This document shows, one piece after another, positions 1 through 54,331 of a DNA stretch of 54,331 nt; position 1 is the first letter of the stretch, and every line of letters begins with the position of its first letter. The notes under the pieces are model-generated. The model was given only the letters and a program-made list of their open reading frames with translations, searched no databases and was not told the DNA's origin. The stretch covers positions 1-54,331 of the forward strand of contig JACZYG010000002.1 of the NCBI GenBank assembly GCA_022571215.1, given 5' to 3'. The stretch comes from Fidelibacterota bacterium (GTDB taxonomy: Bacteria; Fidelibacterota; SORT01). The translations under genes and the position numbers were made by a program.

Positions 1-983
1 CGGTAAAATGGACTAACACCAATTTGAACATAAGAGCACCCATCACCTACAGTGATGCCACCGGATACTTGCCCGCGGAGAGTTACATGCAGCCATGGAC
101 CGGCTACTGGGTGAGAAACAGTTCGTCGACTTTCCAAACGTTAACAATTGAACCCATTTTACACACCGGCAGTGTACGAAATTTGGGGAAGAGTGTTCAA
201 TTCGACCCGCTCGAAAACCTTGAAGCCACGCGTATCGTGGAAAACGGTGGATGGTTCGTAAACATCTCGCTGACTACTAAAATCTACGGCGACCAATTCA
301 ATCAGATCGGCGCGGTGGAAAACGCCGAGGATGGTTACGATAGCTACGATAGCCATGAATTGCCCAGAATGGGGGACTATGTAAACTTGTATTTCCCGCA
401 TGAGGACTGGGGTGAAAATTCAGCCAACTACACAACGGATATGAGAAATGCTCAACAGCAGGGTTATACATGGGATTTCGAAGTGAAGACTAACTTACCC
501 AAAGAGGATATGGAAATAGCGATACAGAATATTGAGATGGTTCCCGCGGGAATGGAAGTCGTATTGATCGACCTCGATTATAGGATCGCCCAGGATATCA
601 GGAATTCTTCACTTTATAGCTTCATTTCGGGGACAAGCGAAGATCCGAAGCGTTTCAAACTGCTTATCGGGAAAAGCGGATATATCGGTGAGAACAATGA
701 CGGGATTTCTGTCATACCAAAGACGTATTCGTTATCGCAGAATTTTCCGAACCCTTTCAATCCATCGACAACAATTACATACTCCCTGCCGGAAGCGGCT
801 CATGTGAATATACAGATTTATAACATTCTCGGAGAACGCGTTGTAACTCTTGTAAACGAGCGAACGGACGCCGGCAGTCATGTGGTGACATGGAACGCTG
901 GAAACGCTGCTACGGGAATCTATTTTTACAGGATTCGGGCTGGAAATTACCATGACGTCAAGAAGATGCTATTGATAAAGTAA
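1..983 (+). CDS. Secreted protein with C-terminal type IX secretion sorting domain (5' end missing)
   Basis: The reading frame is open to the left edge of the window (first full codon at base 3), so the TTG at 24 is probably not the start and the N-terminus lies outside. The last ~85 residues are a textbook type A T9SS sorting domain: QNFPNPFNPSTTITY, then IYNILGERV, then GIYFYRIRAG and a terminal KKMLLIK. Such domains send proteins through the type IX secretion pore and are then removed or anchored at the cell surface (family knowledge). The upstream part (GYLPAESYMQPWTGYWVRN) resembles the conserved stretch found just before the sorting domain in many FCB surface proteins, and no enzymatic domain is visible. 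Its own function is unknown; export by T9SS is well supported. Confidence 0.85.
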   Translation, partial: VKWTNTNLNIRAPITYSDATGYLPAESYMQPWTGYWVRNSSSTFQTLTIEPILHTGSVRNLGKSVQFDPLENLEATRIVENGGWFVNISLTTKIYGDQFNQIGAVENAEDGYDSYDSHELPRMGDYVNLYFPHEDWGENSANYTTDMRNAQQQGYTWDFEVKTNLPKEDMEIAIQNIEMVPAGMEVVLIDLDYRIAQDIRNSSLYSFISGTSEDPKRFKLLIGKSGYIGENNDGISVIPKTYSLSQNFPNPFNPSTTITYSLPEAAHVNIQIYNILGERVVTLVNERTDAGSHVVTWNAGNAATGIYFYRIRAGNYHDVKKMLLIK

Positions 984-1060
984 GTATGGTGTGATACCTA
1001 AGGGATAGTGAAATTACTCTTTCAAGGGGATTAAATCAACGTACTGATTGACGACCTGTT

Positions 1061-1088
1061 CTGACAGTCAAATGATTCTGCTTATAAT
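1061..1088 (+). promoter_or_regulatory. Candidate sigma-70-type promoter
   Basis: CTGACA at 1061-1066 and a perfect TATAAT at 1083-1088 are separated by 16 bases. They lie about 170-190 bases upstream of the TrhA-like gene, in the gap after the T9SS-protein gene. This is a sequence match only. The long 5' leader it implies includes the hairpin at 1116-1137. Confidence 0.4.
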
Positions 1089-1115
1089 TTCGATGTCTTA
1101 AAACTTCTATGTTTA

Positions 1116-1137
1116 TGAAAATTCACTCAAATTTTCA
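1116..1137. repeat. Small inverted repeat (hairpin)
   Basis: TGAAAATT (1116-1123) and AATTTTCA (1130-1137) form a perfect 8-bp stem around a 6-base loop, in the leader between the candidate promoter at 1061 and the TrhA-like gene. There is no GC-rich stem or U-tract, so it is not a convincing terminator. Role unknown. Confidence 0.4.
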
Positions 1138-1277
1138 GTGAAATCTACAAACTAAATGTGTAACATTACGGTGTTCCAAATATAATAGAGCGGATCATTT
1201 TTATATTACGCTTCCATAATTGTAAGTGTTGAAAACGATAAACCTAAGTCATTGATTGAATGAGAGACAGAGAAGGA

Positions 1278-1910
1278 ATGAGAATCTACTCGCAAACGGA
1301 AGAGAAAATAAACATCGTTTCTCACGGCATCGGTCTCGTTTTAAGCTGTGTTGCTTTCGTACTTTTAGCAACGCACGCGAATCTGCACGGAGATATTTTG
1401 CATACTATCAGTTTTAGCGTCTTCGGGGCAAGTTTAATTATGTTGTATGCCGCTTCCACTATATACCACAGCGCTAAAAAGCCGGAGTTAAGAAAAAGAT
1501 TAAAAATCATTGACCACGCATCTATTTATGTTCTCGTGGCTGGAACTTACACTCCTTTTACGCTCATTACTCTAAACGGCACGTTGGGCTGGGTGATCTT
1601 CGGTACTTCGTGGGGATTAGCTATAACCGGAATAATTTTAAAACTTTTCTTTACGGGGAAGTACAATTTGATTTCAACTTCAATGTATGTGTTTATTGGT
1701 TGGGTTATTGTTTTCGCCATAAAACCGTTGATCGATAATTTATCTTCGGAAGGATTTCTCTGGCTTCTTGCCGGGGGAATATCTTATACAGTAGGCGCGG
1801 TTTTATACAGCATAAAAAAGATAAAATTCAATCACGCAATCTTCCATATGTTTGTTTTAACCGGTAGTTTTTGCCATTTTATCTCTGTGTACTTTTATGT
1901 TCTGCCTTGA
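1278..1910 (+). CDS. trhA: Hemolysin III / TrhA family membrane protein
   Basis: A ~210-residue integral membrane protein of the PAQR/hemolysin III family (seven predicted membrane helices). The family signatures are clear: YSQTEEKINIVSHGIG at the N-terminus, IDHASIYVLVAGTYTPF in the middle and HAIFHMFVLTGSFCHF near the C-terminus. These carry the His/Asp residues thought to form a metal-dependent hydrolase-like site. In Bacillus and E. coli, members are linked to membrane energy and fluidity homeostasis; the hemolysin name is historical. I prefer the ATG at 1278 because it gives the canonical family N-terminus; an in-frame ATG at 1260 would add six residues. It stands alone, preceded by a candidate promoter. 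Confidence 0.9.
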   Translation: MRIYSQTEEKINIVSHGIGLVLSCVAFVLLATHANLHGDILHTISFSVFGASLIMLYAASTIYHSAKKPELRKRLKIIDHASIYVLVAGTYTPFTLITLNGTLGWVIFGTSWGLAITGIILKLFFTGKYNLISTSMYVFIGWVIVFAIKPLIDNLSSEGFLWLLAGGISYTVGAVLYSIKKIKFNHAIFHMFVLTGSFCHFISVYFYVLP

Positions 1911-1959
1911 TGAATCAGTTCGACTCCTAATCTGAAATATGTTGAGCACAATATTTAAG

Positions 1960-2030
1960 CCCATGCGGTAACCAATTATACTCTAACTTTTTCCATACAT
2001 ACCAAAATTGGTTCTATTCCAGCTCATGGG
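1960..2030. repeat. Nested inverted repeats between trhA and the heme operon
   Basis: Two pairs of arms are nested: CCCATG (1960-1965) with CATGGG (2025-2030), and AACCAATT (1970-1977) with AATTGGTT (2006-2013). Together they could fold one ~71-base interrupted stem. There is no U-tract, so it may be a structured RNA segment, a degenerate terminator for trhA or a remnant of a small mobile repeat. Only the arms are certain. Confidence 0.45.
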
Positions 2031-2085
2031 AACTTAACCCCTTCCCTTAAAAAATTAAAATGAAAAGATTAGAAACTAATAGATT

Positions 2086-2096
2086 GAATTCGATTC
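2086..2096. promoter_or_regulatory. GAAT(C/T)nGATTC-type palindromic motif upstream of the porin gene
   Basis: GAATTCGATTC lies about 85 bases before the proposed start of the barrel gene. It differs by one base from the perfect GAATCnGATTC palindromes found in the gap before the heme lipoprotein gene (5223-5233 and 5320-5330). The recurrence upstream of both halves of the same redox cluster suggests a shared operator; this is inference. Confidence 0.3.
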
Positions 2097-2179
2097 CGCT
2101 AACTGTTAAATTCAGAGTGTACTAGAATAAATCTGATGAAATTGAAAGAATTATTCTGTGACAGCTGGGAGGGGAGAAA

Positions 2180-3538
2180 CTGCATAATATATCAATTAGA
2201 GTTGTTTCAGCGATTCTGTTTCTATCTGTTTTTAATATAACAGCGCTGCACTCTCAAGTCTTTAGCGGTCGATTTACAACTTCTATGTATAGCTGGGAAC
2301 GGCAAGATTCACCAACGGTGTCTTCAGGGCATCTTCGAGTCTATCAATTGGCGTCTCTAAAAGCGATTGACTTCGGCGTAACTGATCTATCGATAGTCGG
2401 CAAGTTCGGATATTCAACAGATATCAGCACTGAAGCGCTGAATGATCCGAGACTTAGAGTAGTAAACTTGTACCTGAAATACAAAGTGAATAAGAATAAT
2501 ATCTTTTATTTGGGCCGACAACGGATTTACTCCGGAGCCGTTACGGTTGCGTACGATGGTTTTAGATTCAGTAGCAAAAGCATCACAAATTTGAATATCG
2601 AAGGATACTGGGGGACGAACGTTCCTAACGACAGAGGCATTGAAGTTTTAGCTGTAAAAGAAAATCAAGTCCTCGGAGCGAAATTGTCATACAGACACTT
2701 TATGGGTTTTAACTTTTCGCTTTCATACTCGGACATAAGGCGATTGCCTGCCGCCTACGCTGATTTCGGAAAATTCACCGGTAAAAAATTAGAGCGGCAA
2801 GCAACTCAAGAACGGCTTCTCGGAGCGAATCTGCAACGGAAGTTCGCAGATAAATTTAATCTATATTCACGTATCCTGCTTAACTATGCGGCTCCAGTTA
2901 TCGGTTCGGGGAAACCCGGATTTAGGCATTTTCAAAAATTTGAACTCAGAGGAAAATATACGCATAACGCTGAAATATCGTTTACAACTGAATACCTTAT
3001 CAGAAGACCGAGGCTAAATGAGAACAGCATTTTCTGGGTATTCAATCAGAGAAGCTTCTCAGAGTTTGGAGGAAAACTTCATTACCGGATAGATCCCCGA
3101 ATTTCCTTTTACGCCGGTTTATCGCTTGTCAAATATGATAAAAAATTAAGTTTTGAAGGATTAGAAGATTCAAGTTTACGACTGAACGCAGGAATGAATA
3201 TGCGAGGCTTCTCTCTATTTCTATCAGGCAGAAGCGGATATGCGGGAGAAAGTAAATCAGGCGGATTTTCGTACGCAGCCAGCTTGAGTAAAAGGAACAA
3301 TGTCCGAGCCGGTGTAAACTACAACCGGTATAAAATAAACTCTGATGCGGATGAAGATAACAATTCAAAATCCGCATTTATCGGAATTACGCACAGAATA
3401 AACAGTAGAATTTGGGGAGATTTTGACATCAGATTCCTTTCACAGGATATTACCAGCCAACGCGATTTTTTCGGTTACTCAAGCGATGTGCGATTTTTCG
3501 CAAGAGTGAACTACAGTTTCAGGGCAAAGAGAAATTAA
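2180..3538 (+). CDS. Outer-membrane beta-barrel (porin-like) partner of the multiheme cytochrome
   Basis: About 452 residues, rich in alternating aromatic/polar strands (for example FGYSTDIS, VNLYLKYKV, FYAGLSLVKY, ARVNYSFRAK), as expected for a large outer-membrane barrel; I do not recognise a named family. The first ATG (2285) would remove a signal peptide. Reading upstream gives a hydrophobic segment VVSAILFLSVFNITALHSQ that ends like a signal-peptidase I site. The best start is a CTG at 2180, three bases after a very strong ribosome binding site (GGGAGGGGAG, 2167-2176); there is no in-frame ATG, GTG or TTG between the stop at 2159 and this segment. It ends one base before the 14-heme cytochrome gene, so the two are surely co-transcribed. 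By analogy with porin-cytochrome (MtrAB-like) conduits it may sheath or anchor the cytochrome across the outer membrane. Confidence 0.7.
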   Translation: MHNISIRVVSAILFLSVFNITALHSQVFSGRFTTSMYSWERQDSPTVSSGHLRVYQLASLKAIDFGVTDLSIVGKFGYSTDISTEALNDPRLRVVNLYLKYKVNKNNIFYLGRQRIYSGAVTVAYDGFRFSSKSITNLNIEGYWGTNVPNDRGIEVLAVKENQVLGAKLSYRHFMGFNFSLSYSDIRRLPAAYADFGKFTGKKLERQATQERLLGANLQRKFADKFNLYSRILLNYAAPVIGSGKPGFRHFQKFELRGKYTHNAEISFTTEYLIRRPRLNENSIFWVFNQRSFSEFGGKLHYRIDPRISFYAGLSLVKYDKKLSFEGLEDSSLRLNAGMNMRGFSLFLSGRSGYAGESKSGGFSYAASLSKRNNVRAGVNYNRYKINSDADEDNNSKSAFIGITHRINSRIWGDFDIRFLSQDITSQRDFFGYSSDVRFFARVNYSFRAKRN

Positions 3539-3539
3539 A

Positions 3540-4727
3540 ATGAGCAGTAGAGTATTATTCAGACTATTTGCTATAGGTTTTTTAGTTCTATCGGGATTTC
3601 ATTCATTCACAAACGGTCAGACCGTTCCGCAGGATCGCTCAAAGGTGATTATTTTCTCCCACAGACTTCATGCTGAGGATGCGGGAGCTGAATGCCTCGA
3701 TTGTCATCTGAATGTAGACAGAAGTTTGACAGCTATAGACAATAATCTACCGACAATGGCGCAATGTTATTCGTGTCATGAGGAAGACGACACAGATTGC
3801 GAAGTGTGCCACGTGACGGATGACTATGTGGAATTTTCTAATCCGGCTCGGGATATAAAATTCAACCATTCACTGCACATTTCCAAAGAGGGTCTGGATT
3901 GCCTCACCTGCCACAAAGGGATCAATGAGGTAGACCTGGCATCAAGCGAACAGCTTCCAGAGATGCGGCAATGCATGGAATGCCATAATGAAGCCACAGC
4001 TTCAAACGATTGCGCTGTTTGCCACATAATCACTGACTTAACATTTTTAAAACCTGAAAGTCATTTATCAGACTGGAAATTTGCCCACGCTCCGGAGGCG
4101 CAATTCAGACTGGGTGATTGTTCAATGTGTCATCAGGAGAGCTTCTGCGAGGAATGCCATGATGTTGATGAATTGATAACGGTCGGAGGTGACCGTACAG
4201 GCTCATTTTCTCCAAACGCTACAAAATTGGGCGGTTCAGCCGGACAAACTCTGAACATGGTACATGCGATCGATTACAGATACACTCACTCTCTTGACGC
4301 GAAAAGTAAGCTGATGGATTGCGCCGTATGTCATGAGACAAACGATTTTTGCAGCAAATGCCATAATCCCGAGGATGATGATCATAGGTTTGAACCGACC
4401 TGGCACGGCGGCGCGGATTGGGGAGCAATCGCAGGAGGTGTAGGCAGCGGGGGTGGAAGGCACGGTGAAATGGCGAGGAGAGATATGGAACTCTGCGCTT
4501 CCTGTCATGATATTGACGGGGAAGACCCGGTATGTCTATCGTGTCATTTTGACGCAAATCCTGGTATTGGAAATGATCCAAAAACTCATGAGTCCGATTT
4601 TATGAAAGACAGTAATGGGGAGTGGCACTCAGATGAAAATTATCTGTGCTATAACTGTCATTCAGTCGGGAGATTCCAGGCGGGTACAGGCTTTTGCGGA
4701 TATTGTCATGGTCCGAAGGAAGGTTAA
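3540..4727 (+). CDS. Periplasmic multiheme cytochrome c with 14 CxxCH motifs
   Basis: 395 residues with an N-terminal signal peptide (FRLFAIGFLVLSGFHSFTNGQ) and fourteen CxxCH heme-attachment motifs: CLDCH, CYSCH, CEVCH, CLTCH, CMECH, CAVCH, CSMCH, CEECH, CAVCH, CSKCH, CASCH, CLSCH, CYNCH, CGYCH. Extra histidines in FSHRLH, FNHSLH, KFAHAP and YTHSLD precede heme groups in the class III (c3/c7) pattern and are likely distal ligands. About one heme per 28 residues is the density of an electron wire rather than an enzyme. There is no lipobox, so it is probably periplasmic or inserted in its barrel partner. It sits one base after the barrel gene and six before a monoheme lipoprotein. Role inferred: electron transfer between periplasm and outside; direction and substrate cannot be told. 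Confidence 0.92.
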   Translation: MSSRVLFRLFAIGFLVLSGFHSFTNGQTVPQDRSKVIIFSHRLHAEDAGAECLDCHLNVDRSLTAIDNNLPTMAQCYSCHEEDDTDCEVCHVTDDYVEFSNPARDIKFNHSLHISKEGLDCLTCHKGINEVDLASSEQLPEMRQCMECHNEATASNDCAVCHIITDLTFLKPESHLSDWKFAHAPEAQFRLGDCSMCHQESFCEECHDVDELITVGGDRTGSFSPNATKLGGSAGQTLNMVHAIDYRYTHSLDAKSKLMDCAVCHETNDFCSKCHNPEDDDHRFEPTWHGGADWGAIAGGVGSGGGRHGEMARRDMELCASCHDIDGEDPVCLSCHFDANPGIGNDPKTHESDFMKDSNGEWHSDENYLCYNCHSVGRFQAGTGFCGYCHGPKEG

Positions 4728-4733
4728 CTGATT

Positions 4734-5096
4734 ATGACCGCAAGTAAAAAATATAAAGCGCTATTTTTCGTTTTAATCATGTTCGTAATCATTAGCGGTT
4801 GCAGTGAATTAAATGATGCTCCACCTGAAGTAGTAGCAGAAAACTTGACGTACACCAATGACATGAAGGAAATTTTTGATAATAATTGTATCCAATGTCA
4901 TATTGGAGACACGCCTCCCGCGGGATATAACATGACAAGCTATGAGGGAGTTATCAGTAAGGCGACTGCCGGAGACCCGAATTCTATCCTGGTTATAGTC
5001 TCCGATGACGGCGGTTCAATGCATATCTACTATGATTCCGAACAGGAAATTGAGAAGGTGATACAATGGGTTGTGGAAGACAGTCTTGCCCAATGA
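4734..5096 (+). CDS. Monoheme c-type cytochrome lipoprotein
   Basis: 120 residues. A lipoprotein signal (FVLIMFVIISGC, lipidated Cys at about residue 23) is followed by one heme motif, NCIQCH (about 51-56), in a short cytochrome-like domain; the methionine in GGSMHIYY is a plausible sixth ligand. It resembles the small cytochrome c domains called planctomycete-type (PSD1-like), which often sit at the cell surface (family knowledge). It follows the 14-heme gene by six bases, so it is very likely its operon partner and could be a docking electron carrier on the membrane. Confidence 0.8.
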   Translation: MTASKKYKALFFVLIMFVIISGCSELNDAPPEVVAENLTYTNDMKEIFDNNCIQCHIGDTPPAGYNMTSYEGVISKATAGDPNSILVIVSDDGGSMHIYYDSEQEIEKVIQWVVEDSLAQ

Positions 5097-5222
5097 ATCG
5101 AATCTGAATTTATCATCTGAGAAGTAAAGAAAATATATTTTTCTGAAACGGTTCAAATTTATTAACCTGATTCCTTAGATTTTCAATTATCAGATTTGGG
5201 AATTCGATTATGAAATTTAATA

Positions 5223-5330
5223 GAATCCGATTCAGAAAGTTACAAATTCGGCAGTGAATATTAAAATAATAATAACAGTTAAATACAATAATATTAACAA
5301 TATACAAATATTATATCCGGAATCAGATTC
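5223..5330. promoter_or_regulatory. Pair of GAATCnGATTC palindromes (candidate operators)
   Basis: GAATCCGATTC at 5223-5233 and GAATCAGATTC at 5320-5330 are perfect 5+1+5 palindromes, 97 bases apart centre to centre. If transcription starts near 5369 as the sigma-54-like element suggests, they lie near -141 and -44. The upstream one is at a usual distance for an enhancer-binding activator. A one-mismatch copy at 2086 precedes the porin gene. Function is inferred from position and recurrence only. Confidence 0.35.
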
Positions 5331-5343
5331 GATAAGAAATTAA

Positions 5344-5358
5344 TGGCACGATAGTTGT
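5344..5358 (+). promoter_or_regulatory. Sigma-54-like -24/-12 element
   Basis: TGGCACG, four bases, then TTGT matches the sigma-54 consensus TGGCACG-N4-TTGC except at the last base shown. The -24 half is perfect; the critical GC of the -12 half reads GT. It ends 45 bases before the heme lipoprotein gene, a sensible distance. Confidence 0.4.
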
Positions 5359-5403
5359 CATATTATCATTGAAGAAGGTTACAGAATAGAGAGGTGAAAT
5401 AAA

Positions 5404-6534
5404 ATGAGAAAACTAATAATATATATAACGATGATAATTCTGATGGCATTGTGGTTTATCGGTTGCAGTGAAGACGAAGTAATCGGACCAGTCTACGATG
5501 ATAATGTTCTTTTATCAACGAAGGTGACAACTTCACCCGTAATGGACGGAAGTGTAGACGCTTTATGGGCGGATGCTATGACACTGACGATAAGCGACGT
5601 AACCGTTCCGAATTATTCATTCTTTTGGAGTGATTATATCGGAGATACATACACCGTTACCGCAAAATCGGTTTACACCGACAGTGATGTCTATTTTCTC
5701 TTTGAGTGGACCGGCGACGCGGAAGAGTCGTTAGAACGAGAATCATGGTATTTCAATGACAGCGCGAATAAATGGATGCAGAAACCGAAAAAAGAACCTG
5801 ATGAGTATGGTGTAAATCCTGCTTATGAGGACAAGTTCGCTGTCTTATGGAACATGAATAACAGTATCGCAAATTATAATACTCAAGGTTGCGGCGTAAT
5901 ATGCCATGGCGAGTATATGGCTACGAACGCCGAAGGTGAATACGGCGATATGTGGCACTGGAAACGGGTAAGAACAGCTCCGATGCACATGGTGGATGAT
6001 AAATGGCTGACGTATTCGACAGGCAATGGTCGCAAATCCGATCCAAAAGATGGCGGTGGTTACAGTAACAATAAGCAAACTATTGCTGTAGGCAGCGCGG
6101 AATTTACTGTTCCCAAGTATTGGATACCGGGACGAACTGATTACCATTGGATCCTTGACACCGAGATAGCGGACGGAACTGCCAAGTTGATAGTGTCAAT
6201 TGACACTACAACGATGGAGCTTACTGACGAAGCCGGCAATACTATTTCCCCGGGAGATTATTCGGTGAGTTCAGATAAGTTGATGCCGAGCGTTACTGTA
6301 GAACCGTTTGTGGGTGATAGAGGTGATGTGGCAGCGTATCAAAATTATTCTGGCGGAAAATGGACTCTCGAGTTGAAGAGGAGTTTGGTTACGGGTAATA
6401 CGGGTAACGATGTCCAATTTGATGATATGGATAAAGAATACTACTTCTCAATAGCGGTCTTTGATGCCGCTGCAATTGCTCATGCGATTCCAGGCGGAAT
6501 GGTTGGAAATACGTATAAGTTGCAATTTGAATAA
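5404..6534 (+). CDS. Ethylbenzene-dehydrogenase-type heme-binding lipoprotein
   Basis: 376 residues. It begins with a lipoprotein signal (MALWFIGC, Cys at about residue 21). The rest fits the EB_dh domain (heme-binding gamma-subunit fold of ethylbenzene/DMSO-reductase-family enzymes): DALWADA near the start, YTDSDVYFLFEW, EDKFAVLWNM, the GDMWHWKRVRTAPM block, and KWTLELKR near the end. A c-type-like motif CGVICH (163-168) has three rather than two residues between the cysteines. I recall a similar CxxxCH at this place in other membrane-anchored members, so it may carry a covalent heme besides the heme b held by Met/Lys-type ligands. No molybdoenzyme gene is next to it. It follows the porin-cytochrome genes after a 307-base control region and ends at a strong terminator. 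Likely an envelope electron-transfer protein; the partner is unknown. Confidence 0.8.
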   Translation: MRKLIIYITMIILMALWFIGCSEDEVIGPVYDDNVLLSTKVTTSPVMDGSVDALWADAMTLTISDVTVPNYSFFWSDYIGDTYTVTAKSVYTDSDVYFLFEWTGDAEESLERESWYFNDSANKWMQKPKKEPDEYGVNPAYEDKFAVLWNMNNSIANYNTQGCGVICHGEYMATNAEGEYGDMWHWKRVRTAPMHMVDDKWLTYSTGNGRKSDPKDGGGYSNNKQTIAVGSAEFTVPKYWIPGRTDYHWILDTEIADGTAKLIVSIDTTTMELTDEAGNTISPGDYSVSSDKLMPSVTVEPFVGDRGDVAAYQNYSGGKWTLELKRSLVTGNTGNDVQFDDMDKEYYFSIAVFDAAAIAHAIPGGMVGNTYKLQFE

Positions 6535-6571
6535 CATCAAAGCATAGTCAAGCAATAGAAAAACAGTAGGT

Positions 6572-6597
6572 AAGCGAGCCGGAACTCCGGCTCGCTT
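6572..6597 (+). terminator. Rho-independent terminator after the heme lipoprotein gene
   Basis: A perfect 12-bp stem, AAGCGAGCCGGA (6572-6583) with TCCGGCTCGCTT (6586-6597) around a 2-base gap, followed by ATTTCTATT. It is the strongest terminator-like structure in the window and closes the heme cluster. Confidence 0.85.
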
Positions 6598-6819
6598 ATT
6601 TCTATTACTGAACGATATTCCTGAAAAGTTATCCGAACGGTAATAAAAATATGATTTCTTACTCACTCTTCCAGCTTTTAATTCACCAAGTGAGCAGCTA
6701 TTAAATTCAAAAGAGAATTGTATTTGTCTGACGTTTTATCTATTATATCACTTGAATAATATATAAAGAATCACAAGAAAAAAATAAGAATGCTCGGTCC
6801 AAAGCAGTTGGAGGTCACA

Positions 6820-7890
6820 ATGAAATCGGTCAAGTTCAGTCAGATTCCTCAAAAAAGTATACTGATTCTCATGCTTATTATATCTTTCATGGTCGTTCTG
6901 TTTTCCTGCACTCGGCAGGCGAAGGATAAACCGGTTATCAGCGATGAATCAGAAACTTCGAGCGCAGTTGATACTTTGGAAGTCGGTGTCAGATTCATTG
7001 AAATAACCACTCCGAAGGGCAATTTCAAGGTTTGGACGAAGCGAGTCGGGGATAATCCTGCCATTAAGGTACTAACACTGCATGGAGGACCCGGGTTAAC
7101 TCATGAATACTATGAGATAGTCGAAGAATATTTTGCCGCGGAGAATATTGAGTTCTATTATTATGACCAGCTTGGTTCCTATTTTAGCGATCAGCCGGAT
7201 GACAGCAGTCTCTGGGTTACGGAGCGATTTGTCGAAGAGGTGGAACAGGTAAGGAAAGCGTTGAATCTCACAAGCGATAATTTTTATTTATACGGTCATT
7301 CATGGGGAGGGATACTTGCTATTGAGTACGCGCTCAAGTATCAGGAAAATCTAAAAGGATTGATAATCTCCAACATGGTTCCGAGCATCCCGGATTATAA
7401 CACGTACGCCGAGGAAGTGTTGTCGAAACAACTTGATCCCGACGTTTTAAAAGAGATCAGAGAAATCGAGGATGCGAAGGATTACGATAATCCGCGTTAC
7501 ATGGAACTGTTGATTCCTCATCACTATGAAAAACATATCTTGCGTATCCCCGCCGCTGAGTGGCCCGATGCTATCAACAGGACGTTTGACCATTTAAATC
7601 CGAATGTTTATGTTCTAATGCAGGGTCCGAGTGAGTTTCGCGCTTCCGGACGGTTGGAAAAGTGGGACAGAAAAGCCGATCTCTCAAAAATCAAAGTACC
7701 AACTCTCACCATTGGCGGTAAGCATGACAGCATGGATCCCGAACAGATGAAATGGATGGCGGGTGAACTCCAAAACGGCAGGTATCTTTATTGTCCGAAC
7801 GGAAGCCATTGGTCGATGTATGATGACTCGGAGACGTATTTTGAAGGGTTGGTCAAGTTCATAAATGACGTGAACGACGGAAATTTTTAA
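6820..7890 (+). CDS. Proline iminopeptidase-like alpha/beta hydrolase lipoprotein (S33 family)
   Basis: About 356 residues from the ATG at 6820, which has a GGAGGT ribosome site four bases upstream (the ATG at 6790 has none). A signal with lipobox (MVVLFSC, Cys about residue 30) puts it in the envelope. The hydrolase core shows HGGPG (about 88-92, oxyanion loop typical of prolyl aminopeptidases), the nucleophile elbow GHSWGG (Ser about 161), acid Asp in GGKHDSMDP (about 303) and His in GSHWSMYDD (about 330). Such enzymes remove N-terminal proline or other residues from peptides; substrate here is inferred from the family only. Its lipoprotein form suggests peptide processing outside the cytoplasm. 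It is a stand-alone gene after the terminator. Confidence 0.85.
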   Translation: MKSVKFSQIPQKSILILMLIISFMVVLFSCTRQAKDKPVISDESETSSAVDTLEVGVRFIEITTPKGNFKVWTKRVGDNPAIKVLTLHGGPGLTHEYYEIVEEYFAAENIEFYYYDQLGSYFSDQPDDSSLWVTERFVEEVEQVRKALNLTSDNFYLYGHSWGGILAIEYALKYQENLKGLIISNMVPSIPDYNTYAEEVLSKQLDPDVLKEIREIEDAKDYDNPRYMELLIPHHYEKHILRIPAAEWPDAINRTFDHLNPNVYVLMQGPSEFRASGRLEKWDRKADLSKIKVPTLTIGGKHDSMDPEQMKWMAGELQNGRYLYCPNGSHWSMYDDSETYFEGLVKFINDVNDGNF

Positions 7891-7971
7891 CAGCTGAAAT
7901 ATATTATTTACTATTCAAATAATTAGCTAGATTTAGGCGATGATATAACAAAATAAATAGGATGAAAATGT

Positions 7972-8301
7972 ATGTATTTGAATGCAGAACCGATTGATTT
8001 TCAAAAAGATGTTATAGAGGCAAGCGAAACCACTCCCGTTTTAGTGGATTTTTGGGCAGATTGGTGCGGTCCATGCCATATGTTAAGCCCGACTCTCGAA
8101 AAGCTGGCTGAGGAAGCGGGAGAAAAATGGATATTGGTAAAATTGAACACCGAAATACAGTCGGATATCGCGATGAAGTATAACATTCGGAGTATCCCCA
8201 ATGTAAAGATGTTTTATAAGGGTGTGGTATCAGAAGAATTCATAGGAGCTTTACCTGAAAGCGAAGTAATTCGCTGGTTAGACGAATCCTTGCCCAAATA
8301 A
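7972..8301 (+). CDS. trxA: Thioredoxin
   Basis: 109 residues, the normal thioredoxin length, without a signal peptide, so cytoplasmic. The active site WCGPC (31-35) sits in FWADWCGPCHML, and the cis-proline loop is RSIPNVKMF. It keeps protein disulfides reduced and recycles reductases. The msrB gene starts four bases downstream, so this thioredoxin is probably the electron donor for that MsrB. The chosen ATG overlaps another ATG in a different frame (7968) that stops quickly. Confidence 0.93.
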   Translation: MYLNAEPIDFQKDVIEASETTPVLVDFWADWCGPCHMLSPTLEKLAEEAGEKWILVKLNTEIQSDIAMKYNIRSIPNVKMFYKGVVSEEFIGALPESEVIRWLDESLPK

Positions 8302-8305
8302 TAAA

Positions 8306-8698
8306 ATGAAGAAAACCGATGAAGAATGGAAATCCGAACTGACAGCCGAGCAATATGATGTAACACGCCAAGGGGGTACCGAGCCGGCGTACGCAGGAAA
8401 ATATAATGACCATAAAGAAGAAGGCGTTTATCTGTGCAGCTGCTGCAAAAGAGAATTGTTCAGTTCGGAAGAGAAATTCAGTTCAGGTTCGGGATGGCCA
8501 AGTTTCTGGCAGCCGCTGATAAAAGAAAATGTAGATGAAAAATCTGATTCATCATTCGGCATGCGGCGTGTGGAAGTATCTTGCAGCAATTGCGGCGCGC
8601 ATCTCGGTCACGTCTTTGAAGACGGACCTGAACCGACAGGACAGAGATATTGCATCAATTCGCTCTCATTGGACTTTAAGAAAAAGAATGACGATTGA
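8306..8698 (+). CDS. msrB: Peptide-methionine (R)-S-oxide reductase
   Basis: 130 residues, full length. It reduces R-methionine sulfoxide in damaged proteins back to methionine. Seen: zinc-binding pairs CSCC (44-47) and CSNC (93-96), the substrate motif SGSGWPSFW and the catalytic Cys of RYCINS (about 116). The GSGWPS position is Ser where many MsrB enzymes have a recycling Cys, so regeneration may rely on another Cys or directly on thioredoxin. The thioredoxin gene lies four bases upstream, which fits a two-gene repair operon. No MsrA is present in the window; a free-methionine-R-sulfoxide reductase is at 35057. Confidence 0.95.
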   Translation: MKKTDEEWKSELTAEQYDVTRQGGTEPAYAGKYNDHKEEGVYLCSCCKRELFSSEEKFSSGSGWPSFWQPLIKENVDEKSDSSFGMRRVEVSCSNCGAHLGHVFEDGPEPTGQRYCINSLSLDFKKKNDD

Positions 8699-8772
8699 AA
8701 TCGGAATGTATGGCATTTCTATGCGGAGATTTTATTCTTATCTTTGATGTTTTTTAGCTGAAAGGAATTACC

Positions 8773-9561
8773 ATGTTAAAGAGACTATTCTACTACGCCG
8801 TAGCGCTGTTGACGTTTAATACGGGAATCGCATCTGCGCAAATAAGCGGAATATCCAATTCGAAAGTGGTGGTACCCGGTACGGAGACCGTAGGAGTTGG
8901 AGACTTCGATTTTGAGCCCGCATTCGAAACCTTCAGTTCAAATAGCGCTTGGGACGGTGACGGTAACTTATCGAAATTCGACAATACATCCACAGAATCG
9001 GGTCATGGATTTAGATTTACTACCGGTTTAAAAAAAGATCTTGAAGTGGGAATAATTTTACCAAGCGATGTGTCATCACTGAATTTCGGTTTAAAATGGC
9101 TGTTCTGGAGAAGGAGCGAGCTGTCAGCCGCTCTCCAGACGGGGCTTAATTTTGATGCCGCAAACGGGAAATTTCCTAATGAAGAAAGAGGAGGAAAAGT
9201 ATTAGGAAGCGGGTTGGTCTTCACATACGAGCCGGACGGGAATTATTCTGTTGATTCGGATATTTCATTTTCATTTTATTCTAAAGAGATTGATGGTCAA
9301 TCGGTAGGTCATTCGGGAACATTTGACATAGGTGTATCATATGCGTTTACGAAAATATTTCATGGCGTGGTGGAATATAATTTTAACTGGATAACATTCG
9401 AGAACAAAAACTTCGATTCCAGGAAAGGGAGCGGATTGGCCGGATTTACCTTTAATGCCAGCCAATTAACCAAAGTCATAATGGGTTTGAAATACGATAT
9501 TCATGGCACAAATAATCCCAAAGGCGTTACATTTATAGCTGCTTTTACATTTTTAATTTAA
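8773..9561 (+). CDS. Predicted outer-membrane beta-barrel protein of unknown function
   Basis: 262 residues with a classic signal peptide (YYAVALLTFNTGIASAQ). The mature part is a run of amphipathic strands (DLEVGIILPS, SLNFGLKWLF, VDSDISFSFYS, GVVEYNFNW, KVIMGLKYDI) ending in an aromatic/hydrophobic strand (FIAAFTFLI), as in small transporters of the MetA-phenol-degradation-like barrel group. I do not recognise a substrate. It precedes a CopD-like membrane protein by 18 bases and may share its transcript. Confidence 0.7.
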   Translation: MLKRLFYYAVALLTFNTGIASAQISGISNSKVVVPGTETVGVGDFDFEPAFETFSSNSAWDGDGNLSKFDNTSTESGHGFRFTTGLKKDLEVGIILPSDVSSLNFGLKWLFWRRSELSAALQTGLNFDAANGKFPNEERGGKVLGSGLVFTYEPDGNYSVDSDISFSFYSKEIDGQSVGHSGTFDIGVSYAFTKIFHGVVEYNFNWITFENKNFDSRKGSGLAGFTFNASQLTKVIMGLKYDIHGTNNPKGVTFIAAFTFLI

Positions 9562-9579
9562 CGAAATAGAATAGCGAAC

Positions 9580-10050
9580 ATGGATTTCATATCAATCGCA
9601 ACATTTGTGCATCTTCTCGCCGCAAGCGCGTGGTTAGGAGGGATAATATACGTTATTTTTGTATTCCTGCCTGTCCTCAAAACTCTTGAGCCTTCCGCGG
9701 CAGGAAAACTGATGGGCTTGACCGCCAAACGATTTTCGATCCTCGCATGGGTGAGTGTAGGTTTTCTTATCGTTACAGGCTTAATGCAATTGAACTCAGA
9801 TGCTTTATTCGATTTTTCAACTGATTATGGAACTTTTCTGACCCTGAAATTAATTACGGTCGTAATAATGATAACCATCGGACTCTACGTAACTTATATC
9901 TTAGCTCCTAAGATAAGAAAATTAGCTCCCGCGGAAGGGGATGCCCCGACTCCCGAGTTTTTGAATCTACAGAAAAGATTGCCATTGCTCATAAAAACCA
10001 ATATGATATTAGGAATATTAGTTTTATTGTTTGTATCGATAATTAGTTAA
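9580..10050 (+). CDS. CopD-like four-helix membrane protein
   Basis: 156 residues with four membrane helices. The start FVHLLAASAWLGGIIYVIFVFLP matches the HLLAxxxWLGG pattern of CopD/DUF2269-type proteins, whose helices can bind heme b or copper; the region FSILAWVSVGFLIVTGLMQL fits the second helix. Family members are linked to copper tolerance or redox membrane functions, but none of that is proven here. It lies between the barrel at 8773 and a CDGSH iron-sulfur protein, within a neighbourhood rich in redox genes. Confidence 0.7.
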   Translation: MDFISIATFVHLLAASAWLGGIIYVIFVFLPVLKTLEPSAAGKLMGLTAKRFSILAWVSVGFLIVTGLMQLNSDALFDFSTDYGTFLTLKLITVVIMITIGLYVTYILAPKIRKLAPAEGDAPTPEFLNLQKRLPLLIKTNMILGILVLLFVSIIS

Positions 10051-10079
10051 ATAAAAATATATACTGAAAGGGGTGGAAT

Positions 10080-10295
10080 ATGGAATTACCCGAAAAAGCT
10101 GTAGGAGTAAACTTAAAAGCAGGAAAAAGATACTCTATCTGCTCGTGCGGACATAGTAAAACTATGCCTTACTGTGATCATTCGCACAGGGAAATAAATG
10201 AAGAAAAAGGAACAAGCTACAAATCAGTCAAAATATATACTGAGACCGATATAGCTGTGAGTTTTTACGGCGCTAACTGGGATAAACCGGTTTAG
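10080..10295 (+). CDS. CDGSH-type iron-sulfur domain protein
   Basis: 71 residues, a single small domain. The 2Fe-2S ligand motif is SICSCGHSKTMPYCDHSHR: three cysteines and one histidine in the CDGSH spacing (C-x-C ... P-x-C-D-x-S-H), with His in place of the usual Gly. Such proteins hold a pH-sensitive, labile 2Fe-2S cluster and take part in redox or cluster transfer. A strong ribosome site (GGGGTGG) precedes the ATG. It ends 37 bases before the convergent lysA gene. Confidence 0.88.
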   Translation: MELPEKAVGVNLKAGKRYSICSCGHSKTMPYCDHSHREINEEKGTSYKSVKIYTETDIAVSFYGANWDKPV

Positions 10296-10332
10296 GGAAG
10301 TTTGATTTAATTTTACGATATCAATTTCAGTA

Positions 10333-11598
10333 TTAATTATCGGGCATTCCCTCGAACATTTGGTCAAAAGTTTCCCGTTTCCGTATCAACCGGGATTTGC
10401 CGTTTACTATCATCACTTCCGCGGGTCTCGGATGCAGATTATAGTTGGATGACATAGAATATCCGTACGCTCCGACGCCCATTATGGCGAGGAGAGCTCC
10501 TTCCGAAACCTGAGGCAGCAAGTAATCCTCCGCAAATGAATCTGTTGATTCGCAAATCGGTCCTACAATATTGACTTGTTCTTTCGGGGAGTCTGAATTA
10601 ATAATGGGAACTATAGGATGAGTCGCTTGATAGAGGCTTGGACGCATAAAGTCCGTCATACCCGCATCTGTGATGACAAATTTATTCCCGCCAATTGTTT
10701 TTATATAAGATACTCTTGTAATGAGTATGGCTGAAGGAGCAACTATCCATCTTCCCGGTTCAAAGTAGAGTGAGCATCCTGTAGGTTCTATAATAGATAA
10801 GATATTTTTTGCCAATTGCTCGGGTGTAAGGTGATTATACTCATCAACTCCGGGCAGCATTTTGTCATAATTTACGCCAAGTCCGCCACCAAGATTTATA
10901 ATCCTGATAATTGTTTCCGATCTGTTAAGTTCGGTCGCTAATCCGGCAGCGTACTCCGCTGTTTCTATATATGGAGCGGAATCACTCACTTGCGAACCTA
11001 TATGAATGTGAATTCCCGCTAAATCGATGTTTTTAAATTCGCTTCGCTTTCCTATCAGCTCTCTAAGGTCATTCTCCTCCATGCCAAATTTATTATGGTG
11101 TAGTCCCGTTGATATATTTTTATGTGTTTTCGCATCAATATTCGGATTAATCCTAAGCGCCACGGTAGGCTTCCTTGAATCAGCTCCGGCAATATCATTT
11201 ATAAGCGCGACTTCACTTTTAGATTCCGCGATGATAAGACCGATTTGTTTTTCAATGGCGAATGCCAATTCATCATTACGTTTGCCTACTCCGGTAAATG
11301 TAATCTCTTCAGGGGAAAATCCTGCTTTGATGGCAAGGGCGAGTTCCCCCGCGGATACAACATCGGCGCCTAATCCTTTACTCCTTATTAATTTCAAAAT
11401 CGACAGGTTGGAATTTGCTTTTAATGCGTACTGAATCGAATCTACGTCATTAAACGCATCACGAAAAGCGTTGGCACGTTGTTCGATTGATTCTGCATCA
11501 TAAAGGTAGAGGGGCGTATCGAATTCGTCGGCTAAATCGGGTACTGTTATTCCGTTGCATGACAAAATATCATCAATATAATTAAATCCCAATTCCAC
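10333..11598 (-). CDS. lysA: Diaminopimelate decarboxylase
   Basis: 421 residues, full length; a cytoplasmic PLP enzyme that converts meso-diaminopimelate to lysine, the last step of lysine synthesis. Seen: PLP lysine in YALKANSN (about 60), HIHIGSQ, the glycine loop NLGGGLGVNY, FEPGRWIV, and the active-site Cys segment GPICESTDSF. It starts at a GTG. It is the last gene of a minus-strand operon lysC-dapB-dapA-dapD-lysA; 133 bases separate it from dapD, the only sizeable gap in the operon, so it may have some independent control. Confidence 0.96.
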   Translation of the reverse strand: MELGFNYIDDILSCNGITVPDLADEFDTPLYLYDAESIEQRANAFRDAFNDVDSIQYALKANSNLSILKLIRSKGLGADVVSAGELALAIKAGFSPEEITFTGVGKRNDELAFAIEKQIGLIIAESKSEVALINDIAGADSRKPTVALRINPNIDAKTHKNISTGLHHNKFGMEENDLRELIGKRSEFKNIDLAGIHIHIGSQVSDSAPYIETAEYAAGLATELNRSETIIRIINLGGGLGVNYDKMLPGVDEYNHLTPEQLAKNILSIIEPTGCSLYFEPGRWIVAPSAILITRVSYIKTIGGNKFVITDAGMTDFMRPSLYQATHPIVPIINSDSPKEQVNIVGPICESTDSFAEDYLLPQVSEGALLAIMGVGAYGYSMSSNYNLHPRPAEVMIVNGKSRLIRKRETFDQMFEGMPDN

Positions 11599-11731
11599 CC
11601 CAATTTTGAGAGGAAAAGATAGAGTCGGAATGATAGAAAATCAAGGTAAAAGGAGTTTATAAATTTCCCGGAACGTGGCTTAAGGGAAGATTATTTAACA
11701 GCGTTATTTAATAAAATCTCTTAGAAGATTT

Positions 11732-12568
11732 TTATCTCAATATTTCTTCCAAGTTAGTGCTCTGTTTAGTTTTCTCATCGCGATACTTTATTATAACGGG
11801 AGAGTAAATTGAAATATTATGTTTTTCGGCAAATTTTCCATCTTTCTTACGCGCTCCCGTAACGACGACAGCGTTTTCCGGTAGTTCAATGACACCTTGA
11901 TCATTCGGTGAAATAATATTTTCGTTTACAAGGTCATAGATTCTTGTAGCTGAAGTCAGGACTGTACCTGCGGAAATAACAGCGCCTGAGTGAACAATGG
12001 TACCTTCGTACACACCCGAGTTTCCACCGAGAATGACGTTATCCTCAATAATAACAGGCAGAGCTCGAATAGGCTCAAGAACGCCTCCAATCTGAGTGCC
12101 GGCGCTAATGTGAACGTTCTTACCTATCTGCGCGCATGAACCGACAAGTGCATGAGAATCTATCATTGTATCCTCACCGACGTAAGCGCCTACGTTTACA
12201 TATGCGGGGGGCATAATTACGACACCCTTAGCTACATAAGCGCCCTCTCTGATAGAAGTCCCGCCCGGAACGATGCGGATTCCGTCATCAATCGATAAAT
12301 TTTTTAACGGATATGTATCTTTGTCAAAATACCGGAAGATCTTGTTTTGAGAATAGTCAACTAACTTGCCGAGGTTAAATCCTATCAGTATCCCTTTTTT
12401 TACCCAGATATTGACTTTCCATTCACCCTCAATATATTCTGCAGAGCGGATTTTACCTTGTCCCAGTAAATTTCTGAATTCAAGAAAGGTTTCCATAGAG
12501 TCTTCGGGATAATCTGAAGACTTCAAATCCGAAAGCCGTTCGATCTTTTCCCTTAGTTCATCTATCAT
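11732..12568 (-). CDS. dapD: Tetrahydrodipicolinate N-succinyltransferase
   Basis: 278 residues, the normal length. It transfers succinyl from succinyl-CoA to tetrahydrodipicolinate, committing the cell to the succinylase branch of DAP synthesis. The C-terminal two-thirds is a left-handed beta helix of hexapeptide repeats (GAYVAKGVVIMP, YVNVGAYVGEDTMID, VGSCAQIGKNVHISAG, IGGVLEP, VIIEDNVILGGNS) closely matching known DapD, with ATRIYD and a C-terminal VIIKYRD. The helical N-terminal domain (IRSAEYIEGEWKVNIWVKKG) is also typical. Its start overlaps the end of dapA by 11 bases. DapC, DapE and DapF must be elsewhere; the aminotransferase at 15833 is a possible DapC. Confidence 0.95.
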   Translation of the reverse strand: MIDELREKIERLSDLKSSDYPEDSMETFLEFRNLLGQGKIRSAEYIEGEWKVNIWVKKGILIGFNLGKLVDYSQNKIFRYFDKDTYPLKNLSIDDGIRIVPGGTSIREGAYVAKGVVIMPPAYVNVGAYVGEDTMIDSHALVGSCAQIGKNVHISAGTQIGGVLEPIRALPVIIEDNVILGGNSGVYEGTIVHSGAVISAGTVLTSATRIYDLVNENIISPNDQGVIELPENAVVVTGARKKDGKFAEKHNISIYSPVIIKYRDEKTKQSTNLEEILR

Positions 12569-13457
12569 TTTTTAAAAGTCCTAACTGATTCAAGATTTCA
12601 TCTAATTTATCTTTGTTCTTTTTTTCTAAGGAGACCATAGGAAGCCGGTATGTTTCAGAGATCAATCCCATCTTAAAGAGCGCGTATTTAACCGGAATAG
12701 GATTACTCTCTATGAAATTAGCTTCCATCATAGGAAGCATCTTATCATGCAGAATTCGCGCTGCTTCAAAATTATCAGCCAGCGCGGAATTTACCAAGTT
12801 CGACATATCGCCCGGCAATTCATTGGCAACCACGGAGATAACGCCGACTCCCCCCATTTCAATTATCGACAGCGTCAACGCATCGTCGCCTGATAGAACA
12901 AATTCATTCTGAGTCTTGAGGTCAAATAAATTTTGAATCTGCTTGAGATCACCGCAAGCTTCTTTTATTCCTACAATATTTGGAATTTCAAAGAGGCGAA
13001 TTACAGTCTCCGGAAGTATGTTTGAGCCTGTCCTGCCCGGGACATTATAGATAATTAATGGTATATCTACGGCATCGGCGACAGCTTGATAGTGCCTATA
13101 GAATCCTTCCTGTGTTGGCTTATTATAGTAAGGTCCTACTATCAAGGCAAAATCCGCGCCGCTTTCTTCCGCCATCTTTGTTCTCTGTATCGTTGATAAA
13201 GTGGAATTAGTGCCCGTTCCCGCAATTAAAGGATATTCATCTCCCGTTATAGACCGGGCTCGGGATAGCAGTGTCTTGAGCTCGTCATTGGTGATAGTGG
13301 GACCTTCTCCGGTTGTACCTGCTATGAGAACTGATGAAGTTCCGTTTTGTAGATGAAAATCGATTAACCGGTCAATAGCCGGGAAGTCTATCGCGCCTTT
13401 CTCGTCGAATGGAGTTACTAAGGCAACAATCGAGCCGTGTAATTTCTTAATATCCAT
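12558..13457 (-). CDS. dapA: 4-hydroxy-tetrahydrodipicolinate synthase
   Basis: 299 residues. It condenses aspartate semialdehyde with pyruvate, the first step specific to DAP and lysine. Seen: VALVTPF near the start, GTTGEGPT (48-54), GPYYNKPTQEG (about 108), Tyr in IIYNVPGRTG (137) and the Schiff-base lysine in GIKEACGD (about 165). All key residues of the TIM-barrel family are present. It overlaps dapB by one base and dapD by 11, consistent with translational coupling. Confidence 0.96.
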   Translation of the reverse strand: MDIKKLHGSIVALVTPFDEKGAIDFPAIDRLIDFHLQNGTSSVLIAGTTGEGPTITNDELKTLLSRARSITGDEYPLIAGTGTNSTLSTIQRTKMAEESGADFALIVGPYYNKPTQEGFYRHYQAVADAVDIPLIIYNVPGRTGSNILPETVIRLFEIPNIVGIKEACGDLKQIQNLFDLKTQNEFVLSGDDALTLSIIEMGGVGVISVVANELPGDMSNLVNSALADNFEAARILHDKMLPMMEANFIESNPIPVKYALFKMGLISETYRLPMVSLEKKNKDKLDEILNQLGLLKNDR

Positions 13458-14197
13458 CAGGCTTTGTCGCTAATTCCGAACTCACTCGATAGGTAATCTT
13501 CAAATCCGAGTATTCCCGATCTTCCTTTTAGCCATTCCGCGATAGCCAATGCCCCGACCGCAAAGGCGCTCCTGTCTTTCATTTGATGCCGGAATAAGAT
13601 CGAATCCGATTTAGATTCAAACGAGATCTCGTGAACGCCTATCACATCGCCAATGCGTTCCGATGTTATTTGTAAAATATCATCAGGGATTTTACCCGTT
13701 GGGGAACCCGTCAATATATTTTTCTTGGTTGAAGATAAAGATATTATATCTTCGGAAATTTTTAACGCCGTACCGCTCGGGCTGACGAGTTTCTTTTTAT
13801 GATGGATTTCTCTCACCGCAACATCATACCCTCCGGCGCCGTCCAGCAGTTTTGTTGCTTGCTTTATTATCAACCTGAAAAGATTGACACCAATTGAAAA
13901 ATTTGCCGCAATGAACAGAGCGCTCTCTGACGTGTCAGGAATGTCTTCGAGGATATTTCTGTTCCATCCTGTAGTTCCCACTACAACATTTACCTTTGCC
14001 TCAACCGCGGCGGTGATGGCGATTGGAACAGCATCGGGGATGGAGAAATCAATCAGGCATTCTATATTCTCAATTTGACCGGCAGAAATTAACGGGTCTT
14101 TTGAATTGAAGTGTTTAACGACATTGTGCCCTCTTTTTGTCGCTTCTTCAGACGTAAGCTTACCCATTCTTCCATATCCTATCAAACCGATATTCAT
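13457..14197 (-). CDS. dapB: 4-hydroxy-tetrahydrodipicolinate reductase
   Basis: 246 residues. It reduces the DapA product with NAD(P)H. The Rossmann start MNIGLIGYGRMGK, the DFS of LIDFSIPDA, GTTGW (75-79) and the substrate motif REIHHKKKLVSPSGTAL are visible. The two histidines and lysine (H132, H133, K136) are kept, but the Asp usually two residues after the Lys (KxDxPSGTA) is Val here. Its termination codon overlaps the dapA start by one base, and lysC ends ten bases upstream. Confidence 0.95.
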   Translation of the reverse strand: MNIGLIGYGRMGKLTSEEATKRGHNVVKHFNSKDPLISAGQIENIECLIDFSIPDAVPIAITAAVEAKVNVVVGTTGWNRNILEDIPDTSESALFIAANFSIGVNLFRLIIKQATKLLDGAGGYDVAVREIHHKKKLVSPSGTALKISEDIISLSSTKKNILTGSPTGKIPDDILQITSERIGDVIGVHEISFESKSDSILFRHQMKDRSAFAVGALAIAEWLKGRSGILGFEDYLSSEFGISDKA

Positions 14198-14207
14198 TTT
14201 CTCTCCA

Positions 14208-15572
14208 TCAGCTGTAAGCTGCTGCTACGGGATATTCGCTAAGCATACTGTGTAAGGCATTATATACTTGTTTGAATTGATCCCGTTGAATCACAAAAAT
14301 AATCATATCGGATGATGTAGAGGAGGCAAGTACCTTTGCGTTATGTGCATCCAAAGTATTTGAGATCAATTTTATCAGGCCGTTTTCGGATAAAGAATGG
14401 TGTATGATTCCTATCATGGAAACATCTTTATTCCAGGAAATATCATCAATCTCCCGTAATTGACGCGAAGCCTGCTTCATTTTTAACTTATTAGATAAGA
14501 AATATTGGATGTGTTCTACAGTGCTTTCAATGGGTACATACGTAATGTCCCTTCTGCTTAAAATAATACCGATGCTATCGGATTCCGCAAGATCGCTTCT
14601 ATTTGAAGGATGTTTTGAAATTAAAATACCATCCGGATGACCCACAACGAAAAATTCATGTTCGAGATCGTCATAATGAGTGTCTTCTATAGTAGTACCA
14701 TCATCTTCCGGTTTGTATATGTTTAATATCCTTAGAGGGATATCCTTTCCAATTAAGGGTTGAATAGCATTTTTGTGAAGAATTCTTGAGCGTAAAAATG
14801 TTAATTTTTCAACATATTCATAAGATATTCGGCTAACAATTTTTGAGTCCGGCACCAGATTAGGATCAGCTGTCATGACACCCGGGACTGTTTTATACAA
14901 TTCAACTCTATCAGCATCAATGCAGGAGCCAATGAAAGTTGCGCTTAGATCTGAGCCTTCATAGCCTAAAGTTGTTGTTTGCCCGGATGGGGTCGAAGCT
15001 ATAAAACCCTGTGTAATAGCCAATTTATTTTCTTTTAGACAGTTTTCCACTTTTTGTTTCACGAGTTCGACAGAATTTTTGAAGTCAGGTTGAGCGACCC
15101 GATGTTTCTCGTCGGTAATTATCATGTCCCGAGCATCGAGCCATTCAGAATTGATTCCTTCATTATTTAGGATACAATAAATAATTCTGCTCGTAATTAG
15201 CTCTCCTTGCGAAACAATATGATCCCTATCACCAGATTTCCATTTCCTCCCGGTTGAGCTGATATATTTTTTTAGATCTTCGATTCGCTTGATCACATCA
15301 TTTCGACAATCCGTCTCATATTCCGGACTCAACTCTCCTTCAAACAATGATAGAGCGAGTGGAAGAAAATTTGTATCGATTAAGTCGTAGGCTGCTCCGA
15401 AATCACCTTTCCGACATAATTTAAAGAGCTCCTCCAACATACGAGTTGATTTTCCAGACGCGGATAATACTACTACAGGATTTTCGTTAAGAGACGCCTT
15501 AATAACAGAAGTGACCTTCTTAATGAGTTGTGGATTTTGAAGCGCCGCCCCTCCAAATTTCATCACTATCAT
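14208..15572 (-). CDS. lysC: Aspartate kinase (monofunctional, with C-terminal ACT regions)
   Basis: 454 residues. It phosphorylates aspartate, the entry to lysine/DAP, threonine and methionine. The N-terminal motif is KFGGAA (usual KFGGTS/TA), followed by SQGELITSRI, TTLGYEGSDLSA and KTVPGVMTADPNLV. The GxEGSD and KxVPG forms are those of Bacteroidota-type enzymes rather than the proteobacterial GRGGSD/WTDVDG. The last ~150 residues hold two ACT-like segments, normally the site of lysine feedback inhibition. First gene of the lysine operon and divergent from the aminotransferase at 15833; the leader holds two competing hairpins (15611-15643). Confidence 0.94.
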   Translation of the reverse strand: MIVMKFGGAALQNPQLIKKVTSVIKASLNENPVVVLSASGKSTRMLEELFKLCRKGDFGAAYDLIDTNFLPLALSLFEGELSPEYETDCRNDVIKRIEDLKKYISSTGRKWKSGDRDHIVSQGELITSRIIYCILNNEGINSEWLDARDMIITDEKHRVAQPDFKNSVELVKQKVENCLKENKLAITQGFIASTPSGQTTTLGYEGSDLSATFIGSCIDADRVELYKTVPGVMTADPNLVPDSKIVSRISYEYVEKLTFLRSRILHKNAIQPLIGKDIPLRILNIYKPEDDGTTIEDTHYDDLEHEFFVVGHPDGILISKHPSNRSDLAESDSIGIILSRRDITYVPIESTVEHIQYFLSNKLKMKQASRQLREIDDISWNKDVSMIGIIHHSLSENGLIKLISNTLDAHNAKVLASSTSSDMIIFVIQRDQFKQVYNALHSMLSEYPVAAAYS

Positions 15573-15610
15573 TTTATTGGACTATTCCTTTTTCCTTGTC
15601 TATGTCAAGC

Positions 15611-15643
15611 CTTGGTCTGGGGGCGGTAATTGTTTTTACCAAG
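15611..15643 (-). promoter_or_regulatory. Two mutually exclusive hairpins in the lysC leader
   Basis: Upstream of lysC (transcribed leftwards) ACCAAG (15638-15643) can pair with CTTGGT (15611-15616), while TTACC (15636-15640) can pair with GGTAA (15625-15629). The two stems share 15638-15640, so only one can form. Alternative structures 40-70 bases before an aspartate kinase start suggest attenuation or translational control. I could not match the known lysine riboswitch core. Confidence 0.3.
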
Positions 15644-15832
15644 CGTAGTAACCTTCTTTATTAACTAAAAATCGTCTGTAAAGTAATGTAACAATTGTAT
15701 AGTTATAAATATAAGTAACATAATGTTTAAATACAATATAGCCGCCGAAAAGCTAGAAATTTAGTGCATTAAATCCATTTCTACAGTATCATAAAAGTTA
15801 GAAATGTCAAAAGCGCGTTTCAAAAGGATATC

Positions 15833-17026
15833 ATGATTAAGACAGCAAAGAGGCTCCGAAATATTATTCCGTCCGCAACAACGGAGATGATGATCAGGGC
15901 AAGAGAATTGAAAGATCAGGGCGTTGATGTCATAGATCTCACTATCGGAGAACCGGATTTTCCAACACCGGATTTAATTATAGAATATGCTGTTACCGCA
16001 ATGAAAGAGGGGTTTACAAAATACACGAACTTTGACGGAATACCGGAGTTGAAAGACGCCGTCATTACGAAATTCAAGCGTGACAACGGAATCACATACT
16101 CTCGTGAGGAGGTGATCATAACCGCAGGCGCGAAACAGGCTGTTTTCAATGCCTTAATGGCTATTTTAGAAGAAGGAGATGAGGTAATAGTGCTGGCGCC
16201 TTACTGGGTCGCCTATCCGGAGATTATAAAATTAACGGGAGCTACGCCCGTATTCGCGCCGCTTGATCCTGGATCCGGTTACTCCCGGACAATTGAAAAG
16301 ATTGAGAGTTTTGTGACAAATGAAACAACCGCTATAGTTCTCAACTCACCTTCAAATCCGACCGGCGCGCTGTTGGCGGATAATTTTATCAGAGATTTGA
16401 TCGAACTATGCGGCAATAAAAATATCCTGATTATTTCGGATGAGACTTACGAGCAGATCGTATTTGATAAGAAATATAAAAGCATAGCTGCCTATGACGG
16501 CGATATCAGCAACAAGCTGACCATAAATTCAATGTCGAAGACCTATTCTATGACGGGATGGCGATTAGGTTATGCTGCCGGACCCGAACAGCTCATCAAA
16601 AAGATGGTTCAAATCCAGGCTCAAAGTACTTCCTGTCCTAACTCGATCGCTCAAAAAGCATCAATCAATACGATTATCGGCGACCAGTCCATGGTGATTG
16701 AAATGAGAGAAGAGTACAAAAAACGCCGGGATTTTGTTTATTCCGAGCTGTCAGAAATTCCGGATATTTCACTGCACAAGCCCGATGGCGCTTTATTTGC
16801 CTTTCCGGATGTCAGCGGCTATTATGGTATTAATCAAAATGGAAAAACAATTGACGGCTCTGTTGATTTTGCTGAATTCTTGATGGATCAATTCAAATTA
16901 TTCGTTGTTCCCGGCGTAGCATTCGGCTGTGACGAGAATATCCGAATCTCTTATGCCACGTCTATGCCCGTGATTAGAGAAGGTATTCATCGTTTCAAGA
17001 AAGCCTTAGCGCAAATTAGGGATTAG
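15833..17026 (+). CDS. Class I PLP aminotransferase (aspartate aminotransferase type)
   Basis: 397 residues. It transfers amino groups between aspartate and 2-oxoglutarate or related acids. The family marks are complete: DLTIGEPDFPTP, the NSPSNPTG loop (171-178), SDETYEQIVF (Asp 203, Tyr 206), the PLP lysine in SMSKTYSMTGWRLGY (about K236) and the C-terminal carboxylate-binding Arg in IRISYA. An AAAAGGA ribosome site lies seven bases before the ATG. It diverges from the lysine operon, so it most likely supplies aspartate for it. Since the operon uses DapD, an alternative role is N-succinyl-diaminopimelate aminotransferase (DapC); the sequence alone does not decide. Confidence 0.92.
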   Translation: MIKTAKRLRNIIPSATTEMMIRARELKDQGVDVIDLTIGEPDFPTPDLIIEYAVTAMKEGFTKYTNFDGIPELKDAVITKFKRDNGITYSREEVIITAGAKQAVFNALMAILEEGDEVIVLAPYWVAYPEIIKLTGATPVFAPLDPGSGYSRTIEKIESFVTNETTAIVLNSPSNPTGALLADNFIRDLIELCGNKNILIISDETYEQIVFDKKYKSIAAYDGDISNKLTINSMSKTYSMTGWRLGYAAGPEQLIKKMVQIQAQSTSCPNSIAQKASINTIIGDQSMVIEMREEYKKRRDFVYSELSEIPDISLHKPDGALFAFPDVSGYYGINQNGKTIDGSVDFAEFLMDQFKLFVVPGVAFGCDENIRISYATSMPVIREGIHRFKKALAQIRD

Positions 17027-17131
17027 GCGCTTGAATTATAAAATCGCGTTATAAGAATAATAGCTGAATATAAACCGAATATAAATGCGTTACGTAGTTG
17101 CAATAAGTGATAGTTACAAGGTAAACTGATC

Positions 17132-18469
17132 ATGAGAAATTTTTTATTCACGGCCTTTATTATCGTAATTACCGGATGCGGAAGCAGAGTAGGAAACGAT
17201 AGCATTTCAGCGGATGCTCTAATTCGAATGGGGGGAACCCATGAAGAGTATATGAAAGAAGCCGCGGCAGCCGGAGTGAACCCTATATCTGATCCAATAA
17301 ACGTGGCGACAGGAATTGACGTCCTGCTGCGAAACGATTTTGAACTTTTAAAGGGGAAAAGGGTAGGGGTCATAACTAATCATACAGGGATGACTAAAGG
17401 CGGAATACATATTGTGGATGCCATTCAGGAAGCAGAGGATGTGGAGCTTGCGGCTATATTCGGTCCTGAACATGGAGTCAGGGGTATCGAGCCCGACGGA
17501 GAGGCGGTTGAGGGCAGCATTGATCCCGCAAGCGGAGTCGCTATATACAGCCTATACGGTAAAACGCGGCGACCGACGGAAGATATGATAAACTCGCTTG
17601 AAGTGCTGGTCTTCGACATGCAGGATGTGGGAGCTCGTTTTTATTCTTATATCTACACCATGGCATTGGCTATGGAAGCGGCTGCATTGAACGATAAAAA
17701 ATTTGTTGTTCTTGACCGTCCGAATCCGATCAAAGGCAGTGTCGTTGAGGGACCAATGCTCGAAGAAGGTTTTGAAAGTTTTGTCGGAAAGTTTAAATTA
17801 CCTGTCAGACATGGAATGACTGTCGGAGAATTAGCGCTGATGTTTAAAGGTGAAGGTTGGATAGATGGAGCAGATAAATTGGATTTGGAAATTGTCCGCA
17901 TGGAAGGTTGGAGGCGGGAGCTCTGGTTCGATCAGACGAACATACCCTGGATAAGTCCCTCACCCTCAATGAGAACACTCTCGACGGCTACACTGTATCC
18001 GGGAACATGTTTTATCGAAGGAACAAATCTTTCTGAAGGGAGAGGAACTGATCTACCGTTCGAAAAGATAGGCGCGCCGTGGGTTGACGGGAAATTGCTT
18101 GCCGATGAGATGAACAAATTGCAGTTAGAAGGGGTTATGTTCGAAGCGATAGAATTCAGACCTGAAGCTATTCTTCCTTCTGTTCCGAATCCGAAATATA
18201 AAGATGAACTCATCGGCGGAATTCGAGTTCGGGTAATTCGTAGAGAGCTCGTAGATCCGGTAAAAACCGGAATAAGTTTAGTTTACACGCTGCAACGGTT
18301 ATTCCCTGAGAATTTTAAATGGAGCGGCACTATCGACAGGTTGTACGGTTCGGATAAGCTGAGAAATGGCGTAGATAACGGGGTACCGCTTGAGAAAATA
18401 ATAGGGAACTACTCAGATGGAGTAGACGAATTTTTAGAATTGAGGATGAAATATTTAATATATGAATGA
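17132..18469 (+). CDS. namZ: NamZ-like exo-beta-N-acetylmuramidase lipoprotein (DUF1343 / GH171)
   Basis: 445 residues. Lipoprotein signal (FIIVITGC, Cys about residue 16). The body is a full DUF1343 protein: GKRVGVITNHTG, AAIFGPEHGVRG, VFDMQDVGARFYSYIYTM, DRPNPIKG, PVRHGMTVGELA, WISPSPSMRTLSTATLYPGTCFIEGTNLSEGRGTD. Characterised relatives remove MurNAc from the non-reducing end of peptidoglycan fragments, a step in cell-wall recycling or scavenging; the PEHG glutamate is a candidate catalytic residue. The N-terminal ~55 residues before the domain are extra. The next gene overlaps its end by eight bases. Confidence 0.88.
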   Translation: MRNFLFTAFIIVITGCGSRVGNDSISADALIRMGGTHEEYMKEAAAAGVNPISDPINVATGIDVLLRNDFELLKGKRVGVITNHTGMTKGGIHIVDAIQEAEDVELAAIFGPEHGVRGIEPDGEAVEGSIDPASGVAIYSLYGKTRRPTEDMINSLEVLVFDMQDVGARFYSYIYTMALAMEAAALNDKKFVVLDRPNPIKGSVVEGPMLEEGFESFVGKFKLPVRHGMTVGELALMFKGEGWIDGADKLDLEIVRMEGWRRELWFDQTNIPWISPSPSMRTLSTATLYPGTCFIEGTNLSEGRGTDLPFEKIGAPWVDGKLLADEMNKLQLEGVMFEAIEFRPEAILPSVPNPKYKDELIGGIRVRVIRRELVDPVKTGISLVYTLQRLFPENFKWSGTIDRLYGSDKLRNGVDNGVPLEKIIGNYSDGVDEFLELRMKYLIYE

Positions 18470-19412
18470 TCGAATTCAACGGCGGCGCAGTAAAATGCCG
18501 ATACGAACAGTTATTCAATTTTGTCTTTTTGTAAGCTTTCTCATATCGGGAAGCGAAGCCTTAGCTCAAAAAGTTCTTTTAAAGGGTGAAAACAGAGCAT
18601 ATATAGCTCCTGAAATTTCTCCGGACGGACTATATGTTGCCATCACCTCCAAGGAATATACAGGCTTATGGACGATGAGAATTGACGGATACAATCTCCG
18701 CCAATTTTCTTCAGTCAGGGGCGCAGGCAAAATCAAACGTTGGTCCCCGGATTCTAAATGGATTCTTTACAGGGAGAACAATAATGGAAGGCAGGAGTTA
18801 AAGATCGGAGAGACGTACACGCGCAATATATCCTCGATCACTATTTCGGTGAAAAAGTTCGAAGATGTACGCTGGATAGACAGTGATAAGCTTTACTTAA
18901 GAAGTAACGGTAAAGTAACCTACATACGCAGCGGTCTGAATGTGCAAAACAGTAAGAAGAACCATACGGTCGTTTATACGGATTCAGAAAAAATTTATTT
19001 GGAGTCACCGGATAAAAAGATCCCGGATTTAGTCGACCCTGTGTTGGGTGTACGGTATCTTGACACCGTGCTCTCTCCGGACGGTAGTAAGATAGCGTTT
19101 CAAATTGTTGGTGGTAATTTGCAAGTTTACGAACTGAATAATTTCCAACTGCACGATCTTGGAGAGGGCAGCGCTCCGAGGTGGTCGCCGAATGGGAAAA
19201 AAATTGTTTACCAGTTAACTACGTATGACGGGCAAAGGGTGATCTCATCGGATATCTATCTTATCAATTTTAACGGAACGGCTAAACTTCAGTTAACCGA
19301 TACACAATATGTTCATGAGATGAGACCTACATTCTACCCGAAAGGGAATAGGATCATATACGATACTGATCTTCTCGGCGAAATTAGGATTATGCGAGTA
19401 CCGGTCAAATGA
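18462..19412 (+). CDS. Secreted PD40 (TolB-like) beta-propeller protein
   Basis: 316 residues, with a signal peptide (VIQFCLFVSFLISGSEALAQ) that may begin at the internal ATG 18495. The mature part consists of TolB/WD40-like propeller blades: ISPDGLYVAITSKEY, WSPDSKWILYRENN, LSPDGSKIAFQIV, WSPNGKKIVYQLT, FYPKGNRIIYDTD. Such propellers bind proteins or glycans in the periplasm; there is no catalytic site. It overlaps the NamZ-like gene by eight bases and precedes the parvulin lipoprotein closely, so the three form one unit. Confidence 0.8.
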   Translation: MNDRIQRRRSKMPIRTVIQFCLFVSFLISGSEALAQKVLLKGENRAYIAPEISPDGLYVAITSKEYTGLWTMRIDGYNLRQFSSVRGAGKIKRWSPDSKWILYRENNNGRQELKIGETYTRNISSITISVKKFEDVRWIDSDKLYLRSNGKVTYIRSGLNVQNSKKNHTVVYTDSEKIYLESPDKKIPDLVDPVLGVRYLDTVLSPDGSKIAFQIVGGNLQVYELNNFQLHDLGEGSAPRWSPNGKKIVYQLTTYDGQRVISSDIYLINFNGTAKLQLTDTQYVHEMRPTFYPKGNRIIYDTDLLGEIRIMRVPVK

Positions 19413-19452
19413 ACAGAAAATGAAGTTTTTTAAAATAGACGACCTTTCTGAA

Positions 19453-21234
19453 ATGAATCGAAATAAAATCTTTATTTTTTTCTCTCTCTTCATTTTGTCT
19501 TTTATCAGCTGCGGTAAGAGCGTTCCTGACTCGCCTATAATTGCCACCGTGAACGGAGAGCCTATCACGGTTGATGATTTTTACGAAGAGGCGCGTAACG
19601 TGCCTGCGCGTCGCGTATTGAATGTTGGCGCCGCCGTCAAACATTATAAGGATCCGAGTGATATTCTCAATATGCTTATCGAGCTCGAAATAGTCGTAGC
19701 CGAAGCAAGGAATCGTGGTTTGGATAAAACCGAAGAGTTTAAAAAATTACGAAAGAGTCAATTGGATGAAGAGACGATGTGGCAGCTTTATGAAGAGAAA
19801 GTATATTCAGCGACAGCTATATCTGAGATCGAGCTAAGGAATGAATATTTACGCCAGAATCAAAAGATAAAGGTCAGGCATCTGTTTTCTAAAAATAAAA
19901 ACGAGATTTTGGAAATACAAAACCGATTAAAATCGGACGAAGGTTTTGATTCCATAGCCAAGGAGCTGTTCAGGGATCCTGTTTTGTCATCCAATGGCGG
20001 CGATCTGGGCTGGTTGGAATGGGGGGAATGGGACGCTTCGTTTGAAGAAGCGGCGTGGGAACTTGCGCCCGGTGAGACGTCTGAGCCTGTTCGAACCCGG
20101 TTTGGATGGCATCTTATCAAGATGGATGATAGACAGCAGAACATATTTATAACGGAGGACGGATTCAGAGAAAAATATTCGAGTTTGCAAAAAGACGTTC
20201 ATCGGCGGAAGGCGAAAAAACTATCAGACGATTATGTGAATGAACTCATGAGCAGTAAAACGCCTATTATTGACAAGGATTCCTTTGTGGCAATAGCGGA
20301 TTATATGGGAGAAGTCATGTCACGCAGGGGGAAGGTAATAACGGAGAATGAAGGGTCGTTTTCCGATCCCGAATTAAGGAACATCACTATCGATTTTACC
20401 GAAAGATTGGATGATAGACTTGTCTCCTGGAATAACGGAAATTTTACCATCGGGCATTTTATGGAATATTTAAACGGTCTATCTCCAAAAAAAAGAAAGA
20501 TCACCGGAGCGCAATCACTCAACAGGAAGATGTGGAAATGGATACGGGATAGGCTGCTGACCGAAGAGGCTTACCGGTTAGGGCTTGACAAAAGCGATAG
20601 AGTAAAGAAAGAGGTAACTTTCTGGGAAGATAATTATCTGATGAACACGCTGCTGACCGAAAAGAGTGGTAACGAGCCAATAACAAAGGAAATGATTTCA
20701 AAAGAGTATGATTCGTTCCGCAAAAAATACTCTACGGCTCCGATGGTGAACGTTAGGGAAATACTGCTCACTGATTCGGTGGCTATTCGCGAGGTGATGA
20801 TGAAGATTGAAGAGGGAGAAGATTTTTCTGAGCTTGCTAAAACTTATTCCGAGAGGGATTGGGCTGCCGTTAATGGAGGAGAGCTGGGTTATTTTCGCAT
20901 GGGGCAATTTAAACCCATTGATAAATTTGCTTTCAAAGCAAAAGCGGGAGAGATAATCGGTCCCTTTGAAGTAGGATCAAAATATTCGATCATTAAGGTT
21001 ATCGGCAAAAAAGGAAGAGAACCGATTTCCTTAGAGCAGGTAAGCGATCAAATTCGCCGTGAAATTCTACTAAGAAGGAGAACTGTATTGTATCCTGAAT
21101 ATGTAACTGAATTACGAAAAAAATATGATATCGTGATGGACGCCGACCTGTTTGCGGCCGAGGTGGTCAGCAGCAAAGAATGGAGCGAGGTCAAAGGAGC
21201 AATCTCCAATTTATTTGTCATGGATCGAAGATGA
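19453..21234 (+). CDS. Peptidyl-prolyl isomerase lipoprotein with two parvulin domains (PrsA/SurA-like)
   Basis: About 593 residues. Start chosen at 19453 because it gives a normal lipoprotein signal (NKIFIFFSLFILSFISC); an upstream in-frame ATG at 19420 would add eleven residues. An N-terminal SurA-like helical region is followed by a first parvulin domain (VRHLFSKNKNE ... SNGGDLGWLEWG ... RFGWHLIKMDD) and, after a long helical spacer, a second (VREILLTDS ... NGGELGYFRMGQF ... GSKYSIIKVIGKK). These enzymes fold outer-membrane or exported proteins. The first histidine of the catalytic motif is kept in domain 1 (VRHL) but is Glu in domain 2 (VREI), so domain 2 may be mainly a chaperone module. 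Last gene of the NamZ-propeller-PPIase unit. Confidence 0.88.
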   Translation: MNRNKIFIFFSLFILSFISCGKSVPDSPIIATVNGEPITVDDFYEEARNVPARRVLNVGAAVKHYKDPSDILNMLIELEIVVAEARNRGLDKTEEFKKLRKSQLDEETMWQLYEEKVYSATAISEIELRNEYLRQNQKIKVRHLFSKNKNEILEIQNRLKSDEGFDSIAKELFRDPVLSSNGGDLGWLEWGEWDASFEEAAWELAPGETSEPVRTRFGWHLIKMDDRQQNIFITEDGFREKYSSLQKDVHRRKAKKLSDDYVNELMSSKTPIIDKDSFVAIADYMGEVMSRRGKVITENEGSFSDPELRNITIDFTERLDDRLVSWNNGNFTIGHFMEYLNGLSPKKRKITGAQSLNRKMWKWIRDRLLTEEAYRLGLDKSDRVKKEVTFWEDNYLMNTLLTEKSGNEPITKEMISKEYDSFRKKYSTAPMVNVREILLTDSVAIREVMMKIEEGEDFSELAKTYSERDWAAVNGGELGYFRMGQFKPIDKFAFKAKAGEIIGPFEVGSKYSIIKVIGKKGREPISLEQVSDQIRREILLRRRTVLYPEYVTELRKKYDIVMDADLFAAEVVSSKEWSEVKGAISNLFVMDRR

Positions 21235-21310
21235 TAAATTACAACAACTTTTTCTCTTATTCTTGCGTTTCGAAGACTGAAAGGTTAATTTAATAGCCGG
21301 GAGATTTAAA

Positions 21311-21592
21311 TTGAAAAGCAAGACTATTGATGACATTAAAAGTCAGGATGATTTACTTCAAGAGCTAAAAGAAGTAAAGCATCTGGATGCTCTTGAGATC
21401 ATGATACTTGCCAATAAAGCATATATTCGGGGTCAATTGATAAAACTCGGTAAAGTTACGTTAGTAGATCCGATAATTGAACATGCCGAGAAACATATGA
21501 GAAATTGTATGGAATGCAAAAAATTGGTGAAAAAACCGAGGAAGCCCATTAAGATTCAAGAATCTGATTGGCTATCATTGTTATCAAAGTGA
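21311..21592 (+). CDS. Small protein with zinc-finger-like HxxxCxxC motif
   Basis: 93 residues from a TTG start. The C-terminal half reads EHAEKHMRNCMECKKLVKKP; HMRNCMEC is the Hx3Cx2C pattern of zinc-binding anti-sigma (zf-HC2-like) domains, with another histidine just before. The N-terminal half is a charged helix (DIKSQDDLLQELKEVKHLDALE). There is no membrane segment, and no sigma factor gene is beside it, unlike typical anti-sigma pairs. Could be a soluble metal- or redox-sensing partner; function unknown. Confidence 0.55.
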   Translation: MKSKTIDDIKSQDDLLQELKEVKHLDALEIMILANKAYIRGQLIKLGKVTLVDPIIEHAEKHMRNCMECKKLVKKPRKPIKIQESDWLSLLSK

Positions 21593-21702
21593 CCGGCATT
21601 CAGTAAGATATTTAATCGCCAAAGAACCGCGTAAATTCTACAACAACAGGTTCCTTATATCCGAACTAATTTAATATTATCAGAATCTCGAAGTGGGGTT
21701 TT

Positions 21703-22446
21703 ATGAGGGAAGTGACTTTTGTCCATTATCTTCCGATATTGACTACGGTCATATCTGCCCTGTTTTCATCTTTGATCTACCGGAGGTATCGTAAATTAGG
21801 GGGAACACATCTTCTCTGGTGGAGCGGTGGCGTTCTCGTATTCGGCTTGGGCACGTTCGCGGAGAGTTGGATCACTCTCCTCGGATGGAACGTATCAATT
21901 TTTAAGTTTTGGTATATTGCCGGGGCATTGATGGGAGGAGCGCCGCTTGCTCAGGGGACAGTATGGCTTCTTTTACAGCGTAAAACAGCGAAACGGCTGA
22001 CAATAGCATTGATTCTTTTTGTGACTGTGGCATCCATATTTGTTTTGATGAGTCCCGTAGAAATGGATATAGTGGATCCGAATCTTCCCAGCGGAAAAGT
22101 ATTCACGTGGCAGTGGGTGCGGGGATTCAGTCCGTTTTTAAACAGTTATGCCGTTATTTTCCTTATAGGCGGGGCTATCATTTCAGCGCTTCGGTACCGC
22201 AGAGAAACGCAGGATAAAAGCTTCGATGCCGAGATTGCTCATGACCGGTTTATCGGTAACGTCTTTATCGCGGTCGGAGCAATTCTACCGGGAATCGGCG
22301 GAGCCGCAAGCAGAGCGGGATATACAGAGGTGTTATATATCGGTGAGTTTATCGGTATAATGCTGATATGGACCGGTTATTGGTTCAACACGGGTAAAAT
22401 CGATCGAATAAGGGAAGAAATAGCTGAATTGAGCAGAACCGGATAA
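21703..22446 (+). CDS. Uncharacterised polytopic membrane protein
   Basis: 247 residues with about seven predicted membrane helices (for example VHYLPILTTVISALFSSLIY, LLWWSGGVLVFGLGTF, LTIALILFVTVASIFVLM, SYAVIFLIGGAIISAL, VLYIGEFIGIMLIWTGYWF). Short loops, a conserved-looking FAESWITLLGW, and a charged C-terminus (KIDRIREEIAELSR). I recognise no family. Convergent with the MaoC gene, whose stop codon lies one base beyond. Confidence 0.6.
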   Translation: MREVTFVHYLPILTTVISALFSSLIYRRYRKLGGTHLLWWSGGVLVFGLGTFAESWITLLGWNVSIFKFWYIAGALMGGAPLAQGTVWLLLQRKTAKRLTIALILFVTVASIFVLMSPVEMDIVDPNLPSGKVFTWQWVRGFSPFLNSYAVIFLIGGAIISALRYRRETQDKSFDAEIAHDRFIGNVFIAVGAILPGIGGAASRAGYTEVLYIGEFIGIMLIWTGYWFNTGKIDRIREEIAELSRTG

Positions 22447-22447
22447 T

Positions 22448-22852
22448 TTATTTCGCTCTGAACGTGTAACACCATGCCTCACCCTCTAATACTACTTCTC
22501 CGTCTTGACGTTTTACGATTACCGCCAATTGAGTTACAGGCTTCTCGGCGTGCAAGCTCAGCAGCTCTGCCGTAGCGGTGATAGTGTCTCCTATAAATAC
22601 GGGCGCGGTGAATTTCCAATTTTGGCTTAGAAAAACTGTGCCGGGTCCGGGCATATCCTCCGCCACAAGAGCGTGTAACAATCCTGTGGTCAGTCCCCCC
22701 TGGACTACTAATTTTCCGAATTTGGTCTTGGCTGCGAATTCTTTGTCGAAATGCAGCGGATTGTGGTCGCCTGATAATTCGGCAAATGACTCAACATGCT
22801 TGCTTGTTAAGGTAACGGTGCGGGAGGCTTTTTGTCCGACCGAAAGTTTCAT
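22448..22852 (-). CDS. MaoC-like (R)-specific enoyl-CoA hydratase
   Basis: 134 residues, a single hot-dog fold. The catalytic segment FAELSGDHNPLHFDKEFA has the Asp and His of (R)-hydratases (PhaJ/MaoC), followed by GKLVVQGGLTTGLLHAL and the APVFIGDTITATAEL strand. Such enzymes hydrate trans-2-enoyl-CoA. It lies nine bases after the xanthine-dehydrogenase-type large subunit on the same strand, so it is probably co-transcribed, which is an unexpected partner for purine oxidation. Substrate unknown. Confidence 0.88.
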   Translation of the reverse strand: MKLSVGQKASRTVTLTSKHVESFAELSGDHNPLHFDKEFAAKTKFGKLVVQGGLTTGLLHALVAEDMPGPGTVFLSQNWKFTAPVFIGDTITATAELLSLHAEKPVTQLAVIVKRQDGEVVLEGEAWCYTFRAK

Positions 22853-22861
22853 CCGATTATC

Positions 22862-25165
22862 CTATTTGTTTTTAAGAATCTTCCAGATTTTTTCAGGCGT
22901 TATCGGCAGAGAGCGTACTCTTGCTCTTACGGCATTGCTGACGGCGTTAGCTATTGCCGGCGCCGGTCCGCTGATAGGGACTTCTGCCACGGCTTTTGCT
23001 CCGTAAGGGCCTGTCGGTTCATACGTTTCCACGAGGATTACTTCTATCTCGGGCATGTCGGATGACCTGAATATATTGTAATCCCTGAATGATTTGAATA
23101 GCGGATTCCCGTTTTTATCAAACGGCATGAACTCAGAAAGAGCATAGCCCATTCCCTGAGTGATTGCTCCTTCTACCTGACCTTCAGCCATTTGGGGATT
23201 GATGGCTACGCCGCAATCAACGGCTGCGACCAACTTTAGCAGCCTGATCTGACCCGTGTCATCATCCACCTCGACGTCTGCGAATACGGCTGAATACGGG
23301 GGAGGCGATTCGGGACTCACGTTATTTCCAACAGCCATAATCTGGAACTGGTTGTGTTGGTATAATGAGTAAAGGCAAATTTGCTCATACGTGACGATTT
23401 TACCCTCTTGAGTGCTTACCTTACTATCGGAGCAGACCAGATGTTCCTTTTCAACCTCAAGCATTTCGCCGGCAACGTCCATGATTTGTGATTTGACCTT
23501 TTTGGCTGCATCAAGAACCGCCGCTCCTGAGATGTAGGTGGTGCTTGAAGCATACGCTCCGGTGTCAAACGGTGTCATATCGGTGTCTGAACTGTAAACG
23601 AGTATATTATCGACCGGGATGGATAGAGCTTCCGCCGCGATCTGGGCGAGCGCCGTATCCGAGCCGGTACCGATATCGGTTGCGCCGCATAACAGGTTGA
23701 ACGATCCGTCTTCGTTCATCTTGATAGAACATGCCGCCATATCCACGTTAGGAATACCTGAGCCTTGAGTGTTGATGGCGATTCCTATGCCCCGTGATCT
23801 TCCCGCGGCTGTCGGTTCGCGGGAGATGCCCCAACCGATGGCTTTAGCGCCTCTTTTAATGCACTCCTCTAAACCTGAAGAGCGAATCAGTTGTGCGTCG
23901 GAACCTTCACCTTCAGCCATTTCGCCGGTTATCGGTATTCTGTCGCCCTCATGATATATATTTTTCAGCCGAAATTCAATCTGGTCAATTCCGAGTTCAT
24001 CAGCGATCTCGTCAATATGCGATTCCAAAGCGAATATCCCCTGTGGTGTACCGTAACCCCGGAAAGCTCCGGCAACAGGAAGATTAGTGTATACCGCTTC
24101 TCCACTGAATTTTATATTTGGAATGTTATACATCGAAAATATCTTATTCCCCGTAACTGTCATTACGGTCAGCGCATGAGTGCCGTAAGCTCCGGTGTTT
24201 TCTATGACCCTGACATCCATCGCGAGAATCTTACCGTCTTCTGATACGGCGGTTTTGAAAAAGAGTTTTTGCGGATGCCTTGTCCGGGACGCGTAAAGCT
24301 CCTCCTCTCTCGTCATCCAAAAGCGAACGGCTTTTCCCGTTGCCAGGGTGAGAGCTCCACAGAGTTCCTCGTTTAATATTTCCTGCTTACCGCCGAAACC
24401 GCCGCCGACACGAGGTTTTATAACCCGAATCTTTTTCACGGGCAATTGCAGTACGTTTGCTACGATTCTTCTAACGTGAAACGGCACCTGCGTGCTTGAC
24501 CGTATTACGAGCCTCTCGTCCTCGTCTAACCAGGTTATGCAAATATGCGGTTCTATCGAGGATTGTTGAACGTAGCCGACTTCGTAATGCTTCTCGAATA
24601 TTTTATATGCGTCCTTGAACGCTTTTTCAACATCTCCGAATGAAGCTTCAAGATGCGACGCGATGTTGGAAGATTTATCGTAGATTCCGCTTGAATCTTC
24701 CTCGTCATGGATGACAATTGCGCCGGGTTTAGATGCCTTTTCAGGGTCAAATACCGCCTCGAGTGTTTCGTAATCGACATCAATGAGAGAGCAGGCTTTC
24801 GCGGCAATTCCGGGAGTTTCGGCAGCGACCGCCGCGACCCGGTCACCAACGAATCTAACCTTGTTATCAAGAACGAATGCGTCATAAGGGGACGGTTCGG
24901 GCCATCCCTGACCTGCGGTAGTGTGAGGAACTCTCGGCAAGTCCTCATGAGTAAGCACGGCATGAACTCCCCTGAGAGCCTTGGCATTGGAAGTGTCAAT
25001 TGATAAAATTCGAGCGTGCGGATGCGGACTTCTCAGAACCTTCGCATGAAGTAATTCACGGAATTCTATATCATCGCTGAATGCTCCTTTACCACGGGCT
25101 AACTTTTCTCCGTCCACTCGCGGAGTGACCTTGCCTACGATCCGATAATCTTTTGAACCGCTCAA
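22862..25165 (-). CDS. Molybdenum-binding (large) subunit of a xanthine-dehydrogenase-type hydroxylase
   Basis: About 767 residues. The frame is open to 25330, but residues upstream of 25165 only shadow the small-subunit gene. The real start is the TTG at 25165-25163, whose last two bases are part of the small subunit's TGA, giving SGSKDYRIVGKVTPRVDG, the normal beginning of the family. Seen: KPRVGGGFGGKQE (cofactor contact), AFRGYGTPQ, a GxxxDIGTGSDTALAQIAAE segment and the C-terminal GPYGAKAVAEVP with the catalytic Glu. It hydroxylates purines, aldehydes or N-heterocycles with water as oxygen donor. The purine deaminase in the same operon favours xanthine or hypoxanthine, but the substrate is inferred. 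Confidence 0.9.
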   Translation of the reverse strand: MSGSKDYRIVGKVTPRVDGEKLARGKGAFSDDIEFRELLHAKVLRSPHPHARILSIDTSNAKALRGVHAVLTHEDLPRVPHTTAGQGWPEPSPYDAFVLDNKVRFVGDRVAAVAAETPGIAAKACSLIDVDYETLEAVFDPEKASKPGAIVIHDEEDSSGIYDKSSNIASHLEASFGDVEKAFKDAYKIFEKHYEVGYVQQSSIEPHICITWLDEDERLVIRSSTQVPFHVRRIVANVLQLPVKKIRVIKPRVGGGFGGKQEILNEELCGALTLATGKAVRFWMTREEELYASRTRHPQKLFFKTAVSEDGKILAMDVRVIENTGAYGTHALTVMTVTGNKIFSMYNIPNIKFSGEAVYTNLPVAGAFRGYGTPQGIFALESHIDEIADELGIDQIEFRLKNIYHEGDRIPITGEMAEGEGSDAQLIRSSGLEECIKRGAKAIGWGISREPTAAGRSRGIGIAINTQGSGIPNVDMAACSIKMNEDGSFNLLCGATDIGTGSDTALAQIAAEALSIPVDNILVYSSDTDMTPFDTGAYASSTTYISGAAVLDAAKKVKSQIMDVAGEMLEVEKEHLVCSDSKVSTQEGKIVTYEQICLYSLYQHNQFQIMAVGNNVSPESPPPYSAVFADVEVDDDTGQIRLLKLVAAVDCGVAINPQMAEGQVEGAITQGMGYALSEFMPFDKNGNPLFKSFRDYNIFRSSDMPEIEVILVETYEPTGPYGAKAVAEVPISGPAPAIANAVSNAVRARVRSLPITPEKIWKILKNK

Positions 25166-25620
25166 TCTAATCTGATTTCTTTTTTTATCGCTTCGACCGG
25201 CTTGACGTATCCTGTACATCTGCATAAAACACCGGAAATCGCCTCCCGTAAATCTTTTTCTAAGGGAGACACGGCGGTGTTCAAATAATGTCCCGCCAAT
25301 AAAAGCAGCGCCGGAGTGCAGTATCCGCACTGAATGGCGCCAACCTCAATAAACCTTTTCTGCAGCTCGGAGAGGTCTTGACGCGTAGATAACGCTTCAA
25401 CCGTCTTGATTTCTTTTCCATCCGCCTGGAGGGTTAAGGTAATACATGATGCTCTGGGTTCATCATCGATAAGAACCGCGCATGCTCCACATTCTCCGGA
25501 TTCGCATCCACGTTTAACGCTCGTTATTCCGTTTGAACGCAGAAAATCAAGGAGTGTTTGTGAAATGGGCACTTCCGTACGGATTTTTTTATCGTTAACG
25601 AATACGGATATATTCCTCAA
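25162..25620 (-). CDS. [2Fe-2S] (small) subunit of the xanthine-dehydrogenase-type enzyme
   Basis: 152 residues. The N-terminal ferredoxin-like domain has CESGECGAC ... C (Cys 39, 44, 47, 59); the C-terminal helical domain has CGYC ... CRC (98, 101, 133, 135), giving the two 2Fe-2S clusters that pass electrons from molybdenum to FAD. Length and motifs are normal. It overlaps the FAD subunit by four bases (ATGA) and the large subunit at its stop codon, so the three are translationally coupled. Confidence 0.95.
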   Translation of the reverse strand: MRNISVFVNDKKIRTEVPISQTLLDFLRSNGITSVKRGCESGECGACAVLIDDEPRASCITLTLQADGKEIKTVEALSTRQDLSELQKRFIEVGAIQCGYCTPALLLLAGHYLNTAVSPLEKDLREAISGVLCRCTGYVKPVEAIKKEIRLD

Positions 25621-26471
25621 CTGCCGCCTCTATTATCTTTGATCTTGTTGAGGACCCTTTCGATCAAAACGCCCGCCATAGCTTTTTTATATTCGGATGA
25701 GCCTTTAGGATCAAACGCGGGATCAACGATCTTCACTGCCAATCCTGAGACACTCTTTATCAATTTATCATCCAATTCTTTGCCGAGAAGCATTGCTTCC
25801 GCTTCTTCTAATCTGATCAATTTCTCTCCAATCGAAGAGAGAACAATGCGCACCGAATCAATTAAATTGACCGAGAATGTTAGATATAATGCGAGAGAGA
25901 TAAGTGGAGGAGAGGAAGGGATATAGCTTATTGACTCAAAAATCACCGAATGTATATTTGTAGGAGTTGAGATTTCTATGCCTGAAATAATGTGTTTTTC
26001 GTTTTGCAGTTCAGAATTATTCAGATAGTCCCAAAGTGTCACATCCTCACTCATTTTACCGAATAATATTACTGTCGCATCAACGGCAATCAATCCTGCA
26101 AGAAATGAGGAATCGCCTCTGCCGAGCGCTATCCTCCCGCCCACAGTCGAGGCGGAGTTTATTAGTCTGGTGCTACCCTCAGAAATGATGGTCTCCCGGA
26201 TAAATTCGTATGGATGGGAAGATGTTTCAGGAGCCGTGAGCAGGTCATTCAACGTCGTGGACGCTCCGATGTACATCGAAGTTTCTTCGAGTCTGATCTC
26301 TTTGATGCCTGATTCGGAGAGATCAACAATTCCTTTTACCTCAGATCCGCCGTAAGGTATAAGCCAAGTGCCGCCGCCGATAGGGAAGAATCCGTCATTC
26401 TCTTTAAGAAGTCGAGTCGCCTCGGTAAGTTTTTTTGGGCGGTAATAGTCGGTAAGTTTTGTTAATCCCAT
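25617..26471 (-). CDS. FAD-binding (medium) subunit of the xanthine-dehydrogenase-type enzyme
   Basis: 284 residues, the CoxM/XdhB type. Seen: the start LTDYYRPKKLTEATRLL, the FAD loop FFPIGGGTWLIPYG, MYIGASTTLNDLL and the second FAD loop STVGGRIALGRGDSSFLAGLIAVDA; the C-terminal CO-dehydrogenase flavoprotein domain follows. The second loop is divergent from the usual TxGGNL. It takes electrons from the iron-sulfur subunit and gives them to NAD+ or another acceptor. It begins 12 bases after the amidohydrolase gene and overlaps the small subunit by four bases. Confidence 0.9.
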   Translation of the reverse strand: MGLTKLTDYYRPKKLTEATRLLKENDGFFPIGGGTWLIPYGGSEVKGIVDLSESGIKEIRLEETSMYIGASTTLNDLLTAPETSSHPYEFIRETIISEGSTRLINSASTVGGRIALGRGDSSFLAGLIAVDATVILFGKMSEDVTLWDYLNNSELQNEKHIISGIEISTPTNIHSVIFESISYIPSSPPLISLALYLTFSVNLIDSVRIVLSSIGEKLIRLEEAEAMLLGKELDDKLIKSVSGLAVKIVDPAFDPKGSSEYKKAMAGVLIERVLNKIKDNRGGS

Positions 26472-26483
26472 ATCGCTACAAAG

Positions 26484-27854
26484 TTACATTATTTTATTTG
26501 AACGGCTAATCATATCTCGAGATATTTCGTCCGCTCTGACAGAAATTTCTTTAAGATTCAGACCTTTAAGTTCACCGTTCTCAACTATGACCTTTCCGTT
26601 TATTATTGACCAGGAAACTCGTTGAGCGCCTGTACAAAATATAATGGATGCGAGTGGATCGGATTTTGCTCCGGCGTATCCTATATCGCTGAGATCAATA
26701 AGGATGACATCAGCCGCGGCGCCCGGCTTGATCATACCGATGTTTTTTCTCCCGAGAATTTCCGCGCCGCCCAATGTGCCCATTCTAAGTACTTCAGCCG
26801 CAGACAGCCATCTGTCATCCTTCAGACGATGCAGCAGCATTGATTGACGGAGTTCATTCAACATATTCGAGCTATCGTTTGAAGCAGAGCCGTCCACACC
26901 GATTGACAGAGGTACTCCCGCATCGAGCATTTTAGCCACAGGAGCAATGCCTGAGCCTAATCTCATGTTTGAGGTAGCGCAGTGGGAGATTCCGGTTTTG
27001 GTTGCCGAGAGTTTTTCAATTTCCTTATCATTCAAATGTATACCGTGCGCAAACCAAACATCGTCTCCTAACCAACCGAGCGATTCAGCGAAATCAAGAG
27101 GTCTTTGACCGAAATTGTCAAGACAATATTTTTCCTCATCTACAGATTCCGCCAAATGGGTGTGCAGTCTTACATGATACTTGTCCGCAAGTTCCCGCGA
27201 TTTTTTCATGAGGTCAGCGGTGACAGAAAATGGCGAGCAGGGCGCAAGAGCCACTCTCAACATAGATAGCGGTTCGGGATCGTGATATTTTTCTATCAAT
27301 CGAATGGAATCATCTATGATCTCTTCTTCCGTCTGAATTACGCTGTCAGGAGGCAGACCGCCCGTACTTCTTCCTAAGGACATTGAACCCCGGGTAGGAT
27401 GGAATCGAATTCCGATCTCTAACGCCGCATCTATCTCTTTATCAATAAGATGCTTGGACGCAGCGGCAGGAAACAGATAGAGATGGTCGGAAGTGGTTGT
27501 ACAGCCGGATAATAACAATTCCGCCATTGCCACCTGAGCGCTTACAAAGACGGCTTCTTCAGTCAATTCTCCCCAAACCTCGTAAAGCGCCTCTAACCAT
27601 GGAAAAAGAGGCGCGTCCTGAACGCCGGGCAGATTTCGGGTAAGGGTCTGGAACATATGATGGTGCGTATTTACCAACCCGGGTAGAAGAACCATCCCTT
27701 TCGCGTCTATGATCATGTCGGCGTCAGGATGCTTTCCGGTTCCAACGGAGTCAATCTTGTTCCCCTTAATGAGAACCCAACCGGATTCAAAATTATCATA
27801 TTCCGAATTCATCGTAATGGTCAAAAGCGGATTTTTTATGAGTATACTTTTCAA
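26484..27854 (-). CDS. 8-oxoguanine deaminase-type amidohydrolase
   Basis: 456 residues of the amidohydrolase superfamily (ATZ/TRZ group). Metal ligands are all present: HHH in VNTHHHMFQTLTR (64-66), HTHLAES (231-237), His 270 in WFAHGIHL and Asp 321 in IGVDGSASND. The block LLSGCTTTSDHLYLFP and the NLPGVQDAPLFPWLEALY segment match 8-oxoguanine deaminases, which turn 8-oxoguanine into urate and ammonia; guanine or other aminated heterocycles are alternatives. First gene of the five-gene minus-strand operon with the molybdoenzyme, which fits purine or heterocycle breakdown. Confidence 0.85.
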   Translation of the reverse strand: MKSILIKNPLLTITMNSEYDNFESGWVLIKGNKIDSVGTGKHPDADMIIDAKGMVLLPGLVNTHHHMFQTLTRNLPGVQDAPLFPWLEALYEVWGELTEEAVFVSAQVAMAELLLSGCTTTSDHLYLFPAAASKHLIDKEIDAALEIGIRFHPTRGSMSLGRSTGGLPPDSVIQTEEEIIDDSIRLIEKYHDPEPLSMLRVALAPCSPFSVTADLMKKSRELADKYHVRLHTHLAESVDEEKYCLDNFGQRPLDFAESLGWLGDDVWFAHGIHLNDKEIEKLSATKTGISHCATSNMRLGSGIAPVAKMLDAGVPLSIGVDGSASNDSSNMLNELRQSMLLHRLKDDRWLSAAEVLRMGTLGGAEILGRKNIGMIKPGAAADVILIDLSDIGYAGAKSDPLASIIFCTGAQRVSWSIINGKVIVENGELKGLNLKEISVRADEISRDMISRSNKIM

Positions 27855-27923
27855 TATTATTCCTTACGGTAGAATTTATGAATTATAATGTCAGATAAAC
27901 AAGAAATTGTAGTTCTGATTGTT

Positions 27924-27947
27924 TATTTTATCGAATCAAATAAAATA
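27924..27947. promoter_or_regulatory. Inverted repeat between divergent genes (candidate operator)
   Basis: TATTTTAT (27924-27931) and ATAAAATA (27940-27947) form a perfect 8-bp inverted repeat with an 8-base spacer, in the 121-base gap between the divergent purine-type operon and the plus-strand gene at 27976. The position suits a shared operator, but AT-rich repeats of this kind also occur by chance. Confidence 0.3.
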
Positions 27948-27975
27948 AGATTCAGAAGGATTTGACTGAGAAAAG

Positions 27976-28542
27976 ATGGATGTCAGTTTACTTATAAAAA
28001 CGCTTTCCCTCAGCTTGTTTATGAGCAGCGCGAATATCCAAGGAGAGCCGTACGATAGGTTATTCGAGTTTGCCTTTAGAGGAGAACTCTTTTCCGCTTC
28101 ACGGGTATGGGAAAGAACAAATGGCATTGAATATTCAGGTGAGCGAATTATTGCAAAATCTCCCAAATACAGGGGAGCGAAAATCGAAATGGAGCATTTT
28201 AAACGTTCGGCGCAATCGATTAATTCTCAAAGTATGCGCGCTATCTATCAAATAGTGGGATACGAGGCGGTTTTCCGGGACTATTTTGAACTCCGGAGAG
28301 ACATGGCTTGGGTGGGTTATTCCCGAACATATAAGGGAGCCGAATTCAGGTCTTCTTTTTCATCCGATTTTTCAGGATTTGACAAATCTGAACTGATTAT
28401 CTCCTATAAACTTCTTTTGGCGGAAAAAATATTTATCAAGCCAACATTTGAAAGCAGCAGAATCGGTAGTGATAAATACTGGAGAATCAAAATATCGTTT
28501 GATTATGATCTGGAATTCGGCAAACCTGAAGCAATTGATTAG
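27976..28542 (+). CDS. Hypothetical exported protein
   Basis: 188 residues. A weak signal peptide (LLIKTLSLSLFMSSANIQG) precedes a mature part with alternating polar/hydrophobic strands (EFRSSFSSDF, ELIISYKLLLA, YWRIKISFDYDLEF), suggesting a beta-rich secreted or small outer-membrane protein. No family recognised. Divergent from the purine-type operon and convergent with the TPR gene, with one base between the two stop codons. Confidence 0.5.
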   Translation: MDVSLLIKTLSLSLFMSSANIQGEPYDRLFEFAFRGELFSASRVWERTNGIEYSGERIIAKSPKYRGAKIEMEHFKRSAQSINSQSMRAIYQIVGYEAVFRDYFELRRDMAWVGYSRTYKGAEFRSSFSSDFSGFDKSELIISYKLLLAEKIFIKPTFESSRIGSDKYWRIKISFDYDLEFGKPEAID

Positions 28543-28543
28543 C

Positions 28544-29068
28544 TCATCGGGAACCTATAGTCAACCCGATAACGATCAAACTTACCATAGACAATAATGA
28601 TATAAAAATTCCTTTCCGCATCAGAAAAGGTTCCTGACTTCGCCTATTCCATTCCTGCTCTTTTAGAACAGATATCCTGTAAGAGCCGTTTGGCCAATAG
28701 AAAAGATATAATTTTATATGGTCGGATGATATTTGGTAATACTCCTCACTATTGTTACTACGGGCGACTTTAGAATAGTATTTTATCAATTGCCACTGAG
28801 CTTCCTCCGCTTGAGGGCATCCCGGAAAGTTTTGTACTATTTGATTAAATGTGGAAAGCGCTTCGTTTGTTTTATTTTTCTTCAGCAAATACATGCCGTT
28901 TTTTAGAAACTGGTCGGGGCACCTAATTTGAGCTGCCGGAAGTCGGCTGATATTTATCGTCAGGATAGAAGTAATGAAGAAAAGTATTAGCGGAGTGTTT
29001 TTTATACATCGTCGGGGAAATATCATCATATCGAGTTGGAAATTAGATAAAAATTGAATTTTAATCAA
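28544..29068 (-). CDS. Small TPR-like protein with N- and C-terminal membrane segments
   Basis: 174 residues. An N-terminal hydrophobic stretch (LILFFITSILTINISRLPAAQ) looks like a signal peptide; ATGs at 29029 or 29026 would give a shorter, more typical start. Then comes a TPR/YbgF-like repeat (FLKNGMYLLKKNKTNEALSTFNQIVQNFP...) and a C-terminal membrane helix (FISLLSMVSLIVIGLTIG). It may be an envelope assembly factor; function unknown. Confidence 0.55.
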   Translation of the reverse strand: MIKIQFLSNFQLDMMIFPRRCIKNTPLILFFITSILTINISRLPAAQIRCPDQFLKNGMYLLKKNKTNEALSTFNQIVQNFPGCPQAEEAQWQLIKYYSKVARSNNSEEYYQISSDHIKLYLFYWPNGSYRISVLKEQEWNRRSQEPFLMRKGIFISLLSMVSLIVIGLTIGSR

Positions 29069-29232
29069 GGCGTTAATAGTTGATACACTGTCTGAATCAT
29101 AATTTTGTGCTTGCCGGAAACGAGCGTCACTTCTATCTTAGTCGCATTCATAGAAGTCGCTAAGGCAACTATTTTAAAATTGACCACGTATTTTAGTAAA
29201 AGCAACGAAGGTGACGGAGACAGTGCTGAATA

Positions 29233-29856
29233 ATGGATTTTTCAAAATCGTTTAGTTTTATATTCAAGGACAGTTCATGGAAGTCCAAGATATTTATTGG
29301 TGGTCTTTGGAATATTGCGACGCTATTCTTAATAGGACATCCATTTGTTTTGGGATATTTTTTCACGGTTCTGCAAAACAGCATGAAAGACGAAGAGCCG
29401 ATCCTTCCCGACTGGTCAAATCTCACTGATAAATTTCAAAAAGGTTTTATGCTTTTAATAATCTATTTTTCGTATGCTCTTCCGGTTATTATTATTTCCG
29501 TATTTCTTGATAGTACAATAGGAGACACGGATGCTTTAACGTTGGTTTTAATATTACTGCTCATATTCTGGTTGCCTATGGTAACAATAAATTTCGCAAG
29601 AACCGGCGATTTTATGGCGGCATACAGAGTAAATGAAATGATAAATACGATAATGGATAATACCGGAATTTACATACCTATGGTACTACTGTCGTTAGCG
29701 ATAATCAGCTTTTCATTTTTCTTTGGTTCCCTATTGCTGGGTATAGGTATTCCGTTTTTCACGTTTTGGGGATTCACGGTCAGCGCTCATTTATTCGGTC
29801 AATTCGGGAAACATTTGTCGGGCAGCGATCAGAAGAGCGAGAAGGTAAATGTATAA
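29233..29856 (+). CDS. DUF4013 family membrane protein
   Basis: 207 residues with about five membrane helices. The N-terminal pattern FSFIFKDSSWKSKIFIGGLW and the loop DEEPILPDWSNLTDKFQKG match DUF4013 proteins (inner-membrane, function unknown). Conserved features are the WSNL loop and a central LPMVTINFARTGDF. It stands between a divergent TPR gene and the DUF819 gene, 76 bases downstream. Confidence 0.75.
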   Translation: MDFSKSFSFIFKDSSWKSKIFIGGLWNIATLFLIGHPFVLGYFFTVLQNSMKDEEPILPDWSNLTDKFQKGFMLLIIYFSYALPVIIISVFLDSTIGDTDALTLVLILLLIFWLPMVTINFARTGDFMAAYRVNEMINTIMDNTGIYIPMVLLSLAIISFSFFFGSLLLGIGIPFFTFWGFTVSAHLFGQFGKHLSGSDQKSEKVNV

Positions 29857-29932
29857 AATATTACAGCTACCTTAGTAGGCATTTTTTTTAGTTTAAATAT
29901 TTTCACTATTCAAGGAGCGAAAGTAATATATC

Positions 29933-31129
29933 ATGCCTGAAAATGCAGCCCTAATATCTGATCCTACCACAATCTTTATTTATCTCACCGGAGCGGTAGC
30001 GCTTGTCTTTATACTTTCAGAGGTTAAGCAGCTAAAGAAGCTGTTCCATTATATGCCACCGGTTATCTGGGCTTATTTTCTACCGATGATCTCCACTTCG
30101 ATCGGCATTCTTCCTGATAGCTCCCCGGTATACTCATGGATAACAAGATATTTGCTGCCATTCAGTCTTATTCTTATGTTGTTATCCGCCAACCTCCCCG
30201 AGATCATTAAACTTGGCAAGACAGCCTTAACCATGATGCTTGCGGGTACATTCGGCATTGTTATAGGCGCTCCCATTGCGTTAGCGCTGTTTCTCAAATG
30301 GACGCCTGAGGGTATCTGGAAGGGTCTGGGCATGCTGTCTGGGAGCTGGATAGGAGGAACCGCCAATATGATGGCTATCGCGGAAGGTATTGGGACACCC
30401 GCGGCGATGTACGGTCCTGTTATCGTGGTTGACACGGTAGTTGGATACGGTTGGATGGGTGTGATAATAGCGCTTTCGAGTTTTCAGGCAAAGTTTGATA
30501 AATGGACGGGTGCCGATCGGACGATCCTTGATAAGGTCCGTGATAATCTTAAGAAAGTGCAAGACAGCCGCAGCAGACCTATTACGCTTAGGGATTTATC
30601 GCTAATGCTCGGATTGGGATTTCCGGCGACATACTTTTTTTTACGTTTGGGAGATCTGCTGCCCAATATAGGCGGGATAGTGAGTTCTTTTACATGGACG
30701 GTAATATTTGCGTCTCTATTCGGCGTGGCTCTTTCTTTTACAAAAGTTTCCCGGCTTGAAGATGCCGGAGCCTCAAAGATTGGATACATGGCTTTATATC
30801 TGTTATTGGCGTCGGTGGGAGCGCGCGCAGATTTGGGATTGATATTGGACGCTCCCGTATTCGTCGGGATAGGAATCGTCTGGTTAATGGTACACGGAGC
30901 TGTTCTCTTGGGAGTTGCGAAGCTAATCAAAGCGCCTATGTTTTTCTTTGCGACGGGTAGTCAGGCAAATGTGGGAGGTACTGCCTCGGCGCCTATCGTC
31001 GCGGAAGTTTACTCGCGAAGTATGGCTCCGGTAGGGCTTATGATGGCGATCTTAGGAAACATAATCGGAGTATATCCGGGACTCCTTGTCGCCTGGCTTT
31101 GCAGGATGGTGGAAACGACCTTGCGATAA
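29933..31129 (+). CDS. DUF819 family membrane protein (YjcL-like)
   Basis: 398 residues and about ten or more membrane helices. The glycine-rich motifs GSWIGGTANMMAIAEGIGTP and GSQANVGGTASAPIVAEVY are the pseudo-duplicated signatures of DUF819, which resemble transporter half-sites of Na+-coupled carriers. Function is not established. AAGGAG lies 15 bases before the ATG, rather far, but no better start is visible. Confidence 0.85.
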   Translation: MPENAALISDPTTIFIYLTGAVALVFILSEVKQLKKLFHYMPPVIWAYFLPMISTSIGILPDSSPVYSWITRYLLPFSLILMLLSANLPEIIKLGKTALTMMLAGTFGIVIGAPIALALFLKWTPEGIWKGLGMLSGSWIGGTANMMAIAEGIGTPAAMYGPVIVVDTVVGYGWMGVIIALSSFQAKFDKWTGADRTILDKVRDNLKKVQDSRSRPITLRDLSLMLGLGFPATYFFLRLGDLLPNIGGIVSSFTWTVIFASLFGVALSFTKVSRLEDAGASKIGYMALYLLLASVGARADLGLILDAPVFVGIGIVWLMVHGAVLLGVAKLIKAPMFFFATGSQANVGGTASAPIVAEVYSRSMAPVGLMMAILGNIIGVYPGLLVAWLCRMVETTLR

Positions 31130-31201
31130 ATTTGTTTTGTTGAATTATTCCTCTTCCCGACTTAAATTTCATAAGGGGAAATAGTCTGTTTAAGGATAGA
31201 G

Positions 31202-32299
31202 TTGCGAATTAAAATCATAAATTTTGTTTTCATTATGTCGAGTTTACATTCGGTGTCATGTTCAAATACGACTCTGAATGAAGAAAAAAGCGGACAAGTA
31301 AATATGAGAACGGAAGAAGCTGCGGATGCGTTGAAAGTTCCGGGAGAAAGTCACTTCGGAAAAATAAAGCAACTGACATTCGGCGGTCAGAATGCGGAAG
31401 CGTATTTTAATTCGGATGACAGTGAACTGATATTTCAGACAACGCGAGGGGAATATGAATGCGACCAGATATTCATAATGGATGTTGAAGGAAATAATCA
31501 ACGGTTGGTCAGCAGCGGGGAAGGGAGAACTACATGCGGATATTTTATGGCGGGGAGTGGAAAGATTTTGTATTCCTCCACGCACCAAGAAGCGGCTGAA
31601 TGTCCGCCTGAGCCTGATTTCTCACAGGGATATACATGGGCGGTATATCCGACTTATGATATTTATATGGCAAATCGTGATGGAACCGACCTGACGAAGC
31701 TCACCGATGAACCCGGCTATGATGCTGAAGCCACTCTTTCCGAAGACGGCAGTAAGATAGTCTTTACCTCGAAACGCAGCGGTGACCTTGATATATGGAG
31801 TATGAATGCCGATGGGAGCGAACTCACTCAACTTACAGACGAGATTGGATATGATGGAGGTCCGTTTTTCAATAAGGACGCTTCTAAAATTGTGTTCCGC
31901 GCCTATCATCCGACCGATTCCACTGAGAAAGCGGATTATGTCAATCTTCTTGAAAAGGACCTGATCCGTCCGGGTAAATTAGAGCTGTTTATCATGAACG
32001 CCGACGGCTCGGAGAAAACCCAAATTACCGATAACGGCGCAGCTAATTTCGGACCGTATTTTCATCCTGACGGCAATAGAATAATCTTTAGTTCTAATGT
32101 GGCAGATCCCAAAGGAAGAAATTTTGATCTATGGATGATAAATACAGATGGGAGCGGGTTGGAACGGATAACGTACAATTCCACATTTGACGGCTTCCCG
32201 ATGTTTTCTAAAGATGGAAGTAAGATTGTGTTTGCGTCAAACAGGAATAATAAAGTTCATGGCGAAACTAACTTATTCATAGCGGACTGGGTTGAATAA
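31202..32299 (+). CDS. PD40 (TolB-like) beta-propeller lipoprotein
   Basis: 365 residues from a TTG start; an ATG at 31233 is an alternative but would shorten the signal. The lipobox is HSVSC. At least five propeller blades are visible: FNSDDSELIFQT, LSEDGSKIVFTSKRSGDLDIW, FNKDASKIVFRAY, FHPDGNRIIFSSN, FSKDGSKIVFASN, with MNADGSELTQLTD-type linkers. It is an envelope binding protein rather than an enzyme. The following dehydrogenase gene starts one base after its stop, so it belongs to the operon with the lysine-6-dehydrogenase-like and nucleotidase genes. Confidence 0.82.
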   Translation: MRIKIINFVFIMSSLHSVSCSNTTLNEEKSGQVNMRTEEAADALKVPGESHFGKIKQLTFGGQNAEAYFNSDDSELIFQTTRGEYECDQIFIMDVEGNNQRLVSSGEGRTTCGYFMAGSGKILYSSTHQEAAECPPEPDFSQGYTWAVYPTYDIYMANRDGTDLTKLTDEPGYDAEATLSEDGSKIVFTSKRSGDLDIWSMNADGSELTQLTDEIGYDGGPFFNKDASKIVFRAYHPTDSTEKADYVNLLEKDLIRPGKLELFIMNADGSEKTQITDNGAANFGPYFHPDGNRIIFSSNVADPKGRNFDLWMINTDGSGLERITYNSTFDGFPMFSKDGSKIVFASNRNNKVHGETNLFIADWVE

Positions 32300-32300
32300 T

Positions 32301-33452
32301 ATGAATATCCTTATACTTGGCGCCGGAAGAATGGGAAGGGCAATAGCTTTTGACTGTATCAATCAAAACGACGTTGACAGGGTCATTGTTGCCGATAGGT
32401 CTGAAGAACAGATAGTGAAATCGCTCGCAGGGATCGAAGATTCCAAATTGCATAGCGCTATAGTTGACGTGACCAACTTGCAGGATGTAGCGGCTCTCAT
32501 GGATGGAAATTCAGTGGTGATAAGCGCTGTGCCTTACATGTTCAATTTGGATTTAGCTAAGACAGCCGTCGAAACAGGTTGCAATTTTTGCGACCTTGGC
32601 GGTAATACGGACATTGTTCATGAGGAATTGAAACTTCACGATGAAGCCGTTAGAAAAGGTGTTACGGTCATACCCGATTGCGGTTTAGCTCCCGGAATGG
32701 CGAACGCGGTTTCAGCCTATCTGATTGAAAGTTTTGAAGAAGTGGAAAGTCTGAAAATTCGGGTTGGAGGGCTGCCGCTGAATCCCGTTCCCCCGCTCAA
32801 TTACATGCAGCTATTTTCAGTTCATGGCTTACTTAACGAGTATTTAGGTGATGCGGTTCTGTTATCAGACGGTGAAATAAAGAGCGTTCCCGCGCTTAGC
32901 GGATTGGAAGAGCTCAGCATCGGAGACGACTATCCCGAGATGGAGGCGTTTATTACTCTTGGGGGAACTTCGACCTTACCGGAGACTTATAAGGGTAAGA
33001 TAAAACAGCTTGATTACAAGACCATACGGTACAAAGGGCATAGAGACCTGATCAAAGCGATGTTTGATATTGGGTTGGCTGATACAGAGGAGATTACGAT
33101 TGATAACCAAGCCGTAATTCCACAAAATTTGTTAGCTGTATTATTAGAGAAAAACCTTCCATCTTCCGGTAAAGATGTTACACTGGTCAAGTTAGAGGTA
33201 TCGGGAATAAAAGCCGGCAAGAAGATAAAAGAGACGTGGGATCTTGTAGATCATTATGATGAAGATTTCAAAATGACATCAATGATGCGGACGACGGGGT
33301 ATCCCGCCGCCATAGTAGGTTTGATGCTGGGAAGGGGAAAAACAAAGGGGCCCGGCGCTTTACCGCAAGAGAAAGCGTTGGATCTGGATCTGTTCGTAAA
33401 TGAATTGAAAAAGAGGGATATAAACTTCAAGATAAGCCAGGAGCCGATATAA
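32301..33452 (+). CDS. Saccharopine dehydrogenase-family enzyme, lysine 6-dehydrogenase-like
   Basis: 383 residues from the ATG at 32301 (a TTG three codons earlier is less likely). Rossmann start ILILGAGRMGRAIA; then VISAVPYMFNLDLAKTAVETG, CDLGGNTDIV, VIPDCGLAPGMANAVSAYL, RVGGLPLNPVPPLNY, GGTSTLPETYKGKIKQLDYKTIRYKGH. These match bacterial L-lysine 6-dehydrogenases, which oxidise lysine to alpha-aminoadipate semialdehyde. If right, this organism can both make and oxidise lysine, though family members also act on other amino acids. No signal peptide, so cytoplasmic, although its operon neighbours are exported lipoproteins. Confidence 0.85.
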   Translation: MNILILGAGRMGRAIAFDCINQNDVDRVIVADRSEEQIVKSLAGIEDSKLHSAIVDVTNLQDVAALMDGNSVVISAVPYMFNLDLAKTAVETGCNFCDLGGNTDIVHEELKLHDEAVRKGVTVIPDCGLAPGMANAVSAYLIESFEEVESLKIRVGGLPLNPVPPLNYMQLFSVHGLLNEYLGDAVLLSDGEIKSVPALSGLEELSIGDDYPEMEAFITLGGTSTLPETYKGKIKQLDYKTIRYKGHRDLIKAMFDIGLADTEEITIDNQAVIPQNLLAVLLEKNLPSSGKDVTLVKLEVSGIKAGKKIKETWDLVDHYDEDFKMTSMMRTTGYPAAIVGLMLGRGKTKGPGALPQEKALDLDLFVNELKKRDINFKISQEPI

Positions 33453-35041
33453 TGATTAGTGCTATTTTAACGAAACGCCAGAACAGAACTTATGAAATGT
33501 CTAAAGGGGGATTTATTTTAACGGCATTGATTGCGCTGATATTTGCGCTCAGCGGATGTTCCGGTAAGCAGTATACGCAAAAACCGACTCAGCAGGAACC
33601 TGTTAAATTACTGATACTCCACACAAATGACCTGCACGCTCAATATGTTCCCAGGACGGCTTTTTGGGTTGAGGGAGAAGTTAAACCACTCATAGGAGGG
33701 TTCGGAGCGCTTGACGCGTATATAAGCCGTGAAAGAGAAAAAGGATTGCCTACTCTTTTGATGGATGCGGGTGATCTAATGACAGGAACACCCTTGTCGG
33801 ATTTGATAGATGAAGGAGTCAAGGGCGGAGCTCTTCTAAAAATGATGGATGATATGGGTTATGATGTTATGACCCTCGGGAATCATGAATTTGATAACGG
33901 TCAGGAAAACGTCTCCAAATTTTATGAACTTGTGAGCTTTCCTATTGTGAACGCTAATTTATTGAAAAACGGGGAATTTATAACCCCTTCTTCTTATACG
34001 ATATTGGATATTGCGGGAATAAAAGTCGGGGTTGTGGGACTCATGACCAAGTACTTCTATGAGGTAGTATTAAAATCAAGAATAGAGGGACTCGAACTGA
34101 TCGGTCTGCCTGAAGCTGCTAAAAATATTGTCCAAGAGATCGATCCGTTGACAGATTTGATCATTCTGCTTACTCATGCCGGTGTGGATGAAGACAAGGA
34201 ACTTGCCAGAGAGGTGCCCGGTATTGATATAATAATTGGAGGACATCGCCACACCCAGCTTGAACAACCTGTGATTGAAAATGGGGTTATCATAGTGCAA
34301 ACAGGTTCGAGAACATCCAATCTTGGAAGATTGGAAATTGTAGTCCAGGGTGACACTGTTTCTTGGTATGAAGGAGGATTAATACCTCTATTTGTGGACT
34401 CAATAACGATTGCTCCGAATTTAGCAATTAAAATCAATGATTTTGAAAATTATATTCAGAAGATGTATGGTGACACGCTGGCAACGCTATTGACCGATTT
34501 CGAAACTTCTTCAAGGAGGGAATCGAATGTGGGAAGTTGGGTAGCCTTTATAATAAAAAACGCGACCAATTCAGATTTCGCGATCATGAACAGCGGGGGT
34601 ATCAGAAAGAGCGTGGGCGCGGGACCTCTTACGGAACTCGATATAAAGGAGATGCTTCCATTCGACAATACTTTAGTAACGTTCGAGGTCACTGGAGAAG
34701 AGCTTCTCAATCTGATAAAATTCAACACGGAAGTATCGAGAAAAACAGGAAACGAAGAGTTGCAACTCTCCGGACTTTCCTATAAATATAGAATCAGCGG
34801 TGACAAGTCCGAACTGTTAGGAGCCTGGATAGACGGGAAAGAGATAGTTCCGGATGCAACATACAAGGGTGGAACGATTGATTTTGTACTTTTCAGCCAA
34901 TCCGAAACTTATTTTGGATTTACGCCTAAAAACGGAGTGGACAGCAACATTCTTTTGTCAGCTGCGACGATAGAGTTTCTTTCCGAGCATAAAATAATAG
35001 ACGCGAAGATTACCGGAGCGATTATTAGGTTAGAAGAGTAA
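33452..35041 (+). CDS. 5'-nucleotidase / UDP-sugar hydrolase-type lipoprotein (UshA-like)
   Basis: 529 residues. The ATG at 33452 overlaps the previous stop by one base and has AGGAG eight bases upstream. Lipobox ALSGC (Cys about 36). The metallophosphoesterase domain shows HTNDLHAQ (Asp 60, His 62), DAGDLMTGTPLSD, GNHEFDNG, THAGVD and GGHRHTQ; the C-terminal 5'-nucleotidase domain shows MNSGGIRK and LPFDNTLVTFEVTGEEL. It dephosphorylates nucleotides or nucleotide sugars outside the cytoplasm for scavenging. Last gene of the three-gene unit and convergent with msrC. Confidence 0.92.
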   Translation: MISAILTKRQNRTYEMSKGGFILTALIALIFALSGCSGKQYTQKPTQQEPVKLLILHTNDLHAQYVPRTAFWVEGEVKPLIGGFGALDAYISREREKGLPTLLMDAGDLMTGTPLSDLIDEGVKGGALLKMMDDMGYDVMTLGNHEFDNGQENVSKFYELVSFPIVNANLLKNGEFITPSSYTILDIAGIKVGVVGLMTKYFYEVVLKSRIEGLELIGLPEAAKNIVQEIDPLTDLIILLTHAGVDEDKELAREVPGIDIIIGGHRHTQLEQPVIENGVIIVQTGSRTSNLGRLEIVVQGDTVSWYEGGLIPLFVDSITIAPNLAIKINDFENYIQKMYGDTLATLLTDFETSSRRESNVGSWVAFIIKNATNSDFAIMNSGGIRKSVGAGPLTELDIKEMLPFDNTLVTFEVTGEELLNLIKFNTEVSRKTGNEELQLSGLSYKYRISGDKSELLGAWIDGKEIVPDATYKGGTIDFVLFSQSETYFGFTPKNGVDSNILLSAATIEFLSEHKIIDAKITGAIIRLEE

Positions 35042-35056
35042 AAGGAGCAGCGCTAA

Positions 35057-35506
35057 TTAATCAGACAGTTCGCTGACCAATTTTTCCAAAAACAGTGCAT
35101 CAGTTTCATGGAACGCATCGAGTTGGTCGCTATCAACATCCAACAGCGCAATTATATCATCATTGGAGTTCTTCACAGGCACAACTATCTCGGATTTTGA
35201 GTTAGGATCACAGGTGATGTGACCGGGAAAGTCATCTACATTGGCTACGATAACGCTTTTTCCAGCATTGTGCGCCGCTCCACAAACCCCTTGATATCCG
35301 ATTGAAGCGCAAGCGGGAGGTCCGGCGCTCGGACCGATAGTCATCTCTTTCTCGTTAGGATAATAAAATCCTACCCAGAAGTAGTGATCAAAAGAATCAT
35401 AGAGAGCTGAAGAAAGATACTCCATCTTCTCTTCATTGGAACTGAATTTCCGCATCCCATCAGATATTTGTTTATAAACGGCGTCTAAATTATTGTTGTT
35501 CGTCAT
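35057..35506 (-). CDS. msrC: Free methionine-(R)-sulfoxide reductase (GAF domain)
   Basis: 149 residues, a single GAF domain. The family motifs are clear: FWVGFYYP, PPACASIG...GVCGAA, PGHITCDPNSKSEIVVP and LLDVDSD. The three redox cysteines (66, 75, 99) of the fRMsr mechanism are all present. It reduces free R-methionine sulfoxide, complementing MsrB at 8306, which acts on protein-bound R-sulfoxide. Single gene, convergent with the nucleotidase gene, divergent from the TPR gene. Confidence 0.93.
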   Translation of the reverse strand: MTNNNNLDAVYKQISDGMRKFSSNEEKMEYLSSALYDSFDHYFWVGFYYPNEKEMTIGPSAGPPACASIGYQGVCGAAHNAGKSVIVANVDDFPGHITCDPNSKSEIVVPVKNSNDDIIALLDVDSDQLDAFHETDALFLEKLVSELSD

Positions 35507-35703
35507 ATCATGCTTTAATACAATTATTTTTTCATTACAAAGATAATGATCCTGTTAAAAATAAATAGTTATTTATGTAACAATATATTCACTGAAATCG
35601 TATATTTTATGCAGGAATAATGTGTTTGAATGGTTCATCTTGAGATTTGGAAGTTGCAAATGAAGAATGGAAGAGAAATATTTAGAATGGAATACACCAG
35701 GCG

Positions 35704-37197
35704 ATGAATAAAAGAGTATTAATCAGTATTGTTATAATATTGACAATTTTGATCGCAGTAATTGCGACAGGATATAGAACACAGCCGTCTGTTACGACCA
35801 CGTCACCTGAAGCATACGAATTTTATCTTAAGGGTTTGGACCGGAATCAGAATTTTTACCATGCAGAAGCTATCGGATTTCTTGAGAAGGCAATAGAGTT
35901 GGACAGTGAGTTCGCTATGGCATACTTGCAATTATTTTTCTCATATAACAGTAGCGGAAAATATGTAAAATCGCGTCAAATGATAGAAAAAGCCACTCTT
36001 CTCAAAGAATATGTAAGCGAAAGAGAAGCGCTGATAATTGAAATAAATAAGAACATGGGTGAGCAACATAATCAGGCTCTTGCTGATAGCCTTATAGAAG
36101 CGCTTTATCAAGAATACCCCAAATCTCTTGAAGCGCATCTTTACAAGGCAAGATTAGCTGTCCGAGAGAACGACACGGAAGATGCAATTAAGTTCTACAA
36201 TAATGTGGTAGACATAGATGAAGATTACGCTCCGGTATATAACATACTTGGGTACATGTACGCTGAACTTAACCGCTATGATGAAGCGATTGAAAACTTA
36301 AAAAAATATGCAAAGAAAGCGCCCGGAGAGGTAAACCCGTATGACAGTATCGGTGAGATCCTCATTAGAGTTGGACGATATGACGAAGCTTTAGAGAGTT
36401 TAAAAAAGGGACTTGAAATCAAACCCGAATTGACCGTAACTGAGAGTTTTCTTGGCGCGGCAATTCATAAAAATATTGGAAACGCATATTTTGGAAGAGG
36501 TCAGATCAGTGAAGCGGTAAAGAATTTTGATTTGGCGACAAGTTTGTATCCGGGAGAATATGTGCTGTTGGATGCGGTCCTGAACAAGTATTTAGCCTTA
36601 GTGCTTTCAAGGCGGTGGAATGATTTCAACTCCAATTCGGAAGGTCTTGACGAACTTGATGCAAACGAAAGAACGAAGCCTTTTAAACATTTGATCAAGG
36701 GTATTTACCATCTGGCGCATAAAGATATTCAATCTGCGATTGATGAATCCGAAGGAATGAAAAATATTATTATCTCGCTTTCTGAAGAGAACAGCTATGT
36801 ATATGATCGGTTAGACCCTATCAACGGGATGTTAGACGCGGACATTAAGATCAGTCAGGGGAGGTACTCGGAAGCGGTTGAAATTTTTACCGAAAGATGC
36901 CTTAAATCTGACCTGACTAAACATTCTTCATGGTTCAATTGGAGATTAGCAGAAGCATATAGACTTAATGAGCAGTATGAAAAATCAAAAGGGATAGTGG
37001 AAAGTGTACTTTCAATAAATCCGAATGACTATATCTTGCGGTCTTTACTCGTTCAAGTATATTTTAACGAAGGTGATTATAAGAGCGCTAAGAGTGAGCT
37101 TAAAAGAGTAAAATCGTTACTTTCTCAATCTGACTCGGATCTAATTTTTAATGCCAGCATGCGGAAGATTGAGGAAGCGTTAGAAGTTCTGCTCTAA
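35704..37197 (+). CDS. Tetratricopeptide-repeat protein with N-terminal membrane anchor
   Basis: 497 residues. The N-terminus (VLISIVIILTILIAVIATGY) is a signal anchor or uncleaved signal. The rest is TPR: AIGFLEKAIELDSEFAMAY, AIKFYNNVVDIDEDYAPVY, AIENLKKYAKKAPGEVNPY, ALESLKKGLEIKPELT and more. The early TSPEAYEFYLKGLDRNQNF segment is like that in TPR proteins linked to adenylate cyclase-type regulators, but no effector domain is present. It probably mediates protein contacts on the outer face of the inner membrane. Confidence 0.8.
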   Translation: MNKRVLISIVIILTILIAVIATGYRTQPSVTTTSPEAYEFYLKGLDRNQNFYHAEAIGFLEKAIELDSEFAMAYLQLFFSYNSSGKYVKSRQMIEKATLLKEYVSEREALIIEINKNMGEQHNQALADSLIEALYQEYPKSLEAHLYKARLAVRENDTEDAIKFYNNVVDIDEDYAPVYNILGYMYAELNRYDEAIENLKKYAKKAPGEVNPYDSIGEILIRVGRYDEALESLKKGLEIKPELTVTESFLGAAIHKNIGNAYFGRGQISEAVKNFDLATSLYPGEYVLLDAVLNKYLALVLSRRWNDFNSNSEGLDELDANERTKPFKHLIKGIYHLAHKDIQSAIDESEGMKNIIISLSEENSYVYDRLDPINGMLDADIKISQGRYSEAVEIFTERCLKSDLTKHSSWFNWRLAEAYRLNEQYEKSKGIVESVLSINPNDYILRSLLVQVYFNEGDYKSAKSELKRVKSLLSQSDSDLIFNASMRKIEEALEVLL

Positions 37198-37299
37198 AAT
37201 TGCAATATAGTCAGGTAAGAATTGGAACTTTTGATACTTACGGCAATTTAATAGAGTAGATGATACATTGTTGTAAATAGTTTTACCGGGAGGTAAAGT

Positions 37300-38190
37300 A
37301 TGAGGAAAACTTCTTTAATTTTTATATTATTTATTTTGTTCCAGGGATGTTATACGACTACCCGAAATCCGGATAAAAACGCATACTACGATGGTTTCCA
37401 TGAAAGTGAACCGGCTAAGACCGACGAGGCTGAAACGGAAGTTGTTTATGAGAACAGTGATGAAACGGTTGACGGAGACTATTATTACGACCCTTATTAC
37501 ATGAACCGATATATGACTACCCGATATGACCACGCGTGGTATTGGAGAAGCATGTACCGCCCGTATGGGTATAGACACCACAGGAATTTCAGTATTTACT
37601 TTGGATACTCCTCAGGTCCGTTATTGAGCTCCTATTACGATTATTATTCGTATGATCCATACTACGATTACTATTGGAATGATTATAGCTATTGGAACGA
37701 TTATTATTCGCCTCACAACTATAATTATGGATCGATTTACCGACCTTATTCATATTACCCGCGAACAATCGTCTACGTGGGCGATGGAAGCTCTTCCTCC
37801 TCAAATGAAAGAAGGGGTTACAATAGGCTCGGGCAAACAAGTGGCGGCGTAGCTCCCACAAATCCGAATCCCGTACCATATTACATTCCAAATATTGCCA
37901 TCATACCGCCTTCCAATCCGAGCAGTTCGAGCGTGAGTATACAAAAATTTAAGAAGACCAGAGCCTTAGAATCTAATCACAAAAAACGAAAGATAGGGAA
38001 AGGGACTAAAACCCGGACAATCCATAAACCAAGAAAAGAGGCGTCTAATTCGAGTTCCAAGAAAAGCTCTGTAAGATCCGCTAAAAATAAACCGAGAAGG
38101 CAAGTAGCGAGACCCAGACCAAAAAGCAACACGTCTTCAAAGGGTCATGTCAGCAAGGTTAAAAGCAAAAGTAAAAAGAGTGATAAATAA
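37300..38190 (+). CDS. Tyrosine-rich lipoprotein with basic, serine-rich tail
   Basis: 296 residues. Lipoprotein signal (ILFILFQGC, Cys about 17). Residues about 55-160 are dominated by Tyr (repeats like YYDPYYMNRY, YYDYYSYDPYYDYYWN), followed by a Gly/Pro stretch and a C-terminal ~90 residues very rich in Lys, Arg and Ser (KKRKIGKGTK, KSKSKKSDK). Composition is extreme and probably not globular. The Tyr-rich part could bind glycans or self-associate and the basic tail could bind acidic polymers; that is inference. No homologous family recognised. Confidence 0.7.
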   Translation: MRKTSLIFILFILFQGCYTTTRNPDKNAYYDGFHESEPAKTDEAETEVVYENSDETVDGDYYYDPYYMNRYMTTRYDHAWYWRSMYRPYGYRHHRNFSIYFGYSSGPLLSSYYDYYSYDPYYDYYWNDYSYWNDYYSPHNYNYGSIYRPYSYYPRTIVYVGDGSSSSSNERRGYNRLGQTSGGVAPTNPNPVPYYIPNIAIIPPSNPSSSSVSIQKFKKTRALESNHKKRKIGKGTKTRTIHKPRKEASNSSSKKSSVRSAKNKPRRQVARPRPKSNTSSKGHVSKVKSKSKKSDK

Positions 38191-38230
38191 AGATTTTCTT
38201 GTTGTAAGTGCCATGCGATACCCAATTTAA

Positions 38231-39457
38231 TTGAGAGACACGCATTTGAGACAGATAGCGTCAATATTCCTTATTTTTATTATTTTACCGATGCAGACAA
38301 ATGCCCAGGATTACACGGATGCTTTACGTCCGTTCGTGGGGTTAAGCGGAATGGGAGCGAGGGCGTTGGCATTGGGCGGGGCATATACGGCCGTGAGTAA
38401 CGACTATACAGCCAGCTTTTGGAATCCCGCGGGTCTTGCTCAAATGAACAAAAGTTCGTTTTACAGTTCCATAGGACATCTGACGCACACGGCGGATATA
38501 TCTTTCGGAAGTAATTCCGCCTCAAACTTTGAAGAGAGCTATAGCCGTCTTGACGGCATCGGAGTAGCTTTCAAAGTGCCTACCCGCCGAGGGAGTTTGG
38601 TTTTGGCATTTGGAAGAAATACGCTTTACGGGTTTGACAGCAATTTGTCCACACCAATCAGCGCATCAGGCGGGGAGATAAGCGTTTTAGAGAATGGAGG
38701 AATTCATGCATGGACCGGGGCGTTAGGAATCGAAATTTCGCCACGAACTTCATTTGGTGTTTCTGTAAATCTACTCTCGGGAAAGAGCGAATATGATTTT
38801 CAGATTAGCGGAACTTCAAATGATATAGCCTATCTTATCAAGGCGGAATATATCGGATTATCGCTGATTTTCGGAGGGTTATATCGAGGAGATAAGGCAA
38901 ACTTCGGTCTGAGCATAACTATGCCCACCTTTTACAGCGTGGATGATATTGGAGTAGGTTCTCTTGATGACGTCGGTCTGAACGAATATAATTTAACTAT
39001 GCCGTTTAAGTCCAACCTTGGAATTTCAACCAATTTGGGAGCTGTTCTTTTAGCCGCTGACCTGCATTTTGTCGATTACAGTCAAATTAATTTCAGTTCT
39101 AATATACTGAACAGTGACGGTGTTATTATCGATGGAGAGATAAACAGAGATATTGCCACAAAACTAAGTTCAAATATCGGTTATGGAATTGGTCTGGAAT
39201 ATCTGCTTCCGTTTACGAATGCAAAGATAAGATTTGGATTGTCAGACACTCCAAGCGCATTTAAGAATGATGATGGTGATGACCGGTTAGCGCTCTCCAC
39301 GGGGGTGGGGATGATACTTGATAAACAGATAAAATTAGATTTTACCTATGTCAGAACAAATTGGGAGCGGCAGCTAAACAGCAGCTTATTCGCGCAATCC
39401 ATCAAAGAGGATGCGGTTGACGGAAGGTTTCTTTTCTCCATTTCATATAGATACTAA
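38231..39457 (+). CDS. PorV/UPF0164-like outer-membrane protein
   Basis: 408 residues from a TTG start, with a signal peptide (ASIFLIFIILPMQTNAQ). The N-terminal LRPFVGLSGMGARALALGGAYTAVSNDYTASFWNPAGLAQM is the hallmark of the FadL-fold PorV/PorQ/UPF0164 group; barrel strands follow, ending in FLFSISYRY with a terminal aromatic. PorV is the T9SS shuttle protein in Bacteroidota, and a T9SS sorting domain occurs at base 983, but many PorV-like paralogues exist, so the exact role is open. Confidence 0.8.
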   Translation: MRDTHLRQIASIFLIFIILPMQTNAQDYTDALRPFVGLSGMGARALALGGAYTAVSNDYTASFWNPAGLAQMNKSSFYSSIGHLTHTADISFGSNSASNFEESYSRLDGIGVAFKVPTRRGSLVLAFGRNTLYGFDSNLSTPISASGGEISVLENGGIHAWTGALGIEISPRTSFGVSVNLLSGKSEYDFQISGTSNDIAYLIKAEYIGLSLIFGGLYRGDKANFGLSITMPTFYSVDDIGVGSLDDVGLNEYNLTMPFKSNLGISTNLGAVLLAADLHFVDYSQINFSSNILNSDGVIIDGEINRDIATKLSSNIGYGIGLEYLLPFTNAKIRFGLSDTPSAFKNDDGDDRLALSTGVGMILDKQIKLDFTYVRTNWERQLNSSLFAQSIKEDAVDGRFLFSISYRY

Positions 39458-39576
39458 AGAAGTTTTATTGACAACGATTGACTTATTATTACAGGCATAT
39501 TTAATATAATTCCCTTTGACTCCGCTAACTGACCTGATATATTTATTGCAATTAAATTAAAATCAGGTTGTCTCAA

Positions 39577-40413
39577 ATGAGTACCAAGATTCGTCCTGCC
39601 GCTGTGGCGGGAACATTCTATCCGGCTGACAGATCAGAATTGGAGTCGCTTCTTGGAAGCTGTTTTGAAACCGACTCGGTTCCAAAAAGTAGAGGCAAAA
39701 TCTTCGCCTTGGTCTCTCCTCATGCGGGAATTATTTATTCGGGAAAAGTTGCCGGAGAAGGATATCGTCTACTTAAAAATATGAATATAAACAATGTAAT
39801 CATATTAGCGCCGAGCCACTATGAGTATTTTGAAGGGGGGACAGTTTATGACGGTTCCGCCTATTCAACTCCATTGGGGGACATAACGATAAACAGTGAA
39901 CTGTCAAGTGAGTTGGTTGCAGCCACTGAACAGCTGAATTATTCTTCTGTAGGTCATGGACGGGAGCATTCTTTGGAAGTGCAACTACCATTTCTTCAGA
40001 CGGTCTTAAATAATGATTTTGAGATTGTACCGATTGTGATAGGAGATATAGACATGGCAAAGGCATCAGATATAGCTTCTGCTCTGTCTGACTCGGTGAA
40101 TAGTCTGGACTCTGATGTTCTAATTATTGCAAGTACTGATCTTTCACATTTTCATAAGCAGGATGAGGCTAATCTTCTTGATAAACGGACTGCCGGATTT
40201 ATTGAAAATTTGTCCATAAGTGAACTCTATACGGCTTGCAAGAGCGGAGAATGTGAAGCATGCGGAGTCAATCCCCTCCTGATTGTCATGGAGGCAGCCA
40301 AGTTGCAGGGCGCATTAGACGTAGAAATACTGAAATATGCCACGTCAGGTGATGTCGTCGGTGACTATTCGTCGGTCGTGGGATATTTGTCCGCCGTGAT
40401 CACAGGTCGATAA
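39577..40413 (+). CDS. amrB: MEMO1-family protein (AmmeMemoRadiSam system protein B)
   Basis: 278 residues from ATG 39577, which has AGGT upstream; an in-frame TTG at 39568 is the alternative. Motifs: VAGTFYPAD, SPHAGIIYSGKVAGEGY, ILAPSHYEYFEGG, GHGREHSLEVQLPFLQ, IASTDLSHFH and EACGVNPLL. The conserved His/Cys set resembles the extradiol-dioxygenase-like metal site of MEMO1. The next gene, an AMMECR1 homologue, begins one base after its stop; this MEMO-AMMECR1 pair usually includes a radical SAM gene, which is absent here. Confidence 0.93.
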   Translation: MSTKIRPAAVAGTFYPADRSELESLLGSCFETDSVPKSRGKIFALVSPHAGIIYSGKVAGEGYRLLKNMNINNVIILAPSHYEYFEGGTVYDGSAYSTPLGDITINSELSSELVAATEQLNYSSVGHGREHSLEVQLPFLQTVLNNDFEIVPIVIGDIDMAKASDIASALSDSVNSLDSDVLIIASTDLSHFHKQDEANLLDKRTAGFIENLSISELYTACKSGECEACGVNPLLIVMEAAKLQGALDVEILKYATSGDVVGDYSSVVGYLSAVITGR

Positions 40414-40414
40414 G

Positions 40415-40969
40415 ATGTTTTCAGACGACGATAAAAAAAATATGCTAACCGCCGCGAGAGAAGTGCTCTCAAGTTGCGCAAAGGGTGAAGAGGTAATGAT
40501 GCCAGAGAGCTTGTCTGAATTGGATTCTGAGCCGATGGGCATATTTATAACTCTCCATACAAGAAAAGGCGAGCTTCGGGGATGTATCGGCTATCTTGTG
40601 GGTATTAAACCGCTTCCCGATGCCATCGTAGAGATGACAAAAGCAGCCTCCAAAAACGATCCGAGGTTCAGCCCTGTAAAAGAGGCGGAATTGAATGATA
40701 TTGTGTTGGAGATCTCGCTATTGTCCCCTCTGAAGAAAATTGATTCTCCCGATGCAATTGAGATTGGTAAGCATGGCTTGGTTGTCAGTGACGGACCTAA
40801 CAAAGGCTTACTGCTGCCTCAGGTGGCGACAGAAAACAACTGGGATAAGATTACTTTTCTTGAACACACTTGCGAGAAGGCTCGTCTGCCGCGGGATGCG
40901 TGGAAATCCGAAGAGACAGAAATCTCAATCTTCTCTGCCGAGGTGTTTGAAGAGAAGAAAAGCGATTGA
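40415..40969 (+). CDS. amrA: AMMECR1-family protein (AmmeMemoRadiSam system protein A)
   Basis: 184 residues. The key motif is LRGCIGYLVGIKPL in the middle, preceded by PMGIFITLHTRKGE and followed by DPRFSPVKEAELNDIVLEISLLSP and LLLPQVATENNWDKITFLEHTCEKA. All are standard for AMMECR1 proteins; biochemical role is not settled, possibly RNA or protein modification with the MEMO partner. It overlaps nothing and is followed four bases later by the DUF2520 gene. Confidence 0.93.
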   Translation: MFSDDDKKNMLTAAREVLSSCAKGEEVMMPESLSELDSEPMGIFITLHTRKGELRGCIGYLVGIKPLPDAIVEMTKAASKNDPRFSPVKEAELNDIVLEISLLSPLKKIDSPDAIEIGKHGLVVSDGPNKGLLLPQVATENNWDKITFLEHTCEKARLPRDAWKSEETEISIFSAEVFEEKKSD

Positions 40970-40973
40970 AGAT

Positions 40974-41846
40974 TTGAGCAGGAATATATCGCTTATAGGA
41001 GCAGGAAGAGTAGGACGTTCTCTATTGAGCGCTTTAGTGAATGCCGGCAATAATCCTGTAGCAATTCTGAGCAGGTCATCAAAATCTGCCGGTTCTTTAG
41101 CCGAATTGGTCGGATCTCCTCTGTTTGGAGAAGATTACTCGTTGATACCCGACTCGACTGATCTGATACTTCTTACCGTGCCGGATGATGCTCTCGAGAG
41201 CGTGATCGAGATGGTTAAAAAATATTGGAAATATAAACCGGGAACCCTCGTAATACACAGCTCCGGTATCAAAGAATCAATTATCCTGGAGCCGTTGCGG
41301 GAATGCGGCGCGAAAACCGTATCTATACACCCTATAGCCTCTTTTCCGGCAAAAGAGATTTTATCCCTTGAAGGAATTTTCTTTGCCGTTGAAGGGGAAG
41401 AAAAGGAAATAGCCGCTGAATTGATAAAATCCATAGGCGGCATACCGCTGAAAATCGATGCGGGTAAAAAAGCGTTATATCATGCCGCTTGTACCTTTGC
41501 GAGTGGTTATCTTAACATATTATTAGAGACCTCACGCCAGCTAATGGCTGATTCGGGTATGGAAGAAACAAGGGATGTTGTTACGGCTCTGGCGGAAAGC
41601 AGTATCAAGGGTTGGAAATATAATGGTATCGGTTCTTTGACCGGTTCCGTCGCAAGAGGCGATGTCGGGTCGGTGAGAGCGCATCTGAAATCACTTGAAA
41701 ATAGCAAAGAGCAGCTTGAAATTTATCGAATAATGGCTCTGAAAGCTGTTAACGAATGCGAATCTAACGGGATTTTAAAGCGGGAAAAAGCAGAAGAATT
41801 AAAAGCTGCCCTGAAGGAAGATGACGAGAGGATAAATCCTATTTAG
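40974..41846 (+). CDS. Rossmann-like DUF2520 protein (NADP-dependent reductase-like)
   Basis: About 290 residues. The open frame extends to an ATG at 40740 inside the AMMECR1 gene, but the protein begins at the TTG 40974, right before SLIGAGRVGRSLLSAL, and four bases after the AMMECR1 stop. Motifs: NNPVAILSRSSKSA, LILLTVPDDAL, VIHSSGI, TVSIHPIASFP and KKALYHAACTFASGYLNIL. This is DUF2520, related to pyrroline-carboxylate reductase and 6-phosphogluconate dehydrogenase folds. Substrate unknown. Confidence 0.85.
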   Translation: MSRNISLIGAGRVGRSLLSALVNAGNNPVAILSRSSKSAGSLAELVGSPLFGEDYSLIPDSTDLILLTVPDDALESVIEMVKKYWKYKPGTLVIHSSGIKESIILEPLRECGAKTVSIHPIASFPAKEILSLEGIFFAVEGEEKEIAAELIKSIGGIPLKIDAGKKALYHAACTFASGYLNILLETSRQLMADSGMEETRDVVTALAESSIKGWKYNGIGSLTGSVARGDVGSVRAHLKSLENSKEQLEIYRIMALKAVNECESNGILKREKAEELKAALKEDDERINPI

Positions 41847-41851
41847 ACTTG

Positions 41852-41876
41852 TATTATAGCGGTAACAGCTATAATA
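41852..41876. repeat. Inverted repeat after the DUF2520 gene
   Basis: TATTATAGC (41852-41860) and GCTATAATA (41868-41876) form a perfect 9-bp stem with a 7-base loop, a few bases after the DUF2520 stop codon. The stem is AT-rich and not followed by a U-tract, so termination is possible but not convincing. Confidence 0.45.
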
Positions 41877-41957
41877 TTGCACGATGATCAGTGAACTATT
41901 TAATCGGCGCTGCGTAAAAACAAACGGTATGAACACTAATAAGGAGAATATTTAAAA

Positions 41958-42731
41958 GTGTATCCAATTCTATTCAAATTCGGTCCGCTGCAAATTACAA
42001 GTTTTGGATTCATGATGGCATTAGGTTTTCTTACAACCGCCTGGCTGCTTAGAAAGGAACTCGGCAGGAATAAAAAAGACCCCGAGCTCGCGTACGAATT
42101 GGTCATGTCAGCTGCGATAGGCGGAGTAGCGGGCGCGAAAATTAATTTTCTTCTGATACATTTTGATTCTGTGTTAAGGGATCCGATAGGCATGATTTTT
42201 TCGGGAGCCGGTCTGGTTTGGTACGGCGGGCTTATCGGAGGAACACTCGCGACAATTTATTGGGCAAACAAATTGAAGTTAGATGTAGGCATGGTAGCCG
42301 GAATGATGGCTCCGCTATTGGCGCTCGGGCATGGAATAGGTAGGATCGGATGTTTTCTTGTCGGAGACGATTGGGGTAAACCTACTGACGTTTCATGGGG
42401 GATAGCCTTTCCAATAGGGATTGACCCTGTTGACTATCCCGTACATCCTACTCAACTCTATGAGATGACAGCCCTATTCATGATATTCGCGATTATCTGG
42501 TATTACAGAAACAAAATTGAAACTAAATGGGTACCGCTTTGGTATTATCTCGTTCTATCCGGTATTCAGCGTTTCGTAGTGGAATATTATCGGAAGAACG
42601 ATCTGTTTTTCGGTCCATTGACTCAAGCTCAAATAGTAAGCATAATATTGATATTTATAGGCAGTTATGGTTTATATAGGCATTACTCCAGTCAAGTTCC
42701 CCAAAGAGCCGGCGCAAAGAGTAATGCTTGA
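41958..42731 (+). CDS. lgt: Prolipoprotein diacylglyceryl transferase
   Basis: 257 residues from a GTG start; AAGGAG is 11 bases upstream. Seven membrane helices; the signature HGIGRIGCFLVGDDWGKPTD and VHPTQLYE are the core Lgt motifs, and ITSFGFMMALGFL is the usual N-terminal helix. It adds the diacylglycerol to prelipoprotein cysteines, the first step in maturing the many lipoproteins seen in this window. Followed 123 bases later by the NHL-propeller gene. Confidence 0.95.
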   Translation: MYPILFKFGPLQITSFGFMMALGFLTTAWLLRKELGRNKKDPELAYELVMSAAIGGVAGAKINFLLIHFDSVLRDPIGMIFSGAGLVWYGGLIGGTLATIYWANKLKLDVGMVAGMMAPLLALGHGIGRIGCFLVGDDWGKPTDVSWGIAFPIGIDPVDYPVHPTQLYEMTALFMIFAIIWYYRNKIETKWVPLWYYLVLSGIQRFVVEYYRKNDLFFGPLTQAQIVSIILIFIGSYGLYRHYSSQVPQRAGAKSNA

Positions 42732-42854
42732 TAAAACGCCTTCATCCTATTCAGCTAAAAGCCCGGAGGAACGCTCCCGTTAACAGTTACAGGTAGTAGT
42801 TACAGATTTATAACCTAAGGTAATTGAAAAACGGAAGAGCTGTATCCTGAGTAA

Positions 42855-43748
42855 ATGTTGATATATAGAATCATCTTAACACTGTTTATATCCCATCTGC
42901 CGCTGACTCTCTACGCGCAGTCGAACTGGGAGGTCAGCAGGGAGATAATAATCGAGGGTCTCGATAGAGGCTCCGAACTGTCCCATTTCGATGTTTCGCA
43001 ATCAGGCGAATTTTACGCTCTTGATCAACTCAATAATAGGCTGATACGAATTTCAAAGAACGGAAAAGTAGCAGGATTTATAGGGGGATTCGGATGGCAG
43101 GAAGAGCAATTTGATTCGCCGTCAGCTCTTTGGGTCACATCCTTAGATGTTTTCGTGTCGGATAAGAATAATCATCGAATCCAAAGGTATGATAGGGAAT
43201 TGAATTTTATATCAATTTTAAATGGCAGCGGAGGCATAGAAGAAGGCGAATTTGAATATCCCGTTGGTGTGGCTCAGTCAGCCCGCGGTAATTTGTACGT
43301 GTCCGATCCCTTCAACGGAAAATTGTTGAAATATTCCATCGAAGGGAATTTTCTGCTGGAATTCGGCGGTTTAGGATATGCGGAGGGTAATGCAATCGAG
43401 CCGGGGAGCATCGGGATAACTCCGGATGAAAAGGTTATAGTAGCTGATGTCGCGCGGAACGTGCTGCTATACTATGATGAATTTGGAAATTACCTGTATT
43501 CAAGAGGAGAAGGGATAATCAAGGCGCCTGTCGCTTTATCTACCGGAAGCGATGGAGATGTTTTCTTATTAGACGTAGAGCTGAATTCTATTTTCATTTT
43601 CCATGAAAATAGCGGCGCATATTCAGAAATAAGGCTTTCCGACTTCACAAGTCTTCTAACAACTCCTGTTGATATAGCTGTCAGGAACGATGAACTATAC
43701 ATATTGGACTCCCGGAGCAGTAAGATCCTGCAGCTCAGGAAGAGATGA
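42855..43748 (+). CDS. Secreted NHL-type six-bladed propeller protein
   Basis: 297 residues. Signal peptide (IILTLFISHLPLTLYAQ). NHL-like blades: GEFYALDQLNNRLIRISKNG, FVSDKNNHRIQRYDRE, YVSDPFNGKLLKYS, IVADVARNVLLYYDEFG, LYILDSRSSKILQL. The DNHRIQ-type motifs are classic. It overlaps the next gene by four bases (ATGA), tying it to the 1157-residue protein; it probably binds that protein or a surface partner. Confidence 0.85.
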   Translation: MLIYRIILTLFISHLPLTLYAQSNWEVSREIIIEGLDRGSELSHFDVSQSGEFYALDQLNNRLIRISKNGKVAGFIGGFGWQEEQFDSPSALWVTSLDVFVSDKNNHRIQRYDRELNFISILNGSGGIEEGEFEYPVGVAQSARGNLYVSDPFNGKLLKYSIEGNFLLEFGGLGYAEGNAIEPGSIGITPDEKVIVADVARNVLLYYDEFGNYLYSRGEGIIKAPVALSTGSDGDVFLLDVELNSIFIFHENSGAYSEIRLSDFTSLLTTPVDIAVRNDELYILDSRSSKILQLRKR

Positions 43749-46700
43749 TACTTTTCTCATCACATAAATTTCAGATTATATTGCTTACGCTCATTCTGTC
43801 TATCGTGGTGCCGGAAGTTTACGCTCAGGAGAAAGAAATTATCAAGAATCGTTCGGTGCGGGATAGAGAGTTCCAACTTAAAATATATCCTGATTCATTG
43901 GTGTATCCCCTACCTCATAAGCATATTATCAAGAATTCCGAGAATGTGATTTCAAAGGGAGACACGCTTCGGCTAAATTCAGATTACACTATTGATTATA
44001 CGAACGGTGTGCTGGTTTTAAACGATGATGCAAGGGATTTTGATTCCCTCTTTGTATCGTATCGAACAAATCAGCCCTTCGAACCGATAATCGGGCAATA
44101 TTGGACAGGCTTGATCTCCTTAGATGACGAATTGGCGTCTCCTGACAAAATCACACCGCCAAGTATAAGCTCACCCCGTGGCAATGCTCTAATTCGTGAT
44201 GAACGTCTGAAGTCACACGGATCATTAGTGAGGGGAGTGAAGGTAGGAACGAACGAAGGACTCTCTTTGAATTCCGGCTTACGGTTGCAATTAGAAGGAG
44301 AAATTTCTGAAGGTATAAATCTTATCGCATCAATGACGGATCAGAACAGTCCGATTCAGCCTGAAGGAAATACTCAGACCCTGAAAGAGATTGACAAGGT
44401 TTATGTGGGATTGAGCGGAGAGAATTTTGAGCTGACCCTTGGAGATATCAGCGTTAATTATAACGGTTCTCACTTCGCTAAATATAGAAGAAAATTACAA
44501 GGAGGTACTGGTCAGGGCAGTGTAGGCGGCACAACCGTCACTGTCACCGGCGCTGTGAGCCGGGGAAAATTCAAGACCATATCGTTTAATGGAACCGAAG
44601 GAAATCAAGGGCCCTATCGCCTTACAGGGGATGCGGGCAATTTTGAAGTATTTATTATAGCGGGTTCCGAAAATGTTTATATAGACGGAGAAAAAATGAC
44701 GAGGGGTGAAACTAAGGATTATGTCATAAATTATTCAAATGCCGAGTTGAGATTCACCCCTTATCGCATCATTTCCTCTGATTCACGAATTGTGGTCGAT
44801 TACGAATTTTCGGACAGAAGTTACAATCGGAGCGTGTTGGCGTCTTCATTGACTACAGAATTAATCGCCGGGAAGGTCAAGCTTGGAGGTCGATTTATCA
44901 GAGAAAATGATGACCGAGATAATCCGATCGGTATCACTTTCAGCGAGTCGGAAATTTTGACGCTCGCCTCCGCGGATGAAGAAAACGTTTTTGTTGAGGG
45001 TGGCAGCAAAGTCGGCACCGGGAATGGGGCTTATAATAAAATATTCAGCTCTTTAAAAGGAGATTCCGTTTTCAAGTACGTCGGACTAAACTCAGACGGA
45101 ACATTTAACGGCAGCTGGTCGGTGTTCTTTACCCGGGTGGGTGAGGGAAAGGGAGACTATGACAATAAGTTGGGGGATTCTTTGCTTGTCTCGCCCGGGG
45201 GTAATTTATATTTCGAGTATGTCGGAAGCGGGAATGGCTCCTATATCGCGAATAAAAGATTACGGACGCCGACCTCCCAATCGATAGCGAGTTTTAATCT
45301 GGATATTAAGCCTTCTGAAAGAATCACTGTCCAAACTGAAATCGGGTTGAGCAGCAAAGATAAAAACACATTTTCATCTCTGAATGACAACGATAACGGT
45401 GGAAGCGCAATGCTCCTGAAAGGAGTCTTTGATACAACAACACCGGATAAAGGCGGAGTCATCTTTGACACGTATTTTCGAAGGATAGAGGAAGAATTTA
45501 ACAGCGTGGACAGAATCGATGAAATTGAATTCGACAGGAAATGGAATAAGCCCGTCGGACTTGAGGGAACAGAAACCATCTTAGACGGCGGGGTAAAAAT
45601 CAGAGGCAGAAATTCAGATGAACTGTATGGCAGATTCGGCAGACTTGAAGTAGAAAACAAATGGAACTCGGACAGGACAGAAATCGGTGGAGAAAAAAAT
45701 ATCCCTATTCTCGGAAATATCATGTTGAAGCAGGAAATTTTGAGTTCTAAGGCAAATAATAGTCTGGTTAAGAGCGAATGGAATCGAAGAAAAGGTCGTT
45801 TGAGAAAGAATTGGAATATGCTTACACCTGTTTTCGGCTTTGAATTCGAGGATAAAGAAGATAGTGACAGTTTGATCACGGGATTCAAGTATTTGGAATA
45901 TTTTGCCGGAATTGGGATAAAGAATATCGGTCCCGTGAATCTTATCACGGAATACACCGTCCGCAATGATGAAGAGCGTTTAAATAATCTGTTGGAACCG
46001 CGTTCAAAAGCGATTTCTAAAACTCTCGGAATTGAGATTCCATCAACTAAGATCTATTCAGCCAATTTACGGTTTTCAAGAAGAACCCGGGAATTTAAAG
46101 GAGTGTTCAAAGAAACAACGCCAAATTCTCAATCAAATTTGATAGCTGTACGTTCCGATCTGCGCCCGATGAAAGGCGCTGTGCGATTTACTGTTGACTA
46201 CAGAGCAGCGCGTGAGCTGCTTGCCGGAATTGAACGGGTATACCTTAGAGTTGAGGAGGGAAGAGGCAATTTCCGTTTTGATGAAACTGTCAATGAATAC
46301 GTTCCGGACAACTCGGGCGATTTTATACTCAGGACAAGACCAACAGACTATTATGAGCCTGTGACAGATCTTCGGATGAGTATGAGACTTATGATCGAGC
46401 CTAAACGATTGAGCGCTAATAGAAGAAAAAGGCGATTAAAATCAGGGTTTTGGCAGGGGGTAAGCTCACGAACTTTTATTAGAATCGATGAAAAATCAAA
46501 AGATTCTGACAGTAACGCTATACTCCGTCTCGAACCTTCGAAATTCAGAAATCCTAACACCACCCTATTAGGAAATCTGACTTTTGAAGAGGACCTGAAA
46601 ATGCTTGAGAAGAGGAATGGAAGCTACCTGCGTTTGAGATACAGATATATAGAGAATTTTAATAATCAATTCATTACAGGCGGAGAAGAGACCCTCACCA

Positions 46701-47218
46701 GGGAGACATCTTTCAGATGGAGACAAACTCATTCAACGAGAACCAGATATGATTTTGAAGGAAGCCGCTCTTCAACACTCAGATCTTTTTCCTCATCGCT
46801 CAGAAGAGGAAGAGACATAGTATCTAACGAACTGATCTTTAATCTCTCTCATCTTCCTTCAAGCAAAGTTGAATTAGGAGTTAAATTCACCGTGGGGAGG
46901 GATGTGGACAGGCATTCCTCTAACGATTTGAAGGCAAGTCTTTCCGAGATAGAACTACGGAATAATTATTTTCTTAAAGGCAGAGGGATGGTACGAATTT
47001 CAACTTCGTGGGCGCATGTCGGAGTTACGCCAAAGGGCGGTCCGATAACATTTGAGATGGCGAATGGACTTAAAGAGGGAAATAGTTACAAATGGAGCAT
47101 CAGCTTTGACTATAAGATAGGAAGCAATTTGAATGCGATGTTGACGTATGAAGGTAAGAATGAATCATTCCGCGATGCGCGTCATGTGGGTAAAGCAGAG
47201 GTGAGAGCATGGTTTTAA
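43745..47218 (+). CDS. Large exported protein, probable outer-membrane barrel, coupled to an Omp85 protein
   Basis: 1157 residues with a signal peptide (IILLTLILSIVVPEVYAQ). Two similar modules can be seen near the N-terminus: DYTIDYTNGVLVLN (about residue 80) and DYVINYSNAELRFTPYRI (about 325), each leading into a strand like SLFVSYRT or RIVVDYEF. Between them comes a conserved-looking stretch MTDQNSPIQPEGNTQTLKEIDKVYV and LTLGDISVNYNGSHFAKYRRKLQGG. The rest is strand-rich and basic/aromatic (GSYLRLRYRYIENFNN, TRTRYDFEGSRSSTLR), as in giant outer-membrane proteins such as the T9SS pore SprA, which I cannot confirm. It overlaps the Omp85 gene by ten bases. Confidence 0.75.
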   Translation: MILFSSHKFQIILLTLILSIVVPEVYAQEKEIIKNRSVRDREFQLKIYPDSLVYPLPHKHIIKNSENVISKGDTLRLNSDYTIDYTNGVLVLNDDARDFDSLFVSYRTNQPFEPIIGQYWTGLISLDDELASPDKITPPSISSPRGNALIRDERLKSHGSLVRGVKVGTNEGLSLNSGLRLQLEGEISEGINLIASMTDQNSPIQPEGNTQTLKEIDKVYVGLSGENFELTLGDISVNYNGSHFAKYRRKLQGGTGQGSVGGTTVTVTGAVSRGKFKTISFNGTEGNQGPYRLTGDAGNFEVFIIAGSENVYIDGEKMTRGETKDYVINYSNAELRFTPYRIISSDSRIVVDYEFSDRSYNRSVLASSLTTELIAGKVKLGGRFIRENDDRDNPIGITFSESEILTLASADEENVFVEGGSKVGTGNGAYNKIFSSLKGDSVFKYVGLNSDGTFNGSWSVFFTRVGEGKGDYDNKLGDSLLVSPGGNLYFEYVGSGNGSYIANKRLRTPTSQSIASFNLDIKPSERITVQTEIGLSSKDKNTFSSLNDNDNGGSAMLLKGVFDTTTPDKGGVIFDTYFRRIEEEFNSVDRIDEIEFDRKWNKPVGLEGTETILDGGVKIRGRNSDELYGRFGRLEVENKWNSDRTEIGGEKNIPILGNIMLKQEILSSKANNSLVKSEWNRRKGRLRKNWNMLTPVFGFEFEDKEDSDSLITGFKYLEYFAGIGIKNIGPVNLITEYTVRNDEERLNNLLEPRSKAISKTLGIEIPSTKIYSANLRFSRRTREFKGVFKETTPNSQSNLIAVRSDLRPMKGAVRFTVDYRAARELLAGIERVYLRVEEGRGNFRFDETVNEYVPDNSGDFILRTRPTDYYEPVTDLRMSMRLMIEPKRLSANRRKRRLKSGFWQGVSSRTFIRIDEKSKDSDSNAILRLEPSKFRNPNTTLLGNLTFEEDLKMLEKRNGSYLRLRYRYIENFNNQFITGGEETLTRETSFRWRQTHSTRTRYDFEGSRSSTLRSFSSSLRRGRDIVSNELIFNLSHLPSSKVELGVKFTVGRDVDRHSSNDLKASLSEIELRNNYFLKGRGMVRISTSWAHVGVTPKGGPITFEMANGLKEGNSYKWSISFDYKIGSNLNAMLTYEGKNESFRDARHVGKAEVRAWF

Positions 47219-48894
47219 CGAAATCCGTGTTAATCATTTTGATTTCGGTAATAGGCTGGACATACGCCTTTTCACAGACTATAGAGTTTGAACATTCCGG
47301 AGTCGGTGAAAGAGAGGCTGCCGAAATTGAGCAGTTATTGAACAGATATTTCTCGGAGAATGCAAGGCTGCTCAGTGACCGGATTTTATCTCTGTATAGG
47401 GACAAAGGTTATTACGATGCTTTCATCGACAGTTTTTCCCTGATGAAAACTGATGAAATTACCAAAGTAAGTTTGCTTATGAATGAAGGGGAATCGTATC
47501 GGTTTGGTAAGACCCGTTTGAAAAACAATGATTTGATAGATGAAAAGAGTATCAGCAATTTCAAGGGAGAAAATATAAGCAAGGAGCTGATCAAAAATGA
47601 GGCGTTAAAAATATCGGTTGAATTAGCCGAGAAAGGCTACCCGCTGGCTAAGGTTACAGCGATCCCAATTATTGATAACTCCGAGAGTGAGAACGAAGTA
47701 GATGTTGAATTCGATGTGGAGGCGGGTGAACTGATAAAGATTGACAGTGTGTTATTCAGAGGCAATGAAAACACGAATTCAAAATTCTTACTTAATGAGA
47801 TGCAATTCAAGAAAGGCATGAAATACGATAAGAGTTGGTTCGACAGACGATTGGCTTTCATAAACCGGTTAGGATATATCTCCAACGCAAAGCAGTTAGG
47901 TATTGCCTCAGACCAAAACGGCTCAAAGACCCTGATTATAAATTTGGAGGAATCGAGCGCCAACAGAATGCAGGGAATCATAGGATATATTCCTGAAGGT
48001 TCCGGAGGAAGTGACGGATATTTGACCGGTTCTCTCAAATTCGGGTTTGGAAATCTATTCGGAAGCGGCCGGATCCTGAATGCCAGTTGGGATAAAGAAG
48101 ATGTAGATACTGAAGAATTAAAATTAAGTTATGAAGAGCCGTATCCGTTTGGTAAAAAAGTAAAGGTGGGTTTAGGTTTTTCTCAGTTGGTTCAGGATTC
48201 TTCTTATGTTAAAAGAAATTCGGAAGTGGGTCTGAAATTTCCCTTTTCTTCTAACCTGTATCTTTTTGCGAGCAGCGCCCGGGAGAAGATAAGTGTTCGC
48301 GATTTCGGTAAAAGTCAGTATGGGTTGGCAGATCACTCCATTCTGATTCTGACAGGAGGCTTTGTTTATGATGATAGAGATTTTCAGTTAAATCCGACAA
48401 GCGGATTTTATTACGAGACGAGTGTCAGCAAGACAGGGAAAAAAGAGGTCGGAGCAAAATCAGTGAGCGGAAGAAAGTTAGCCTTGAAAGCAGAATATTA
48501 TATTGGAGTAACAAAGCGCAGCATTATATCACTGGTGTTGAACGCATATAATTCGAGATTCGATCAGGGAGATGTGCCGTTTAGCGATCTGTTTAGGGTG
48601 GGGGGCGCAACCACACTGAGGGGGTATCGAGAAAATCAATTCAGGGGAGCGAGTGTCGGCTGGCTGAATATTGAATATCGTTTTATCACGGGAAAGATTT
48701 CACGATTATTCCTCTTCAGCGATGTAGGATTCATTTCCGATAGACAGCAACAGGGAGATATAAGCAGATACTCTTATGGAGCGGGAATAAGAGCCTCAAC
48801 AGCAATAGGTCAAATAGGTATCGATTTCGGTATCGGTGAAGGCGACAGCTTCACAAACGGAAAGATACATCTAAGCTTGAACGGCGCCTTTTAA
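47209..48894 (+). CDS. Omp85/BamA-family outer-membrane protein with POTRA domains
   Basis: 561 residues. Signal peptide (VLIILISVIGWTYAFSQ). The N-terminal half holds POTRA domains (IEQLLNRYFSENARLLSDRILSLYRDKGYYDA; IKIDSVLFRGNENTNSKFLLNEM; FDRRLAFINRLGYI), and the C-terminal half is the 16-strand barrel with the family mark FRVGGATTLRGYRENQFRGAS (the RGY lid-lock motif). Shorter than BamA (about 800), closer to TamA or a dedicated subtype. It starts inside the end of the giant protein gene, so it may be the assembly partner for that protein (inference). Confidence 0.9.
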   Translation: MVLTKSVLIILISVIGWTYAFSQTIEFEHSGVGEREAAEIEQLLNRYFSENARLLSDRILSLYRDKGYYDAFIDSFSLMKTDEITKVSLLMNEGESYRFGKTRLKNNDLIDEKSISNFKGENISKELIKNEALKISVELAEKGYPLAKVTAIPIIDNSESENEVDVEFDVEAGELIKIDSVLFRGNENTNSKFLLNEMQFKKGMKYDKSWFDRRLAFINRLGYISNAKQLGIASDQNGSKTLIINLEESSANRMQGIIGYIPEGSGGSDGYLTGSLKFGFGNLFGSGRILNASWDKEDVDTEELKLSYEEPYPFGKKVKVGLGFSQLVQDSSYVKRNSEVGLKFPFSSNLYLFASSAREKISVRDFGKSQYGLADHSILILTGGFVYDDRDFQLNPTSGFYYETSVSKTGKKEVGAKSVSGRKLALKAEYYIGVTKRSIISLVLNAYNSRFDQGDVPFSDLFRVGGATTLRGYRENQFRGASVGWLNIEYRFITGKISRLFLFSDVGFISDRQQQGDISRYSYGAGIRASTAIGQIGIDFGIGEGDSFTNGKIHLSLNGAF

Positions 48895-49239
48895 ATAGTG
48901 AGTTCATTTCATAACACACCCCGTCTTTGATAATCTTCGAATATCAAAGCCACCCCTCTTGATAGAGGGGAATTTTTCTCCCCTTCCTTTCTAAAAAGGG
49001 AACTTGGGGAGGTTTAGTCATTTTCGTTATGGAGTTTCTTAAATAAACCGTTAAAACGGTTTCTATTTTATGGATACTTCTTCATAACACCCGACTTAAG
49101 TCGGGTGTCAGTGAGATCATTAAAATCTCATGAACCATTTTAATGGTTTTTGTACGAAATATGTAGAAGATAGGATTCGTCCGACTGATGCCAGGCGGGC
49201 GAGGACATAATCTAATTCTCTTGTTGCCTTAGCTCTGAT
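48895..49239. other. Intergenic region rich in short hairpins
   Basis: About 345 bases without a credible gene, between the Omp85 gene and the convergent DegT gene. It contains seven separate short inverted repeats (48925-49148). The remaining part includes a CCAGGCGGGCGAGG-containing stretch (about 49170-49205) also resembling repeat debris. No transposase is present. Confidence 0.7.
48925..49148. repeat. Mosaic of seven short inverted repeats (REP/MITE-like)
   Basis: Stems in order: CTTTGATA/TATCAAAG (48925-48949); CCCCTCT/AGAGGGG with a 4-base loop (48953-48970); CTCCCC/GGGGAG with an inner TTCCTTT/AAAGGGAA helix (48978-49011); AAACCGTT/AACGGTTT (49045-49062); a 22-base perfect palindrome with arm ACACCCGACTT (49087-49108); TGAGAT/ATCTCA (49112-49130); AACCATT/AATGGTT (49133-49148). 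The word TTCATAACAC occurs at 48908 and 49081, so the left and right parts may each start with a copy. Such arrays are typical of mobile palindromic repeats (REP/RAYT type) in FCB genomes, which I recall rather than can prove. Confidence 0.75.
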
Positions 49240-50352
49240 TTAAATTTCTAATCGTTTGCAGATTTTAATAACCTCTTGAGAGATCTCCACGGCGGTGGCT
49301 GCAGGAAGTTCCGGGTAGATAGGCAAGGATAAGACCTCTTCACTGCACAATTCCGCTACAGGGAAATCGCCTTTGCTATGACCTAAATACGCAAAAGAAG
49401 GTTGTAAATGTAAAGGTACCGGATAATGCAACGCAGTCGCTATTCCCAAATCGGACAGCGCTTCTTTTAAATCATCTCGTTTCCCGGTTCGAATTACGTA
49501 TTGATGCCAGACATGATTTCTGTTTTTGTTTATAATTGGTAAAACTAAGCCTGTATCTTTTAAATTTTCCGCATATATGGAAGCTATCTTATTTCTTAGT
49601 TCGTTCCATTTCGAGAGCTCTTTCAATTTAACGCCAAGAACAGCAGCTTGAATAGTGTCGAGCCTGTAGTTATATCCGACTATGATATGTTCATACTTCC
49701 TGCTTTGACCGTGATTCAGCAACAATCGCATTTTGTCAGCCAATGCTCCGCTATTGGTCGTACAAGCTCCGGCATCCCCCATGGCTCCTAAATTTTTACC
49801 GGGGTAGAAGCTGAATGTTCCAATGTCGCCGATAGTGCCTGCGTGGGCTTCTTTGTACGAAGAACCCTGGGCCTGCGCGGCATCCTCGATGACTTTAAGC
49901 CCATACTTTTCGGCTAATTCCATTATAGCATCCATATCTGCCATTTGTCCATAAAGATGAACGGGCAAAATCACCTTTGTTTTATCGGTTATAGCGTCTT
50001 CTATCTTCGTAACATCCATTGTAAAACTTCTCGGTTCGATATCCACGAGTACGGGTTTTGCTCCGGTCAGATGTATCATTTCTAAAGTTGCAGCGAAAGT
50101 GAAGGGAACTGTAATAACCTCATCCCCGATTCCTACATCGAGAGCTGCGAGCGCTACATGAAGCGCCCCGGTGCCTGAAGCCATGCCGATTGTATACTTT
50201 GCCCCCGTAAACGCGGAGTAATCATTTTCAAATTCGGTCACCTTGCCGCCAAGTATAAAGGCGTTGCTATCTATAACTTCTTTAATAACGTTATCGAGAT
50301 CGTCCCTTAATCCATCATGCTGTTTCTTCAAATCAGACATATTAATTTTCAT
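49240..50352 (-). CDS. DegT/DnrJ/EryC1/StrS-type sugar aminotransferase
   Basis: 370 residues of PLP-dependent nucleotide-sugar aminotransferases. Seen: GMASGTGALHVALAALD (57-73), TVPFTFAAT, EDAAQAQGS (Asp 157, contacts PLP) and the PLP lysine in TFSFYPGKNLGAMGDAG (K186), plus VWHQYVIR and HYPVPLHLQ near the C-terminus. It aminates a keto-sugar nucleotide for surface polysaccharide or glycoprotein glycans; the exact sugar is unknown. First gene of the polysaccharide neighbourhood, opposite in direction to the epimerase at 50607. Confidence 0.92.
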   Translation of the reverse strand: MKINMSDLKKQHDGLRDDLDNVIKEVIDSNAFILGGKVTEFENDYSAFTGAKYTIGMASGTGALHVALAALDVGIGDEVITVPFTFAATLEMIHLTGAKPVLVDIEPRSFTMDVTKIEDAITDKTKVILPVHLYGQMADMDAIMELAEKYGLKVIEDAAQAQGSSYKEAHAGTIGDIGTFSFYPGKNLGAMGDAGACTTNSGALADKMRLLLNHGQSRKYEHIIVGYNYRLDTIQAAVLGVKLKELSKWNELRNKIASIYAENLKDTGLVLPIINKNRNHVWHQYVIRTGKRDDLKEALSDLGIATALHYPVPLHLQPSFAYLGHSKGDFPVAELCSEEVLSLPIYPELPAATAVEISQEVIKICKRLEI

Positions 50353-50375
50353 TTTGGTTCCTTATAAACGCTTAA

Positions 50376-50454
50376 TAATTAACAAGTTAATTATATAAAG
50401 TTTCCTTTTAAATTTATTCCCCCGTTATTATAGATATGCCGTGTAAAGTTTACA
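50376..50454. promoter_or_regulatory. Two palindromes and a direct repeat in the DegT-epimerase promoter region
   Basis: TAATTAAC-AA-GTTAATTA (50376-50393) and TGTAAAGTTTACA (50442-50454) are perfect inverted repeats in the divergent 254-base gap. The word ACAAGTTAATT also occurs twice, about 70 bases apart (50382 and 50452). The location between divergent polysaccharide genes suggests operators for a shared regulator; AT-rich chance matches cannot be excluded. Confidence 0.35.
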
Positions 50455-50606
50455 AGTTAATTTCTGATTATGAATTACTTTTTAAGAGAGAGGGCAAAAA
50501 GAAACTTTATTGTAATTCAGAATTAGGAGTTGTAGATTTTGCGTCGCTTTGAAATTGAAAACTGAGGTTGACCTTAATGATGATATACGAAGGAAAGCAA
50601 TAAAGA

Positions 50607-51566
50607 TTGAAGATACTTATTACAGGAGCGGCAGGGTTTATCGGCTCACATCTTTGCGAAAAGTTATTAGAAGATGGAAACACAGTTGTAGGATTTGATA
50701 ATTTTGATCCATTCTATGAGCGTACGGTAAAGGAAAATAATCTAAAAACGTCCGTTTTAAATGAGTCATTCAAATTAATCGAGGGCGATATCCGAGACAG
50801 TGAGTCTGTAAAAAAGCTATTCGACGAACATTCTTTTGAAGTTGTTGTTCATTTGGCGGCAAAAGCGGGTGTAAGACCGTCAATAGAGGATCCAACAGCA
50901 TACAACAAAGTAAATGTGCTCGGAACGCTGAACATCCTGGAGATGATGAAAAAAAATGATATTAAGAGATTGGTATTTGCCTCATCATCTTCCGTTTACG
51001 GTAATTCGACTGATGTACCCTACAAAGAAACGATGAATGTAAATAATCCGATATCTCCTTACGCCGCCACAAAGATAGCGGGTGAACTTCTTTGCTATAA
51101 TTATTGGCATCTTTACAAGATTTCGGCAACTTGCCTGCGGTTTTTCACGGTATATGGTCCGAGACAGCGTCCTGAGATGGCTATAGCAAAATTTGTGAAA
51201 AAGGCTTACGATGGGAATCTCATTTCAATATACGGAGACGGTTCCTCTTGTAGGGATTTTACTTATATAGAAGATATCATTCAGGGAGTTGTCGTTTCTA
51301 CAGAGAGAGATCTGGGTTTTGAGATTATAAATATAGGTGAATCGGAAACAATAGATTTAAATTCTCTTCTTGGACTTATAAAGGAACTGACAGGTTGTGA
51401 TCTGAAAACTGAGAACTTACCGATGCAACCGGGAGATGTAGATAAGACGTTTGCAAACATTGACAAGGCGAAACGACTTCTTGATTATGCGCCGGTGACT
51501 TCGGTGAGAGAAGGGATAAAACAGTATATTAGTTGGTTGAGGAGTAATCCTGAAATTCGGAGTTAA
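50607..51566 (+). CDS. NAD-dependent nucleotide-sugar epimerase (UDP-glucuronate 4-epimerase-like)
   Basis: 319 residues from a TTG start. Extended SDR: NAD loop GAAGFIGSH (G7xxG10xxG13), VVHLAAKAGVRPSIEDP, the catalytic SSS...Y152xxxK156 in SPYAATKIAGE and FFTVYGPRQRPEMAI. The GVRPSIE and RQRPEMAI segments point to UDP-glucuronate 4-epimerase, but UDP-glucose epimerase or dehydratase relatives cannot be excluded. Part of the polysaccharide neighbourhood with the SLBB export protein. Confidence 0.88.
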   Translation: MKILITGAAGFIGSHLCEKLLEDGNTVVGFDNFDPFYERTVKENNLKTSVLNESFKLIEGDIRDSESVKKLFDEHSFEVVVHLAAKAGVRPSIEDPTAYNKVNVLGTLNILEMMKKNDIKRLVFASSSSVYGNSTDVPYKETMNVNNPISPYAATKIAGELLCYNYWHLYKISATCLRFFTVYGPRQRPEMAIAKFVKKAYDGNLISIYGDGSSCRDFTYIEDIIQGVVVSTERDLGFEIINIGESETIDLNSLLGLIKELTGCDLKTENLPMQPGDVDKTFANIDKAKRLLDYAPVTSVREGIKQYISWLRSNPEIRS

Positions 51567-51866
51567 AGTAGTTTATTAGGCAAAACGAATAATTGCAAAC
51601 AATACTTGACAATTAAGATGGAATTAAACATATTAAATCGGTTTATGAAGAATCAGTATAGTGTTTACACTGTGCGCAACAAGGTAAAATGGATAGTCAA
51701 GATTATTGAAATATTTTAGTATCAAAAGTAATGCCCGCAAATCCTTTGAGAGAATAACAATTGTTGAATTAACGCGGGATTGGACGATATTCGAGGTTGA
51801 TGTAGAGCCTCTCGAAATACCTCTTTCAAATTAAATTACAAATATCTGAACCGTCAACTCACTTTT
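51567..51866. promoter_or_regulatory. Leader of the SLBB export gene with a candidate promoter
   Basis: A 300-base gap without a gene. TTGACA at 51606-51611 with a weak TATTAA at 51631-51636 (19-base spacer) may be a sigma-70-type promoter. A small palindrome AGTGT-TT-ACACT (51660-51671) and the perfect palindrome AACAATTGTT farther down could be binding sites. No ribosome site is obvious before the first ATG at 51867, which leaves the true start uncertain. Confidence 0.3.
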
Positions 51867-54331
51867 ATGAATAGTAAAGATAAAAACATGCTAACTATGA
51901 ATATGAAACAGATCAAACAAGCTAATAAATTCTTAAGAATCGCTCTCTTCGGACTTCTGTTTTCGCTCCTTTTTGCAACTGTTTCCACATCCCAGACAAA
52001 GAAGCAGCTAAGGTCTGAAAAAGAAAAGTTAAAGATGTCCGGTGCATCCGAGGAAGAGATCCTCGAACAATTAAAAGCTTCCGGTCTTTCTGAATCAGAA
52101 ATAAAAAAAGGAATCGAGCAGCTGACCAAGTCCGGTCAATTTGATGATTCAGATGTTCAATCCACTATTGAAGATACTACAGATGAAGATACTACAGAGT
52201 ACGTAGACGAATTAGCCAAAGAAGAAGAAGAAAAAGAAGAAGAAATTTTGCCGATAACGGAGGAAGCTCCTGCAATTGAAGAGCCGCTGAGGCCATTTGG
52301 TTATGAGATTTTTAACCTTTCACCAAAATCGTTTGAACCACTTAATGCAGGCCCTGTTGATCCTAATTATACTCTTGGACCAGGCGACGAAATTGTCCTC
52401 ACACTATGGGGTGACACCGAACAATACCACAAGTTAGTTATTGACAGAGAGGGTAAGATACTTTTACCTGATGTTGGACAGATGGTGATAACCGGACTCA
52501 CAATGCAACGAGCCGAAGCAAAAATACTTAAAAGGCTTGCCGGTGCATATTCCGGTCTAAAACCGAGATCAGGTTCGCCGAGCGTATTTATGGATGTATC
52601 ATTGGGAAGATTACGTTCGATCAGAGTGTTTATCGTAGGAGAAGTGGTTAGACCAGGCGGATATACAATGAGAGCAACGTCTACTTCTTTCAATGCGTTA
52701 TATTATGCCGGCGGTCCAAATGCTCAGGGAAGTTTTAGAGATATTAGAATACTTAGGAACGGTAAGCTCTTTACAAGTCTTGACCTTTATTCTTACATCC
52801 TATACGGCAATACGAAAAAAGATGTTAGACTCCGCGATGGTGATACAATATTTATACCCCGGCGGGGCAGACAAGTTGCGATAAAGGGTGAGGTGTTTAG
52901 ACCTGCGTTATTTGAATTGAAAACCCGTGACGGACTTAAGAATCTGATAGATATAGCGGGAGGATTGAAGCCAACCGCTTCCATAGACAGGCTGCAAATC
53001 GACAGGATTGTTCCATTCGCTGAAAGAGATGGGACCTCTTTAGAACGAAAGATAGTTGATGTGGATTATCGATCTATATTAAACGGAGAATTGAAAGACT
53101 TCAAATTAGTTGATAGTGATGTTATATCCGTTTTTTCGATTATAGATTTTAAACGAAATTTAGTTTCTATCAGTGGCACAATAATGAAACCCGGTACATA
53201 CGAATGGACTCCCAATTTGCGATTGTCCGAACTTATTGGCGAAGCCGGGGGAATTCTCGGTGATGCGTTTCTTGATAGAGCTGAAATTGTTCGCACCTTG
53301 AGTGATTCTTCAAGGGTGTTGCTGAACGTAAATTTAGCAGGAGCTTTAGAAGAAGATACATTGAACAATATTACTCTCGAACAATTGGATGAAGTTCGTA
53401 TTTATTCAATCCGTGATATGAAAAACCTGCCGGAAGTTTCAATCTTTGGGCACGTATTGAGGCAGGGAAGATATGAATTGTTAAGTAATATGACGCTTTA
53501 TGACCTGATATTTAAAGCCGGCGGAATGTTGGACGATAACTTCAGGAAACTGACTTATCTTGAGAGAGCGGATGTTATCAGGGTGAATGAAGACGGAATT
53601 ACAAAAAAGACTATTTCGGTCAATCTTCAGAACGTTTTAGATAAAAAAGTAGAAGATAATTTACTTCTACAGAATTATGATGAAGTGAGAATTTATGATA
53701 TTTGGACGGTAAAGAGGAAGCGATATGTAACAATTGTCGGTAAAGTAAAAGAACCGGATCAGTTTGAATTAACCGACAAAATGACCTTGAGAGACCTTAT
53801 CATCAGAGCCGGTGGTTATACGGATGACGCCTATGTCTATAAAGCGGAAATCGCGAAAATTGACCCTTATAATTTAGATGAGAATACTCTCGCCACGATA
53901 GAAATTGTCGATCTTCCTCACGATTTATCTCAGAATGATGCTAAGAACGAGTATTACCTGAGTGAATATGATAAAATAACGGTCAAGAGGCACCCTTTTT
54001 GGCAACTTCATGTTAGCGTAACTGTACTTGGACAAGTAAAATTCCCGGGAGAGTACGCCCTGCGAACTCAAGAAGAGGGGATTTATGACCTTGTCCAGCG
54101 TGCCGGTGGATTACTGAGCGACCCGTTTTTAATAGGCGCAAGACTTATGCGAGGGAATAATCGAGTAGTAGTTGATTTCAAAAAAGCTTTAAAGAAAAGA
54201 TCACCTAAACATGATTTAATTTTGATGCCGGGCGACATTATAATAATTCCAAAGAGTCCTAAAATTGTCGAGGTTAGCGGTTCTGTTAACATACCGGGTC
54301 TGATTAAATATGTGCCGGGCAATAAATCAAT
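51867..54331 (+). CDS. SLBB-domain polysaccharide export protein (Wza/BexD-like), 3' end missing
   Basis: At least 821 residues, open to the end of the window. N-terminal signal (FLRIALFGLLFSLLFATVSTSQ); starts at 51867, 51888, 51897 or 51903 are possible. Next comes a charged helical stretch with two similar units (SGASEEEILEQLKA, SGLSESEIKKGIEQL) and an acidic Glu-rich linker, then the poly-export domain (NYTLGPGDEIVLTLWGD ... IDREGKILLPDVGQMVI) and a long row of SLBB repeats (VFIVGEVVRPGGYTM, VAIKGEVFRPALFEL, VSISGTIMKPGTYEW, VSIFGHVLRQGRYEL, VTIVGKVKEPDQFEL, VTVLGQVKFPGEYAL, VEVSGSVNIPGLIKY). It forms the outer-membrane channel for capsule or exopolysaccharide. Confidence 0.9.
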   Translation, partial: MNSKDKNMLTMNMKQIKQANKFLRIALFGLLFSLLFATVSTSQTKKQLRSEKEKLKMSGASEEEILEQLKASGLSESEIKKGIEQLTKSGQFDDSDVQSTIEDTTDEDTTEYVDELAKEEEEKEEEILPITEEAPAIEEPLRPFGYEIFNLSPKSFEPLNAGPVDPNYTLGPGDEIVLTLWGDTEQYHKLVIDREGKILLPDVGQMVITGLTMQRAEAKILKRLAGAYSGLKPRSGSPSVFMDVSLGRLRSIRVFIVGEVVRPGGYTMRATSTSFNALYYAGGPNAQGSFRDIRILRNGKLFTSLDLYSYILYGNTKKDVRLRDGDTIFIPRRGRQVAIKGEVFRPALFELKTRDGLKNLIDIAGGLKPTASIDRLQIDRIVPFAERDGTSLERKIVDVDYRSILNGELKDFKLVDSDVISVFSIIDFKRNLVSISGTIMKPGTYEWTPNLRLSELIGEAGGILGDAFLDRAEIVRTLSDSSRVLLNVNLAGALEEDTLNNITLEQLDEVRIYSIRDMKNLPEVSIFGHVLRQGRYELLSNMTLYDLIFKAGGMLDDNFRKLTYLERADVIRVNEDGITKKTISVNLQNVLDKKVEDNLLLQNYDEVRIYDIWTVKRKRYVTIVGKVKEPDQFELTDKMTLRDLIIRAGGYTDDAYVYKAEIAKIDPYNLDENTLATIEIVDLPHDLSQNDAKNEYYLSEYDKITVKRHPFWQLHVSVTVLGQVKFPGEYALRTQEEGIYDLVQRAGGLLSDPFLIGARLMRGNNRVVVDFKKALKKRSPKHDLILMPGDIIIIPKSPKIVEVSGSVNIPGLIKYVPGNKS

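What the first reader, a model, noticed from the sequence alone, without database searches (positions are those of the whole stretch)
2180..6534. Porin + 14-heme cytochrome + two heme lipoproteins: a candidate outer-membrane electron conduit
A barrel with no known family is one base from a 14-CxxCH cytochrome, followed at once by a monoheme lipoprotein and, after a control region, an EB_dh-type heme lipoprotein, closed by a strong terminator. This is the logic of a porin-cytochrome complex (MtrAB, Geobacter PCC), but the heme count, the barrel and the EB_dh partner do not match any of these that I know. It could be a new extracellular electron transfer route in the FCB group.
Basis: partly seen in the sequence, partly recalled or inferred. 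Interest (0 to 1): 0.75.

Follow-up and report, generated by a model that had tools for sequence, protein, structure and literature searches.

The report
Outer-membrane electron conduit with EB_dh lipoprotein
The four genes are real and the first two are a conserved pore-plus-heme-wire pair that very probably carries electrons through the outer membrane; the pair belongs to a porin-cytochrome type already described in Ignavibacterium, but its setting here (an uncultured Neomarinimicrobiota bacterium, a single-heme lipoprotein, an EB_dh heme lipoprotein and a quinol-oxidising operon) appears undescribed.

Summary
Observation confirmed. Barrel (2180-3538, CTG start), 14-CxxCH cytochrome (3540-4727), monoheme lipoprotein (4734-5096) and EB_dh lipoprotein (5404-6534; heme site CxxxCH, not CxxCH) are all there. 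The barrel models as a plug-less 22-strand barrel. It occurs in all 12 relatives that have the cytochrome (Fisher p = 8e-17 over 149 genomes), sits beside it in loci across the FCB group, and the two trees mirror each other (Mantel r = 0.88). The third slot is usually a heme lipoprotein: one heme in Neomarinimicrobiota, 4-28 in Ignavibacteria and others. In a same-family genome the triad lies in one operon with Rieske/cytochrome b/multiheme genes; the window's genome keeps that operon on another contig. So this is a porin-cytochrome (Pcc) conduit. What seems new: the phylum, the EB_dh lipoprotein (beside the cluster in 8 of 12 genomes, acidic surface-export-like N-terminus), the QrcABCD-like and cytochrome bc linkage, and a sigma-54 promoter shared by the EB_dh gene and the quinol operon. 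Direction and substrate of electron flow are not shown.

The parts
2180..3538 (+). outer-membrane beta-barrel (porin of a porin-cytochrome pair), signal peptide, CTG start
3540..4727 (+). 14-heme (CxxCH) c7/c3-type cytochrome, signal peptide; conduit wire
4734..5096 (+). monoheme c-type lipoprotein (cbb3-III-like), third slot of the cluster
5344..5358 (+). sigma-54 (-24/-12) promoter-like site TGGCACGATAGTTGT, 45 nt before the EB_dh ATG; one of only 5 such sites in the genome
5404..6534 (+). EB_dh-domain lipoprotein with one CxxxCH heme site and an acidic post-Cys tail (CSEDE)
6571..6598 (.). 12-bp GC-rich hairpin, likely transcription terminator
   Evidence: and direct reading

Best explanation
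A porin-cytochrome (Pcc-type) electron conduit. The 22-strand barrel forms a wide plug-less hole in the outer membrane; the 14-heme cytochrome, whose first ~170 residues are c7-like repeats probably facing the periplasm, threads its other hemes through the hole. The monoheme lipoprotein takes the slot that multiheme lipoproteins fill in Ignavibacteria and hands electrons on or off at the membrane. The EB_dh lipoprotein, probably surface-exposed, is an accessory redox or binding module. Electrons come from menaquinol through the Rieske/cytochrome b/9-heme, 11-heme and 4-heme operon on another contig of this genome and go to an unknown outside acceptor. Shown: gene content, pairing, conservation, operon linkage in a relative, shared promoter type. 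Predicted: barrel strand count. Inferred: complex formation, heme path, surface location, direction, substrate.
For: The barrel is found in all 12 genomes that have the full-length cytochrome (Fisher p 8e-17) and upstream of it in the 40 loci from KSB1, Calditrichota, Zixibacteria, Latescibacteria, Ignavibacteria/Melioribacteraceae, Bacteroidota, Chlorobiaceae and Neomarinimicrobiota (for one contig only the last barrel residues are held). Trees of the pair mirror each other (r 0.88, 0 of 2000 permutations). AlphaFold: 22 strands in 452 aa, no plug, pLDDT 80. The downstream slot is a heme lipoprotein in most loci. In same-family G004 the triad is contiguous with 4-heme, 11-heme, cytochrome b561-like, Rieske and cytochrome b-9-heme genes; the window's genome has that operon at C40 without the triad. 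Published Pcc porins have 18-22 strands and periplasmic partners 5-14 hemes.
Against: No complex was modelled; the cytochrome model is poor after residue ~170, so the heme path through the barrel is untested. A one-heme lipoprotein is a thin outer terminal. Fold search of the barrel gives generic porins and ushers at TM 0.3-0.5, no electron-conduit porin in the 50 hits shown. In the window's genome the triad is not next to the quinol operon. Direct homology to Geobacter OmbB/OmaB could not be tested. Tree agreement also reflects shared species history.
Confidence: 0.86

Rival explanations
1. Same conduit run inward: an outside donor (Fe(II), reduced sulfur, a partner cell) feeds electrons through the 14-heme protein to a QrcABCD-like menaquinone reductase.
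For: In several Neomarinimicrobiota the conduit genes follow directly on 4-heme, QrcA-like 5-heme, QrcB-like, QrcC-like and NrfD genes; Desulfovibrio Qrc reduces menaquinone with electrons from periplasmic cytochrome (PMC6303296).
Against: The closest relative with a contiguous cluster (G004) has Rieske/cytochrome b genes instead, the usual quinol-oxidising kind; the Qrc-like subunits score below the NCBIfam Qrc cut-offs; whether the window's own genome has a Qrc-like complex was not searched.
Confidence: 0.3
2. The EB_dh lipoprotein is the heme-b gamma subunit of a type II DMSO-reductase-family enzyme and the neighbourhood is a periplasmic reductase, not a conduit.
For: Pfam EB_dh domain, 114.6 bits.
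Against: No alpha/beta subunit in the neighbourhood; no NCBIfam gamma-subunit hit, whereas a true gamma subunit in the same genome sits with alpha, beta and chaperone genes (L094). It has a c-type CxxxCH site and a lipobox.
Confidence: 0.06
3. Ordinary substrate porin that happens to lie beside a periplasmic electron-storage cytochrome.
For: Fold hits are ordinary porins; Pfam has no electron-conduit family for this barrel.
Against: The pair is kept across phyla with mirrored trees and nearly abutting or overlapping stop and start; apart from one marginal fragment (G036, E 5e-4), no barrel copy was found without the cytochrome.
Confidence: 0.05

Closest known systems
Ignavibacterium album Pcc cluster IALB_1837-1840 (Shi et al. 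2014, PMC4245776)
   Same: porin with a ~400-aa, 14-heme periplasmic cytochrome, an outer-membrane cytochrome with atypical heme motifs and a further periplasmic cytochrome; our Ignavibacteria/Melioribacteraceae loci show that order, and their cytochromes are about 36-41% identical to the window's
   Different: the window has a monoheme lipoprotein in the third slot, no adjacent 4-heme gene, and an EB_dh lipoprotein; the IALB proteins themselves were not compared directly
Geobacter sulfurreducens Pcc (OmbB-OmaB-OmcB) and ExtABCD
   Same: logic of porin + periplasmic multiheme cytochrome + outer-membrane heme lipoprotein
   Different: 8-heme periplasmic and 12-heme outer partner in OmbB/OmaB/OmcB; sequence homology not tested here
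Shewanella MtrCAB
   Same: what it works like: a cytochrome threaded through a barrel
   Different: 10-heme MtrA and larger MtrB barrel; no MtrA match by profile or fold, no MtrB match to the barrel
Alternative complex III ActA / QrcA and Geobacter GSU1996-type cytochrome (PDB 6btm, 8k9e, 3ov0)
   Same: c7-type heme repeats, best matches of the 14-heme protein among solved structures
   Different: inner-membrane complex subunits or a free periplasmic wire, no barrel
DMSO-reductase type II gamma subunits (EbdC, TIGR03477)
   Same: EB_dh domain
   Different: heme b, soluble periplasmic, with alpha/beta partners (own knowledge); here a c-type site, a lipobox and no partners

Membership tests
[quoted passage not shown]
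   22 strands in the AlphaFold model, pLDDT 80; range from PMC4245776
Pcc porin-cytochrome complex | adjacent periplasmic c-type cytochrome with 5-14 hemes | tested here: met
   14 CxxCH, adjacent in relatives
Pcc porin-cytochrome complex | outer-membrane c-type cytochrome (optional, 1-15 hemes) | tested here: inconclusive
   monoheme lipoprotein in the right slot; location predicted from the lipobox only
Pcc porin-cytochrome complex | sequence homology to OmbB/OmaB | not tested
   no Geobacter or I. album sequence was obtained
Pcc porin-cytochrome complex | physical complex that moves electrons across the membrane | not testable with these tools
   needs biochemistry
Mtr/Mto/Pio | decaheme MtrA-type cytochrome | tested here: not met
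   14 hemes; NCBIfam DmsE-family decaheme model 17 bits against cut-off 192; no MtrA among solved-structure matches
Mtr/Mto/Pio | MtrB-type barrel | tested here: not met
   no MtrB sequence match, none in the 50 fold hits shown; 22 strands in 452 aa
DMSO-reductase type II gamma subunit | EB_dh domain | tested here: met
   PF09459 114.6 bits
DMSO-reductase type II gamma subunit | match to TIGR03477 and alpha/beta genes alongside | tested here: not met
Bacteroidota surface lipoprotein (LES signal) | polar residue then acidic run after the lipid-bearing Cys (SDDDD, SDDFE) | tested here: inconclusive
   CSEDE here and acidic tails in relatives, mean 3.0 acidic residues at +2 to +6 against 0.8 in 17 other predicted lipoproteins; whether this signal works in Neomarinimicrobiota is not known

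The most novel reading that the evidence does not exclude
EB_dh-domain c-type heme lipoproteins are a recurrent surface module of porin-cytochrome conduits in the FCB group, giving the conduit a specific outside substrate or docking partner, and Neomarinimicrobiota use such conduits wired to Qrc-like and cytochrome bc-like complexes for extracellular or interspecies electron transfer.
Probability: 0.4. Interest if true: 0.7.

Novelty: new variant of a known kind. Interest (0 to 1): 0.5.

Why it matters
Neomarinimicrobiota are abundant uncultured bacteria of low-oxygen waters and sediments; the library searches found no paper describing an electron conduit in them. The gene sets define a testable route from the quinone pool to the outside and a widespread 14-heme conduit family across the FCB group, with a candidate surface module (EB_dh lipoprotein) that no described conduit known to me has.

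Tried and rejected
Mtr membership: rejected on heme count, barrel and profile/fold searches. EB_dh as gamma subunit of a local molybdoenzyme: rejected. Homology of the monoheme lipoprotein to the multiheme third-slot proteins: only signal peptide/lipobox and heme-motif similarity, not shown. Fold search of the 14-heme model: low confidence (pLDDT 59), only ActA-type hits, not used as proof. Conserved repeats in the 5097-5403 gap: only weak inverted repeats, not shared with the same gene's upstream region in G004; the sigma-54 site was shared. A double-heme DNA pattern search found nothing because its spacing was too rigid. Papers on conduits in Neomarinimicrobiota/Marinimicrobia: none found. 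A stricter lipobox filter used for the control set missed the EB_dh proteins themselves, so that comparison is rough.

Full report
What is there. The barrel frame starts at CTG 2180 behind a strong ribosome-binding site; homologues have a similar signal peptide and first strand, so the ATG at 2285 is unlikely to be the start. The cytochrome has 14 CxxCH in 395 aa. The monoheme lipoprotein follows 6 bases on.

Pairing. In 149 genomes (own and relatives of the same phylum) the full-length cytochrome is in 12 and the barrel in 13, including those 12; Fisher p = 8e-17. A scan of genome contigs with the cytochrome profile gave 40 loci; the barrel profile matches the gene immediately upstream in these loci, through KSB1, Calditrichota, Zixibacteria, Latescibacteria, Ignavibacteria, Bacteroidota and Chlorobiaceae, often with overlapping stop and start. 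Some loci are the same contigs as the phylum genomes, so the two counts overlap; matching contig lengths also indicate that the window's phylum is Candidatus Neomarinimicrobiota (e.g. G135:C147 and JADFRD010000015.1, both 34,501 bases). Trees of the two proteins mirror each other (38 loci, r = 0.88). The window's pair and that of G004 group with Zixibacteria/KSB1/Calditrichota pairs rather than with the main Neomarinimicrobiota clade, so lateral transfer or old duplication is possible; support values were not inspected.

Barrel. AlphaFold with 11 relatives gives 22 strands, short turns, no plug, pLDDT 80, pTM 0.70. Pore width was not measured. Fold hits are generic large porins and ushers. Published Pcc porins have 18-22 predicted strands.

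Cytochrome. Best matches among solved structures are a Geobacter c7-type wire (3ov0) and alternative complex III ActA subunits (6btm, 8k9e); MtrA does not appear. The model is confident only to about residue 170.

Third slot. In Neomarinimicrobiota it is the monoheme lipoprotein; in Ignavibacteria, Melioribacteraceae, Bacteroidota and some KSB1 loci it is usually a lipoprotein with 4-28 hemes and at least one CxxxxCH. Several loci (for example L044, L049, L051) lack such a gene directly downstream or are cut there. The lipobox region is alike (CSELNDA against CSELNND) but homology beyond it is not shown.

EB_dh. EB_dh genes occur in 20 of 149 genomes, in 10 of the 12 with the cytochrome (p = 1e-8), and lie beside the conduit cluster in 8 of 12 (G000, G006, G011, G052, G056, G117, G135, G141; in G117 the cluster is split over two contigs); also near it in Calditrichota and Zixibacteria loci. 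Their tails after the lipid-bearing Cys are acidic (CSEDE, CDDEKDD, CSDDTDD), resembling the surface-export signal of Bacteroidota (SDDDD, SDDFE; PMC5080379); 17 other predicted lipoproteins average 0.8 acidic residues at +2 to +6 against 3.0 (small and not independent).

Wiring. In G004 (same family) the order is barrel, 14-heme, monoheme, 4-heme, 11-heme, cytochrome b561-like, Rieske, cytochrome b fused to a 9-heme part. The window's genome has the same operon at C40 with the conduit genes missing. In other Neomarinimicrobiota the cluster also holds 4-heme, QrcA-, QrcB-, QrcC- and NrfD-like genes. The exact pattern TGGCACG-N4-TTGY is found only 5 times in the window's genome (3 for the reversed control): one copy is 45 nt before the EB_dh gene, another heads the C40 operon beside an NtrC-type regulator. 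In G004 the slightly looser pattern TGGCAC-N5-TTGY (16 sites against 3) marks the same two genes. Other sites precede pilin and flagellar genes, known sigma-54 targets (own knowledge).

Known or new. Shi et al. 2014 described in I. album a Pcc cluster with a 400-aa 14-heme periplasmic cytochrome (IALB_1838), porin IALB_1839, outer cytochrome IALB_1837 with atypical motifs and a periplasmic IALB_1840. Our Ignavibacteria loci have that order. A 2020 study reports OmbB-like Pcc in Ignavibacteria (PMC7399161). Hence a known kind. Not found in the library: any conduit in Neomarinimicrobiota, or any EB_dh partner of one.

Direction. Rieske/cytochrome b linkage favours quinol oxidation and electron export; Qrc-like linkage in other members would also allow uptake. 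I put export at about two to one.

Noticed in passing
G000:C38:53516-56242 (L043:6517-9242): Second conduit in the same genome: barrel, 12-heme cytochrome and monoheme lipoprotein next to an OPT transporter; similar loci in G003 and G004.
   Followed up: partly
G000:C1 (L094:442-9048): A type II DMSO-reductase-family operon (1157-aa alpha, beta, chaperone-like gene, diheme EB_dh gamma subunit); substrate not clear.
   Followed up: partly
G000:C64 (L093:4620-7283): A third EB_dh protein with a collagen-like N-terminus beside diheme and CxxxCH proteins, another possible redox cluster.
   Followed up: no
window 24-983: Protein whose C-terminus looks like a type IX secretion sorting domain (NFPNPFNPSTTI ... 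KKMLLIK), typical of the FCB group.
   Followed up: no
window 2180-2182: The barrel appears to start at CTG; no ATG, GTG or TTG lies in frame before the signal peptide.
   Followed up: partly
window 22862-27854: Xanthine-dehydrogenase-like three-subunit cluster plus an amidohydrolase, perhaps purine catabolism; judged from sequence only.
   Followed up: no
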